From Methanothrix sp. (GTDB lineage Archaea > Halobacteriota > Methanosarcinia > Methanotrichales > Methanotrichaceae), in contig JANYKI010000035.1 in assembly GCA_025361645.1 (NCBI GenBank), positions 1-42,684 on the forward strand: 42,684 nt of DNA, read 5' to 3'. The translations under genes and the position numbers were made by a program. Positions 1-42,684 of the stretch are shown piece after piece (positions within the stretch are counted from its first letter, which is position 1; each line of letters begins with the position of its first letter). The notes under the pieces were generated by a model. It did not search any database and had not been told where the DNA came from. It was given only the letters and a program-made list of their open reading frames with translations.

Positions 1-225
1 CTCGCGACCTTTCATCAGCGTTCCCAGAGCATCATCGGGCCGACAGGATAGCATGAGGTCGGGGTCCATCTGAGGGACAACCAGGACTCGACCTTTCTTC
101 TCCATAATCAGCTCCCAGGTAACCACATTCAACCGAATGACACCCTTTTCGATATCCTTGGCCACACGATACATCCGGAGTATGGTTCCTGCCACATCCA
201 TGACCACGGCCAAATCTTTGCCCAT
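1..225 (-). CDS. N-terminal part of a conserved HAD-like protein (cut by window edge)
   Basis: This open frame starts at ATG 225 and reads 75 codons without a stop to the left edge of the window, so only the N-terminus is present. An in-frame TGA lies at 243-241, five codons upstream of the ATG, so the start is well bounded. Residues 9-15 read DVAGTIL, which resembles HAD motif I (DxDGT[LV]) with its nucleophilic Asp. The sequence that follows (MYRVAKDI, then VTWELIMEKKGRVLVV) looks like a conserved archaeal protein rather than a chance frame. I do not recognise the exact family; a HAD-type phosphatase or related fold is an inference from one motif. The gene runs divergently from the secreted protein that starts near 332. 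Confidence 0.6.
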   Translation of the reverse strand, partial: MGKDLAVVMDVAGTILRMYRVAKDIEKGVIRLNVVTWELIMEKKGRVLVVPQMDPDLMLSCRPDDALGTLMKGRE

Positions 226-331
226 CTTGGAGTTGGATGTTCAAGGGGTGAGATGAAACTTTTGCAGCAAAAGCTACAATAACTTTTTTAGCTAGAAGAT
301 ACTAATAAGATCTTAGTAATGGGGTAGAACA

Positions 332-1048
332 ACGAAGGGTATTGCCGTAGCGTTGTTGCTAATGTTACTCTTATCCCTGGAGCCGGTCTTTGCCACCCCG
401 GCCATCACCGAAGCCATCCAGGATGGAGATTTTTGCAACATGCTGAAGGTAACGGGGACAGGCACCTTTGAGGTGGGCGTCTCGGTTAAGGATCGGCAGC
501 TTGCTCTCGAGTACGACAATTTCATGTACGGCGACGGTGACCTGGAGATGGACACCGCAACCGTCGAAGCACAGAGGGCAGCCAAGCTTCCGGGCATGGA
601 GAACGGGATAGCTGTGCCGCTCAACCTCTGGGAGAGCAACAAACTCACCTACTCCGGCAAGACCCCCATGGTGGGAATGAAATATATAAACTCCAAGGCC
701 TTCTGGGGCGGCATCGGCGCAGAGATCACAGAGAGCTTCTCAGTCACAGAGATGGAGAGAGAGGGCAGCAGCTACTTCGCCTCAACCAATCCCGCCTCTT
801 ACATAACCGATCCTAAGAAGATCGAAGAGCTGCTAAAGTCAAGCCCTGTACACACCGTGGGCATCCAGACCAAGAATTCCTTCAATGGAACCTGGCAGAC
901 GGACGCCCATATGCATAAAATGTTCAGCAAGGACCTTAAGGTGCATGAGTCCTTCACGGGCAAGTTCGAAGTCGAGAAGATGATTAAGTTCCGGGAAAGT
1001 CCCGTGGATGAGAAGAGACAGTCGGGCTGCGACGGCTTAGACTGCTAA
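332..1048 (+). CDS. Small secreted protein equal to the C-terminal domain of the giant surface protein
   Basis: A hydrophobic signal peptide (KGIAVALLLMLLLSLEPVFA) is followed by a mature domain of about 210 residues. The mature part aligns along its whole length with residues about 1485-1683 of the giant DUF11 protein ending at 40863. Shared landmarks are ALEYD, NLxxxxKLxxxGxxP, a GG-G segment, a Glu-Met-Glu pair, SFNGT/RFNGT, MFS/TFS, a F[ST]G motif, [KM]xIKF, and a closing GCDxxDC. The start is unclear. TTG 353 would remove half the signal peptide. ACG 332 lies 6 nt after GGGGT and gives a perfect signal peptide, but ACG starts are rare, so an ATG lost by mutation or sequencing error is possible. 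Function is unknown; it is probably cell-envelope or secreted. Confidence 0.75.
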   Translation, partial: TKGIAVALLLMLLLSLEPVFATPAITEAIQDGDFCNMLKVTGTGTFEVGVSVKDRQLALEYDNFMYGDGDLEMDTATVEAQRAAKLPGMENGIAVPLNLWESNKLTYSGKTPMVGMKYINSKAFWGGIGAEITESFSVTEMEREGSSYFASTNPASYITDPKKIEELLKSSPVHTVGIQTKNSFNGTWQTDAHMHKMFSKDLKVHESFTGKFEVEKMIKFRESPVDEKRQSGCDGLDC

Positions 1049-1205
1049 GAGTCACAAATTCTGCCCACGGGCCCATCGCGCCAGGGATAGTCCACCCTAA
1101 CTGACTGTCTCGTTCAGCTCTTCTCCCTAGTTCTCATATGAACCTCATCTCAAAATAAGTCTTTTATAAACCAGGAGCTAGACCAAAGGCTCGGGTGAAT
1201 TGGGT

Positions 1206-1406
1206 TTGATTACCAATATTGATGCCAACGGCAGGATTCAGCTCCCTCTTGCCATCAGATACGGACTGCATCTGCTGCCAGGTGACAAAATCGCCGTGGA
1301 CCAGCTCGGGGATGGGACCATCATCCTCAAGAAGATCGAAGAACAGGAGACTTTGGCAGCAACAGAAATTTCCAAGATCGGCATAATGCAGGCTGCACAC
1401 GGATAA
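1206..1406 (+). CDS. AbrB/MazE/SpoVT-type DNA-binding protein
   Basis: This is a 66-residue protein with the swapped-hairpin signature of the AbrB/SpoVT family: DANGRIQLPLAIRYGLHL, then PGDKIAV, then GTIILKK. Such proteins are dimeric DNA-binding regulators or antitoxins. TTG 1206 is preferred because the GGTGA ribosome site (1194-1198) lies 7 nt upstream, whereas TTG 1200 would be only 1 nt away. A TATA-like CTTTTATAAA sits at about 1160-1170. No toxin gene is adjacent on the same strand, so a stand-alone transcriptional regulator is more likely than a toxin-antitoxin pair. The tail after residue 48 is not part of the fold. Confidence 0.75.
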   Translation: MITNIDANGRIQLPLAIRYGLHLLPGDKIAVDQLGDGTIILKKIEEQETLAATEISKIGIMQAAHG

Positions 1407-1460
1407 GTGAAACAGCGGCGGCGCACCCGCGCAGCAAGTTGCATGACATTCATTTTAAAA
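1406..1460 (+). repeat. Copy A of a 55-bp dispersed repeat
   Basis: The 55 bases starting at the end of the AbrB-type gene's stop codon match 4406-4460 without gaps at 44 of 55 positions by my count. The core CGCACCCGCGCAGCAAG is identical in both copies and both end in TTTAAAA. Each copy lies just after a plus-strand gene and just before the end of a convergent minus-strand gene. It may be a 3'-end or terminator-like element, or a small dispersed repeat. Confidence 0.7.
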
Positions 1461-1471
1461 TATAAATATTC

Positions 1472-2575
1472 TTACCTCAGCATCACCCGGCTCAATGTCA
1501 CCAGGAAGAGAGCCATGAGCAGCCACCCCAGCAGCGTCTCTATCACCGTCAGGACCTCATAGCCCTCGATGATGCGGAAATTCTGGGGGGTCTTGCCTAA
1601 GAACTCCATGCTGCTGAAGTAGAAAGCATCATTGGGCGATACGCTCGCCTTTACTTGCGAGTGCGTATCCGCTCCGTCCGGCTGCAGAGCGTTTCCTGCC
1701 CAGAAGACGCCCGCGAAGAGGAGGATGATGATCACGCTCAGCAGAATGGTATACGAAGGGCGCACCCCGTAGCCGCAAGAGATCCAGGCCATACGATCGA
1801 AGAGCTGGGGAAATATCTTGTGCGAGCGCTCTTGCTTCTGTTTTCGGTACTGGTAGTAGCAGTCGTCCTGATCCTCGAACTGCTCCATGTTTCTGAAGTT
1901 TCTGGTGAGCGTCAGGTACACAGAGCCGTTAAAGGGAATATGCTCCTTGATGGAATTCCAGCGCACCGCAATTCGGTTAAAATTGAAGTCCTTGAGGTGG
2001 ATGCTTGATCCTTCCGAGAAGACGGCATCAGACAGATTCAATGTGTACACCTTGGCATTGGCCAGGTGAAAATATTTCTCGAACCTCGCCCGGCCAAAGT
2101 CGGCATCATTGAACTTGGCGCGGGAAAAATTGGCATCGATGGCAAAGTGGGCCCGGGTGAAGTTGGCCTCTCTCTGAAATTCTGCATCGGAAAAGCCGGC
2201 ATCACCCTGAAAATGAGAGCCTGAGAAGTTGGCCGCATTAGTGAATGTGGTGCCGTCAAAATCCACCAGCCCAAAGAAGGCAGCGTGATCGAAGAAGACA
2301 TCGCCCTTGATAACCGAGTATTCGATTTTTATTATTGATTTTATGATCTTAAGCTTATTTTTATTAAAGGGCAGGTCCAGGCGGTGCAGATCCAGGTCCC
2401 CGTAGATGATGACGTTCTCATACTCTACCGGTTTGCCCTGCTCGATCTTTTCCAGGATCTCCTCGGCCTTGATCATTAATAGGCTATCGACCATAAACGA
2501 AGGAAGAAATCGATAATAGCAGATATTCTTTGCGGTGCCATTGAGTTGCTCAAATATTCCATTCCCACCAACCAC
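1472..2575 (-). CDS. Pentapeptide-repeat protein with C-terminal two-helix channel-like membrane module
   Basis: The N-terminal soluble part contains about ten A[ND]F-type pentapeptide repeats (FTNAANFSGSHF, REANFTRAHF, DANFSRAKF and so on, roughly residues 100-190), which form a right-handed quadrilateral beta-helix. A linker rich in charged and aromatic residues follows. The C-terminus has two membrane helices (about 285-305 and 345-365) around a segment FYFSSMEFLGKTP. In related proteins that place holds a pore helix and a potassium-channel-like filter; no GYG is visible here. The protein is a paralogue of the one ending at 17816, sharing [CG]YGVRP and GWLLMALFLVTL. GTG 2575 directly follows the thyA stop, but the start could be the internal Met before IKAEEIL, about 33 residues in. 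No signal peptide is seen, unlike the paralogue. Confidence 0.8.
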   Translation of the reverse strand: MVGGNGIFEQLNGTAKNICYYRFLPSFMVDSLLMIKAEEILEKIEQGKPVEYENVIIYGDLDLHRLDLPFNKNKLKIIKSIIKIEYSVIKGDVFFDHAAFFGLVDFDGTTFTNAANFSGSHFQGDAGFSDAEFQREANFTRAHFAIDANFSRAKFNDADFGRARFEKYFHLANAKVYTLNLSDAVFSEGSSIHLKDFNFNRIAVRWNSIKEHIPFNGSVYLTLTRNFRNMEQFEDQDDCYYQYRKQKQERSHKIFPQLFDRMAWISCGYGVRPSYTILLSVIIILLFAGVFWAGNALQPDGADTHSQVKASVSPNDAFYFSSMEFLGKTPQNFRIIEGYEVLTVIETLLGWLLMALFLVTLSRVMLR

Positions 2576-3241
2576 TCAACTTTCATACGATCCCTTCCCC
2601 AGCAGCATCTTCTCCACAAAGTCCCAGTCATGCTCGTAAATGTGCGCGGAGGCGCTGGTGGTGGAGATTGATCCCGGCTCTGCGCCTACCTCGCGGCTGA
2701 CGTATTGCAGCAGCCTGGCCAGGCCGTAGAGATTGGCGGGATAGGCTCCGGCAAAGTCGTGGCTGCGAAAGAAGATGGAGAGATGCAGGCAACCATCGCG
2801 CAGCTTGAAGTCGTCCACAATCATGCAGGGAACCTCATCTTTGCAGGCATCTACGGGCACGATCCAGGTTACGGCCGTGGCGCGACGGGTATTGGCCGAG
2901 GCCTTGAGCCGCAAGATGACCTGCTCGATCTGGTCCAATGCGGGCACGCCCGGCAGAGACCAGGCACGCAGGCGCTCGCCGTAGGTGTACTCAAAACCGG
3001 GATTATTGCCGGATAAAAGCTGCTGGGCGTACTCTTCCAGACGCTCCTCGTTCCAGGAGTACTCGGCAGGAATCATCTCATGGTAGGGATCCTCCACTAC
3101 CACCTGCATAGATAAGAGCTCCCTAATCCTGGTGCCCCTCTCATCTGTGATCTGTGCCCCCTGACGCCAGATGAGGTTAAGCCCCCGCCGCCAGGCATCG
3201 GAGATGGTTCTTGCCCGAATGAATCTGCCCAGTCTTGCCAT
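2576..3241 (-). CDS. thyA: Thymidylate synthase, methanogen type
   Basis: This enzyme would methylate dUMP to dTMP with a folate-type one-carbon carrier (a pterin in methanogens). At 221 residues it is shorter than bacterial ThyA (about 264). The active-site Cys is C139 in EVPCM, corresponding to the bacterial PCH motif. It is followed by the conserved FFRSHDF..AYPANLYGL block, which contains the dUMP-binding Ser/Arg region and N170. Paired Arg residues lie at 119-120 (TRRATA). The start ATG 3241 follows GGAG. It lies 14 nt downstream of a 51-residue ORF and abuts the pentapeptide gene, so the three may share a transcript. The family call is firm; in vivo cofactor identity is inferred from methanogen biology. 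Confidence 0.88.
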   Translation of the reverse strand: MARLGRFIRARTISDAWRRGLNLIWRQGAQITDERGTRIRELLSMQVVVEDPYHEMIPAEYSWNEERLEEYAQQLLSGNNPGFEYTYGERLRAWSLPGVPALDQIEQVILRLKASANTRRATAVTWIVPVDACKDEVPCMIVDDFKLRDGCLHLSIFFRSHDFAGAYPANLYGLARLLQYVSREVGAEPGSISTTSASAHIYEHDWDFVEKMLLGKGSYES

Positions 3242-3255
3242 GAAAAAGCTCCCGC

Positions 3256-3411
3256 TTATTGCTTCTCGCCCGTCAGCTCCGCCAGCGCCTCGGGCGGAAA
3301 TGCCTTGATGATATCTATTATCTTTACGCGACGTGTTCCAATGCCGTATTTCTTGGCGATGGGCTTCAGATCCCTCATGCAGTACTTCCTGGCGATCTCC
3401 TCAATATCCAT
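3256..3411 (-). CDS. 51-residue basic helical protein upstream of thyA
   Basis: ATG 3411 opens a 51-codon frame ending in TAA just 14 nt before thyA. The protein reads as two or three short helices with many basic residues (IARKYCMRDLKPIAKKYGI, then TRRVKIIDIIKAF). The pattern L-x-x-I-A-x-x-Y-x-I followed by K-x-x-x-I-I-x-x-I resembles small SAP/Rho-N-like helix-extended-loop-helix nucleic-acid-binding folds. That resemblance is an impression, not a proven homology. Close spacing and shared direction suggest cotranscription with thyA. No other function can be assigned. Confidence 0.55.
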   Translation of the reverse strand: MDIEEIARKYCMRDLKPIAKKYGIGTRRVKIIDIIKAFPPEALAELTGEKQ

Positions 3412-3468
3412 GAGACATGCTTAATTCTGCAAGGTACTTTAAGTTTTTTTCAGGCACTATGCAAATGT

Positions 3469-3501
3469 GTGTTTCTCTGTGCCTCTGCGCCTCTGTGGTT
3501 T
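3469..3501 (+). repeat. Partial copy of the CTCTGTG dispersed repeat
   Basis: The stretch contains TTTCTCTGTGCCTCTGCG followed by CCTCTGTGGTTT. It resembles the arms of the long hairpin element at 29559-29690 and the right end of the window (42641-42684). All share spaced CTCTGTG blocks ending in CTCTGTGGT. It looks like one arm only, lying between two minus-strand genes. Confidence 0.5.
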
Positions 3502-3529
3502 GGATATAGCTGTTAGCGCTGATTAGAAC

Positions 3530-3736
3530 TCACGCCACCAGGGCCGCTAATTGGTGCAGCTCCAGACCCAGGCCGCCGTAGCTGAATTTTAGGTCGAGGA
3601 GGCCATTATGCACTAATAATAGTATTAATATTAATATAAGCTCAAATAGGATAAGCAGAGCTATGAGGATAACGCCGATGCCCGGCGTCTGAAATGCCTC
3701 GATGATAAAGTCCCACAGAGTCCTTCCTACTACCAT
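3530..3736 (-). CDS. Small membrane protein, unknown
   Basis: This 68-residue frame begins at ATG 3736 with a GGGGG stretch about 5 nt upstream. The upstream TTG at 3763 is less likely. It has a short amphipathic N-terminus (GRTLWDFIIEAFQTPG) and then one long, extremely hydrophobic segment (IGVILIALLILFELILILILLLV), followed by a short polar tail. It would be a single-pass membrane protein. I do not recognise a family. The protein-like composition and start site make it plausible, but low-complexity Ile/Leu stretches can also arise by chance in this AT-rich spot. Confidence 0.4.
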   Translation of the reverse strand: MVVGRTLWDFIIEAFQTPGIGVILIALLILFELILILILLLVHNGLLDLKFSYGGLGLELHQLAALVA

Positions 3737-3861
3737 TGCTGCCCCCAGCAGAGCGCATCGCAAGAGATTCTTTGCCAGGTTATTAAAGGAGAGGAATGTG
3801 TGTGGAGCGAAAGTAATCAGAGGAAAAGATATTTTTAGAGATCAGTATAAAACAACACACA

Positions 3862-4401
3862 ATGGGCGACTTCGAGTGGGCGCTGGTGAGCGCCCTCAAC
3901 TCATTCTTCGAGAAGGATGGCATCGCCGCCATAGCCTACCGCCTCAAGCAATCGCGCTTCTCCGGCCAGTTTATGGACATACTGGTGGACTCCAAAATTC
4001 CCGAGTACTATCTGGCCATCGAATGCAAGAGCCTGGATGCGCGCAAGACAAAGTCACTCTACTTCAAGCAGCACTTCAGCCTGGCCGCCGGAGCCCATCA
4101 GATGACACGCGAGACGGATTTCATCACCCGTTCGGGAAGGCAGGGCATATTGGCGGTGGAGCTTCGCTACGGTGCCGGAAAAGCGCGGAGCGCGCACCTG
4201 GTTCCCTGGGGGCAGATCTTCCAGAGATACAACGCCGGAGAGACGGGCCTCTCCCTGCGGGACATCGAGATCAACCCCCCTCTGGAGAGAAAGGGGGGAG
4301 CTTACCGGATCTCTCGGCTGGACATCGTGCGCATCTCCGGATACTTCGATTTGGCCGGGGAAGGCGATGGCCAGGAGGAAGATCCGGCTACAGAGGAATA
4401 A
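3862..4401 (+). CDS. Archaeal PD-(D/E)XK nuclease-fold protein (Hjc-like)
   Basis: This 179-residue protein has a compact nuclease signature in its first third. D39 sits in GQFMDILVD and E54-C-K56 in YLAIECKSL, giving the D...ExK catalytic triad of the restriction-endonuclease/Holliday-junction-resolvase fold, with E17 as a possible fourth acidic residue. The rest contains KQHFSLAAGAHQM and a VPWGQIFQRY segment typical of small archaeal proteins of this type. It is longer than Hjc (about 130) and lacks the full Hjc pattern, so a DNA-repair or structure-specific nuclease role is inferred only. A TATA-like ATTTTTAG lies about 26 nt upstream of ATG 3862 and no ribosome site is seen, suggesting a leaderless mRNA. 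Confidence 0.7.
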   Translation: MGDFEWALVSALNSFFEKDGIAAIAYRLKQSRFSGQFMDILVDSKIPEYYLAIECKSLDARKTKSLYFKQHFSLAAGAHQMTRETDFITRSGRQGILAVELRYGAGKARSAHLVPWGQIFQRYNAGETGLSLRDIEINPPLERKGGAYRISRLDIVRISGYFDLAGEGDGQEEDPATEE

Positions 4402-4405
4402 AAAG

Positions 4406-4460
4406 AGTGAAACTGCCGCGACGCACCCGCGCAGCAAGCTGCGGGGTATTACGTTTAAAA
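4406..4460 (+). repeat. Copy B of the 55-bp dispersed repeat
   Basis: This is the partner of 1406-1460, gapless with 11 mismatches by my count. In this copy CGCAG-CAAG-CTGCG can form a short stem-loop, followed by TTTAAAAAAAA. It separates the nuclease gene from the converging HEPN gene. Confidence 0.7.
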
Positions 4461-4476
4461 AAAATCAATTATGATA

Positions 4477-4851
4477 TTATTTCAAATAAGTAATAATGTG
4501 TTCTGCTTTGTTCAATATTGCAGCCATCGGAATTGTCCCGACCACAATTTTATCGTAATCGCATCTCTTTCGCCATATATGCAATTCTTCTAATTCGGTT
4601 GCAATTTGGGATTCTCCATTACGAGCAAAATGCATTCTAAGTTGTGTATGATCTTGGCCTTTCTTTTTCGGATCTTTAGTTGGCCTAAATCTACCATTAT
4701 CCACTTCATGATGGAATGCATATCCATATGCCGCATAATACGCTCTGCTTGTTGCCGCCCGCTGAGCAGATTCTAAAGTGCAGGGACCATATGCCTGCCC
4801 TCCAAGAAATTGTGCCACGTGAAGACACTCTCTTCCATTAAAACCGCCCAT
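4477..4851 (-). CDS. HEPN-domain protein of a three-gene operon
   Basis: This 124-residue, mostly helical protein has two HEPN-like halves: an N-terminal AQRAATSRAYYAAYGYAFH helix and a C-terminal LEELHIWRKRCDYDK motif. The [ST]RAYYAA...R[AC]DYD pairing is typical of the HEPN superfamily, which includes RNases of toxin-antitoxin, abortive-infection and CRISPR systems. A canonical Rx4-6H motif is not clear: the Arg and the FHH pair are about ten residues apart. Catalytic activity is therefore uncertain. ATG 4851 lies 1 nt after the upstream gene's stop and its GAGGT ribosome site is inside that gene, so translation is coupled. The base composition is visibly more AT-rich than the flanking cbi and nuclease genes, suggesting acquisition. 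Confidence 0.7.
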   Translation of the reverse strand: MGGFNGRECLHVAQFLGGQAYGPCTLESAQRAATSRAYYAAYGYAFHHEVDNGRFRPTKDPKKKGQDHTQLRMHFARNGESQIATELEELHIWRKRCDYDKIVVGTIPMAAILNKAEHIITYLK

Positions 4852-4852
4852 T

Positions 4853-5290
4853 TTATGTTACCTCAGGAGGAAGGAAGTCAGTTGTGAATAAAAACCATCC
4901 GGTAGCATTATCAAGCAAATGATAATAATATTTTTGAATTTTTTCTATCCGATCCATAACGCTTTCGTCGTAATTTGGCACTCTAAGATATAATGCCAAA
5001 TATTCACTATCTGCGTCGCCATCGTCATTTATATTAAGGTATAGTTGTGCTTTGTAATCGAAATATTGGTAAACTTGTTCAGATACAACGCTCAATATTT
5101 CTGTAATTTCAGGATAGCGCTCAAGGTATACGCGCACTTTTGAAGGGGATTCTATTTTGGCATTCATGGCATAGATATTACTTAATGTTTCTTCAATAGA
5201 TATCGAATCAAATCCTGCTGTAGTGGGGTGCATCTTCTCAAATAGCATCCTAAGCGCGGAAAATGGCGAAGCTATAACACAAGAACCCAT
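4853..5290 (-). CDS. Unknown protein, middle gene of the TIGR04255-HEPN operon
   Basis: This protein has 145 residues and no membrane segments. The central part is acidic (NINDDGDADSEYLALYLRV) and predicted as beta strands; the end reads ATGWFLFTTDFLPPE, preceded by a helix around ESVMDRIEKIQKYYYHLL. I recall short proteins with a similar W-[FL]-x-x-TTDF-x-PP ending beside HEPN genes in other genomes, but know no assigned function. The GAGGTGA ribosome site lies inside the 3' end of the upstream gene, 4 nt gap between genes. Its tight placement suggests it acts with its neighbours, for example as a partner or inhibitor of the HEPN protein; that is inference. Confidence 0.65.
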   Translation of the reverse strand: MGSCVIASPFSALRMLFEKMHPTTAGFDSISIEETLSNIYAMNAKIESPSKVRVYLERYPEITEILSVVSEQVYQYFDYKAQLYLNINDDGDADSEYLALYLRVPNYDESVMDRIEKIQKYYYHLLDNATGWFLFTTDFLPPEVT

Positions 5291-5294
5291 TTAA

Positions 5295-6050
5295 CTATTT
5301 CACCTCATCAAACAATTCTCTTAAGGATCTAGAAATACAGCCTTCAAAAATACCTTCGATTTCTTCATGCGCCTTATCGACCCACTCAAATGATTGATCC
5401 ACGTCTATGCTTTGTGGTTTAGATAGGGAGTAATCTATATCGAGCACAAATGCAGAAACATCCTTGCTTTCAGCCACAGCTTGACTTAGTTCAACTTTGC
5501 ATGAATCTCTGTCGTTATTGAATGGGAAAATACAGCCTACAATAAAGCTTGCATATGGCTTTCGCAACCGCTCTCCTAAAAATGGTCTGAATTCAAAATA
5601 GTCATCTAAACACGTGTCTTTTTTTGGAACCTCAATTCTGTTAATGTAACGCAGTCCAATTCTTTGTATCGAATTGATTGTGACCTTCTGGCTCAGCGCT
5701 TTAAAAGCGTATTTTATATGATTATTGAAATCAGCCCACGATTGATAGGGGGTTAATCGACTTACCAACAGCACACGCTCTCCAACTTGAATTATTGCTT
5801 TTTTATCCTCGGAGAGGAAACGAACTAAATCAATTGTTCGAATTTGTGTCCTGGCCATTGGTTTTTTTGTGGGTGCATTATCTTTCGTGGATACATTAAC
5901 CTCTTGGATTGCATGTTGCTCTTTATGAGGAAACTCCGACATTACTTCGTTATAAATTAGCCCCGGTATCGTTATATCCCACTTTGTGTCCTTTCCAAAC
6001 TTAATTTCACAAACAGCTTCAATAATTGGAGGATTATTATATTTTGCCAT
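5295..6050 (-). CDS. TIGR04255 family protein
   Basis: This 251-residue protein opens with NNPPIIEAVCEIKF, the hallmark start of the sporadically distributed TIGR04255 family. Further matches to the family style are a central GERVLLVSRLTPYQSWADF, a QRIGLRYINRIEVP strand, and a C-terminal AHEEIEGIFEGCISRSLRELF helix. Length fits the family (about 250). No enzymatic function is established to my knowledge; the patchy distribution is typical of accessory or defence genes. ATG 6050 is preceded by GAGGGG at a 5-nt spacing. It is the first confident gene of an operon with the unknown 145-residue protein and the HEPN protein. Codon use is AT-rich compared with both flanks. Confidence 0.78.
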   Translation of the reverse strand: MAKYNNPPIIEAVCEIKFGKDTKWDITIPGLIYNEVMSEFPHKEQHAIQEVNVSTKDNAPTKKPMARTQIRTIDLVRFLSEDKKAIIQVGERVLLVSRLTPYQSWADFNNHIKYAFKALSQKVTINSIQRIGLRYINRIEVPKKDTCLDDYFEFRPFLGERLRKPYASFIVGCIFPFNNDRDSCKVELSQAVAESKDVSAFVLDIDYSLSKPQSIDVDQSFEWVDKAHEEIEGIFEGCISRSLRELFDEVK

Positions 6051-6290
6051 CTACGCCCCTCGAATGCCTACGATGAATATCATGCATTGGTGCTCGTTTC
6101 CATTACCATTGCATGCTACTATATCCCTCTTTTCTATATAAAATTTTGTGCAAATTTTAGACTCAACCAGTAATACGCAACTGTCGGAATTCCTCATCAT
6201 CACCGCGACAGAACCGTATGAAGAAAAATAATAATAGTAGAGTACAAATGAATATTTACTTAATTTAACTCCAGAAAAGTTTACTTGCAT
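6051..6290 (-). CDS. Possible small leader ORF of the TIGR04255-HEPN operon
   Basis: This 79-codon frame runs from ATG 6290 (AAGG a few bases upstream) and its TAG directly touches the ATG of the TIGR04255 gene. The ribosome site of that gene lies inside this frame, the same arrangement seen at the other two junctions of the operon. The product has an odd aromatic run (FVLYYYYF) and resembles nothing I know. A shorter version could begin at the double ATG 6200/6197. It could equally be a non-coding leader. Confidence 0.28.
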   Translation of the reverse strand: MQVNFSGVKLSKYSFVLYYYYFSSYGSVAVMMRNSDSCVLLVESKICTKFYIEKRDIVACNGNGNEHQCMIFIVGIRGA

Positions 6291-6325
6291 TAACCTTTTA
6301 TTCCAGCCCGATTCTCCACAAAGCC

Positions 6326-6838
6326 ATGAAGCTTCCGGGCACGGCGACACAAGAGGAGAACATCTCCATCGCCATGGGAAAGCTGGACATAACGCCGTCC
6401 CAGGTCTTCCTGGACATAGGCTGCGGCTCGGGGGCAGTATCCCTGGCCGCCTCTCGCTACACTGACCGGATCTACGGCATCGACCGACGAGAGGAGGCAG
6501 TGCAGATGTGCAGGTCAAAGGTTCCTGGAGGAAATTTTTCCCTGGGCGAGGCCGCCTCCCTTCTGCCCGGCCTGCCCGAGGTGGACCGATGCTTTATCGG
6601 CGGCACGCGCGGCATCGACGAGTTCCTGCCTCTGCTACTGAAGAAGGCACGCCCCGGCTGCGTAATTGTGGCCGACCTGGCCCGCCTGGGCATAGCCGCC
6701 CGCGTGGCAGAGATGATGAAAGAAGCCAAAATCTTCCAGGAGCTTATCCAGATTCATATCGCAAGGGGCTACGATTTAGGGGGAGACATCGCTCTAAGAC
6801 CGGTAAACCCCATCTTCATGGTGATTGGTAAATGTTGA
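6326..6838 (+). CDS. cbiT: Cobalt-precorrin C15-methyltransferase (decarboxylating)
   Basis: CbiT is the SAM-dependent enzyme that methylates C15 and decarboxylates the ring C acetate side chain of the cobalt-corrin intermediate in the anaerobic B12 pathway. The N-terminus (LPGTATQEENISIAMGKLDI) and the class I Rossmann motif DIGCGSGAVSLAA (about residues 30-42) fit the family, followed by YGIDRREEAV (motif II) and the GGTRGIDEF loop. Length 170 is slightly short of the usual 185-195. The partner CbiE is the last gene of the same operon; the two are fused in some bacteria as CobL. No ribosome site is visible before ATG 6326, suggesting a leaderless operon start. It overlaps cbiL by 7 nt. Confidence 0.9.
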   Translation: MKLPGTATQEENISIAMGKLDITPSQVFLDIGCGSGAVSLAASRYTDRIYGIDRREEAVQMCRSKVPGGNFSLGEAASLLPGLPEVDRCFIGGTRGIDEFLPLLLKKARPGCVIVADLARLGIAARVAEMMKEAKIFQELIQIHIARGYDLGGDIALRPVNPIFMVIGKC

Positions 6839-7443
6839 TCGGCATCAGCCTTGGCCCGGGAGACCCAGAGCTTCTGACATTTAAAGCAGCAGCAGCCCTG
6901 AAGAGTTGCACAAAGGTCTTTGTGCCGGGAGAAATGGCGGCAGAGCTGGCCCGGCCCTACTGCCTGCCCCAGATTTTGCAGTTTCCCATGATTGAGGATA
7001 AAGAGGAGCTGGAGAAGATCTGGAAGGTGAATGCCGAGACTGTAGCGACTGCTGCCGCAGCAGCAGGCTGCGCCGGCTTTGCCTGCATTGGGGACGTCAA
7101 TACCTTCTCCACCTTCAGCCATCTGGAGAGAGTGATCAGGCAGAATCATCCCCAGATTGAGATAGAGACCATTCCCGGCGTGGGGGTGGTGCCCACCCTG
7201 GCCTCGCGCTTTGCCGCACCACTGGAAGGGTCCTTTGAGGTCTCGGACGGCTCGCCTGTGCAAATGGTGATAAGGATAAAGGCCACCCGGCCAAAGAAGC
7301 TGGCAGACGAGCTTCGTGCCAGGGGCTTTGATGAATTTGTGCTGGGAACCATGCTCTGCACTCCGGAGGAGAGAATCATCCGAGATGAGATGCCGGAGAG
7401 AAGCGACTACTTTTCCGTTCTCCTGGCCCGGAGGCGGAGATGA
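6832..7443 (+). CDS. cbiL: Cobalt-factor II C20-methyltransferase
   Basis: CbiL methylates C20 of cobalt-factor II to give cobalt-factor III. It belongs to the tetrapyrrole (uroporphyrinogen-III C-methyltransferase-like) family, shown by the N-terminal [16 protein letters not shown] motif, [15 protein letters not shown] in place of the GDP motif, and [15 protein letters not shown] (the PG[VI] block). Length 203 is a little short (210-240 is usual). It starts at ATG 6832 inside the end of cbiT and overlaps cbiF by 4 nt (ATGA), so the operon is translationally coupled. The call between CbiL and other paralogues rests on the DVNTFSTF segment and gene order. Confidence 0.88.
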
Positions 7444-8150
7444 AGCTGTACTTTGTGGGAGCGGGCCCAGGAGATGTGGACCTCATCACCGTCAAGGGCA
7501 AAAGATTGCTCGCGGAGGCGGACCTGGTGGTTTATGCCGGCTCTCTGGTCAATCCCGCTCTCCTGGAAGGCCTGAAAGCGGAGACTCTGGACAGCAACGG
7601 CGTCTCACTGGAAACGACCACTGCCAGGATTATCGCTGCCCTCGAGGAAGGCCAGAAGGTGGTGCGCCTGCACAGCGGCGACCCATCGCTTTACGGCGCT
7701 ATACTGGAGCAGATGAAGCCGCTGGAAGAGGCGGGTGTGGAGGTGGAGGTCGTGCCCGGCGTCTCCTCCCTCTTCGCCTCGGCTGCCACCCTGAAAACCC
7801 AGCTCACTCTGAAAGGGGTCTCAGAGTCCTTGATTGTCACCCGACCCGCCGGCACCACCCTGGAGAAGGACGAGCTGGCAGCTCTAAGCCGGCATAATAC
7901 TACTATGGCCATATTCCTTGGCATAGACAAGATCCGGGACATTGTCGATAACCTGGACCGCCCTGGCGACACACCTGTCGCCGTGGTCTATCATGCCTCC
8001 TGGCCGGATGAGATAGTGCTGCAGGGAACCCTGGCTGATATCGCCCAAAAGGTAGAGGCGGCAGGCATAAGCAAGAGCGCCCTCATCTTGGTGGGCGGCG
8101 TGGTGACAAGAACTGGATTTCGGAGGTCTCACCTATACAGAGATCGGTAG
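7440..8150 (+). CDS. cbiF: Cobalt-precorrin-4 C11-methyltransferase
   Basis: CbiF methylates C11 of cobalt-precorrin-4. It starts with [16 protein letters not shown] and VVYAGSLVN, has [15 protein letters not shown] (SAM-binding GDP motif), [15 protein letters not shown], the [17 protein letters not shown] block that is typical of CobM/CbiF, and a C-terminal ALILVGGV strand. Length 236 is near the family's 250. The ATG overlaps the stop of cbiL in an ATGA arrangement. The last 16 nt overlap the proposed cbiG start, and a strong GGAGGT site for cbiG lies inside this gene. Confidence 0.93.
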
Positions 8151-9031
8151 CACAAAAATCAGTAGCCATTCTTGTCTTTCCCAGGGACAGGGAGAAAGCG
8201 GAGAAGATAGCCGAAGCTTTGCAGAAGCGCTATTCTCCTACTATTATCCTCTACGAGAAAGACAAAATCGAGATGATGCTGGAGAGATATGAGCTGGTGG
8301 TAGCAGTCATGGCGGTAGGAATCGTTGTGCGAATGCTTTGCCCTCGCCTTATGGATAAGTGGACGGACCGGCCCGTAGTAGCCGTAGATTCCTCTCTCTC
8401 CTGTGCCGTGCCGGTTGTGGGAGGACATCACGGAGCCAATGAGCTGGCCCGCTTCCTGGCATCTCGTCTCGGCCTTTTTGCCGCCGTCACCACCGCCACC
8501 GACGCCTCTGGCCGGCCCTGCCTGGAAGAGGTGGCAACGCGCCTATGCGCAACAGTCGTCAACAAAGAGTCCTCCAAAGCCGTCAACCTGTCCTTCCTCA
8601 AAGAAGACGTTCCCGTTTTAAGGCTGAAGGGGCCCAGGATAGTAATAGTGGATGAGGATGTGGCCGTCTTGAAAACGAGGGGCCTGGTTGTGGGCATCGG
8701 CGCTCGGAAGGGCGTCTCTGCTTCGGAGGTGCTGCAGGCCATTGATGAAGCACTAAAAGAGACAGGCAAAAGACGCGAGGAGATCGCCATCCTGGCCACC
8801 GCCTGGCTGAAGAGCGAGGAAGAGGGCATGCTGCAAGCAGCCGGCATTTTGGGGAAAGAAATGATTTGCCTCTCAAAGGAGGCTCTCAATTCTCAAGCAC
8901 CCAGCACTGCCTCCCGGGCCCGTGACCTGGGCCTTAACGGCGTGGCCGAGCCGTCCGTCCTGGCCCTGGCCACAAAGCTCATTTTTCCCAAGAAAGCCTA
9001 CGGGAGGGTAACAGTTGCCATCGGTGAATAA
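8135..9031 (+). CDS. cbiG: Cobalt-precorrin-5A hydrolase
   Basis: CbiG opens the delta-lactone of cobalt-precorrin-5A, releasing acetaldehyde in the ring contraction. Diagnostic segments are [51 protein letters not shown], and the C-terminal [17 protein letters not shown] domain. The first ATG/GTG/TTG codon in frame is TTG 8219, which would delete the conserved [21 protein letters not shown] strand-helix. A perfect GGAGGT (8122-8127) followed after 7 nt by ATA 8135 restores it. I therefore place the start at an AUA codon, giving about 298 residues. The 3' end overlaps cbiH by 17 nt. Confidence 0.85.
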
Positions 9032-10409
9032 ACTCTCCATCGTAGGCATCGGCCCAGGCTCGCGAGATCTTCGCACCACTGCCGCCACACAGGCCATACT
9101 CTCGGCGAACTTCGTGGTCGGCTACAAACCTTATCTGGAACTGATCAGCGATCTCTTGCCGGGAAAGCAGGTCTTCTCCAGCAGCATGGGAAAAGAGGTG
9201 GATAGAGTCGCGGCGGCAGTCGATCTCCTGGAGAAGGGGTCGGTAGCCCTGGTGAGCAGCGGGGACCCCAATGTCTACGGCATGGCCGGTCTCGGCCTGG
9301 AGCTGGCCGAACGGCCTTCCGCGGTCGAGATTGTGCCCGGAGTCACATCTTTTACCGCCGCTTCCTGCCACGCTGGTCTCGCCTTCCGGGAGTGCGTGGC
9401 CGTGATCAGCCTCAGCGATCTTCTCACACCCTGGACAGAGATTGAAGGCCGCCTACGCCTGGCTGCAAAGACACAGATGCCTGTCGCTCTCTACAATCCC
9501 AAAAGCAAGAGGCGAGACTGGCAGCTCCTACGAGCTTTAGATATTTGCGGGCCCAGAGATGTCCTGGTGGCAAAAGACGTCGGTCGCGATGCAGAAGAGA
9601 TCTTTTACACCAGCTCAGAAAAGCTGCTGGCGGAAGAAAGTCTGCGAGAGAGGATCAATATGACCTCTCTGGTCATAATCCTTGGCCGGGGCACTTTCCG
9701 AGGAAAGGCAGCCCCGCAGGCAGCCATAAACCTGGTGGGCATCGGCCCGGGCGATCCCGTAAATTTAACAGAGGAAGCTCTGAGCATCTTACAAGACTCG
9801 CAGAAGATCTACGGGGCAAATAGATACCTGCAATTGATTGGAAATCTCACTTCTGCCCAGAAGGTCACTCACAGCGGCCCCTGCCCGGAGAGAATGGCCG
9901 CCCGCCTAAAAGAAGCAGTCCAGGTTGTCGGGGCCGGCGGCAAGGCATCCATCATCACGGGCGGCGACCCCTGCATCTTCAGTTCCGGCTGGAGAATCCT
10001 GGATCAGGCCGCGCTGCCCGTGCACATCTCTCCCGGAGTGAGCGCTTTTTCCTCTGTGGCCGCAAGAGCTGGCGCGCCACTGGTTAACGACTTCGCCCTT
10101 CTCTCCTCAGCCCATGATCCGGCAAGCCTTTCGGCGCTGGCAGGTGCCGGCTTTGCCGTGGTGGCCTACAACGTAAAAGGGCAGGAAATTGCCCATCTGC
10201 TGGAAGAGGTCGATCCGATGAGGCCCGTTGTTTTGGCCCAGGATGTGGCCCGAGAGGGAGAGATTACTATGATTCTCACAGCCGAGGATCTGTTGGCCGC
10301 CCAGCCGGCCGGCTTTCGCAACACCATGCTTGTCGCCTCCGCCAATTCCCACATTGAAGAAGGAAGGATAATCACCAAACGAGGATATGAGAGCAAATAC
10401 AGCTACTAG
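9015..10409 (+). CDS. cbiH: Cobalt-factor III C17-methyltransferase, tandem CbiH-CbiH fusion
   Basis: CbiH methylates C17 and contracts the ring. At 464 residues this protein is twice the normal length. Residues 1-232 are a complete CbiH/CobJ: SIVGIGPGSRDLRT, VGYKPYLELI, SSGDPNVYGMAGL, VPGVTSFTAAS, VISLSDLLTPW, VALYNPKSK, and a C-terminal SLVIILGRGTF. Residues about 237-464 repeat the fold (NLVGIGPGDPVNLT, YGANRYLQLI, GGDPCIFSS, SPGVSAFSSVAARAGAPL, VVAYNVKGQ, RNTMLVA). This half diverges at active-site positions, with no YGM or LSDLLTPW. The start TTG 9015 has GGGAGGG 6 nt upstream. One half may be catalytic and the other structural, or the second may be a separate CbiH-like function. Confidence 0.87.
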   Translation: MPSVNKLSIVGIGPGSRDLRTTAATQAILSANFVVGYKPYLELISDLLPGKQVFSSSMGKEVDRVAAAVDLLEKGSVALVSSGDPNVYGMAGLGLELAERPSAVEIVPGVTSFTAASCHAGLAFRECVAVISLSDLLTPWTEIEGRLRLAAKTQMPVALYNPKSKRRDWQLLRALDICGPRDVLVAKDVGRDAEEIFYTSSEKLLAEESLRERINMTSLVIILGRGTFRGKAAPQAAINLVGIGPGDPVNLTEEALSILQDSQKIYGANRYLQLIGNLTSAQKVTHSGPCPERMAARLKEAVQVVGAGGKASIITGGDPCIFSSGWRILDQAALPVHISPGVSAFSSVAARAGAPLVNDFALLSSAHDPASLSALAGAGFAVVAYNVKGQEIAHLLEEVDPMRPVVLAQDVAREGEITMILTAEDLLAAQPAGFRNTMLVASANSHIEEGRIITKRGYESKYSY

Positions 10410-10430
10410 AGTCATTCGAGCTGATTTCCC

Positions 10431-11063
10431 ATGATGGAAGATTACACGGATATTGGGGCTACAACCCCCGAGGCCCTGGAAATAAGCAGAAAGAGCCGGC
10501 GGATCATTTCAAAGATGATTGGAGACGACACACTGGAAGATCGGATCAAGCAGAGATGCGTCATTGCCACCGGCGACCCCAGCGTGGCCGAGATTTTAAG
10601 ATTTCACGGCCGACCCGGCGAGGCAGGCCTGCAGGCCCTGAAGAAGGGAGCGCCCATTTTCGTGGACATAAAGATGGTGCAAGCGGGGGTTTTAAAGAAG
10701 GGGCATACTAGCCCCATTGAGGCCTTCATCGGCCAGGGGGATGCTCTGGCAACGGCACAGGGTATTACCCGCACCTCGGCCGGGGTCATGGCCTTGCAGG
10801 AGAAGCTCTCCGGCTCCATAATAGTAATAGGAAATGCGCCTTCCGCTCTGCTAACCTTGTGCGACCTCATCGAGTCGGGGAAGGTCTTGCCGCGACTGGT
10901 CATAGGCGCTGCCGTGGGCTTTGTCAATGCAGCGGAGAGCAAAGAGAGACTAAGAGAGATCGATGTACCGTCCATATCTACGGCAGGCACGCGCGGAGGC
11001 ACTCCCATCGCCGTCGCGGCCATAAACGAGATCATAAATGCCCATGATAGAACCAAACACTGA
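10431..11063 (+). CDS. cbiC: Cobalt-precorrin-8 methylmutase
   Basis: CbiC moves the methyl group from C11 to C12 to give cobyrinate. Family features are TPEALEISRKSRRII at the N-terminus, ATGDPSVAEIL, a PIFVDIKMVQAGV strand, TRTSAGVMAL, IIVIGNAPSALLTL, and a GAAVGFVNAAESKERL block with TRGGTPIAVAAINEI at the end. Length 210 is normal. In the segment RCVIATGD an Ile (I45) occupies the place where I expect the catalytic His of CobH/CbiC; this may be a lineage feature. It sits 21 nt after cbiH and its 3' end overlaps cbiD by 26 nt. Confidence 0.9.
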   Translation: MMEDYTDIGATTPEALEISRKSRRIISKMIGDDTLEDRIKQRCVIATGDPSVAEILRFHGRPGEAGLQALKKGAPIFVDIKMVQAGVLKKGHTSPIEAFIGQGDALATAQGITRTSAGVMALQEKLSGSIIVIGNAPSALLTLCDLIESGKVLPRLVIGAAVGFVNAAESKERLREIDVPSISTAGTRGGTPIAVAAINEIINAHDRTKH

Positions 11064-12081
11064 TACTGTCAAAGATCCTGTCATAGATCCCGTCACAGGC
11101 TTTGCCATTCCCACCACCTGGATCAGGCTCTGCCCCGATCCAGAGGCTCTGCAAAAAATCCAAAGCGGCAGATGGGTCATCCTCTCCAGCGGCCTTCTTT
11201 GCAGACGCGGCCTGACCACAGGAACGACCGCAGCAGCAGCCTGCAAGGGAGCCGTCCTCTCCCTGAAAGGATCGGTCCAAACCACAGAGGTCGCGACCCC
11301 GGCCGGCATCAACGTCTCCTTGCCGATCGTTGCCAAGAGGGGCTTTTGCATAGCTGTTAAAGATAGCGGAGATCATCAATTCGATGTCACAGCCGGACTG
11401 GAGATTGCGGCCCAGGCTAGATCGTCAGAGGAGACAACTCTTGTCGCAGGAAAAGGAGTAGGCAGGATTTTAGCCAGGGGGCTATGCGACGAGGTGGGAA
11501 GACCCGCCATCAGCCCGTCGGCCCGAAAACAGATCATGCTGGCCATCGGGCAGGCGCTGCAGGAGACGGGCCTGAAAGGGGCAGAGGTGGAACTATCAAT
11601 TCCACGGGGCGAAGAGATGGCCAATAAGACCCTCAACCCCCGCCTGGGCATAGTGGGAGGAATCTCCATCCTGGGCTCGACCGGATTTGTGGAACCCTGG
11701 AATGATCACTTCATCGGCGATCGGGCCCAGGAGCTGAAAGGAGCCAAGAAGGTGCTCGTCACCACAGGCAGAACGGGCCTAAAGTTTAGCCGCATTATCT
11801 TTCCCGAACACAAAGCAGTGCTTATGGGAAGCCAGCTTTGCCGGCTGGCATTTGAAAAAGACCAGGAGAGCATCCTCTGCGGGCTGCCCGCCCTCATTCT
11901 CAAATGGGCCTGGCCCCAGATCCTGGATGAAACCAGCTATGGCACAGTGGCCGAGATGGTAGAGATAGAGCCGCAGCATCGTAACATCGCCAAGGCTCTA
12001 AGAATGGCCAAAGAAAAGCTGCCTGAAACGCGCATCGTTCTGCTGCACAAAGATGGAAGCATACTCGCAGATGTACCATAA
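11038..12081 (+). CDS. cbiD: Cobalt-precorrin-5B C1-methyltransferase
   Basis: CbiD adds the C1 methyl group to cobalt-precorrin-5B. The hallmark LLCRRGLTTGTTAAAACKGA (about residues 53-72) and TLNPRLGIVGGISILGST plus GFVEPW (about 200-224) are both present, as is the PAGINVSLP strand. Length 347 is normal for CbiD. The N-terminal 50 residues before the first motif form a Pro-rich extension like that of other methanogen CbiD proteins. ATG 11038 lies inside cbiC; ATG 11044, two codons on, is an equally good start. The gene ends 43 nt before cbiE. Confidence 0.92.
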   Translation: MPMIEPNTDTVKDPVIDPVTGFAIPTTWIRLCPDPEALQKIQSGRWVILSSGLLCRRGLTTGTTAAAACKGAVLSLKGSVQTTEVATPAGINVSLPIVAKRGFCIAVKDSGDHQFDVTAGLEIAAQARSSEETTLVAGKGVGRILARGLCDEVGRPAISPSARKQIMLAIGQALQETGLKGAEVELSIPRGEEMANKTLNPRLGIVGGISILGSTGFVEPWNDHFIGDRAQELKGAKKVLVTTGRTGLKFSRIIFPEHKAVLMGSQLCRLAFEKDQESILCGLPALILKWAWPQILDETSYGTVAEMVEIEPQHRNIAKALRMAKEKLPETRIVLLHKDGSILADVP

Positions 12082-12124
12082 AGCAAAATTTGATATTTAG
12101 GTAAATTATAGAGCAGGCAATATT

Positions 12125-12697
12125 ATGATCATAGTAGGAGTAGGCGCTGGCCCACAAATGCTGACCGCACAGGCCGCACAGGCCGTAGAAAAGGCTAGGC
12201 TCATCTACGGATCAAAGAGAGCCATCGATCTGGTCATAGAGCACATAAATCCAGGCTGCACAGTCAGAGTCATTGAGGACTATAAGAAGCTACACAGTCT
12301 TGCAGAGGACACCGTGGTTTTAAGCACGGGCGATCCCATGCTCTCCGGCCTGGGATATCTCAAAGGTACGGTAATCCCCGGCATCTCCAGCCTGCAAGTA
12401 GCCTGTGCCCGCCTAAAAATCAGTCTGATCAAAGTGGTTCCCATTACGGTTCACGGCCGCAGCCTGGATTCTGAGGCCATAGCCTTTGAACTACGCCGGG
12501 GAAAATGCGTCTTTTTGCTTACGGATGACGGCACAAACCTGCCCGGGCTCTGCCAATATCTGGAATTGAAGGGCCTGCATAGAGATGTGGCCGCTCTCAC
12601 CGACCTAGGCTATCCGGAGGAGAAGATCTATCGGGCCAATACCGCCTGCCCGCCCCAGGCTCCCGGCCTGTCCTGCGTTTTCATAGGCGAATTCTAA
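12125..12697 (+). CDS. cbiE: Cobalt-precorrin-7 C5-methyltransferase
   Basis: CbiE methylates C5 of cobalt-precorrin-7. It starts IIVGVGAGPQMLTAQAAQAV, shows YGSKRAIDLV, VVLSTGDPMLSGLGYL, VIPGISSLQVACARL and a Gly-rich PGLCQYLEL region, all typical of the CbiE/CobL N-terminal domain. Length 190 is normal for a stand-alone CbiE. It ends the operon cbiT-L-F-G-H-C-D-E, so the two halves of CobL (CbiE and CbiT) are at opposite ends. CbiJ/CobK reductase, chelatase and amidation genes are not in the window. Confidence 0.9.
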   Translation: MIIVGVGAGPQMLTAQAAQAVEKARLIYGSKRAIDLVIEHINPGCTVRVIEDYKKLHSLAEDTVVLSTGDPMLSGLGYLKGTVIPGISSLQVACARLKISLIKVVPITVHGRSLDSEAIAFELRRGKCVFLLTDDGTNLPGLCQYLELKGLHRDVAALTDLGYPEEKIYRANTACPPQAPGLSCVFIGEF

Positions 12698-12730
12698 CAG
12701 ATCAGGCAGAATGCGGGGCCGGGCAAAGGT

Positions 12731-13510
12731 TCACGGAGCGCAAGTCTTGCAGGGAAGATAGCCCTGCCCCTTTGCATCCTCTATACTCTGGAAGTAGATG
12801 CGGTTCTCTGGCTTTATTTTGAGAGCATAGCGACAGTCCAGACGATGGTACTTTTTCGAGGTTATGCTGCCCATAAACTTGCCATTCTCACTCTCCTTGC
12901 CTGCCATCGCGACGGGAGACTTCTTTCTCGCCGCATCATTTGAGACCTCTTTTTGCACAATGTTCTCCTCTTTGGGCAAGACTTCCTCATTCTTTTCTCC
13001 GGAGACTTTTTCTTCCAGCTCCACCGGCCATGGTACTTGCTCAAACACCGGCATTTGTCCGGACGCAAGACTGATTTTCCTGCTTTCTTTCGCCAAAACG
13101 CCTTGGGGACCCTTTGCCTCTAAAATACAATCATATTCTCCAGCCGGAATTTTTACATTCTTGGTGATCTCAAAGCTGTAATCCCGGTTAGGCTCGATCT
13201 GCATCAGCAGGTATTTGGTGTTAAATTGCGCTCTCTCTCCCTGACAAAGGGTGGCATTGAGCATGAGATAAGCAAGCGAGCTATTGCCAGGGAGCATAAT
13301 ATTGCCTCGCACACCAAAAAGGTCGCTACTCAATTTGGCATCAAAATCCATCTGCATTGCCGGTTGATCCCGTGGCACAGAATGTGGCACAGAAGGCGTC
13401 ACCGAGAGCTCGGGAGCCTTCTCCAGGCAGCCCGTCATGCAGAACAATGCCAGGATAAGAGGAAATAAAATTAAAGGTATACCACACTTACTAAAAAAAT
13501 TTATTACCAA
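12731..13510 (-). CDS. Lipoprotein with C-terminal Ada-like metal-binding motif
   Basis: Starting at TTG 13510, the protein begins with a short basic stretch, a hydrophobic helix (IPLILFPLILALFCM) and a TGC lipobox-like Cys at residue 28. The middle is a beta-rich domain (LFGVRGNIMLPGNSSLAYLMLNA, then a Pro-Ala-Gly-Glu-Tyr-Asp strand) and a Glu/Lys-rich linker. The last 45 residues contain GSITSKKYHRLDCRYALKI and GYLPCKTC, the pattern of small Ada-type zinc modules at the ends of surface proteins. TTG 13510 is preferred over longer frames because GGGGTT lies upstream at good spacing and the signal peptide then starts correctly. The ribosome site overlaps an origin recognition box (13516-13538). 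A role in zinc binding or nuclease-like surface function is only suggested. Confidence 0.72.
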   Translation of the reverse strand: MVINFFSKCGIPLILFPLILALFCMTGCLEKAPELSVTPSVPHSVPRDQPAMQMDFDAKLSSDLFGVRGNIMLPGNSSLAYLMLNATLCQGERAQFNTKYLLMQIEPNRDYSFEITKNVKIPAGEYDCILEAKGPQGVLAKESRKISLASGQMPVFEQVPWPVELEEKVSGEKNEEVLPKEENIVQKEVSNDAARKKSPVAMAGKESENGKFMGSITSKKYHRLDCRYALKIKPENRIYFQSIEDAKGQGYLPCKTCAP

Positions 13511-13515
13511 TTGAT

Positions 13516-13538
13516 CAACCCCTTTATTTCCAGTGGAG
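13516..13538 (-). promoter_or_regulatory. Origin recognition box, inverted (ORB-1)
   Basis: Read on the minus strand, this carries TCCACTGGAAATAAAGGGGT, a near-perfect ORB with the dyad part (TCCACTGGA) and the G-string. It matches the two boxes before orc1 except in the variable middle. Its orientation is opposite to theirs, so the set flanks the region 13.54-14.96 kb. Confidence 0.75.
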
Positions 13539-13587
13539 ACCAGGAAATCCCGGCATTTGGGCCCGTATAAAACATAGGGATGAGAGA

Positions 13588-13998
13588 TCACCCCTGCAAG
13601 GATCGGAACACTCGCAGCAACCCTTCTAGGCAGTCCAGTTGCTTTTTCAACATATCCAGATCACGTTCTTCTTCCAGAGCGGCAGTGAGCTCTCGTAACC
13701 TGTGCAAGAGAGAAGCCCGCAGATTGCCTATTGCGACCATCATGTCGCCATCATCCTGCCCACTATCCTGCAAATGGGCACCATCAAATTTTGATTTTTC
13801 GTCAAGTTCTGCTCCGGATAAGCCAGAAGGCTGCGCTCTTGCCGGCGAATTGGGTTCATCGGCAAAAGAGCAGACCGGACAGACGACCTCACCCTTGCGA
13901 CGAAAAAGAGGTGCGCCACAGTCATGATGCGTAGCCAACATAGTGCAACCCTGCTCCAGAAGCCTGGTTATCTTGCTAAGAACTTCATCCTCATCCAT
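13588..13998 (-). CDS. UPF0148 (Sjogren/scleroderma autoantigen 1-like) zinc-ribbon protein
   Basis: The N-terminal half has [20 protein letters not shown] followed by VVCPVC, the degenerate zinc ribbon of the UPF0148/autoantigen p27 family. The first knuckle keeps only one Cys (with His-His before it) instead of CxxC, the second keeps CPVC. A long helical tail with a coiled-coil look ([21 protein letters not shown]) follows. ATG 13998 is chosen because AGGTGAT lies 4 nt upstream; GTG 14007 is possible. It is divergent from the UPF0147 gene and close to the replication origin. The molecular role of the family is unknown. Confidence 0.82.
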
Positions 13999-14098
13999 GT
14001 CCATCACCTACGTGCCACATACGTTTAAATACAACGACCATATCATCACTTCTCAACTGATTAAGACGAATATCGTCATTAACCTTTTTCCCAGAAAC

Positions 14099-14374
14099 AT
14101 GGGTGGTGATTCTACGACAGCTGAAAATGTCCTTAAGCAATGCGTTGAGGTAATAGAACGTATTATGAGCGATGATGCCGTACCAAGAAACATCAGGCGC
14201 TCCGCAGAGAACGTCAAATCTATACTCATGAAAGAGAGCACAAGCGAAGCAATCAAGGCTGCATCTGCCATCTCCATACTTGACGAGATAAGCAATGATC
14301 CCAATATTCCTCTTCACACCAGAACTTTGATCTGGAATGTCGCCAGCCAGCTTGAGACCATACCCGTAGCTTGA
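14099..14374 (+). CDS. UPF0147 family protein
   Basis: This 91-residue all-helical protein has the UPF0147 signature: a helix with [23 protein letters not shown], then an alpha-helical second half with [23 protein letters not shown]. The family is a conserved archaeal helical protein of unknown role; the [13 protein letters not shown] motif is its hallmark. ATG 14099 is the natural start for the family, although a longer frame exists upstream. No ribosome site is visible, suggesting a leaderless message. The gene ends at the border of the origin region. Confidence 0.85.
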
Positions 14375-14470
14375 AGCTTCCGTTTCCATATGCCGGCCAT
14401 ACGTAATCTTTTGGCCCTAAAGAAAAGCATTCACGGCAAGAAAAAGCAAGGATCGAGAGAGACCGTATGA

Positions 14471-14492
14471 TTTCCACTGGAGACTCAGTTCT
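14471..14492 (+). promoter_or_regulatory. Partial ORB-like site
   Basis: The dyad TTTCCACTGGAGAC is intact but the G-string expected about 8 bp downstream is missing (CAGTTCTC instead). It may be a mini-ORB or a decayed box. Confidence 0.45.
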
Positions 14493-14636
14493 CCTGTCCA
14501 CTAACTTGCAAGCTGACTGCCAACTGATCTATGCGAATCGATTTCATCTTGTAGATTCCAGTTAGATGGTCTCTCGAGAACCAGTTTAAGCAAGCTGACT
14601 GCTAACCGGTTTACGCGAACTAACCTTTAATTTTTT
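14471..14636 (+). repeat. Imperfect tandem repeat of about 83 bp in the origin region
   Basis: Two units can be aligned. Unit 1 starts with TTCCACTGG (14472) and contains GCAAGCTGACTGC at 14508; unit 2 starts with TTCCAGTTA (14556) and has the same GCAAGCTGACTGC at 14590. After that word both continue with a related string (AAC-G-T-TA-GCGAA). The offset of 82-84 bp is constant. The unit's head resembles an ORB dyad, intact in unit 1 and decayed in unit 2. Confidence 0.65.
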
Positions 14637-14957
14637 GCACGTAAGCACACATACTTGGTTTAAAAAAACCGAACCGATTAAATGATCCTAAAATTAATGT
14701 AGAATATATAAGGTCGGTAGTGATGGACAAACATAAACCTATCTCGCGATCTACGACTGTCAATTCTCTACAATAATCTGAAATTAATTAAAGAGCTTTA
14801 GGACTAAAAACTGATTTTACAAAAAATTTTAGCCGTACTATCTGTAATAATAATGTTAATCCACTACAATAAAGTTTATATACAAATAAAATAAACCATA
14901 CAACAGGCTTTTTTATTTCATTATCAATCATGAGAAAATAAGCAGTTTTTATTTCTA

Positions 14958-14979
14958 TTCCACTGGAAACCATGGGGTG
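14958..14979 (+). promoter_or_regulatory. Origin recognition box (ORB-2)
   Basis: TTCCACTGGAAAC followed by CATGGGGTG gives dyad plus G-string, plus-strand orientation, pointing at orc1. It is spaced 33 bp (about three helical turns) from the next box. Confidence 0.78.
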
Positions 14980-14990
14980 AGGGGTCATAG

Positions 14991-15012
14991 TTCCACTGGA
15001 AATGAAGGGGTG
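14991..15012 (+). promoter_or_regulatory. Origin recognition box (ORB-3)
   Basis: TTCCACTGGAAATGAAGGGG followed by TG is the best box in the window and lies 59 bp before the orc1 start, where initiator binding could also control orc1 transcription. Confidence 0.8.
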
Positions 15013-15070
15013 TTTACCATAACTCTTAATATCCCCCAAGACCTAGAAAAATTGTTCGAGGGGAATTAAC

Positions 15071-16300
15071 TTGATATCTATTTCAAAAGGGTTATTTGCT
15101 GATTTATTGGCGCAAGGAGGCATATTTCAGTCTAGAGATGTCCTGCGTCCTACCTATACGCCAAGCGAACTGCCTCATAGAAACGAGCAGATCAACGGCC
15201 TGGCATCCGTTCTAGTTCCTGCATTAAGAGGAGAAACCCCCTCCAATGTTCTCATCTATGGAAAAACCGGCACCGGTAAAACTGCAGTTGCCAAGTACGT
15301 GGGAAAAGAGCTAGAAGAAGCTAGTTTTGGCGATATGAAGTGTACAGTGATCTACATCAACTGCGAGGTGGTAGATACTCAATACCGAATCCTGGCTCAT
15401 TTAGCAAGACACTTTGATAAAGAGATTCCGATGACTGGCTGGCCCACAGATCAGGTCTACGCCGAGTTCAGAAATGCGGTAGATGAAGAGAAACAAGTCG
15501 TCGTGATAATGCTGGATGAAGTAGACAAGCTGGTGAGAAAGGGAGACGATGTTCTTTACAACCTCTCTCGTATTAACTCTGATCTGCTCCGTTCTAAGGT
15601 TAGTATCATCGGCATATCCAACGACCTCAAGTTCACAGAGTTTCTTGATCCAAGAGTAAAAAGCTCCCTCGGAGAAGATGAGATCATCTTTCCGCCTTAC
15701 AACGCCGAGCAGATTAGAGACATCCTAGAACAGAGAGCAAAGCTCTCCTTTAGTCCCGGTGTCCTTCAAGAAGGTGTCATACCACTGTGTGCTGCTTTTG
15801 CGGCCCAAGAGCATGGCGACGCTCGTAAAGCTTTGGATCTCCTTCGCATATCAGGCGAATTAGCTGAAAGAGCCCGTTCTGCTATTGTAGCCGAGGATCA
15901 TGTGCGTTCAGCTCGCGAAAAGATTGAGCAGGACCGAGTAGAAGAGGTAATCAAGACTCTGCCCACTCAGTCCAAGTTGGTACTCTACAGCATTGTTCTA
16001 CTAGAGGAACAGGGAACAAGAAATATCACCACGAGTGCCGTTTACAACATGTACAAACAACTCTGCCCTCTGGTTGAGACTGATTTTCTGACACATCGCA
16101 GGATAACGGATCTCATTGCAGAGCTGGATATGCTGGGCATATTACATACGATTGTAATCAGCAAAGGTAGATACGGTCGGACCAAAGAGATCACTCTTAG
16201 TGTTTACTCTGGTAAGCTTAAGGCTACGCTGCAACAGGATTACCGGCTGAAGGTTCTGGGTAGTGTCAATGTGCCCCAGCAAGCTCGACTGGGTCTCTGA
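15071..16300 (+). CDS. orc1: Orc1/Cdc6 replication initiator
   Basis: This 409-residue AAA+ protein binds ORBs and loads MCM. It has Walker A GKTGTGKT (about residues 64-71), Walker B VVVIMLDEVD (about 143-152), sensor 1 GISND (about 180), sensor 2 GDARKALDLLR, and a C-terminal winged helix (about 310-395; SKLVLYSIVLLEEQG, HRRITDLIAELDMLGIL). Length and order are standard for archaeal Orc1-1. The start is TTG 15071 with GAGGGG upstream. The adjacent ORBs indicate that it recognises its own origin, as in other archaea. It lies only 7 nt before the following pentapeptide-repeat gene. Confidence 0.95.
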   Translation: MISISKGLFADLLAQGGIFQSRDVLRPTYTPSELPHRNEQINGLASVLVPALRGETPSNVLIYGKTGTGKTAVAKYVGKELEEASFGDMKCTVIYINCEVVDTQYRILAHLARHFDKEIPMTGWPTDQVYAEFRNAVDEEKQVVVIMLDEVDKLVRKGDDVLYNLSRINSDLLRSKVSIIGISNDLKFTEFLDPRVKSSLGEDEIIFPPYNAEQIRDILEQRAKLSFSPGVLQEGVIPLCAAFAAQEHGDARKALDLLRISGELAERARSAIVAEDHVRSAREKIEQDRVEEVIKTLPTQSKLVLYSIVLLEEQGTRNITTSAVYNMYKQLCPLVETDFLTHRRITDLIAELDMLGILHTIVISKGRYGRTKEITLSVYSGKLKATLQQDYRLKVLGSVNVPQQARLGL

Positions 16301-16307
16301 CTTTATA

Positions 16308-17816
16308 ATGGATTTAAGTGAAGTGGTGATCTTGAGGATATTCCTGTTGCTGGTAATAACTCTAACAGCATTGGTGAACGGGGCAGCTTCGGATAATGCG
16401 TTGCCTTTTCTGGAATCCTTTCCGCTGAGGGAGATATCAGCGCAAGAGGTCATGGCAAATGCAAATAATAGCCTCACCGTCTATGACCGGGTAATCATCA
16501 ATGGCGATTTATTTTTAAATAATAATCAATATAATCCCCTAAGGATAACAAATTCAGTATTCAAGGATAATGTAAGCTGCAAAGGGGTAACGTTTTATGG
16601 AGATGTGAATTTCGAGAACACTACATTCCAAAAAAATGCTATTTTCAATGAAACAAAATTCTTAACGGCGGCAAATTTTAATGCGACTCGTTTCCTGGGA
16701 GAAGCAACCTTCAATATGTCTCGCTTTCCTGATAGCGGAACTTTTGATTTTACCTATTTCAATCGTGTAGCCAATTTTGAAAGTGTCTGGTTTGACAAAT
16801 TTGCTACTTTTTATAATGCCACATTTATGGGAGACGCTCAGTTTTCTTTCTCGGAGTTCAATGGTGCTTATGCTAACTTCGAATCCGTACGCTGCATTAG
16901 AGATGTCTATTTTTACGGCAGTCAGTTTAATACTTATTGCACCTTCGCTAATGCGCGACTGGAGAAGAATGCAGACTTTCATGCAACAAAATACTCAAAT
17001 GGCGTAGGCTTTTTCCAAACGTGGATTTTTGGACAGGCCGATTTTGCTCGATCCCGCTTTATTGCGGATTCCATCTTTTCTCAAGCTCACTTCAACGACA
17101 CGGCCAACTTCTTGAGTACCAACTTCGATGGACCCGTATTCTTCAATGACACTGTATTTTGCAAAGATGCAAATTTTGACAATTCACAATTCCAGGCGCC
17201 CACAGATATCTCATATGCGGTTTTTAACGGCGATCTGAAATTAAATAGCACAAAGATTGTCAGGATGGTATTAGATGGCGCAACCTTCGGCAAGGGATCT
17301 CGTTTGTATCTGGCCAAAGCAGATATTAACCGTCTGATCGTGAGCTGGAGTCAGATACGTGACATCCTCAGTTTCGACACTGCGGCTTACCTCTCGTTGA
17401 TCAAGAATTATAAGGACCTCGGCCAGAGCAACGATGCCAATGAATGCTATTATGAGTATCGATATCTAAATCAGGTTCGTAAGCCGATCGGCTTTTCTAA
17501 GTTTCTGGATACGCTGGCCTGGCTCACCTGCGGTTATGGGGTGCGCCCTCACTATGCGCTTTTCTGCGGAATGGTGATAATTCTTATTTTCTCCTTTATT
17601 TATTGGACCGGCAGGGGTGTGGAAGGCTTTCATGACATCCACGGTCACCAGCTCATGGTAGCTTCCCTCTTCTACAGCACAATTGCTTTTACTGCTAATT
17701 CAAAAGGGCTTCCTCTGCGAGGGCATTATAAATACCTGGGAATTGCGGAGGGCATTGTTGGATGGCTGCTTATGGCCCTATTTCTGGTGACGTTAGGCAG
17801 GCTGATCATTGGATAA
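16308..17816 (+). CDS. Exported pentapeptide-repeat protein with two C-terminal membrane helices
   Basis: Starting at ATG 16308 the protein has 502 residues and a signal-like hydrophobic N-terminus (VVILRIFLLLVITLTALVNG). About 25 degenerate A-x-F pentapeptide repeats (DVNFENTTFQKNAIFNETKF, AANFNATRF, ATFYNATF and so on) fill residues 75-320, giving a long beta-helix. A linker with CYYEYRYLNQVRKPIGF leads to CGYGVRPHYALFCG and two membrane helices flanking SLFYSTIAFTANSKGLPL, where two-helix channels carry the pore loop. The filter GYG is absent. It is a paralogue of the protein at 1472-2575 but has an extra exported beta-helix. Several N-x-[ST] sites fit an outside location. Confidence 0.82.
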   Translation: MDLSEVVILRIFLLLVITLTALVNGAASDNALPFLESFPLREISAQEVMANANNSLTVYDRVIINGDLFLNNNQYNPLRITNSVFKDNVSCKGVTFYGDVNFENTTFQKNAIFNETKFLTAANFNATRFLGEATFNMSRFPDSGTFDFTYFNRVANFESVWFDKFATFYNATFMGDAQFSFSEFNGAYANFESVRCIRDVYFYGSQFNTYCTFANARLEKNADFHATKYSNGVGFFQTWIFGQADFARSRFIADSIFSQAHFNDTANFLSTNFDGPVFFNDTVFCKDANFDNSQFQAPTDISYAVFNGDLKLNSTKIVRMVLDGATFGKGSRLYLAKADINRLIVSWSQIRDILSFDTAAYLSLIKNYKDLGQSNDANECYYEYRYLNQVRKPIGFSKFLDTLAWLTCGYGVRPHYALFCGMVIILIFSFIYWTGRGVEGFHDIHGHQLMVASLFYSTIAFTANSKGLPLRGHYKYLGIAEGIVGWLLMALFLVTLGRLIIG

Positions 17817-17850
17817 TATTTTATGTTTTCTCAAAAAAAAGTACTAGGAT

Positions 17851-18231
17851 CTATCTGCTGCTTGGCTTGCGGTTCTTTGCATTTGCAAATGGATCCGAAT
17901 CGCTCTGCGCTAAAGTTGTATTTTCAATTGTATCATTGAGACTGTTATTCATGCCCTTGATTTCGACTAGAAGATCTTCCTGTCTTTGTAGCATCCTATC
18001 CATTTTGACATCAGTATTGTTGATCTTACCGTCAATCGCGTCAATCTTTTTGCCAAGAACTTCGATCATAAAGCCAAGTTCGGTCAGAGTTGTATTCTTA
18101 ATGGTCTCGTTCATCTGGGAAGAGTTTATCGAATCATTTGCTGCTGCCTGCTCTGCCCCTAAGGCGAAATCAAAGCCTTGAGCTGCGAATACGAACAGAA
18201 GCATTGATGTCATTGCTATGGATATCTTCAT
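17851..18231 (-). CDS. Small secreted coiled-coil protein
   Basis: Beginning at ATG 18231 (GGGGTG upstream), the 126-residue product has a signal peptide (KISIAMTSMLLFVFAAQGFDFALGA), an Asn-rich segment with several N-x-[ST] sites (NDSINSSQ, NETIKNTT), and a heptad-like helix (LGFMIEVLGKKIDAIDGKI, VKMDRMLQRQEDLL). The end is polar. Longer frames start further upstream but lack a ribosome site. It is divergent from the papain-like protein gene, so the interval 18232-18368 holds both promoters. No family is recognised. Confidence 0.6.
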   Translation of the reverse strand: MKISIAMTSMLLFVFAAQGFDFALGAEQAAANDSINSSQMNETIKNTTLTELGFMIEVLGKKIDAIDGKINNTDVKMDRMLQRQEDLLVEIKGMNNSLNDTIENTTLAQSDSDPFANAKNRKPSSR

Positions 18232-18368
18232 TTCTACACCCCATCTCTTTTTGCCTCCCGTCATCCCGCCCAAAATATAAATTTTGCGTTCGTATTGCGG
18301 CAAAAGATGTATATGCCTCTAGGAAAAATAGCTAAACGATTTTCTAATCTAACGAGGGCGGGGAAACT

Positions 18369-20162
18369 ATGAAGCAGCAATATCTTGTAGCGGTGGCATT
18401 ATTATCTCTAATGTTTTGTGCATTAGGGGCCGAGAATAACAGCAGCGTCTTTCTGGAGGGCGCGGAAATAAACGATAGCGGTTTTCGACCCAATATCGAT
18501 GGATTCAGCTTTCAAAACTACGCCGAGGACCCCGTGACCGTCGATCTGACCCCAGCGGAGCTACAGCGCATGTTCGGAGACAAAGTATGCGCCAGCACCG
18601 CCGGTGGCAAATGCACTCTCACCTATCCTGCCGAGCGCTGGATGAATCAGGCCGTTTCTGCTATGAAATCCGGACACTGCGAAGGCATCGCAGTCTTATC
18701 CAGCCTTTTGTATTACAACAAGACAAGCCCCGGCCTTTTTGGAGGTAACAGCGTCATTGATCTCTCGCTGCAAGATATCTTGCTGCAGCGCGAGATAGGC
18801 TACTGGTGGACCACCCAGGTCACAAGTCCCGGCGGGTCGAAGAAGGTTCTGGAGTCCCCTCAGGTCGTGCTGGACACTTTAGCCAGCGCCTTTGGCAATG
18901 GCTCTGGGGCAGGAGAAATGTGGGTCATGGGCATCTATTTGCCTGACGGCAGCGGCGGCCACGCTATTACGCCTTATGCTGTTGAGGATCTCGGCAACGG
19001 CACGGCCCGTATTCTGGTATATGATAATAACTGGCCCAAAGATAACAGGTTCATCGAGGTGGACACGCTTACCAATTCCTGGCGCTATCTGGCATCGGCC
19101 AGTCCGGATGAGCCAAACAGCCTTTATTCCGGCAACGCCAGCACCAAGAATCTGGAGATTGTCTCCCTCTCTTCGCGCCTCGGGCAGCAGCAGTGCGATT
19201 TTTGTGGGGGGGGAAGTTCTGCCGCCAATGAAAGTGCTGCCGGGAGTACAAAAAACATCCAAATTTGGCAGAGCGGCAAGGCTCGCGCCCTGGTCACAGA
19301 TGAAAGCGGCCAGAGAGTCGGTCTCCTGGAATCGGGCCAGTTGGTAAATGAGATCCCGGGTGCTGAGATTCGCAATCTGAAGTTTGGCCCTGTGGGCATC
19401 GGCAGCGATTATCCGCCCGTCATTTTGCTTCCCTTGGCCCTGATAAATGCCTCTCACCTGGCCATAGAGATCAGCAGCACAGCCAACGGCAGCCAAAAGA
19501 ATCAGGCCGATACGGCCATCATTGCCCCCGGCTTTGCCCTGGCCTGCTCCGTTCCTGACCTGGGGCAGGGTCAGAATCAGAGCATGGATCTTTTCTCAGA
19601 GGGAGAAGCCTATAATGTCAGCATCGGCGCCAACCGTCAGTTGTCTCCCACAATTTCAATAGATACCGATTATCAGAGAATCATTCTTAGTGGCCTGAAA
19701 ATCGATCCAAGCGGCAGAATCAACATCTCCATGAATCCGGCTCTGGGAGCCTTTAGCATGAGCACGCTCGGCAATCTCAAGCCGGGAACGCTAGAGCTTC
19801 TCATGACTACCCTTGATCCGGCGAGCGGGGCATCGTCCACATTTAAGAGCCTTGATCTAATGATGCGGCCCGATGATGCCGTTTCCATGGACCTTACCGG
19901 ATCCTTTGGCGGATCGGATTCGCCCTCTCTTGCCGTCTCCCGCAAGAACGGCGGAAGGCAAGAGATGTCGCTGCAAACCATCTCGAAGAACGTCCCTGCG
20001 GATATTCCTACGGATATGTCGAATGTGCGCGACGCCAATAATTTAACACGCACCAAGCTACCGGAATCGAGGCCGTCTTCCCGAAGCGATATGAGCGGCA
20101 GCGATATAAGCATCCCCCGCTCGGCCAGCATGCCCCGTGTGGGAACGCCAACGTTCCCGTGA
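18369..20162 (+). CDS. Secreted protein with papain-like (C-H-N) cysteine-protease fold domain
   Basis: A signal peptide (QQYLVAVALLSLMFCALG) is followed by a catalytic-looking domain. C104 is in SGHCEGIAVLSSLL, H198 in SGGHAITPYAVED, and N220/N221 in LVYDNNWP. This Cys/His/Asn order and the GH[CA] and YDNN motifs fit papain-like, C39-related domains in secreted archaeal and bacterial proteins. An alternative reading is a transglutaminase-like enzyme. The second half (about 270-530) is beta-rich with Gly/Ser linkers, then a Ser/Arg/Pro-rich tail. A CxxC (QCDFCGG) and a C74/C82 pair may be disulfides. No membrane anchor is visible. Probable role: processing of surface proteins, inferred. Confidence 0.7.
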   Translation: MKQQYLVAVALLSLMFCALGAENNSSVFLEGAEINDSGFRPNIDGFSFQNYAEDPVTVDLTPAELQRMFGDKVCASTAGGKCTLTYPAERWMNQAVSAMKSGHCEGIAVLSSLLYYNKTSPGLFGGNSVIDLSLQDILLQREIGYWWTTQVTSPGGSKKVLESPQVVLDTLASAFGNGSGAGEMWVMGIYLPDGSGGHAITPYAVEDLGNGTARILVYDNNWPKDNRFIEVDTLTNSWRYLASASPDEPNSLYSGNASTKNLEIVSLSSRLGQQQCDFCGGGSSAANESAAGSTKNIQIWQSGKARALVTDESGQRVGLLESGQLVNEIPGAEIRNLKFGPVGIGSDYPPVILLPLALINASHLAIEISSTANGSQKNQADTAIIAPGFALACSVPDLGQGQNQSMDLFSEGEAYNVSIGANRQLSPTISIDTDYQRIILSGLKIDPSGRINISMNPALGAFSMSTLGNLKPGTLELLMTTLDPASGASSTFKSLDLMMRPDDAVSMDLTGSFGGSDSPSLAVSRKNGGRQEMSLQTISKNVPADIPTDMSNVRDANNLTRTKLPESRPSSRSDMSGSDISIPRSASMPRVGTPTFP

Positions 20163-20248
20163 TCGGGTAGGTGGCAGATCATGAAAAGGCGCAGCCTGGT
20201 TGACAGTACAGGATGCTTGAGGAGTGTAAAGGAATTTGATTTCAATCA

Positions 20249-20473
20249 AAACTCTTTGCATCTGGTCTTCTATCAATTCCTGTTGCGGGTTTGGATGGCG
20301 AAGTAGCTTTGGGCGAAGGCGATAGGTTCCTTATGGGGGGCGCCGTTCTGGGCCATCAGGTAGCCAGCGTAGCGTGTGAGCATGAAATCTTCGATTTCTC
20401 GTTGTCCGCCTTTGCCAAGGGCGATCATTTTCGTGACGTGCAGTATATGATCAATGTTACTGGTTTTGGAATT
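20249..20473 (-). pseudogene. dinD remnant (DNA-damage-inducible protein D-like)
   Basis: The minus strand encodes NIDHILHVTKMIALGKGG, then EDFMLTRYAGYLMAQNGAPH, then PIAFAQSYFAIQTR. These match the central part of DinD (HF-x(5)-M, LSRYACYL-x-QNGDP, AxGQTYFAIQTRRQEL). A stop follows at QTRNRN; a +1 shift continues as QELIEDQMQRVL. The N-terminal part (before about 20473) and the rest of the protein are missing. It is thus a frameshifted internal fragment with no ribosome site. It lies about 170 bp from tRNA-Gly, a common landing place for mobile DNA. Confidence 0.75.
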
Positions 20474-20640
20474 TACTCTTTATTCTTTTGCACCTAGCTA
20501 TATATTCCTCTTCAGTCCCAACTGGCTTTTCCATTATTACATGCGTGACAGATAATTCGAACATTAGTCATTAACAGGACCAACTCGTAATATAATTTCT
20601 TCTAAAATAGAATCTATATAAATCATGCTAGTAATAATAT

Positions 20641-20711
20641 GCGCCGATCGGGAATCGAACCCGAGTTTAGGCGTTGGCAACGCCTAGTGATAACCGCTAC
20701 ACTATCGGCGC
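20641..20711 (-). tRNA. tRNA-Gly (GCC anticodon)
   Basis: On the minus strand the 71 nt fold into a complete cloverleaf. The acceptor is GCGCCGA pairing with TCGGCGC, the D stem is GTG/CAC, the anticodon arm is AGGCG-TTGCCAA-CGCCT with anticodon GCC, the variable loop is AAAC, and the T arm is TCGGG-TTCGATT-CCCGA. No CCA is encoded. It reads Gly codons GGC/GGT. Confidence 0.95.
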
Positions 20712-20852
20712 TATCGTGTTTCACGAAGCATCCCCTACAATCACCTTCTAGTCTAAAAACATTGCGGGCAAAAAGCCTTGCCATGGGCTCGCGTCCAAGG
20801 CTACATACCCTTTATCTACCTTGAAGGGGGGCTTCTTTATGGTGATATTCGC

Positions 20853-21752
20853 TTGCATGATGTCGTCATAGTAGGAGCAGGCCCGGCTGGGCTGACCGCT
20901 GCCATGTACTGCGCGAGAGGCGGAAAGAAGACGCTGGTTTTGGGCAATATCTACAGCTCACAGCAGTCCATGGGCGGCCTCTATGAAAACTACCCCGGAT
21001 TTCCAGAGGGCGTTCAGGGCATAGAGCTCTCAGAGAGGATGCTGGCCCAGGCCCAGAAGTTCGGGGCGGAGAACCAGATTGATCAGGTGGAGAAGATCGT
21101 GCCTCTGCGCGACTCCTTCCGCCTCAAGACGGAGAACTGGCAGTACGAGGCCAAAGCCGTTATTCTGGCCATGGGTGCCAGTCACAGCGTCATCGGCGTG
21201 CCTGGCGAGAAGGAGCTGATGGCACGGGGTGTGTCCTACTGCGTGCACTGCGATGGGGCGCTCTTTCGGGGCAAGGCAGTGGCCGTGGTGGGCTACGGCA
21301 ACGGCGCTGCTAGGGCAGTTCTCTATTTAGCCAACATTGCCGATAAGGTGCATCTGCTCTCCATGCGAGAGAAGCTGGTGGCCGAGCCGGTTTACCTGGA
21401 CCGCATCAAGAAGCTTTCCAACTACACCGCTTCCTTTGGAGCGGAGATCACAGAGATTTTGGGCGACCAGTTCGTCTCCAGTGTGGAGTATAAGGTCGGC
21501 AACACTCCCCGCTCTCTGAAGGCGGACGGCGTCTTCGTGGAGATGGGCATGAAGCCCAACACCGATTTGGCAGCTGCTCTAGGCCTGGAGATGACGAGCG
21601 GCGGCTACGTAAAGGTCAACCGGTTCAATCAGGAGACGAACATGCCGGGAGTCTTCGCTGCCGGAGACCTGACGGGCGGAAGGCTGCAGGTAGCCACCGC
21701 CGTAGGCACAGGCGCATCGGCTGGCATCAGCGCTCTGCAATATTTAGGGTAA
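20853..21752 (+). CDS. trxB: Thioredoxin reductase-like FAD/disulfide oxidoreductase
   Basis: From TTG 20853 (GGTGAT at 20841-20846, 6-nt spacing) the product has 299 residues. It shows the FAD-binding GAGPAG (residues 8-13), the redox motif CVHC (130-133, CATC/CxxC of TrxR), a second nucleotide motif VVGYGNGAA, and the C-terminal GVFAAGDLTGGRLQVATAVGTGA (FAD) block. The usual NADPH signature GGGxSA and the HRRxxxR phosphate-binding cluster are not present (VGYGNGAARA, LSMREKLV), so a different electron donor such as ferredoxin or F420 is possible. It abuts the RaSEA gene (5 nt). Role: keeping thioredoxin reduced in redox control. Confidence 0.85.
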   Translation: MHDVVIVGAGPAGLTAAMYCARGGKKTLVLGNIYSSQQSMGGLYENYPGFPEGVQGIELSERMLAQAQKFGAENQIDQVEKIVPLRDSFRLKTENWQYEAKAVILAMGASHSVIGVPGEKELMARGVSYCVHCDGALFRGKAVAVVGYGNGAARAVLYLANIADKVHLLSMREKLVAEPVYLDRIKKLSNYTASFGAEITEILGDQFVSSVEYKVGNTPRSLKADGVFVEMGMKPNTDLAAALGLEMTSGGYVKVNRFNQETNMPGVFAAGDLTGGRLQVATAVGTGASAGISALQYLG

Positions 21753-21757
21753 AGGCA

Positions 21758-22720
21758 ATGGCAAGAGCAAGAGTGGACAGAGATCTGGATCTGAGAAGGC
21801 CCGTTACCGTATGGCGTTCGCAGGACCTCCAGGACGGTCGGACAGCAGAATCGCTGACCATGATCCTGCGTACCGTGGGCTGTCGCTGGAACCGCTGCAC
21901 CATGTGCGGCTATGCCAGCGAGGGCGTGCCCGCGTCGGCCCTGGACCTGATCGCCCAGTTCGAGTGCGCCATGGAGAGGTCCTCAACGGACGTTTCCGTG
22001 GTCAAGATTTACACCAGCGGCAGTTTCCTGGATCCTGCCGAAATGCCGGTGCAGGCACGCGATGAGATCTTAAAAAGGCTAAAGGCACTGGGAATCAAGA
22101 AGCTGGTCATCGAGACCCGTCCTGAGTATGTAACACCCCAGACGGTCGAGATATGCCAGACCTGCCTTCCCACGGAGTTTGCCATTGGTCTGGAGACGGC
22201 AAGCGACCTCATCCGGGAGAACGCCATCAAGAAGGGCTTCACCTTCCAGGACTTTGCCGACGCCTCCGAGGCGGTGCACCGGCAGGGTGGGCGAGTCAAG
22301 GCCTATCTGCTGCTTAAATCGCCCCTGCTTACCGAGGGCCAGGCCATGAGAGACGCCATAGCCTCTGCCCGGGCGGCCCGCGACCACGCGGATATTCTAT
22401 CTCTCAACCTTTGCAATGTGCAGCGTAATACTGTGGTGGAGCGCATGTGGGAGCGAGGCGAGTTTCGGCCACCCTGGCTCTGGTCGGCCCTGGAGGTGCT
22501 AAAAAGCGTGCCTGGCCCCATCGTCTGCGATCCCGTAGGTGCTGGAACCCGGCGCGGCCCGCATAACTGCGGGGAGTGCGATGACAGCGTTGCCGAAGCC
22601 ATTCGGACGCACGCTCTCTCTCAGGACGTCGCGCCATTCCAAAGCTTGGACTGTCCGTGCAAGTCCACCTGGACAGAACTGATGGAAGTGGAGGAGCAGT
22701 CCTTCGGGAACATAGTTTGA
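21758..22720 (+). CDS. Archaeosine biosynthesis radical SAM protein RaSEA
   Basis: This is a radical-SAM enzyme of 320 residues, of the archaeosine-type family that acts with ArcS to turn the lysine adduct of preQ0 in tRNA into archaeosine. The Fe-S cysteines are C42, C47 and C50 in GCRWNRCTMCGY. Downstream motifs are KIYTSGSFLDP, VIETRPEYVTP and GLETASDLIRENAIKKG, typical of the family. The C-terminus carries a Cys cluster HNCGECDD and DCPCKSTW that probably binds another metal. It starts 5 nt after trxB, so the two genes may be one operon. ArcS is not in this window. Confidence 0.88.
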   Translation: MARARVDRDLDLRRPVTVWRSQDLQDGRTAESLTMILRTVGCRWNRCTMCGYASEGVPASALDLIAQFECAMERSSTDVSVVKIYTSGSFLDPAEMPVQARDEILKRLKALGIKKLVIETRPEYVTPQTVEICQTCLPTEFAIGLETASDLIRENAIKKGFTFQDFADASEAVHRQGGRVKAYLLLKSPLLTEGQAMRDAIASARAARDHADILSLNLCNVQRNTVVERMWERGEFRPPWLWSALEVLKSVPGPIVCDPVGAGTRRGPHNCGECDDSVAEAIRTHALSQDVAPFQSLDCPCKSTWTELMEVEEQSFGNIV

Positions 22721-22760
22721 AATATTATGGGCATGACATATTACCTTCAGGTGATCTCTG

Positions 22761-23630
22761 ATGTTTGAAAAGGTCCTAATTCCTACAGATTTTTCCAGTC
22801 ATGCGGAAAAAGTCATCGAGTGTGTTGGCGAAATTCCTGGTGTAAAAGAGGTTTTGCTCCTAAATGTTGTGGCAAGACCGACCATTACCAGATTCTGGGA
22901 CCCGGTGGCTGAGGTCAAAGCGGCCGAGAAGAGACTTTCTGAGATGAAGAGCGCCGTTATGGTTCCTGGCGTGAGCGTCAAAGTAAAGGCCGTGACCGTT
23001 CTGGAGGGTGAGGTGGCAAGTGCCATCCAGAGGGTGGCTGAGGATGAGTTGGTCACCCTCGTGGCCATGGGGGCGCGGGGAAAAAGCCTCATTAGGAGCG
23101 TACTCTTGGGAAGTGCCTCCCGAAATGTCCTGCGTTATGGAAATACGCACCTTTTGATCATGCGCTATCGGAATCTGGAGGGCGTGGACCTAAAGAAGCA
23201 TTGTGAAAAAATCTTCTCCAAGGTGCTCTTTCCCACCGATTTTTCTCAACCTGCCGAGGCTGCTCTTTCATTCTTGAAGGGCTTGCCGGGAATTGGAGAG
23301 ATTTTGCTTCTTAATGTCGTCTCTAAAGGCGAGACTGAGGAAGAGATAGAGGCTAATGTTGCCCAGGCCAAGCAAAAGATCAATGAGCTATTCTTGGAAC
23401 TCTCCAAGGAAGGAATAAGTGTCAAAGCCCAGGTAGTGGTGGGCCATCCCGTGGAGGCCATTCGCTATGAAGCAGAGATGCAGGATGTCTCTCTTATTGC
23501 TATTAGTTCTCAGGGCGCCGTGGCCATAAAGAAGGGAAGGATCGGAAGCACCGCCTATGATGTGGCCAATTCCGCAACCAGACCGGTCTTAATCTTAAGG
23601 CGATCAAAGATTGCATTGTACTATATTTGA
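22761..23630 (+). CDS. Tandem universal stress protein (two Usp domains)
   Basis: Two Usp domains are fused. Domain 1 starts EKVLIPTDFSSHAEKVIECV and has VAMGARGKSLIRSVLLGSASRNVLRYGNTHLLIMR. Domain 2 starts SKVLFPTDFSQPAEAAL and has ISSQGAVAIKKGRIGSTAYDVANSATRPVLILR. Both carry the ATP-type G-x2-G-x9-GS signature, best preserved in domain 1 (GARGKSLIRSVLLGS). Domain 2 has a weaker glycine pattern (SSQGAVAIKKGRIGS). Such tandem proteins act in stress responses, mostly by unknown means. The 3' end overlaps the converging 87-residue gene by 10 nt. Confidence 0.88.
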   Translation: MFEKVLIPTDFSSHAEKVIECVGEIPGVKEVLLLNVVARPTITRFWDPVAEVKAAEKRLSEMKSAVMVPGVSVKVKAVTVLEGEVASAIQRVAEDELVTLVAMGARGKSLIRSVLLGSASRNVLRYGNTHLLIMRYRNLEGVDLKKHCEKIFSKVLFPTDFSQPAEAALSFLKGLPGIGEILLLNVVSKGETEEEIEANVAQAKQKINELFLELSKEGISVKAQVVVGHPVEAIRYEAEMQDVSLIAISSQGAVAIKKGRIGSTAYDVANSATRPVLILRRSKIALYYI

Positions 23631-23884
23631 TCTGAAGATAGATTGCGTCTGATTCCCGGTGTTGTCAGGTACCACCGACCTTTTTTTTCTTTGAGAAACT
23701 GCAGGGCCTCAGGATAATCATTGAAGTAATAGGCTTCCCCAGTATCCAGGCTCATAACTGTTATCCGCTTTTCCAGCGTAATTCCTTTCTCCTTCAGCAA
23801 GCCCTCGATCTCTTCACGTAGCTTGCTCTTCTTTTTTATGGGCATCTCTTCATTCGCGGGCATTTCTTCTTGCAGGATCCTCAT
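23621..23884 (-). CDS. Small hypothetical protein, second gene after the NikR-divergent gene
   Basis: The 87-residue product begins with an acidic/Lys-rich helix (EEMPIKKKSKLREEIEGLLKEKGI) followed by a beta segment (KRITVMSLDTGEAYYFNDYPEALQFLKEKKGRWYL). It starts 4 nt after the 186-residue gene, so both are one transcript. ATG 23884 lies immediately after GGAG; a later Met in PANEE may be used. No family is recognised. It overlaps the uspA-type gene tail-to-tail. Confidence 0.55.
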   Translation of the reverse strand: MRILQEEMPANEEMPIKKKSKLREEIEGLLKEKGITLEKRITVMSLDTGEAYYFNDYPEALQFLKEKKGRWYLTTPGIRRNLSSDQI

Positions 23885-23888
23885 CTCC

Positions 23889-24449
23889 TCATAGCTTTGC
23901 AGGCTTGGCCCGGCTTAAAGCCCACATTATGTACTGCGCCGCAGGAAATTCGTGTACTGAGGTGGCCACTATCTGTCCTTCTCCAAACTTTGCCCTGACC
24001 AGGATGGCTCTGTCTTTTTCGTCTTTCAAGACGGTCTCAAAGCCCTCGCTAGGGACCAGGTAGCCGTCACATTCCGGTGTACTGGTACTGAGAACGCAGG
24101 AGCACTCGTGTCCAGAGGGAGCAACGCTCCGGGTGCCAAACTCGTAGACATAGTGGAGCGGCAAGGGCAGCCAGTCATATTCGTGCTTGGGCACCATCGG
24201 ACCAAAGATTGTCAGTACTCCACCACTTTTCACAAAGTCGGAGATATTCGACTTCATCCTCTGTAGTGCCGGCAGTGTCTTGGAGTACTCTGGGTTGGCA
24301 AAGCCCGTGGGAATCATGACCGTCTTGAACTGGGGCAGAAAGGGGCTGCCTAAGACGGCGGAGGAGAGAAACAGAAAGCTTACTCCTAAATCTTCGAAGA
24401 GCTTTTCATAGAGAAAGGTTCTCTCGCCGATGAGAGCGATATCTGACAT
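23889..24449 (-). CDS. Conserved hypothetical, possible class I GATase-like fold
   Basis: This 186-residue protein begins with SDIALIGERTFLYEKLFEDLGV and VMIPTGF, then SDFVKSGGVLTIFGPM, resembling the Rossmann-like GATase1/ThuA family in which a Gly-Gly-Val-Leu turn follows a helix. The middle contains Cys/His residues (HECSCV, ECDGYL), then GEGQIVATSVHEFPAAQYI near the end. The nucleophile Cys expected in active amidotransferases is not obvious. It is transcribed divergently from nikR across a 102-bp gap. Function unknown. Confidence 0.6.
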   Translation of the reverse strand: MSDIALIGERTFLYEKLFEDLGVSFLFLSSAVLGSPFLPQFKTVMIPTGFANPEYSKTLPALQRMKSNISDFVKSGGVLTIFGPMVPKHEYDWLPLPLHYVYEFGTRSVAPSGHECSCVLSTSTPECDGYLVPSEGFETVLKDEKDRAILVRAKFGEGQIVATSVHEFPAAQYIMWALSRAKPAKL

Positions 24450-24551
24450 ATTACTATCTTCTATTGCCCTCTCTAGGGAAAACCTTTATGGTTCATTTTT
24501 CTCCATTAAGTTTATTACTAAATAACATTGGTATATTGATCGCGATTATAT

Positions 24552-24974
24552 ATGGACCAAGAATTAATGAGGATCGGTGTTTCTCTGCCGGAGAAGCTGC
24601 TCTCCCGGTTTGATGAGATAATCCTGCATCGCGGCTACTCGTCGCGTTCAGAGGGCATCAGAGATGCCATTCGAAACTACATCGTCCATTACGAGTGGAT
24701 GAGCGATGTGCAGGGCGAGAGGGTGGGCGTAATCTCCCTCGTGTATTCTCATGGTCAACGCGGGCTGGTGGAGAACCTGACGGAGATTCAGCATGAAGCG
24801 GGAGGCATTATCCAGTCCAGCCTGCATGTGCATTTGGACCACGAAAACTGCCTGGAGGTTATCGTCTTGCGGGGCGAGGGTCAGGATGTAAGAAAGGCCG
24901 CCGAGAAGATGATGTCTCTAAAGGGCGTAAAGCACGTCAAACTCACCACGACCTCCATGGGCAAAGAGCTCTAA
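24552..24974 (+). CDS. nikR: Nickel-responsive regulator NikR
   Basis: NikR is a ribbon-helix-helix repressor with an ACT-like metal domain that controls nickel uptake. The RHH part is MRIGVSLPEKLLSRFDEII with GYSSRSEGIRDAIRNYI. The nickel ligands are all present: H81, H92, H94 and C100 (LHVHLDHENC), equivalent to H76, H87, H89 and C95 of E. coli NikR by a constant shift of five. Length 140 is normal. Nickel is essential for methanogens (MCR, hydrogenase, CODH), so regulation of nickel transport is expected. The gene is divergent from the 186-residue hypothetical; no nickel transporter is adjacent. Confidence 0.93.
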   Translation: MDQELMRIGVSLPEKLLSRFDEIILHRGYSSRSEGIRDAIRNYIVHYEWMSDVQGERVGVISLVYSHGQRGLVENLTEIQHEAGGIIQSSLHVHLDHENCLEVIVLRGEGQDVRKAAEKMMSLKGVKHVKLTTTSMGKEL

Positions 24975-24987
24975 TGGCCCAATAATC

Positions 24988-25641
24988 ATGCCTCCTCTGG
25001 AAATTTCACCCGGAGTCTTCATCTTAGAGGTGGATGGGCAAAAGAGACTGGCGACCAGATCAGATGACTCGGTTCCCGTTTATGGGGAACGCATCCTGGA
25101 AGGTTACCGGCTCTGGGATCCCTTTCGCTCCAAGCTCGCCGCCCTCCTGCTCAAGGGTCGTAGCACGCGGCCTGTACTGGCACGCGATGCAAGGGTTCTC
25201 TATCTGGGTGCGGCCACGGGCACCACAGTCAGCCATGTTAGCGATATCGTTCGCGATGGACTGGTCTATGCCGTGGAGTATTCGCCTCGCTCCATGCGCG
25301 ATTTAGTCCGGCTTTGCGAGAGGCGCAAAAACATAGTGCCAATCCTTGCCGATGCTGCCCGGCCCGAAGAGTATGCATTTCTTGTCGAGCCGGTAGACCT
25401 GGTCTATCAGGATGTAGCTCAGCGTAGTCAAGCCGAGATCGCTTCCAGAAACTGCGCTCGCTACCTAAAGCCCGGCGGCGATCTCATCCTCATGCTCAAG
25501 ACGCGTTCGGTGGATGTAACTGCCAGTCCCGAGGCAGTCCTTCGGGCAGAGACGAAAAATCTGCAAGGTCTGGATCTCTTGCAGGTTATGGATCTTCTGC
25601 CCTTTCACCAGGACCATTTTGCCATGCAGGCTAGCTTATGA
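24988..25641 (+). CDS. flpA: Fibrillarin-like 2'-O-methyltransferase
   Basis: FlpA is the methyltransferase of C/D-box sRNPs acting on rRNA and tRNA. Its 217 residues contain the N-terminal P[PL]xISPGVFxxEVDGQKRLATR segment, the VYGERILEGYRLWDPFRSKLAALL region, SAM motif VLYLGAATGTTVSHVSDI, YAVEYSPRSMRDLV, VDLVYQDVAQRSQAEI and GGDLILMLKTRSVDV, all in canonical order. Catalytic K, D, K and H residues (K in LMLKTR, D in VYQDVA) are in place. The last 11 nt overlap the convergent signal peptidase gene. Nop5/Nop58, its usual neighbour, is not seen here. Confidence 0.92.
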   Translation: MPPLEISPGVFILEVDGQKRLATRSDDSVPVYGERILEGYRLWDPFRSKLAALLLKGRSTRPVLARDARVLYLGAATGTTVSHVSDIVRDGLVYAVEYSPRSMRDLVRLCERRKNIVPILADAARPEEYAFLVEPVDLVYQDVAQRSQAEIASRNCARYLKPGGDLILMLKTRSVDVTASPEAVLRAETKNLQGLDLLQVMDLLPFHQDHFAMQASL

Positions 25642-26401
25642 ACTTTTTAATCCCATCGTAGATGATGTTGGGCAGAAGTCTGACATAGCCTACCAGCGGG
25701 ATCTTGGCCTTTGCCACGCCTATAACCCATTCCTCTTTTACTGGCGTCAGGAAGCTGATACCTTCGCCTACAAAGGTACCATTTTCGGTCTTGTAAATGA
25801 GCAGGCCAGTCTTCTTGTCCAGGTATACATCACTGCCGACATCCATAATCTCGCCCCGGTTTGTCTCGACATAGGATGTATTGGCCGTGCCGAAGATCTG
25901 ACCGGCCATCTGGTCGATCACCTCATTGTGGTCACCTTTAGTGATATAACCGGAGAAGGGTGCGGCAGGCCCGCTTTCCCACATGGGCTCTCCTGCTTTC
26001 ACATAATGCAGGGCACGGTGAATGATGGGCGTAGCCTTCTCTTTACCGGGGGCAAATCCCAGAAGCATTTTGAACTGGTCCAGCAGATTCAGGCTAGCCT
26101 TGCCATAGGGCCGGTAGAGTATGACATCCCCCGGCTTATTGAAGGCCGTATAGCCGGTTTTCTCTGCCTCGTCCCAGGGAATTACATTTGTGCGCGATGC
26201 CCCCTGAACTACTACTATGTCTCCAATATTGAGGTTGGGCACCATGCTTCCTGACTCCACGGCAACCATGGGCGTCCAGAGTCCCAATACCAGTTGAGAT
26301 AGCAGGGATATGCCACCCACTACCACAACCACGAAAATTATGTCCTTGACCAGGCCCGGAAGAGGCAAATTGTCAAACCACTCTGCGATCTTCATAACCA
26401 T
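25631..26401 (-). CDS. Archaeal type I signal peptidase
   Basis: This is the serine peptidase that cleaves Sec signal peptides. Starting at ATG 26401 (or 26395) the 257-residue product has one N-terminal membrane helix (DIIFVVVVVGGISLLSQLVLGLW), the catalytic Ser in VAVESGSMVPNL (S52), VVVQG, and the archaeal His/Asp box ITKGDHNEVID. A second hydrophobic stretch, WVIGVAKAKIPLVGYVRLLP, ends the protein. Archaeal-type Sec11-like enzymes use Ser-His-Asp rather than Ser-Lys. It overlaps flpA tail-to-tail and diverges from DP1 with only 34 bp between. Its substrates probably include the surface proteins at 28-41 kb. Confidence 0.88.
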   Translation of the reverse strand: MVMKIAEWFDNLPLPGLVKDIIFVVVVVGGISLLSQLVLGLWTPMVAVESGSMVPNLNIGDIVVVQGASRTNVIPWDEAEKTGYTAFNKPGDVILYRPYGKASLNLLDQFKMLLGFAPGKEKATPIIHRALHYVKAGEPMWESGPAAPFSGYITKGDHNEVIDQMAGQIFGTANTSYVETNRGEIMDVGSDVYLDKKTGLLIYKTENGTFVGEGISFLTPVKEEWVIGVAKAKIPLVGYVRLLPNIIYDGIKKFIS

Positions 26402-26435
26402 ATTTATCAGTTGGTAGGCTCTTATACTCCTTTCG

Positions 26436-28031
26436 ATGCAGCAGATATTGCCACGTGGCATCCGCCAGAGCAAAGCGGTCGACCGAGAGATAGTGCAGAG
26501 GTTTGCCGAGCAGGGTTATCAATTAGAGCCAGAGGCCCTGGAGATCATCTGCCGCTATCCCGGCAGCAAAGAGGAGCTTCTGGCGCGCATCATCAGCAGC
26601 GCGGATAGATCCGTGGCAGTGATTGGGACATCCATGGTATCATGCCATCTTGATTTAGCCGCTGCAAAAAGGACATCTTTTGCAAAGGCTGTACCGTCCT
26701 CGCATTCTTTGCTTTTCCCCTCGTCTTCTTCCTCTCTTTCCTCCTCTCCTTCCTCCACTCTTTCCTCCCCTCCTTCCTTGCCTCCATTATCTTCCACATC
26801 GTTTTCATGCATGCCGGATTCGTCTGCCGAACTGAAATGCGACATAACCGGCCGGTCTACTTGCGTTGGTGATTACGATGATTTCGTGCACTATTTTCGC
26901 GATAGATACTCAAAAATCAGGGAAATTCTCTCTAGACGGCTCAACTCCCGGCCCATCGAATCCCTGGGCAAGAGCACAACCGGTCGAGAGGTGTCTCTCA
27001 TCGGCATGGTCATGGATGTTAAAACCACTGCCAAAGGTAATCGCGTAATCGAGCTGGAGGATCCTACCGGCATGATAGTTGCCGTGGTTCAAAAGGATGC
27101 TGAGGTCTATGAGCAGTCTGGTCTCATCATAACGGATGAGGTCATAGGCGTCACGGGCATCTCTGACGGCAATGGAAGGCTTTTTGTCAAGTCTTTGCTC
27201 TGGCCGGATATGCCCAATCAAACGGCTCCTCTGGAAAAAGGAAGCGGCTATGCTCTGCTGCTCTCTGATCTGCATGTGGGAAGCAAATACTTCATGAATG
27301 ATGCCTGGCAGAGATTTTTGCAGTGGCTCAACGGCGAGGTGGACGATGCTTCAGGCCTGGCTTCTCAGGTGCAGTACATAGTGATTGCCGGAGATCTGGT
27401 GGACGGGGTAGGCATCTATCCCGGTCAACAAAATGATCTGGCCATCATGGACATATATGCCCAGTACGAAGCAGCGGCAGAGTGGCTCAACGGTATACGA
27501 AAGGGCATAAAAGTGATCATTGCCCCCGGCAATCACGATATTGTGCGTCAGGCAGAGCCTCAGCCCTCTCTTCCGGAGGATGTGCAGAGGTATTTCCGAA
27601 AAGACATGCTCTTTGTGGGCAATCCCGCTTGGGTGACCTTGAGCGGGGTATCGGTCTTGATCTACCATGGTCGAAGCATAGATGATCTAGTCTTGCGTCT
27701 GCCCGGCATCTCTTACGCCGCGCCGGAGAAGGCCATGATCGAGATGCTGAGAAGGCGGCATCTAGCACCGATTTACGGCAGTCGCGTCTCCATCGCACCC
27801 GAGCATGAAGACCATTATGTTATATCTCGGCCACCTGCCATATTGCATTGCGGACACGTTCACACCGTGGGTATTGCCAGGTACAAAGGCGTGGCTGTGA
27901 TTAATAGCGGAACCTGGCAGTCTCAGACCGATTTTCAGAAGAAGATGAACATTCAGCCTGTGCCGGCGGTGGTGCCCATTGTCGATCTGGCTACTATGAA
28001 GGTGCGCAAGCTGATCTTCTCCGAGGCCTGA
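26436..28031 (+). CDS. polB: DNA polymerase II (family D) small subunit DP1
   Basis: DP1 is the 3'-5' exonuclease and accessory subunit of archaeal polymerase D. The C-terminal metallophosphoesterase domain has all motifs: LSDLHVGS (about 274-281), AGDLVDG (about 317-323), PGNHD (364-368), YHGRS and CGHVHTVG (about 470). An OB-fold precedes it (about 190-260, VSLIGMVMDV, VIELEDPTGM). The N-terminus holds a small helical domain (residues 10-50). Between them lies a Ser/Pro-rich low-complexity linker, residues about 85-125, coded by a pyrimidine-only tract. Length 531 is normal. The large subunit DP2 is not in the window. Confidence 0.93.
   Translation: MQQILPRGIRQSKAVDREIVQRFAEQGYQLEPEALEIICRYPGSKEELLARIISSADRSVAVIGTSMVSCHLDLAAAKRTSFAKAVPSSHSLLFPSSSSSLSSSPSSTLSSPPSLPPLSSTSFSCMPDSSAELKCDITGRSTCVGDYDDFVHYFRDRYSKIREILSRRLNSRPIESLGKSTTGREVSLIGMVMDVKTTAKGNRVIELEDPTGMIVAVVQKDAEVYEQSGLIITDEVIGVTGISDGNGRLFVKSLLWPDMPNQTAPLEKGSGYALLLSDLHVGSKYFMNDAWQRFLQWLNGEVDDASGLASQVQYIVIAGDLVDGVGIYPGQQNDLAIMDIYAQYEAAAEWLNGIRKGIKVIIAPGNHDIVRQAEPQPSLPEDVQRYFRKDMLFVGNPAWVTLSGVSVLIYHGRSIDDLVLRLPGISYAAPEKAMIEMLRRRHLAPIYGSRVSIAPEHEDHYVISRPPAILHCGHVHTVGIARYKGVAVINSGTWQSQTDFQKKMNIQPVPAVVPIVDLATMKVRKLIFSEA
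26706..26798 (+). repeat. Homopyrimidine low-complexity tract inside DP1
   Basis: About 90 bp of almost pure C/T on the plus strand (TCTTCCTC/TCCTCCTTCC-like words) code for poly-Ser/Pro/Leu. The strand asymmetry could form triplex DNA and is prone to slippage. Confidence 0.65.
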
Positions 28032-28337
28032 TTTACACTTTATTAATATTTAAATTCCAACACACAATTTTCTGCCTAAATTATTTCAGCAAACATGCCA
28101 CTCTTCATGTTTTATAATCACGTTAGCTTATTGCTTTAAATATATATGTTTGATACATATTAATAATGATAATTGGTTGTATCTCTTCATTTGTAACTGC
28201 ACTAAACCTTTACATTTTTGGAATATTTGAATTCTTATGTGCTACAGATCATACCTATGTTTGTATGTCTCACCAAAAAATATAAATACTATAAATGCTA
28301 ACATCCGTCTATATTAAAGAATGTATGGGGTGAGATT
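28032..28337. promoter_or_regulatory. AT-rich intergenic region with promoter of the surface-protein cluster
   Basis: No gene is seen in these 306 bases. AAAAAATATAAATAC at about 28275-28289 is a good archaeal TATA box, about 50 nt before the first gene's start, with a GGTGAG ribosome site at 28329-28334. ATATGTTTGATACATAT near 28142 is a small inverted repeat that could be an operator. T-rich words just after the DP1 stop may end its transcript. Confidence 0.45.
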
Positions 28338-28757
28338 ATCAAAAAAATAGGCGTTATATTGGTGTTGGCTATGGCCATGCTCTCAGTTCCGGTACTGGCG
28401 CAGGGAATAGCTGGCAACGGCGGCGTGGATATCCTTGGAAGAGACGGAAGTGGTGGAATATTTGAGACGGAAGGAGCTGCTTTCAGGTTCCCGGAGGCTC
28501 AGAACACCAATGTCGATACTCTGGTTGTAGGCAATGATAAGGCCTTGGCATTTGGGAATATTTGGCAGAAGACTCCCCTCGCCACTGCTACCAACAACCT
28601 GGAGATCAAGAAGAATCAGGATTCCGGTGATGCCGAAGTATGTGCAGCCTGCATCAAGGTGAATATCGATCAGATCACGGTTGGAAATAGGGAGGCTATG
28701 GCTTTCGGATTTGCAGCAGCCACTAACAACGTTAAGATCGTAGCCAATCAGCAGTAG
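28338..28757 (+). CDS. Small secreted repeat protein
   Basis: A signal peptide (KKIGVILVLAMAMLSVPVLAQ) precedes a mature part of about 115 residues. This contains two related units: NVDTLVVGNDKALAFGNIWQ...ATNNLEIKKNQ and VNIDQITVGNREAMAFGFAA-ATNNVKIVANQQ, separated by a short loop with CAAC. The alternating hydrophobic pattern suggests a beta-helix or beta-solenoid. A related unit occurs in the next gene. The start is likely ATC 28338 or ATT 28335 after GGTGAG, since the first TTG (28359) would cut away the N-region of the signal peptide. A non-AUG start or a mutated ATG are the two readings. No known family. Confidence 0.65.
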   Translation: MKKIGVILVLAMAMLSVPVLAQGIAGNGGVDILGRDGSGGIFETEGAAFRFPEAQNTNVDTLVVGNDKALAFGNIWQKTPLATATNNLEIKKNQDSGDAEVCAACIKVNIDQITVGNREAMAFGFAAATNNVKIVANQQ

Positions 28758-28785
28758 TTCCAGTCTCCGATCTGAGAGGACCGAA

Positions 28786-29445
28786 ATGAAGATCTCGACC
28801 AAACCCACTAGCCTGATGTTAGTGGGATTTCTATTTATTAGCATCTTCTTGACTCCAGCGTTAGCTGAGCCGCAGCTAAATGGCCTGGAACAGATCAATA
28901 AATTAAAAGAGCGTCATCCTGATGATTTGGGAATACTAAAAGTGGGCGCTGATACCATCTATTTTCCCTGGTATAACCGACAAAATCCGCCTGTTCGTCC
29001 CGACCTTTCCGGTTCCGTCTCCACATCATCTAAAAAGGAAGAGATCTTGATGGATAGCACCAATTCAACGGCAAATGTGCGGGATCTTTCGGCGATAAAC
29101 TCCCAAAAACAGAGAGATTTGCTTTACAAGGACACCCAGGATGCTGATGCAAGCAATCAAAGAACGGTGAACGCCCAGAATATAAGTGTGAGTGGCCCGG
29201 GGAATGATAAATCTGAAGATAAGGTCGCCAAAATGGAGTGGCAAGAAGAAGGCATTGGCGGCCGAGAACATGAAAATAGTGATCAACATCATGCCGGAAA
29301 TTATCTGAGTGTAGATGTTCATGACATTTCTGTAAGTGCCATAAACACCATGCAAGGGGGAAATGCGGTGGCCACATCCAATATCATCATTGAGCCGGTG
29401 CAGATCATCGTCTGCCCCTCTGAGGTTGATGAGAAGCTGAAATGA
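28786..29445 (+). CDS. Secreted protein sharing the repeat unit of its neighbour
   Basis: ATG 28786 with GAGAGGA upstream starts a 219-residue protein with signal peptide (SLMLVGFLFISIFLTPALAEP). The N-terminal domain contains KERHPDDLGILKVGADTIYFPW; a long polar, Asp/Asn/Gln-rich middle follows. The C-terminal unit YLSVDVHDISVSAINTMQGG, then AVATSNIIIEPVQ, has the same V-x-I-x-x-I-x-V-x(8)-A-x-[AG]-x(2)-NN-I pattern as the preceding protein. The two genes are 28 nt apart and likely cotranscribed. They may assemble together on the cell surface. Function unknown. Confidence 0.65.
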   Translation: MKISTKPTSLMLVGFLFISIFLTPALAEPQLNGLEQINKLKERHPDDLGILKVGADTIYFPWYNRQNPPVRPDLSGSVSTSSKKEEILMDSTNSTANVRDLSAINSQKQRDLLYKDTQDADASNQRTVNAQNISVSGPGNDKSEDKVAKMEWQEEGIGGREHENSDQHHAGNYLSVDVHDISVSAINTMQGGNAVATSNIIIEPVQIIVCPSEVDEKLK

Positions 29446-29470
29446 TCCGCTCTCTTCCCTAGGCCAATGG

Positions 29471-29511
29471 GGTGATCCGCGGGGCCGCACCAGGCTCGTG
29501 CGCGCGCGTGC
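29471..29511 (+). repeat. GC-rich direct repeat, left copy
   Basis: GGTGATCCGCGGGG...CACCAGGC...GCGCGCGTG matches 29890-29925 (GGCGATCCGCGGGGTACCACC, then AGGCGCGCGCGTGTG) with a small gap. The two lie about 420 bp apart on either side of the long hairpin element, neither in a gene. Confidence 0.55.
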
Positions 29512-29558
29512 CCGCGGGTCCGGGGCTGCAAATTTCGAGTGGATAATAGAATAATCGA

Positions 29559-29690
29559 GTCCTCTGTGAGTCCTCCCTCGCGCTCTGTGTCTACGGTGGT
29601 GGTAGTACCGTCAGCCATTTGGTTATAACCAGTGGCTAACGACTATTCCACCACAGAGACACAAAGTTCACAGAGAACGCACAGAGCGAC
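29559..29690 (+). repeat. Long imperfect hairpin element (CTCTGTG family)
   Basis: Left arm 29559-29606 (blocks CCTCTGTGAG, CGCTCTGTGTC, GGTGGTAGT) is complementary with mismatches to right arm 29643-29690 (ACTATTCCACCACAGAGAC, ACAGAGCGAC). The loop holds another nested palindrome AGCCA-TTTGGTTATAACCAG-TGGCT at 29613-29637. Single-arm relatives are at 3469-3501 and 42641-42684. It resembles a MITE or REP-like dispersed element. No ORF is inside. Confidence 0.65.
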
Positions 29691-29804
29691 TAACTAACAA
29701 TTGGAAAACCATAGTAACCAGAGGTTAGACACGGAAAATAGCGAAGAATCGTTTTTTGCTCACCAATATTCCGAGGCAAAGCCATCGCCAACCTGCGTCT
29801 CGAC

Positions 29805-29965
29805 TTACCCTCGTCGCGGGGCTGGCGCCCGGCTGGGGGGCCGGGGATCGCGCGCCCTCGGCCATCCCTCTTCCGCCGCGCACCACGGAGGCGATCCGCG
29901 GGGTACCACCAGGCGCGCGCGTGTGCGTGGCGGCGCGAGTGCGGACGGGCGCGTCTCCCGCTCGC
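29805..29965. other. GC-rich non-coding patch upstream of the giant surface gene
   Basis: This stretch is markedly richer in G and C than its surroundings. It contains a strong stem-loop CCCGGC-TGGGGG-GCCGGG (29828-29845) and the right copy of the direct repeat (29890-29925). Open frames on both strands are arginine/proline/alanine-rich and look like composition artefacts. It may be a structured RNA or relic DNA. Confidence 0.4.
29890..29925 (+). repeat. GC-rich direct repeat, right copy
   Basis: Partner of 29471-29511; shared core GATCCGCGGGG, CACCAGGC and GCGCGCG. Confidence 0.55.
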
Positions 29966-30111
29966 ATGTGGCTGAGCGGGTCAGTCCGAGATTGGCATAG
30001 AATGAGGCAAGAGAGGGAGAAATGCCGAACAATTTTTTAATTTTGAGTATCATATCCAAATTTAGAACCGATCCTTTCTAAAGGTACTAACAGAAAAAAT
30101 TAAATAAGACC

Positions 30112-30143
30112 TTCGTATTACTGATCAGTACTAAAGATACGAA
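30112..30143. promoter_or_regulatory. Nested palindrome before the giant surface gene
   Basis: TTCGTAT (30112-30118) and ATACGAA (30137-30143) are inverted repeats enclosing the perfect palindrome TACTGATCAGTA (30119-30130). It lies 25 bp before the 30168 start and could be an operator or a structured 5' leader. Confidence 0.4.
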
Positions 30144-30167
30144 TTAATTCCAGGTGGCCCCCCATAC

Positions 30168-33100
30168 ATGCTGATAGAATCGTATTTAGAAAGCTCCAAC
30201 TCAAATGCACATAAATGCATTGAGAGCAAAACACCAATAATATATAATATATTAAAAATATATAATAAAACGGGGGTGACTCAATCACTTAATATTTTAC
30301 TGACCGTGTTTATATTGTTTCACACTATTCTCTTGCCAGCCGCTGCCTCATCCCTGAGCCTTTTTGCCCCTTCCGAGGTAGACATCTCGGGAGAAGGCGT
30401 TTACGAAATGAATTTCATTTCCAGCGATGATGCTCGAAGCCTGTCTGCACAGCTCCAGGTTCCTCTGGGATTCAGCTATGCAAGAAACGCAAAGATCATT
30501 TGGGACGGCACAAAGTCATCTTGTGAGCCTTACCAGAGCGGTCAGTCTCTACAGTGGGACATTTCTAGCGCCCTAAAATCCAATCGACACATCATAATAA
30601 ACGAATGGGAGCAGAATCCGGAAGGCACTGACACTCTAATGGAGTGGATTGAGCTATACAATCCAACTTCCCAGGCAGTCAATATCGGCGGGTGGAAGCT
30701 TGTCGATAGCTACTACAAGAAGTCGGTTTCTTTTTCCCCAGGCACAGTTATTGTGCCTGATGGCTATCAACTCCTCACCTGGACCAATGGCTCCTTGGTC
30801 AACTCTTACCCCAGCAGCATTTCCCTTTTGGATTATGCAGGCAGAGAGGTTGACCGCACCCCTGCGGCCAAAGATGATAAGAACAATAATCTCTGCTGGG
30901 CGCGCTATCCCAATGGCAAATACCTGGATAGCGATCTGGATTGGAAATTTCAGGTGGCAACTGCAGGAAGTTCTAATGGCGGAAGCTCTGCAGATATTTA
31001 TGCAGGTGAATCTATGCGTTTGCAGTTCAATCTCACAGCCGGATGCAGCGCACAAAGCCAGGCCCAATTGTCGGCGGAGATGCTCTCTTCTGCCGGCAAA
31101 ACTTCTGCGCCGACACTTCCCTTAAACATCAGAAGGGCAAACTTGAGCCTTTCTGCCTCGCCGGATAGATTCGATATCGCTAAGGGAGATGAAATCGCCT
31201 GGACCATTCTGCTGGAAAACGATGGAGATGGAACTGCCTACGGCGTCGTTGTCAATGTCACACTTGATCCGGGCTTGCAGCTTGTAGAGATAAATTCATT
31301 GAACTGGAGCTATGCATCTCTTGCGCCAGGCCAGACGGAGCAGATCATACTCAAGGCCAGAGTGATATCTACCAAGAGCAGCTACTTTAGCACCTTTCAA
31401 GCCCGTTGGGGCGTTGGTCCCTGCCAGGAGATTCGCCAGCTCTCCAAGCTAGGGGCAAGAACTGCCATCCGAAAGCAGCCCGACCAGCCTCGCCGCCTGA
31501 CCGTGGGCGAAACCGTCGGCTTTGAAATCTCTGCCGACCTGCCGCGCGGCGCTCACGATCTGTGGATCAACGATACCATTCCCCTGGGCCTGATCTACAA
31601 CAAGAGCAGCCTTTCTCTGCATGGTCCGGCTTTGCAGCGCGAGCTGGTTACCGAAAATTCGATCGGCTGGTTCTTTGGAGACGCCGGTCCCGCAGAGACC
31701 ATTGAGATCACTTACAACTGCCTGCTGGCAAACGCGCCTGAGAACCAGGATGGAGCAGTACTGGAAGGGACGATAGCCCGCATGAGCTGGCAAGATGGCC
31801 CGGCTCAGAAAGCGGATGCCGACGAGGCCGGGTCCTTGATCGTAGTCGAGCCCGAGCTGGTGCTGGAGATAGAGGCCTCTCGGCCCTTTGCCGCCCCGGA
31901 AGAGCGTGTCTCGTTCAATATTCTCCTCTACCACTCCGACAAGAGTAGCGCGCCTGCGTTTGACCTGGACCTGCAGGCCCTTTTGCCCACGGGAATGGTC
32001 TACGAGCCTGGCTCAGCACAGGTCCTGGCAGGACCCACCGCCGCTTTTGATGGCGAGGCCCTCAGATGGCATCTGGACGCCCTCGACCAGGAGTGGAACG
32101 CCAGCCAAAAGGCTCTCCTGCGCTTCAATGCCACCACGCATGCCGCGCCGGGCGATCCGATCGAGGGGCGCGCCAAGGTGACCTGGACCAGCCGTCCCGG
32201 CGCAAACGCCCAGGAGCGCACGGGCGCAGGAGGGGTGAACGACTACCTGCGAGGGGCCTCTGCCCGCGTGAACATCGCGAGCCTCACAATAAGCAAAACC
32301 GCAGATCCCAATCCCGTCCAGGTGGGCGAGATTCTCACCTACATCCTCACCTATGAATATCAGGGCATTGGAGCCGCCCATAATGTCAACATCACGGATG
32401 ATCTGGATCCTGGCGTCACCTTCCTCTCCGCCGATCCGGCCCCATCCCGGAACAACACCTGGAACATCGCCTGGACCGTTCCCAGCCTTGATCCGGACGG
32501 CCCGCACACCGTTCACTTGCAAGTGCATGTGAGGGACACTCTGCCAGACGGCGCCCTGCTGGAAAATCGCTTCACCATCAGTTGCGATGAGCTGATGCCT
32601 AAATCGAGCCGCATTTATACGCCAGTTCAGAATGGAACTCTTCTATCCGTTAACAAGACGGCGCTACAAAAGGCAGTGCGTCGGGGCGAGGAGGCGAGCT
32701 ACATCATAACGGTCTGCAACAACGGAGGAGAGCCCGCCAGCAACGTCACCGTGCGCGATGTCTTCGACTCCGCCGTAGAGTTGGTCTCCGCCTGGCCGGA
32801 GATGGTTGAAGAAGGAGTCTGGCATTTCCCCGCTCTCGCGCCCGGTCAATGCGTGCAGATGGGCCTGACGGTGCGAGTTCCCAGAACGGACGTCCTGTAC
32901 CAGAGCCAACAGAGTGTCACCGGCCAGGGCTTCGTCCGATCCTACCGGGACTACAGCACCCGCCGTCCGCTCGGCCTTCTCACCAACCGGGTCTACGTAT
33001 CCTCCGACCAGATGCAGCTCTCTGCAACCGCAAATGTGAAAATCTTGGCTGAAGAGGGGACAGAGCTATCTCTGCGCGAACACGGCAGCGGGGATTACCA

Positions 33101-34529
33101 GAGCCAGGAAGATCTGCGCTTTCTCACCACCAACAAATCCATCCGGCTGGAGAGAAGCGTGAAGGCAAGCTATCATCCCACAACTCTTCTTCTACCTGGA
33201 AGCGGCTTGCAGAACGTCTCTTGCCTCTGGCATGAGGTAGCTTTGGCCAGGAACGGCATCACCAACACTTCCTTTGAAGAATCGTATCGATACTCCGCCA
33301 ACCTGGAGAGCGAGAGCCTCTTTGATCTGGATGAAAACGAATCGTTGATGCAGATAACGTCCGGCTTTCAAGGATTGGCCCACCTGGGGACGCTGAAACG
33401 ACCGGCGCCGGGGCGCGAAGAAGAGATCTTTTCGGTAGAGGACTATGCAGGATATTTTCAGCTTGAGGAGAGCGTCCATGATCTGGGCCAGGGCCTGATG
33501 ATGGACCGCTCCGTCTCCGGCCAGGGCTATGTGGCCAAAGATATGAAGGGCCGGGGGCAGAGGAGCTACGAGTCTGGCACAGGAGCCTATCGTTCTGCTG
33601 AACTGATGGACACATTTTCCGGTTTTATGGCCAAGGATCTGGATGCGTCTTACGATAGCTTAAGCCACATAGTTACGCCTCGCACTTTTCTGAACCTCTC
33701 CCAAAAGTGGTCGGAGGGGATGCGGCTCCATAGCCCATCAAGCCTCATCGCCGAGGAGTATTCCAGCGCCACCCGGCTGAAAAAGACGGCCGTGGCGGCC
33801 AGCCCCAGGGAGCTTGTGAGCGAGGCCAACTTTTCCGGGACGGCAAAGCTGCGGACCGTCGTAGGCACGAACGGAACCATTGCAGTGGACAGGGATGAAA
33901 CGCTCATGGGCGACTACGAAGTGTCGCGAAGGATCATGATCTCTGGCGTTGCCAAATACGACCGGCCGCACATTTATCTTCGCAAAGATGGAAAACAGGT
34001 CAAGGACGTGGCCGTTTATACTATCACTATCACCAATGACGGCAACGCCACCATTGGGCCCATCTTTTTGCAGGACATCTTCCCGTCCGGGGCCAGATTC
34101 CTTAACGCTACCCTGCGGCCCAACCAAATCGGCCAGAACGGCTCCAACTGGACACTGCTACATCTTTCCATCGGCGATACTTTGAGAATCGGCATCAACC
34201 TGGATGTGGAAAAGTGCCAGGGCGATATCATCAACCGGGCTCGCGTCGTGGGCAACTGCAGCCGGTCCCTGGTGACCGCGCAAAACCAGTCGGTCATCTT
34301 CCGGGAGTACCTGGGATGCTGCCCGCCCGCAAAGAGGCCCACAGGGACAGAAGCGGCGAACGTTCCGGGAATAAGCTGTGCCTGCTGGGAACTGGAGAGC
34401 GCCAACGAGACCGACTATTTGGACTCGATGCAGATGAAAATGCAGTGGGATAATGGGGACGAAGAAGGAGGGGCCTGCCCCCTGGGCTGCCCGGAGATCG
34501 ATAAGGCTCATGATTCAGTCAAAGGCTGA
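30168..34529 (+). CDS. Giant surface protein: lamin-tail domain plus DUF11-type repeats
   Basis: The product has 1453 residues. A signal segment lies near residues 42-62 (NILLTVFILFHTILLPAAAS), so ATG 30168 (GGTGG about 10 nt upstream) gives a long N-region and a later start such as GTG 30276 is possible. Residues about 140-255 are a lamin-tail domain (HIIINEWEQNPEGTD, WIELYNPTSQAVNIGGWKL, DGYQLL). DUF11-like Ig modules follow at about 325-430, 440-700 (two divergent), 705-815 (ISKTADPNPVQVGEILTY) and 826-940. Residues about 965-1260 form an unusual G-S-G-x-Y repeat region, and a last DUF11 unit is at 1267-1370. The tail is Cys-rich (CCPPAK, CACWE, CPLGCPE). No membrane anchor is visible. A cell-envelope or S-layer-associated role is inferred. 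Confidence 0.82.
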   Translation: MLIESYLESSNSNAHKCIESKTPIIYNILKIYNKTGVTQSLNILLTVFILFHTILLPAAASSLSLFAPSEVDISGEGVYEMNFISSDDARSLSAQLQVPLGFSYARNAKIIWDGTKSSCEPYQSGQSLQWDISSALKSNRHIIINEWEQNPEGTDTLMEWIELYNPTSQAVNIGGWKLVDSYYKKSVSFSPGTVIVPDGYQLLTWTNGSLVNSYPSSISLLDYAGREVDRTPAAKDDKNNNLCWARYPNGKYLDSDLDWKFQVATAGSSNGGSSADIYAGESMRLQFNLTAGCSAQSQAQLSAEMLSSAGKTSAPTLPLNIRRANLSLSASPDRFDIAKGDEIAWTILLENDGDGTAYGVVVNVTLDPGLQLVEINSLNWSYASLAPGQTEQIILKARVISTKSSYFSTFQARWGVGPCQEIRQLSKLGARTAIRKQPDQPRRLTVGETVGFEISADLPRGAHDLWINDTIPLGLIYNKSSLSLHGPALQRELVTENSIGWFFGDAGPAETIEITYNCLLANAPENQDGAVLEGTIARMSWQDGPAQKADADEAGSLIVVEPELVLEIEASRPFAAPEERVSFNILLYHSDKSSAPAFDLDLQALLPTGMVYEPGSAQVLAGPTAAFDGEALRWHLDALDQEWNASQKALLRFNATTHAAPGDPIEGRAKVTWTSRPGANAQERTGAGGVNDYLRGASARVNIASLTISKTADPNPVQVGEILTYILTYEYQGIGAAHNVNITDDLDPGVTFLSADPAPSRNNTWNIAWTVPSLDPDGPHTVHLQVHVRDTLPDGALLENRFTISCDELMPKSSRIYTPVQNGTLLSVNKTALQKAVRRGEEASYIITVCNNGGEPASNVTVRDVFDSAVELVSAWPEMVEEGVWHFPALAPGQCVQMGLTVRVPRTDVLYQSQQSVTGQGFVRSYRDYSTRRPLGLLTNRVYVSSDQMQLSATANVKILAEEGTELSLREHGSGDYQSQEDLRFLTTNKSIRLERSVKASYHPTTLLLPGSGLQNVSCLWHEVALARNGITNTSFEESYRYSANLESESLFDLDENESLMQITSGFQGLAHLGTLKRPAPGREEEIFSVEDYAGYFQLEESVHDLGQGLMMDRSVSGQGYVAKDMKGRGQRSYESGTGAYRSAELMDTFSGFMAKDLDASYDSLSHIVTPRTFLNLSQKWSEGMRLHSPSSLIAEEYSSATRLKKTAVAASPRELVSEANFSGTAKLRTVVGTNGTIAVDRDETLMGDYEVSRRIMISGVAKYDRPHIYLRKDGKQVKDVAVYTITITNDGNATIGPIFLQDIFPSGARFLNATLRPNQIGQNGSNWTLLHLSIGDTLRIGINLDVEKCQGDIINRARVVGNCSRSLVTAQNQSVIFREYLGCCPPAKRPTGTEAANVPGISCACWELESANETDYLDSMQMKMQWDNGDEEGGACPLGCPEIDKAHDSVKG

Positions 34530-34535
34530 AGGCCA

Positions 34536-34590
34536 GTCCGGGATTTCGGACTTGAATTCAACCGTGACTTTTTTCTATTTTTAATTTTTC
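34536..34590 (+). terminator. Putative terminator after the giant surface gene
   Basis: A stem GTCCG-GGATTT-CGGAC (34536-34551) is followed by T-rich runs CTTTTTTCTATTTTTAATTTTT (34568-34590). T-runs terminate archaeal RNA polymerase; the stem may help. The rest of the gap, to 34975, is AT-rich without genes. Confidence 0.5.
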
Positions 34591-34910
34591 CCGGCATAGC
34601 TTCGTTCGCGAGAGCACCAGTACGTCTACCACTACATATTTCCCATAACCATATCAATATTAATAATTGGATACAGATCTAGTGTTTATTATAATCTATT
34701 GATTTAACTAAATATTTTGCATGATTTTCGTCTGAATTTGGACTTTTTGAAAAAAACACAATCCGTGATCTGATTCAGTTGGTAATAGTGTTTTATCAAC
34801 TATTCATGGCCGCTTATAATGTGAAAATTGAAAACAAGTTTCTTATATTATAAATTATTATTTTTTTTTTCTAACTTCGCAAGATTGGTGGCGAGAGAAT
34901 TGCTCTTAAT

Positions 34911-34926
34911 AAAAAAGTATATATAT
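34911..34926 (+). promoter_or_regulatory. TATA-box promoter of the duplicated surface-gene pair
   Basis: AAAAAGTATATATATG is the best TATA-like word in the gap 34591-34975 and lies about 50 nt upstream of ATG 34976, which suggests a short leader with GTGAGG as ribosome site. Confidence 0.4.
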
Positions 34927-34975
34927 GATGTTATTCTACCTGGATCTAGCATTAGTCTATATTCGTGAGGGATAT

Positions 34976-35815
34976 ATGCATAACAGGAATCTCCGGTCAG
35001 CCGTCAGGATATGGGATTGTTTCATCTGTCTCTGCTCAACATTGATTATTTTTAGCGTAGCTCAAGCAAATCCAGTCTTTACGGGAGATGCTTATGTTGA
35101 CTTCCCCGCATCCTTTGCCGTCCGCTTTGATGATCCAGGCGGCATGGATGTCGGCCTGCCCCACCAATTCCCAGCAGGAACAATAGTCGGTTGGGATGTA
35201 AAGACGCTTTACTTCTATTACAACTGGTCTATGGATACAATGTTCGTGGGCGTAGATTTTTCCGGCATCGCAGGTGACGCAGATGGCGATGGCGACCCCG
35301 GTCGCACGGGCCTTGTCTTGGCGAGCCTGGGCGGTTTCGACGAGCCGGATCTGGGCGGCACCGAATCCGTCGTCCTGCTCATAGATACCAACATGGATAA
35401 GAAATACGAGCTTGCCTTGGGGGTAAACGGCACGGCAAACATCAGCAGCTTTGGCACCTACAACTTCGTGGGCAAGGAATACGCGCCCGCCTTTGGATTC
35501 GGAAAGAGGCTCTATCCGGATCCCGCATCCCTTTATGCCAATCCCAGCGCTTCAAAACCTGATATCGAATTCACCATCACTCACTTCTCGAAGCTGCCGG
35601 GATTCTCTTTCTCTCCAAGCGAATCCTTCAGCTTCAGGACCACTCTATTTGCCGGCAGTCTTGCCGATATGGGCATAGGAGACGACCTGGTACCTGGGCC
35701 AGCAGGTACAGTTATCACTATTCCATCCGGAGGTGGAGACGCCGATTCCAGGAGCGCCTCAGAAAATGACCCATCGAGTCAGTCCTCCTTAAACGGCAGT
35801 GAGGGTCGAGTATGA
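34976..35815 (+). CDS. Secreted protein: stand-alone copy of the giant protein's N-terminal domain
   Basis: From ATG 34976 (GTGAGG 5 nt upstream) the 279-residue product has a signal peptide (IWDCFICLCSTLIIFSVAQANP) and one globular domain. It matches residues 20-235 of the next protein: PVFTG, PGG-DVGLP, GWD-K--Y-YYN-S-DTM-VG-DF, GIAGDADGDGDP, DTN-D-KY, FGTYNFVG, FSKLPGF-F-P-ESF-F, FAGSLAD-GIG-D. The Asp-rich GDADGDGDP and DTNMDKKYE are calcium-binding-like loops. A Ser-rich tail ends the protein. A stop-start overlap (ATGA at 35812-35815) couples it to the giant gene. It is a clear tandem domain duplication. Confidence 0.78.
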   Translation: MHNRNLRSAVRIWDCFICLCSTLIIFSVAQANPVFTGDAYVDFPASFAVRFDDPGGMDVGLPHQFPAGTIVGWDVKTLYFYYNWSMDTMFVGVDFSGIAGDADGDGDPGRTGLVLASLGGFDEPDLGGTESVVLLIDTNMDKKYELALGVNGTANISSFGTYNFVGKEYAPAFGFGKRLYPDPASLYANPSASKPDIEFTITHFSKLPGFSFSPSESFSFRTTLFAGSLADMGIGDDLVPGPAGTVITIPSGGGDADSRSASENDPSSQSSLNGSEGRV

Positions 35816-38800
35816 GGTCTTGCCTCATTTCGCTCCTGCTGTGCCTTACCTTCTTTGTCCCGGCCATGGCCGATCCGGTCTTCACAGGAAACGCCAGTGC
35901 CGATTTCTTAATTCCGGGTACCAATGAGTTGCTTCCTGGCACCGATGTGTTAATAGATCCGGGTGGCAAGGATGTCGGCTTGCCAAACCCGCCATTTAAC
36001 GAAAATGATACGAGTGGATGGGATATAAAAGACTGTTATTATCATTATAATAGATCGTCCGATACAATGTATGTAGGCCTGGATTTCTATGGGATCGCAG
36101 GCGATGCGGACGGAGACGGGGACCCCTCCCATACAAGCGACAGGCTAGCCAGCAAGTTTGGATTGGACTGGCCAAACCTAACGATGGAGGAGGCGATATG
36201 TACGTCATATGATACGAACAACGATGGAAAATATGATGTTGTTGTGGGAATGAGTGGCTTTGCTGCCCAAAGCATCTTTGGCACCTACAACTTCGTGGGG
36301 GCCACGAATGCCCCAGCCCTAGCTTTTGGCACGAAGTTCAATCCAGATCCTGCCGTGCTCTACGCTATGCCCAATAGCACTTGCCCCGATTGGGAGTTTT
36401 ATATCACAAATTTTTCCAAACTGCCGGGCTTCATCTTCAACCCAGGAGAGTCCTTTGACTTCAGCAAGAAAGGATTTGCAGGTAGTCTTGCTGATGACGG
36501 CATAGGTGAGGATATCCTTGGTTCCCACGTCTATTTCGACTTCTATGACTTTGCAGATGCGCCCGCCAGCTACAAAACCTTGCTCAAAGATAATGGCCCC
36601 GTCCACAAGATCGTTCACGACCTGCACCTCGGAAATTCAATCACCGATGAACCGGATGGTCAACCCAGTGATCATGCAGACGTCGACAAGGGCGACGACG
36701 GAGTATCCTTCTCTGCAATCTACACCGGCAACCTTTCCAACATCATCGTGAACGCCTCTGCACCAGGCAAGCTGAATGCCTGGATGGACTTCAATGGAGA
36801 CGGTAACTGGTCCGAGCCGGACGAGCAGATCTTCGTAGATAAGGGTCTTGTCGAAGGGAACAATGCTCTGACATTTAACGTTCCATCCGGGGCCAAGCCG
36901 GGCAATACCTTCGCAAGATTCCGATTTAGCACCACGGGTGAACTCTCGTCATGCGGACTTGCTGCGAACGGCAGCGTTCCCGATGGCGAAGTGGAAGATT
37001 ACCTGGTCTTGATAGAGAAGTCTGCTACTCTGGGAGATCGAGCCTGGATGGACGGGAATAGAAATGGAATTCAAGACCCTGGCGAAGGCGGACTGCCTGG
37101 TGTCGCAGTGGAGCTGTTCAAGTCCGATCACAGCCTTGTAGGAACGAACATCACCAACGCAAAGGGCAACTACTTATTCCCCTATCTAGTGCCCGGAGAT
37201 TATTACCTGGTATTTCACGCACAGTACTACACCTTCAGCCCGAAGGACCGGGGAAGTGATGATGCGGTGGATAGTGATGCTGATGTCGTAAGTGGAAAGA
37301 CGGGCATAATTCATCTGATAGCCGGCCGGGAGGATCTGAGCTGGGATGCGGGGCTATTCGTGAATGCAAGCATAAATGCCACCAAAATCGCGTTTCCTGA
37401 CTCAGGAGTACCCTCGACGAACATAGAATTCACCATTAAGGTCACCAATACGGGCAACGTCACGCTGAATCCGGTTGAGGCAAATGACACATTGCCTGGG
37501 GGCTTAAGCTACATCTCCGACAACCAGAGCGGAAAAGTCTCCGGAAAGGTCGTGACCTGGAGCAACTTGGGAACGCTCGAACCAGGGGAATCGAGGTGTA
37601 TCAGCCTGGTAGCGCACGTGGACGGGGGCATTTTTGGAAGGCTGACCAACCAGGTAAATGTCATAGGCAAGCCGCCTGTCGAAGGAAACGTTACCAATAA
37701 TACTACCGAGAACGTCACGGCCTTCAAGCCAGGAATCGAGGTCATCAAGACCGCCGATCCCACCTTCGGCTCACCGAGCTCCAACTTCAACTTTACCTTG
37801 TTAGTCAAGAATAGCGGCAATGCCTCTCTTCCCCATGTCTTCGTCAGCGATCTCTTGCCCACAGGCATGAGCTACGTCTCCTCATCTTCAGGCAGCACGC
37901 AAAGCGGCCAGACAGTTAGCTGGAGCGACATCGGTCCCCTGGGTTCCGGAGACCGCAAGCTGCTGTGGATCGTGGCCCACATCGACGGCCCTGTTTCAGG
38001 GGTCCAGACCTTGACCAACCGCGTAGAAGTGCAGGGCAAGCCCGAGCACGGCCAGAATGTGACCAACAGCTCTACGGCTGATGTCCGAGTCCAGGAAGCT
38101 GCAATCTCGGTCACCAAGACCGCCGATCCGACCTTCGGCTCACCCAGCACCAATGTCACCTTCACTCTGTTTGTCAAGAATAGTGGCAGTTCTTCTCTGC
38201 CTCACGTCTTCGTCAGTGACCTTCTGCCAAATGGCATGAGCTATGTTTCATCCTCAGTAGGCAGCACGCACAGCGGCCAAACGGTCAGCTGGAGCGACAT
38301 CGGTCCCCTGGGTCCAGGAGCTAGCAAGGTGCTGTGGATCGTGGCACACATCGATGGCCCTGTTTCAGGCATCCGGACTCTGACCAACCGTGTGGATGTG
38401 GAAGGCAAGCCAGAGCATGGCCAGAATGTGACCAATGGCTCGACAGCTGATGTGAAAGCGGAAGGCGCAAACATCATGGTCCGGAAGACGGCCTATCCCA
38501 CCTTCGGTTCACCGAGCACCAATGTCAACTTCACTCTGGTTGTGAATAATACCGGCAGCACTCTGCTGCCTCATGTCTTCGTAACAGATCTCTTGCCAGC
38601 AGGCATGAGCTACGTCTCATCCTCTTCAGGCAGCACGCAAAGCGGCCAGACTGTTAGCTGGAGCGACATCGGTCCCCTGATTTCCGGAGACAGCAAGGTG
38701 CTGTGGATCGTGGCACACATCGATGGCCTTGTTTCAGGCATCCGGACTCTGACCAACCGTGTGGATGTGGAAGGCAAGCCGGAGCACGGCCAGAATGTGA

Positions 38801-40863
38801 CCAACAGCTCGACGGCCGATGTGAAAGCGGAGGGCGCAAACATCATGGTCCAGAAGACGGCCGATCCCACCTTCGGCTCGCCCAGCACCAATGTCAACTT
38901 CACTCTGGTAGTGAATAACACCGGCAGCACTCCGTTGCCTCATGTCTTCGTGAGCGATCTCTTGCCCACAGGCATGAGCTACGTCTCCTCATCTTCAGGC
39001 AGCACGAACACCGGCCAGACCGTCAACTGGAGCGACATCGGTCCTCTGGGTTCCGGAGACAGCAAGCAGCTTTGGATCGTAGCCCACATCGACGGCCCAG
39101 TTTCAGGCATCCGGACTCTGACCAACCGCGTAGATGTGCAGGGCAAGCCGGAGCACGGCAACAATGTTACCAACTCAACTACGGTCAACGTCACAGCTTT
39201 CATGCCTAATATTGAGGTGACCAAGAACGCAATTTCCTATGCAGAATTACCCCCTACCGATATTACGTACATCATCATGATCATAAACAGCGGCGACATT
39301 CTCTTGGACCCCGTTTGGGCAAATGACACCTTAGTTGCGGGTCTCGGCTACGTCTCAGACAACCGGAGCGGAATCGTCTCGGGCAATTCCATAGCCTGGA
39401 ACAACCTTGGGTCGCTTGCGCCCGGAGAATGCACGTACATCAGTATGGTTACACACGCGGATCGTGGTGTTTGGGGGGTGGAAAATCAGGTAGACGTCAC
39501 CGGCAAGCCCCCCATTGGAAATAATGTAACAAACTCGACCACGACCGGATACAACTGGCAGCCTCCGGTGATCTACGGTCAAAAGTTCAATGATCTGAAC
39601 GGCAACGGAACAAATGACGACTACACCGATCCAGGACTGCAAGGCTGGACCATCGAGCTGGTCAATGAATCCGGCGAGGTTGTGAACTCAAATACCACCG
39701 ATGAGTACGGCAATTATTGGATTGGTCCGTTGTCCCGTGGCAACTACACAGTGAGAGAGGTGCAACAGCCGGGCTGGCAGCAGACCTGTCCCGCCCAGGG
39801 AAGTTATTCCATAAACACGGATGATTCGGACCTGACCGGGATTGACTTCGGCAACCGGTGGATATCCGAGATCAATGTGACCAAGGTGGCATATCCCACT
39901 TCTGCCTCCCCTGGGGCAAATATCACCTTTGATATCGAGATCGTCAACAAGGGAGAGACGACATTGAGCCATGTAAATGCAGTGGACACTCTACCTGCCG
40001 GAATGACTTACGTCTCGGACAATAATCGAAACAGGTCAGTATCCGAAAGCACCATCTTCTGGAACGACCTGGGCGACCTCGCGCCCGGCGCTTCAAAGGG
40101 CATAGAGCTCGTGGGCAGAATAGATCGCAATATCTCAGGCGTGCTCATCAACGTGGTAGATGTCACTGCAAAAGATCCCGGTGGGAATGATTTAACCGAC
40201 TCTGCAATCGCTGAAGTGCGATCCCTTTTGCCGAAGATCAAGGTCAACAAGACTCTGGAGCCGGTGCAGTACGGCCAGTATTGCGAGGCCAAGACCATAA
40301 GTGGGGTGGGCATCATCGAGTCCAGAACCTCAATCGAGGACAAGACCATGGCCCTTGAATATGATGATACTCTCGCCGGCGAAGGCGAGATCGAGCTTGA
40401 GTCGGCAGCGGCCATGTCAGAAGCTGCCGAAAAGCTGCAAAGGGATGTCCCTTCCCTGGATCCAGAAAACCAATCGAGCCTGAATCTCTTTGCAGATACC
40501 AAGTTGGCCTTTAAGGGGTCCAAACCGCTGACGGGGGGAAAATCAATTCATTCCATGGCGTTCTACGGGGGGTCCGGCGCCAGGATCAAGGATATTTTCA
40601 GCGCCGAAGAGATGGAGAAGGAGCAGACGATCTATTTCAGCTCTACCGACAAGGCGTCGTCTCCTCAAACGATCGGCACTGATCTGAAAAGCAGATTCAA
40701 TGGAACCATAGAAACTGATTCGAAAATGCATAATACGTTCAGCCAGGACATTAACTCTCGGCAGTTATTCTCCGGCGTTTTCAATCTGGATAAAGTAATC
40801 AAGTTCCACAAGAACGTGACGACGGATGAACCCAAAATGGGCTGCGATGTCATTGATTGCTAA
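35812..40863 (+). CDS. Giant modular surface protein: GEVED, SdrD_B, seven DUF11 repeats and Cys-capped C-domain
   Basis: The product has 1683 residues. Signal peptide 1-21; N-terminal domain 20-235 shared with the gene before; GEVED-type domain about 240-402 (AWMDFNGDGNWSEPDEQI, ending DGEVEDYLVLIE); SdrD_B-like domain 405-520 (LGDRAWMDGNRNGIQDPGE). DUF11 repeats lie at about 520-640, 641-764, 764-887, 887-1010, 1010-1133 and 1133-1250. A second SdrD_B module (FNDLNGNGTNDDYTDPGL) is at 1255-1352 and a DUF11 at 1353-1480. The C-terminal domain 1485-1683 is homologous to the small secreted protein at 332-1048 and ends GCDVIDC. Repeats 2-5 are nearly identical with a 369-bp period. No membrane helix or PGF-type sorting tail is visible. 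Adhesion or sheath function is inferred. Confidence 0.85.
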   Translation: MRSCLISLLLCLTFFVPAMADPVFTGNASADFLIPGTNELLPGTDVLIDPGGKDVGLPNPPFNENDTSGWDIKDCYYHYNRSSDTMYVGLDFYGIAGDADGDGDPSHTSDRLASKFGLDWPNLTMEEAICTSYDTNNDGKYDVVVGMSGFAAQSIFGTYNFVGATNAPALAFGTKFNPDPAVLYAMPNSTCPDWEFYITNFSKLPGFIFNPGESFDFSKKGFAGSLADDGIGEDILGSHVYFDFYDFADAPASYKTLLKDNGPVHKIVHDLHLGNSITDEPDGQPSDHADVDKGDDGVSFSAIYTGNLSNIIVNASAPGKLNAWMDFNGDGNWSEPDEQIFVDKGLVEGNNALTFNVPSGAKPGNTFARFRFSTTGELSSCGLAANGSVPDGEVEDYLVLIEKSATLGDRAWMDGNRNGIQDPGEGGLPGVAVELFKSDHSLVGTNITNAKGNYLFPYLVPGDYYLVFHAQYYTFSPKDRGSDDAVDSDADVVSGKTGIIHLIAGREDLSWDAGLFVNASINATKIAFPDSGVPSTNIEFTIKVTNTGNVTLNPVEANDTLPGGLSYISDNQSGKVSGKVVTWSNLGTLEPGESRCISLVAHVDGGIFGRLTNQVNVIGKPPVEGNVTNNTTENVTAFKPGIEVIKTADPTFGSPSSNFNFTLLVKNSGNASLPHVFVSDLLPTGMSYVSSSSGSTQSGQTVSWSDIGPLGSGDRKLLWIVAHIDGPVSGVQTLTNRVEVQGKPEHGQNVTNSSTADVRVQEAAISVTKTADPTFGSPSTNVTFTLFVKNSGSSSLPHVFVSDLLPNGMSYVSSSVGSTHSGQTVSWSDIGPLGPGASKVLWIVAHIDGPVSGIRTLTNRVDVEGKPEHGQNVTNGSTADVKAEGANIMVRKTAYPTFGSPSTNVNFTLVVNNTGSTLLPHVFVTDLLPAGMSYVSSSSGSTQSGQTVSWSDIGPLISGDSKVLWIVAHIDGLVSGIRTLTNRVDVEGKPEHGQNVTNSSTADVKAEGANIMVQKTADPTFGSPSTNVNFTLVVNNTGSTPLPHVFVSDLLPTGMSYVSSSSGSTNTGQTVNWSDIGPLGSGDSKQLWIVAHIDGPVSGIRTLTNRVDVQGKPEHGNNVTNSTTVNVTAFMPNIEVTKNAISYAELPPTDITYIIMIINSGDILLDPVWANDTLVAGLGYVSDNRSGIVSGNSIAWNNLGSLAPGECTYISMVTHADRGVWGVENQVDVTGKPPIGNNVTNSTTTGYNWQPPVIYGQKFNDLNGNGTNDDYTDPGLQGWTIELVNESGEVVNSNTTDEYGNYWIGPLSRGNYTVREVQQPGWQQTCPAQGSYSINTDDSDLTGIDFGNRWISEINVTKVAYPTSASPGANITFDIEIVNKGETTLSHVNAVDTLPAGMTYVSDNNRNRSVSESTIFWNDLGDLAPGASKGIELVGRIDRNISGVLINVVDVTAKDPGGNDLTDSAIAEVRSLLPKIKVNKTLEPVQYGQYCEAKTISGVGIIESRTSIEDKTMALEYDDTLAGEGEIELESAAAMSEAAEKLQRDVPSLDPENQSSLNLFADTKLAFKGSKPLTGGKSIHSMAFYGGSGARIKDIFSAEEMEKEQTIYFSSTDKASSPQTIGTDLKSRFNGTIETDSKMHNTFSQDINSRQLFSGVFNLDKVIKFHKNVTTDEPKMGCDVIDC
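37735..39210 (+). repeat. Four tandem 369-bp (123-codon) repeats
   Basis: The word at the start of each unit (CGCCGATCC or its variant GCCTATCC) recurs near 37751, 38120, 38489 and 38858, exactly 369 bp apart. Units share long identical stretches such as GGCATGAGCTA and TGGAGCGACATCGGTCC, so they arose by recent duplication or are homogenised by gene conversion. Each encodes one DUF11 Ig-like module. Confidence 0.85.
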
Positions 40864-40886
40864 TACATAGATCAGGTGGTATCAAT

Positions 40887-41471
40887 CTGCATATTAATTT
40901 CGCAATCAAAATAGGAAAAGATAATCGAGATACGACACGGGTTCGATGCCTTTTGGCCTCTTTAGTATTTATCTTCGCCTTAATCTCAACGTCTATGTCT
41001 TCGTTAGACGTAACCACCCTTCCCGCGCGCCTGACTTCCAGCGACATTGCTACCTTCACCATTGATATCACTAACACAGGAGAGACCCCTCTGGACCCGG
41101 TCACGGCACAGGACATATTGCCTGTGGGAATGAGCTATGTCTCTGATAACCGTGGTGGCCTGGCACAGGGACAGAAGATCACATGGAGCAATATCGGCCG
41201 CCTGGAGATAGGGGCATCGACTCAGATAAAACTGGTCACGCGCATCGGTCCGTGCACCACTGGACGACTTGAGAACTTTATCACGGTTACGGGAACCCCT
41301 CCCACGGGATATGATGTTAAGGATAACGATAAGGCAGATTTATTCGTCAATGCTCCGGCCAAGAAGCGCGCTGTGAATGAGGAATCGCTCGTGATGGGAG
41401 ATCAGTCGGCCTCAGCTCTTTATTCGGCAAGCGCCATTAATAACCGCAGGATTAGATCAATGCAGGGATGA
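40887..41471 (+). CDS. Secreted single-DUF11 protein
   Basis: The frame begins at TTG 40857, inside the 3' end of the giant gene, or more likely at CTG 40887, 7 nt after AGGTGG. A hydrophobic signal (CLLASLVFIFALISTSMSS) precedes one DUF11 module (SSDIATFTIDITNTGETPLDP, ILPVGMSYVSDN, GRLENFITVTG). A short tail with Lys-Arg and Ser-Ala repeats follows. The module is close to the last DUF11 repeats of the giant protein. It is likely cotranscribed and may be a broken-off piece or a partner. Product about 194 residues. Confidence 0.68.
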   Translation: MHINFAIKIGKDNRDTTRVRCLLASLVFIFALISTSMSSLDVTTLPARLTSSDIATFTIDITNTGETPLDPVTAQDILPVGMSYVSDNRGGLAQGQKITWSNIGRLEIGASTQIKLVTRIGPCTTGRLENFITVTGTPPTGYDVKDNDKADLFVNAPAKKRAVNEESLVMGDQSASALYSASAINNRRIRSMQG

Positions 41472-41574
41472 GGCGGCCACTCACCGATCTTGGCATTTTT
41501 TTCGGCACAAAGCAAGAGCATGACATGAGATAACATTTTGAAAAATCGAAATGAAAAAATGAGGTGAAATTATT

Positions 41575-41808
41575 ATGGAACCCAGGATTCTGAAGATCGG
41601 CGAGAAGGTAACCGGAAGATACAGGGACATGGAGATGGGCAAGAGCCGGAAATTCTTCCGCGTCAAACTGGACAACGAGGAGTTCTATCTGCCCAAAGAT
41701 GTGGGCAACTCCCTGCTCGTGAGCCACCAGAAGGGCAACGATCTATTCACCATCCAGCGCCAGTTGGATGTCTATGAGATCAGGCCACTCTTGCCGGAGA
41801 CGGACTAG
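41575..41808 (+). CDS. Small conserved protein, unknown
   Basis: ATG 41575 with GAGGTGA upstream opens a 77-residue protein. It is beta-rich (ILKIGEKVTGRYRDMEMGKS, FFRVKLDNEEFYLPKDVG, FTIQRQLDVYEIRPLL) and resembles a small OB or SH3-like barrel. No membrane part or signal is present, so it is cytoplasmic, unlike the surface genes before it. I do not recognise a named family. Confidence 0.6.
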   Translation: MEPRILKIGEKVTGRYRDMEMGKSRKFFRVKLDNEEFYLPKDVGNSLLVSHQKGNDLFTIQRQLDVYEIRPLLPETD

Positions 41809-41829
41809 ATCGGATTGGCAGATCCGGGG

Positions 41830-41889
41830 GATTGCTTTCTCGCCGCCCGTGCCGAGCGGGCCCGCCACCGCATTTGGGAGAAAGGAATC
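41830..41889. other. Nested stem-loop between a small gene and tRNA-Ser
   Basis: An outer stem GATTGCTTTCTC (41830-41841) pairs with GAGAAAGGAATC (41878-41889) with one mismatch. An inner stem GCCCG-TGCCGAG-CGGGC (41845-41861) sits inside it. It could be a terminator structure or a small RNA. Confidence 0.45.
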
Positions 41890-41971
41890 AGTTTAAGAAT
41901 TCAATGATAATTTCTTGGCGAAGAAGGCAAACCTGCCGACGATCAAAGAGACCTGCCAAAAAAACGATACG

Positions 41972-42056
41972 CGCCGAGGGTGGGATTCGAACCCACGATC
42001 TCCGGAGGAGAACAGGTTTAGCAAACCTGCGCCTTACCAGGCTAGGCAACCTCGAC
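41972..42056 (-). tRNA. tRNA-Ser (GCT anticodon)
   Basis: The 85-nt minus-strand fold has acceptor GTCGAGG/CCTCGGC plus discriminator G, D stem GCC/GGC, anticodon arm CAGGT-TTGCTAA-ACCTG with anticodon GCT, a long variable arm (CTCC/GGAG) as in class II tRNAs, and T arm GTGGG-TTCGAAT-CCCAC. It reads Ser codons AGC/AGT. No CCA is encoded. Confidence 0.95.
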
Positions 42057-42081
42057 TTGCCTCATGAACTTGACCCTTGGG

Positions 42082-42092
42082 CTATTTAAATT
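42082..42092 (-). promoter_or_regulatory. TATA box of tRNA-Ser
   Basis: On the minus strand AATTTAAATAG is centred about 31 nt upstream of the tRNA 5' end, the right distance for an archaeal TATA box. Confidence 0.6.
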
Positions 42093-42140
42093 CTGCGTTT
42101 GCCGCCCGGCAAAAGTATCGCATTCTTTTTTCCAGCAGCA

Positions 42141-42521
42141 TCACACTACGCACGCCAGCAGGTCCTTGCCGGTGATGATCCCCACCAGTGCCCCGTCCTT
42201 CATCACGGGAAGCCTTCGGATGCTGTGCTCTCGCATCAATCTGGCCGCTTCCCTTGTGGTGGCATCAATGTCAATGGTGATAAGCGGGCTTGCCGTCATG
42301 ATCTCCCGGACGGCGATCGCCGCCGGGTCCCGGCCTTCGGAAAATACCTTGAGGAAGATCCGGCTGGTGGTAACGATTCCCAGGCACTCCTTGAGAAGAC
42401 CTTCCCGGGCCACCAGCACGCATCCCTTCTTCTCCGTCGCCATTCGCTTCACGGCCTCCAGCACCGTGGCCTCCGGGGGCACAGTGGCAATGGGATAGCT
42501 CATCAGATCTCGAACCTTCAT
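42141..42521 (-). CDS. CBS-domain pair protein
   Basis: Two CBS domains span the 126-residue product: KVRDLMSYPIATVPPEATVLEAVKRM...VLVAREG...GIVTTSRIF and REIMTASPLITIDIDATTREAARLMREHSIRRLPVM followed by GALVGIITGKDL. A Bateman pair binds adenine nucleotides or SAM and usually regulates a partner. ATG 42521 gives the usual MKVRDLM start; GTG 42530 is possible. It is a stand-alone CBS protein, as is common in methanogens, and is transcribed toward tRNA-Ser. Confidence 0.88.
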   Translation of the reverse strand: MKVRDLMSYPIATVPPEATVLEAVKRMATEKKGCVLVAREGLLKECLGIVTTSRIFLKVFSEGRDPAAIAVREIMTASPLITIDIDATTREAARLMREHSIRRLPVMKDGALVGIITGKDLLACVV

Positions 42522-42640
42522 AGCCGCCACAATCCATTATATCCTGTGCTCTTTATTACAATTATTAGGAGATAAATCTGATCCATTTTAAGGTGCCTTT
42601 TGCCTGAGCGAGCTATTTTTAGCGGTTCTTGAACCAAAGG

Positions 42641-42684
42641 TGTCTCTCCGTTCGTACTCTGTGAACTCTGCTGCTCTGTGGTTG
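42641..42684 (+). repeat. CTCTGTG dispersed repeat at right edge (incomplete)
   Basis: TGTCTCTCCG, TACTCTGTGAACTCTG and CTGCTCTGTGGTTG form an arm similar to the one at 29643-29690 read in reverse. It runs off the window, so its full extent is unknown. Confidence 0.5.

Follow-up and report, generated by a model that had tools for sequence, protein, structure and literature searches.

A TIGR04255-MID-HEPN operon of Methanothrix is probably a mobile tripartite toxin-antitoxin-like module

The DNA analyzed here, referred to as the window, is a 42,684-nt stretch of a Methanothrix contig (JANYKI010000035.1) that carries three coupled genes on the minus strand. The first gene of the operon encodes a TIGR04255 protein of 251 amino acids (aa) (positions 5295 to 6050), the second a 145-aa protein named MID (4853 to 5290), and the third a 124-aa HEPN protein (4477 to 4851). 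The intergenic gaps are 4 nt between TIGR04255 and MID and 1 nt between MID and HEPN, and Shine-Dalgarno-like sequences on the minus strand, GAGGTGA for MID (5300 to 5306) and GAGGT for HEPN (4860 to 4864), lie within the 3' ends of the TIGR04255 and MID genes, respectively. The G+C content of the trio is 38.2%, a value near the lowest of 823 sliding 1,574-bp windows, compared with 51.5% for the whole window, and GC3 is 0.30 to 0.34 in the trio versus 0.63 to 0.77 in the flanking genes. The gene coupling, the 1- and 4-nt gaps, the internal ribosome sites, and the deviant composition had all been described in a first-pass annotation of the sequence and were confirmed. The low G+C content by itself is not unique, since other AT-rich stretches of the window occur at about 14 to 17 kb and 28 kb. 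In single-sequence searches, MID and HEPN of the window matched no family in Pfam, NCBIfam, or PADLOC, and none of the three proteins had a significant match among the antiphage models of PADLOC-DB 2.0.0. Matches to MATH, IOR, and DUF6046 (E values of 0.005 to 0.03) were judged to have arisen by chance. Elsewhere in the window, two pentapeptide-repeat membrane proteins (1472 to 2575 and 16263 to 17816) have similar C-terminal ends.

The trio is contained in an accessory insert (4402 to 6325, no strand) between an ORF of 179 aa (3862 to 4401, plus strand) and cbiT (6326 to 6838, plus strand), on whose side cobalamin genes are found. In several other Methanothrix genomes (L246, L248, L252, L253, L255, and L259), only 80 to 100 bp separate the 179-aa ORF from cbiT. 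The nearest relative (L241; 91% CbiT identity) has an unrelated 1.36-kb insert with a G+C content of 36.8% and a 225-aa ORF in the same place; its coordinates are 1928 to 3290, the counterpart of 4402 to 6325 in the window. The gap between the two flanking genes thus holds different AT-rich inserts, which indicates that the site takes AT-rich cargo. The full trio was found in 3 of 26 Methanothrix genomes (G000, G009, and G020). The accessory character postulated earlier is therefore borne out, and the trio can also be regarded as mobile, given the empty site in relatives, the different AT-rich insert in L241, and the plasmid and viral copies described below.

The first gene product matches the NCBIfam model TIGR04255 with 142.1 bits (cut-off, 30) over model positions 1 to 251 of 252. 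Its AlphaFold2 model has a pLDDT of 94.6, and the best coherent group of Foldseek matches comprises TBPs, a weak similarity (probability of 0.9 to 0.98, E value of ~2e-3, and TM score of 0.26 to 0.29), with giant-virus TBPs also being matched (E values of 1e-4 to 1e-3). This suggests, as a lead from the predicted model, a duplicated TBP-like saddle topology. The duplication is topological only, a half-versus-half sequence comparison being negative, and PDB sequence matches (9hnh and 9zau) were discarded as repetitive or marginal. No resemblance to SecB was found in Pfam profiles or among the top 50 Foldseek matches. In five large phyla, the share of sampled genomes that carry TIGR04255 genes is approximately 7 to 15% each. 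The family name is absent from the searchable open literature (5.39 million papers), in which no published description of the trio was found either, and the trio is not represented among the PADLOC models. To our knowledge, neither a function nor an operon context is on record for TIGR04255. At loci L133 to L142, mostly from one archaeal genus, TIGR04255 genes are apparently solitary, with no coupled second or third gene, and may possibly have been domesticated.

MID belongs to no family in Pfam, NCBIfam, PADLOC, or the PDB. It is predicted to consist of a disordered N-terminal extension (approximately residues 1 to 24) and a conserved C-terminal alpha-alpha-beta-beta-alpha-beta domain. In the AlphaFold2 model of the window MID, the pLDDT is 51 to 61 for residues 1 to 30 and above 90 for most of the remainder, a pattern in keeping with a disordered handle that is attached to a folded domain. 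Foldseek matches of MID (OsmC, BolA, the KH domain of Era, and RimP) all had E values above 0.04, so that a KH-II-like fold is a hint at most.

Although the window HEPN alone has no Pfam match, 30 of 44 HEPN relatives match PF05168 (HEPN-T) at an E value of ≤0.1 (best, 2.4e-9), and a profile of the family retrieves 9xbd (6.5e-9), the retron-Kva2 HEPN 36ht (7.7e-5), and AF0298 2hsb (0.03) from the PDB. These matches support the assignment of the third gene product, through its family, to the HEPN-T type. The first-pass annotation had pointed to the lack of a clear Rx4-6H motif, and the canonical motif was indeed not found in the family, the His position being occupied by Asp in 43 of the 44 sequences. 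Six residues, R31, R36, Y38, H68, R94, and Y99, are invariant in all 44. In the profile alignment, H68 (codon at 4648 to 4650, minus strand) aligns with the catalytic H64 of the retron-Kva2 HEPN, and Y38 (codon at 4738 to 4740, minus strand) aligns with its substrate-positioning Y40-42, which falls on the SRAYY segment of the family. The Rx4-6H motif is replaced by R94-x3-D98-Y99 (4555 to 4572, minus strand), in which R94 aligns with Kva2 R122; the Kva2 segment R-GIVDY falls on the R-x3-DY column, although it scores weakly when taken alone. The retron-Kva2 HEPN also lacks the canonical motif, its H64A, R122A, and Y40-42A mutants lose defense against T5, the HEPN drives a loss of tRNA, and triggering of the retron yields tRNA fragments only if the HEPN is intact (PMC13405049). 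An alternative His site was predicted in 2013 by Anantharaman et al. for AF0298-like HEPN-T and AbiV proteins (PMC3710099). The combination that characterizes the alternative site in AF0298, AbiV, and type IX retrons, an upstream His together with the motif Arg, is present as H68 and R94 in 44 of 44 sequences. Since these invariant residues align with Kva2 residues needed for defense, the HEPN protein is probably catalytic, with an alternative H...R active site. The mechanism, which had been left open on the grounds of the missing motif, is thereby narrowed to a site like that of retron-Kva2, and a noncanonical site that was mutation-tested in a retron in 2026 would extend to a widespread operon-borne family.

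A tblastn search of plasmids with MID gave one match, on Thermus brockianus pTB1, where MID is flanked by TIGR04255 and an unannotated HEPN gene. A total of 84,980 genomes were then scanned by TIGR04255 alone, followed by iterated HMMs for MID and HEPN. At 46 of the 71 assessable scan loci, MID and HEPN lie directly downstream of TIGR04255 in this fixed order. The approximately 46 further loci of the trio come from both Archaea and Bacteria and span roughly 18 groups at the phylum level, with hosts in Methanomicrobiales, Acidobacteriota, Zixibacteria, Desulfobacterota, Chloroflexota, Nitrospinota, Nitrospirota, Bacillota, Bipolaricaulota, Calditrichota, Planctomycetota, Actinomycetota, Cloacimonadota, Verrucomicrobiota, Thermotogota, and Pseudomonadota, and the near relatives of the window's trio host are Methanosaeta/Methanothrix metagenome-assembled genomes. 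Between any two of the three proteins, the pairwise distances are correlated (coefficients of 0.75 to 0.80; 41 loci; none of 2,000 permutations was as high), which fits co-inheritance of the trio as a unit across distant hosts. The earlier proposal that the three genes form one module is upheld by these correlations and by the order kept across phyla, and the concern that the trio might be absent elsewhere is removed by its recurrence at about 46 loci in two domains of life.

Divergent TIGR04255 loci keep the same layout with a different third gene. PIN (VapC-like) genes occupy this position at 18 loci of the scan and the census (all 7 tested exceed the Pfam cut-off), MazF/PemK genes at 3 loci (3 of 3 pass), and, tentatively, HicA-like genes, which fall below the cut-off, at 3 loci (L192, L206, and L233). 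A census of six phylum-level samples, which was blind to the downstream gene and shares a few loci with the scan, yielded 123 assessable loci with 19 HEPN, 5 PIN, 3 MazF, 3 HicA-like, 29 QSCD, and 31 RWL third genes, the remaining 33 loci having no recognized third gene. QSCD and RWL are names coined here after sequence motifs for two groups found at 29 plus 6 and 31 plus 4 loci, respectively. The QSCD proteins (for example, L077:3404-3940, L165:2584-3162, and L087:7090-7626) are 178 to 260 aa long, have a conserved [ST][QN][ST]CD motif, match no Pfam family, and possibly represent a new toxin family; several of their genes precede a gene for a type III restriction-like helicase, and at several loci the second gene encodes an HTH. 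The RWL proteins (for example, L101:7373-7858, L097:4598-5047, and L103:4785-5228) are about 130 to 170 aa long, carry the motif RWLHP..RRPTSAAF, match no Pfam family, and occur in cyanobacteria and other phyla. In a tree of 192 TIGR04255 sequences, the third-gene classes cluster, yet they change at least 19 times (with the class 'other' left out); therefore, toxins of unrelated fold have been swapped beneath one first gene. A common TIGR04255-binding motif in the second genes of the HEPN and PIN types was not found by hhalign, and a visual likeness ('GSTV.I') was dropped for this reason. Being placed ahead of known RNase toxins, the orphan family TIGR04255 acquires a testable function, and its loci point to further, putative toxin families.

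MID adjoins HEPN in all trios and also where TIGR04255 is absent. The source genome contains two additional MID-HEPN pairs, one (contig C134, L020) behind a DUF2299 protein (Pfam E value of 7e-20) and the other (C16, L026) lacking a third gene and having a short MID. DUF2299 genes are coupled to MID-HEPN instead of TIGR04255 at L020:3908-4378, L021, and L287 (the Pfam match being that at L020), and DUF2299 is a candidate for a second, archaeal family of third components; it is not mentioned in the searchable open literature. Elsewhere, MID-HEPN follows protein families of 205 to 211 aa or 234 aa, the former, which has no Pfam match, being located upstream of long-extension MID-HEPN at L270, L271, L273, L274, and L275. 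Short-MID-HEPN pairs adjoin Eco57I-like restriction-modification genes at L025:4567-5300, L026, and L027, the last of which also adjoins a large ATPase-like gene cluster; these pairs are two-component versions, and the islands that hold them are likely defense islands. The MID extension comprises 33 to 104 residues (median, 80; n = 68) with TIGR04255, 72 to 107 residues (n = 9; p = 9e-5) with other coupled third genes, and, in pairs lacking a coupled third gene (n = 13), mostly 12 to 34 residues (median, 34; exceptional cases reach 97). The difference between loci with TIGR04255 and those lacking a coupled third gene has a p value of 4e-6; both tests ignore kinship and are subject to ambiguous start codons. 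A first, ungrouped comparison, in which MID extensions at loci having TIGR04255 were set against those at loci lacking it, showed no significant difference (p = 0.46), since another coupled partner is present in half of the latter set, and sorting by any third gene was a post hoc step taken after this negative result. A long extension with no evident partner occurs at L306 and L018/L019. Thus, the MID extension is long mainly where a third gene is present.

Among 149 genes adjoining the trios, there are 6 N6/N4 DNA methylase genes and 8 ResIII matches. The number of methylases expected is 0.32 (242 matches per 126.5 Mb in the same genomes), which corresponds to an approximately 19-fold enrichment (p ~1e-6), a statistic that ignores shared ancestry among the neighbors. 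However, many copies sit among housekeeping genes, so that the trio is enriched near defense genes and not confined there, and the placement in defense islands envisaged in the first-pass annotation holds only in part. TIGR04255 modules were also found on three plasmids, from Thermus, Rhizobium, and Crinalium, and on four viral contigs, one of them adjoining a portal-like gene; MID was not found in viral contigs. On the conjugative Rhizobium plasmid pCB3060_2 (L111:2159-5738), the TIGR04255 gene adjoins a multiubiquitin/ThiF/DUF6527 cluster.

The conserved operon, the invariant residues, the exchange of toxins and of partners, and the link between the MID extension and a third gene were all observed here. 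By analogy with known systems, the trio is best read, with a probability of roughly 0.6, as a mobile tripartite toxin-antitoxin-like module with an HEPN RNase toxin, a MID antitoxin, and TIGR04255 as stabilizer or sensor of the antitoxin. HEPN would be a metal-independent RNase acting as a dimer, in which H68 and R94 would form the alternative active site and Y38/Y39 and R36 would hold the RNA, perhaps a tRNA as in retron-Kva2. MID would bind HEPN through its conserved C-terminal domain, and TIGR04255 would hold the disordered N-terminal extension of MID and thereby keep MID folded or protected. If TIGR04255 were captured, titrated, or lost, for example, through a phage product, MID would fail and HEPN would halt the cell. 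We infer the toxicity, the RNA target, the formation of a complex, the chaperone or sensor role, and the trigger. The assignment of HEPN as the effector and of the other two proteins as its controllers, already made in the first-pass annotation, is favored by this analogy and by the swapping of PIN and MazF toxins into the same position.

TIGR04255 may instead be a nucleic acid sensor whose saddle recognizes foreign DNA, RNA, or RNA-DNA hybrids and activates HEPN through MID, which would then be an adaptor and not an antitoxin. The TBP-like fold was recovered in both structure libraries, the TBP-like domain of RNase HIII binds RNA-DNA hybrids, such domains also occur fused to HEPN domains of the RNase LS family (PMC3710099), and restriction-modification genes neighbor the trio, all of which would suit a sensor. 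However, the fold similarity is weak (TM score of 0.26 to 0.35), and both the MazF and PIN TA RNases at the same position and the MID-HEPN pairs without the first gene suit an antitoxin better than an adaptor, which makes the sensor reading unlikely.

It is more doubtful still that the HEPN is catalytically dead and binds RNA uncut, with the trio serving as a regulatory, nontoxic cassette. The missing Rx4-6H motif and the Asp in place of His could be taken in this sense, since some motif-less HEPN families are thought to be RNA binding only (PMC3710099), but the alternative pair of H and R, which is invariant, corresponds to the active site that mutagenesis proved essential in retron-Kva2, and genes that replace HEPN as the third gene encode nucleases. 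Least probable is pure addiction, in which the module would stabilize a plasmid or island, have no role in defense, and be triggered by gene loss only. Such a role would agree with the plasmid copies, the patchy occurrence among Methanothrix genomes, and the housekeeping neighbors in many genomes; it would require neither a third component nor an extension linked to that component, and it is at odds with methylase-rich neighborhoods and with phage-borne TIGR04255 modules adjoining structural genes.

In the known system RNase LS RnlA-RnlB, a TBP-like module (PMC3710099) and a HEPN module also occur together and the antitoxin is separate, but the toxin is a single large protein. RnlA is not among the top 50 Foldseek matches of TIGR04255, and the idea that the trio is a split-gene version of RnlA-RnlB was reduced to a lead and not homology, the RnlB match being marginal and confined to 1 of 46 MID members (E value of 0.079). 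The HEPN/MNT TA systems likewise place the gene of a small HEPN toxin after that of its partner and are common in archaea and thermophiles (PMC7641770; PMC3710099), but MID members have no nucleotidyltransferase match, and the trio has a third gene and an alternative active site. Retron-Kva2 (type IX) shares the HEPN-T fold by profile, the noncanonical H...R site, the YY motif, and the keeping of a toxin within a multiprotein control system; in contrast, the trio operon has three genes only, with no reverse transcriptase or winged-helix protein and apparently no noncoding RNA, and its HEPN has 124 aa instead of 174 aa.

In TAC systems, HigBA, HicAB, and MqsRA share a single family of SecB-like chaperones, which acts via a C-terminal antitoxin extension, and these extensions are dissimilar between the TA families (PMC5105189). 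In CmdTAC, once a phage capsid protein has removed the chaperone, degradation of the antitoxin releases the toxin (PMC11618068). Like the TAC systems, including HigBA1-SecB of M. tuberculosis and CmdTAC, the TIGR04255 modules are three-gene operons in which one family of third protein accompanies several unrelated TA families (here, those with HEPN, PIN, and MazF third genes), the antitoxin extension is tied to the third protein (here, with exceptions), and the toxins are predicted to block translation. Unlike in TAC systems, the third protein is the TBP-like TIGR04255 and not SecB, and the toxins are HEPN, PIN, and MazF and not HigB, MqsR, or CmdT. The arrangement is also a mirror image, with TIGR04255 first in the operon, the extension N-terminal instead of C-terminal, and the toxin last. 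By this analogy, the TIGR04255 modules may be TAC-like in their working, but they are not TAC members because SecB is absent. We know of no dedicated third-protein control of TA systems other than that by SecB-like chaperones. The chances are about even that TIGR04255 defines a large superfamily of tripartite conflict modules, in which one TBP-like protein would control many second genes (antitoxin or adaptor) and interchangeable third genes (HEPN, PIN, MazF, and no fewer than two unknown toxin families, which may be new) as a SecB-independent counterpart of TAC across Archaea and Bacteria. If the modules do work in a TAC-like manner, third-protein control of TA systems has also evolved with an unrelated fold and extends into Archaea.
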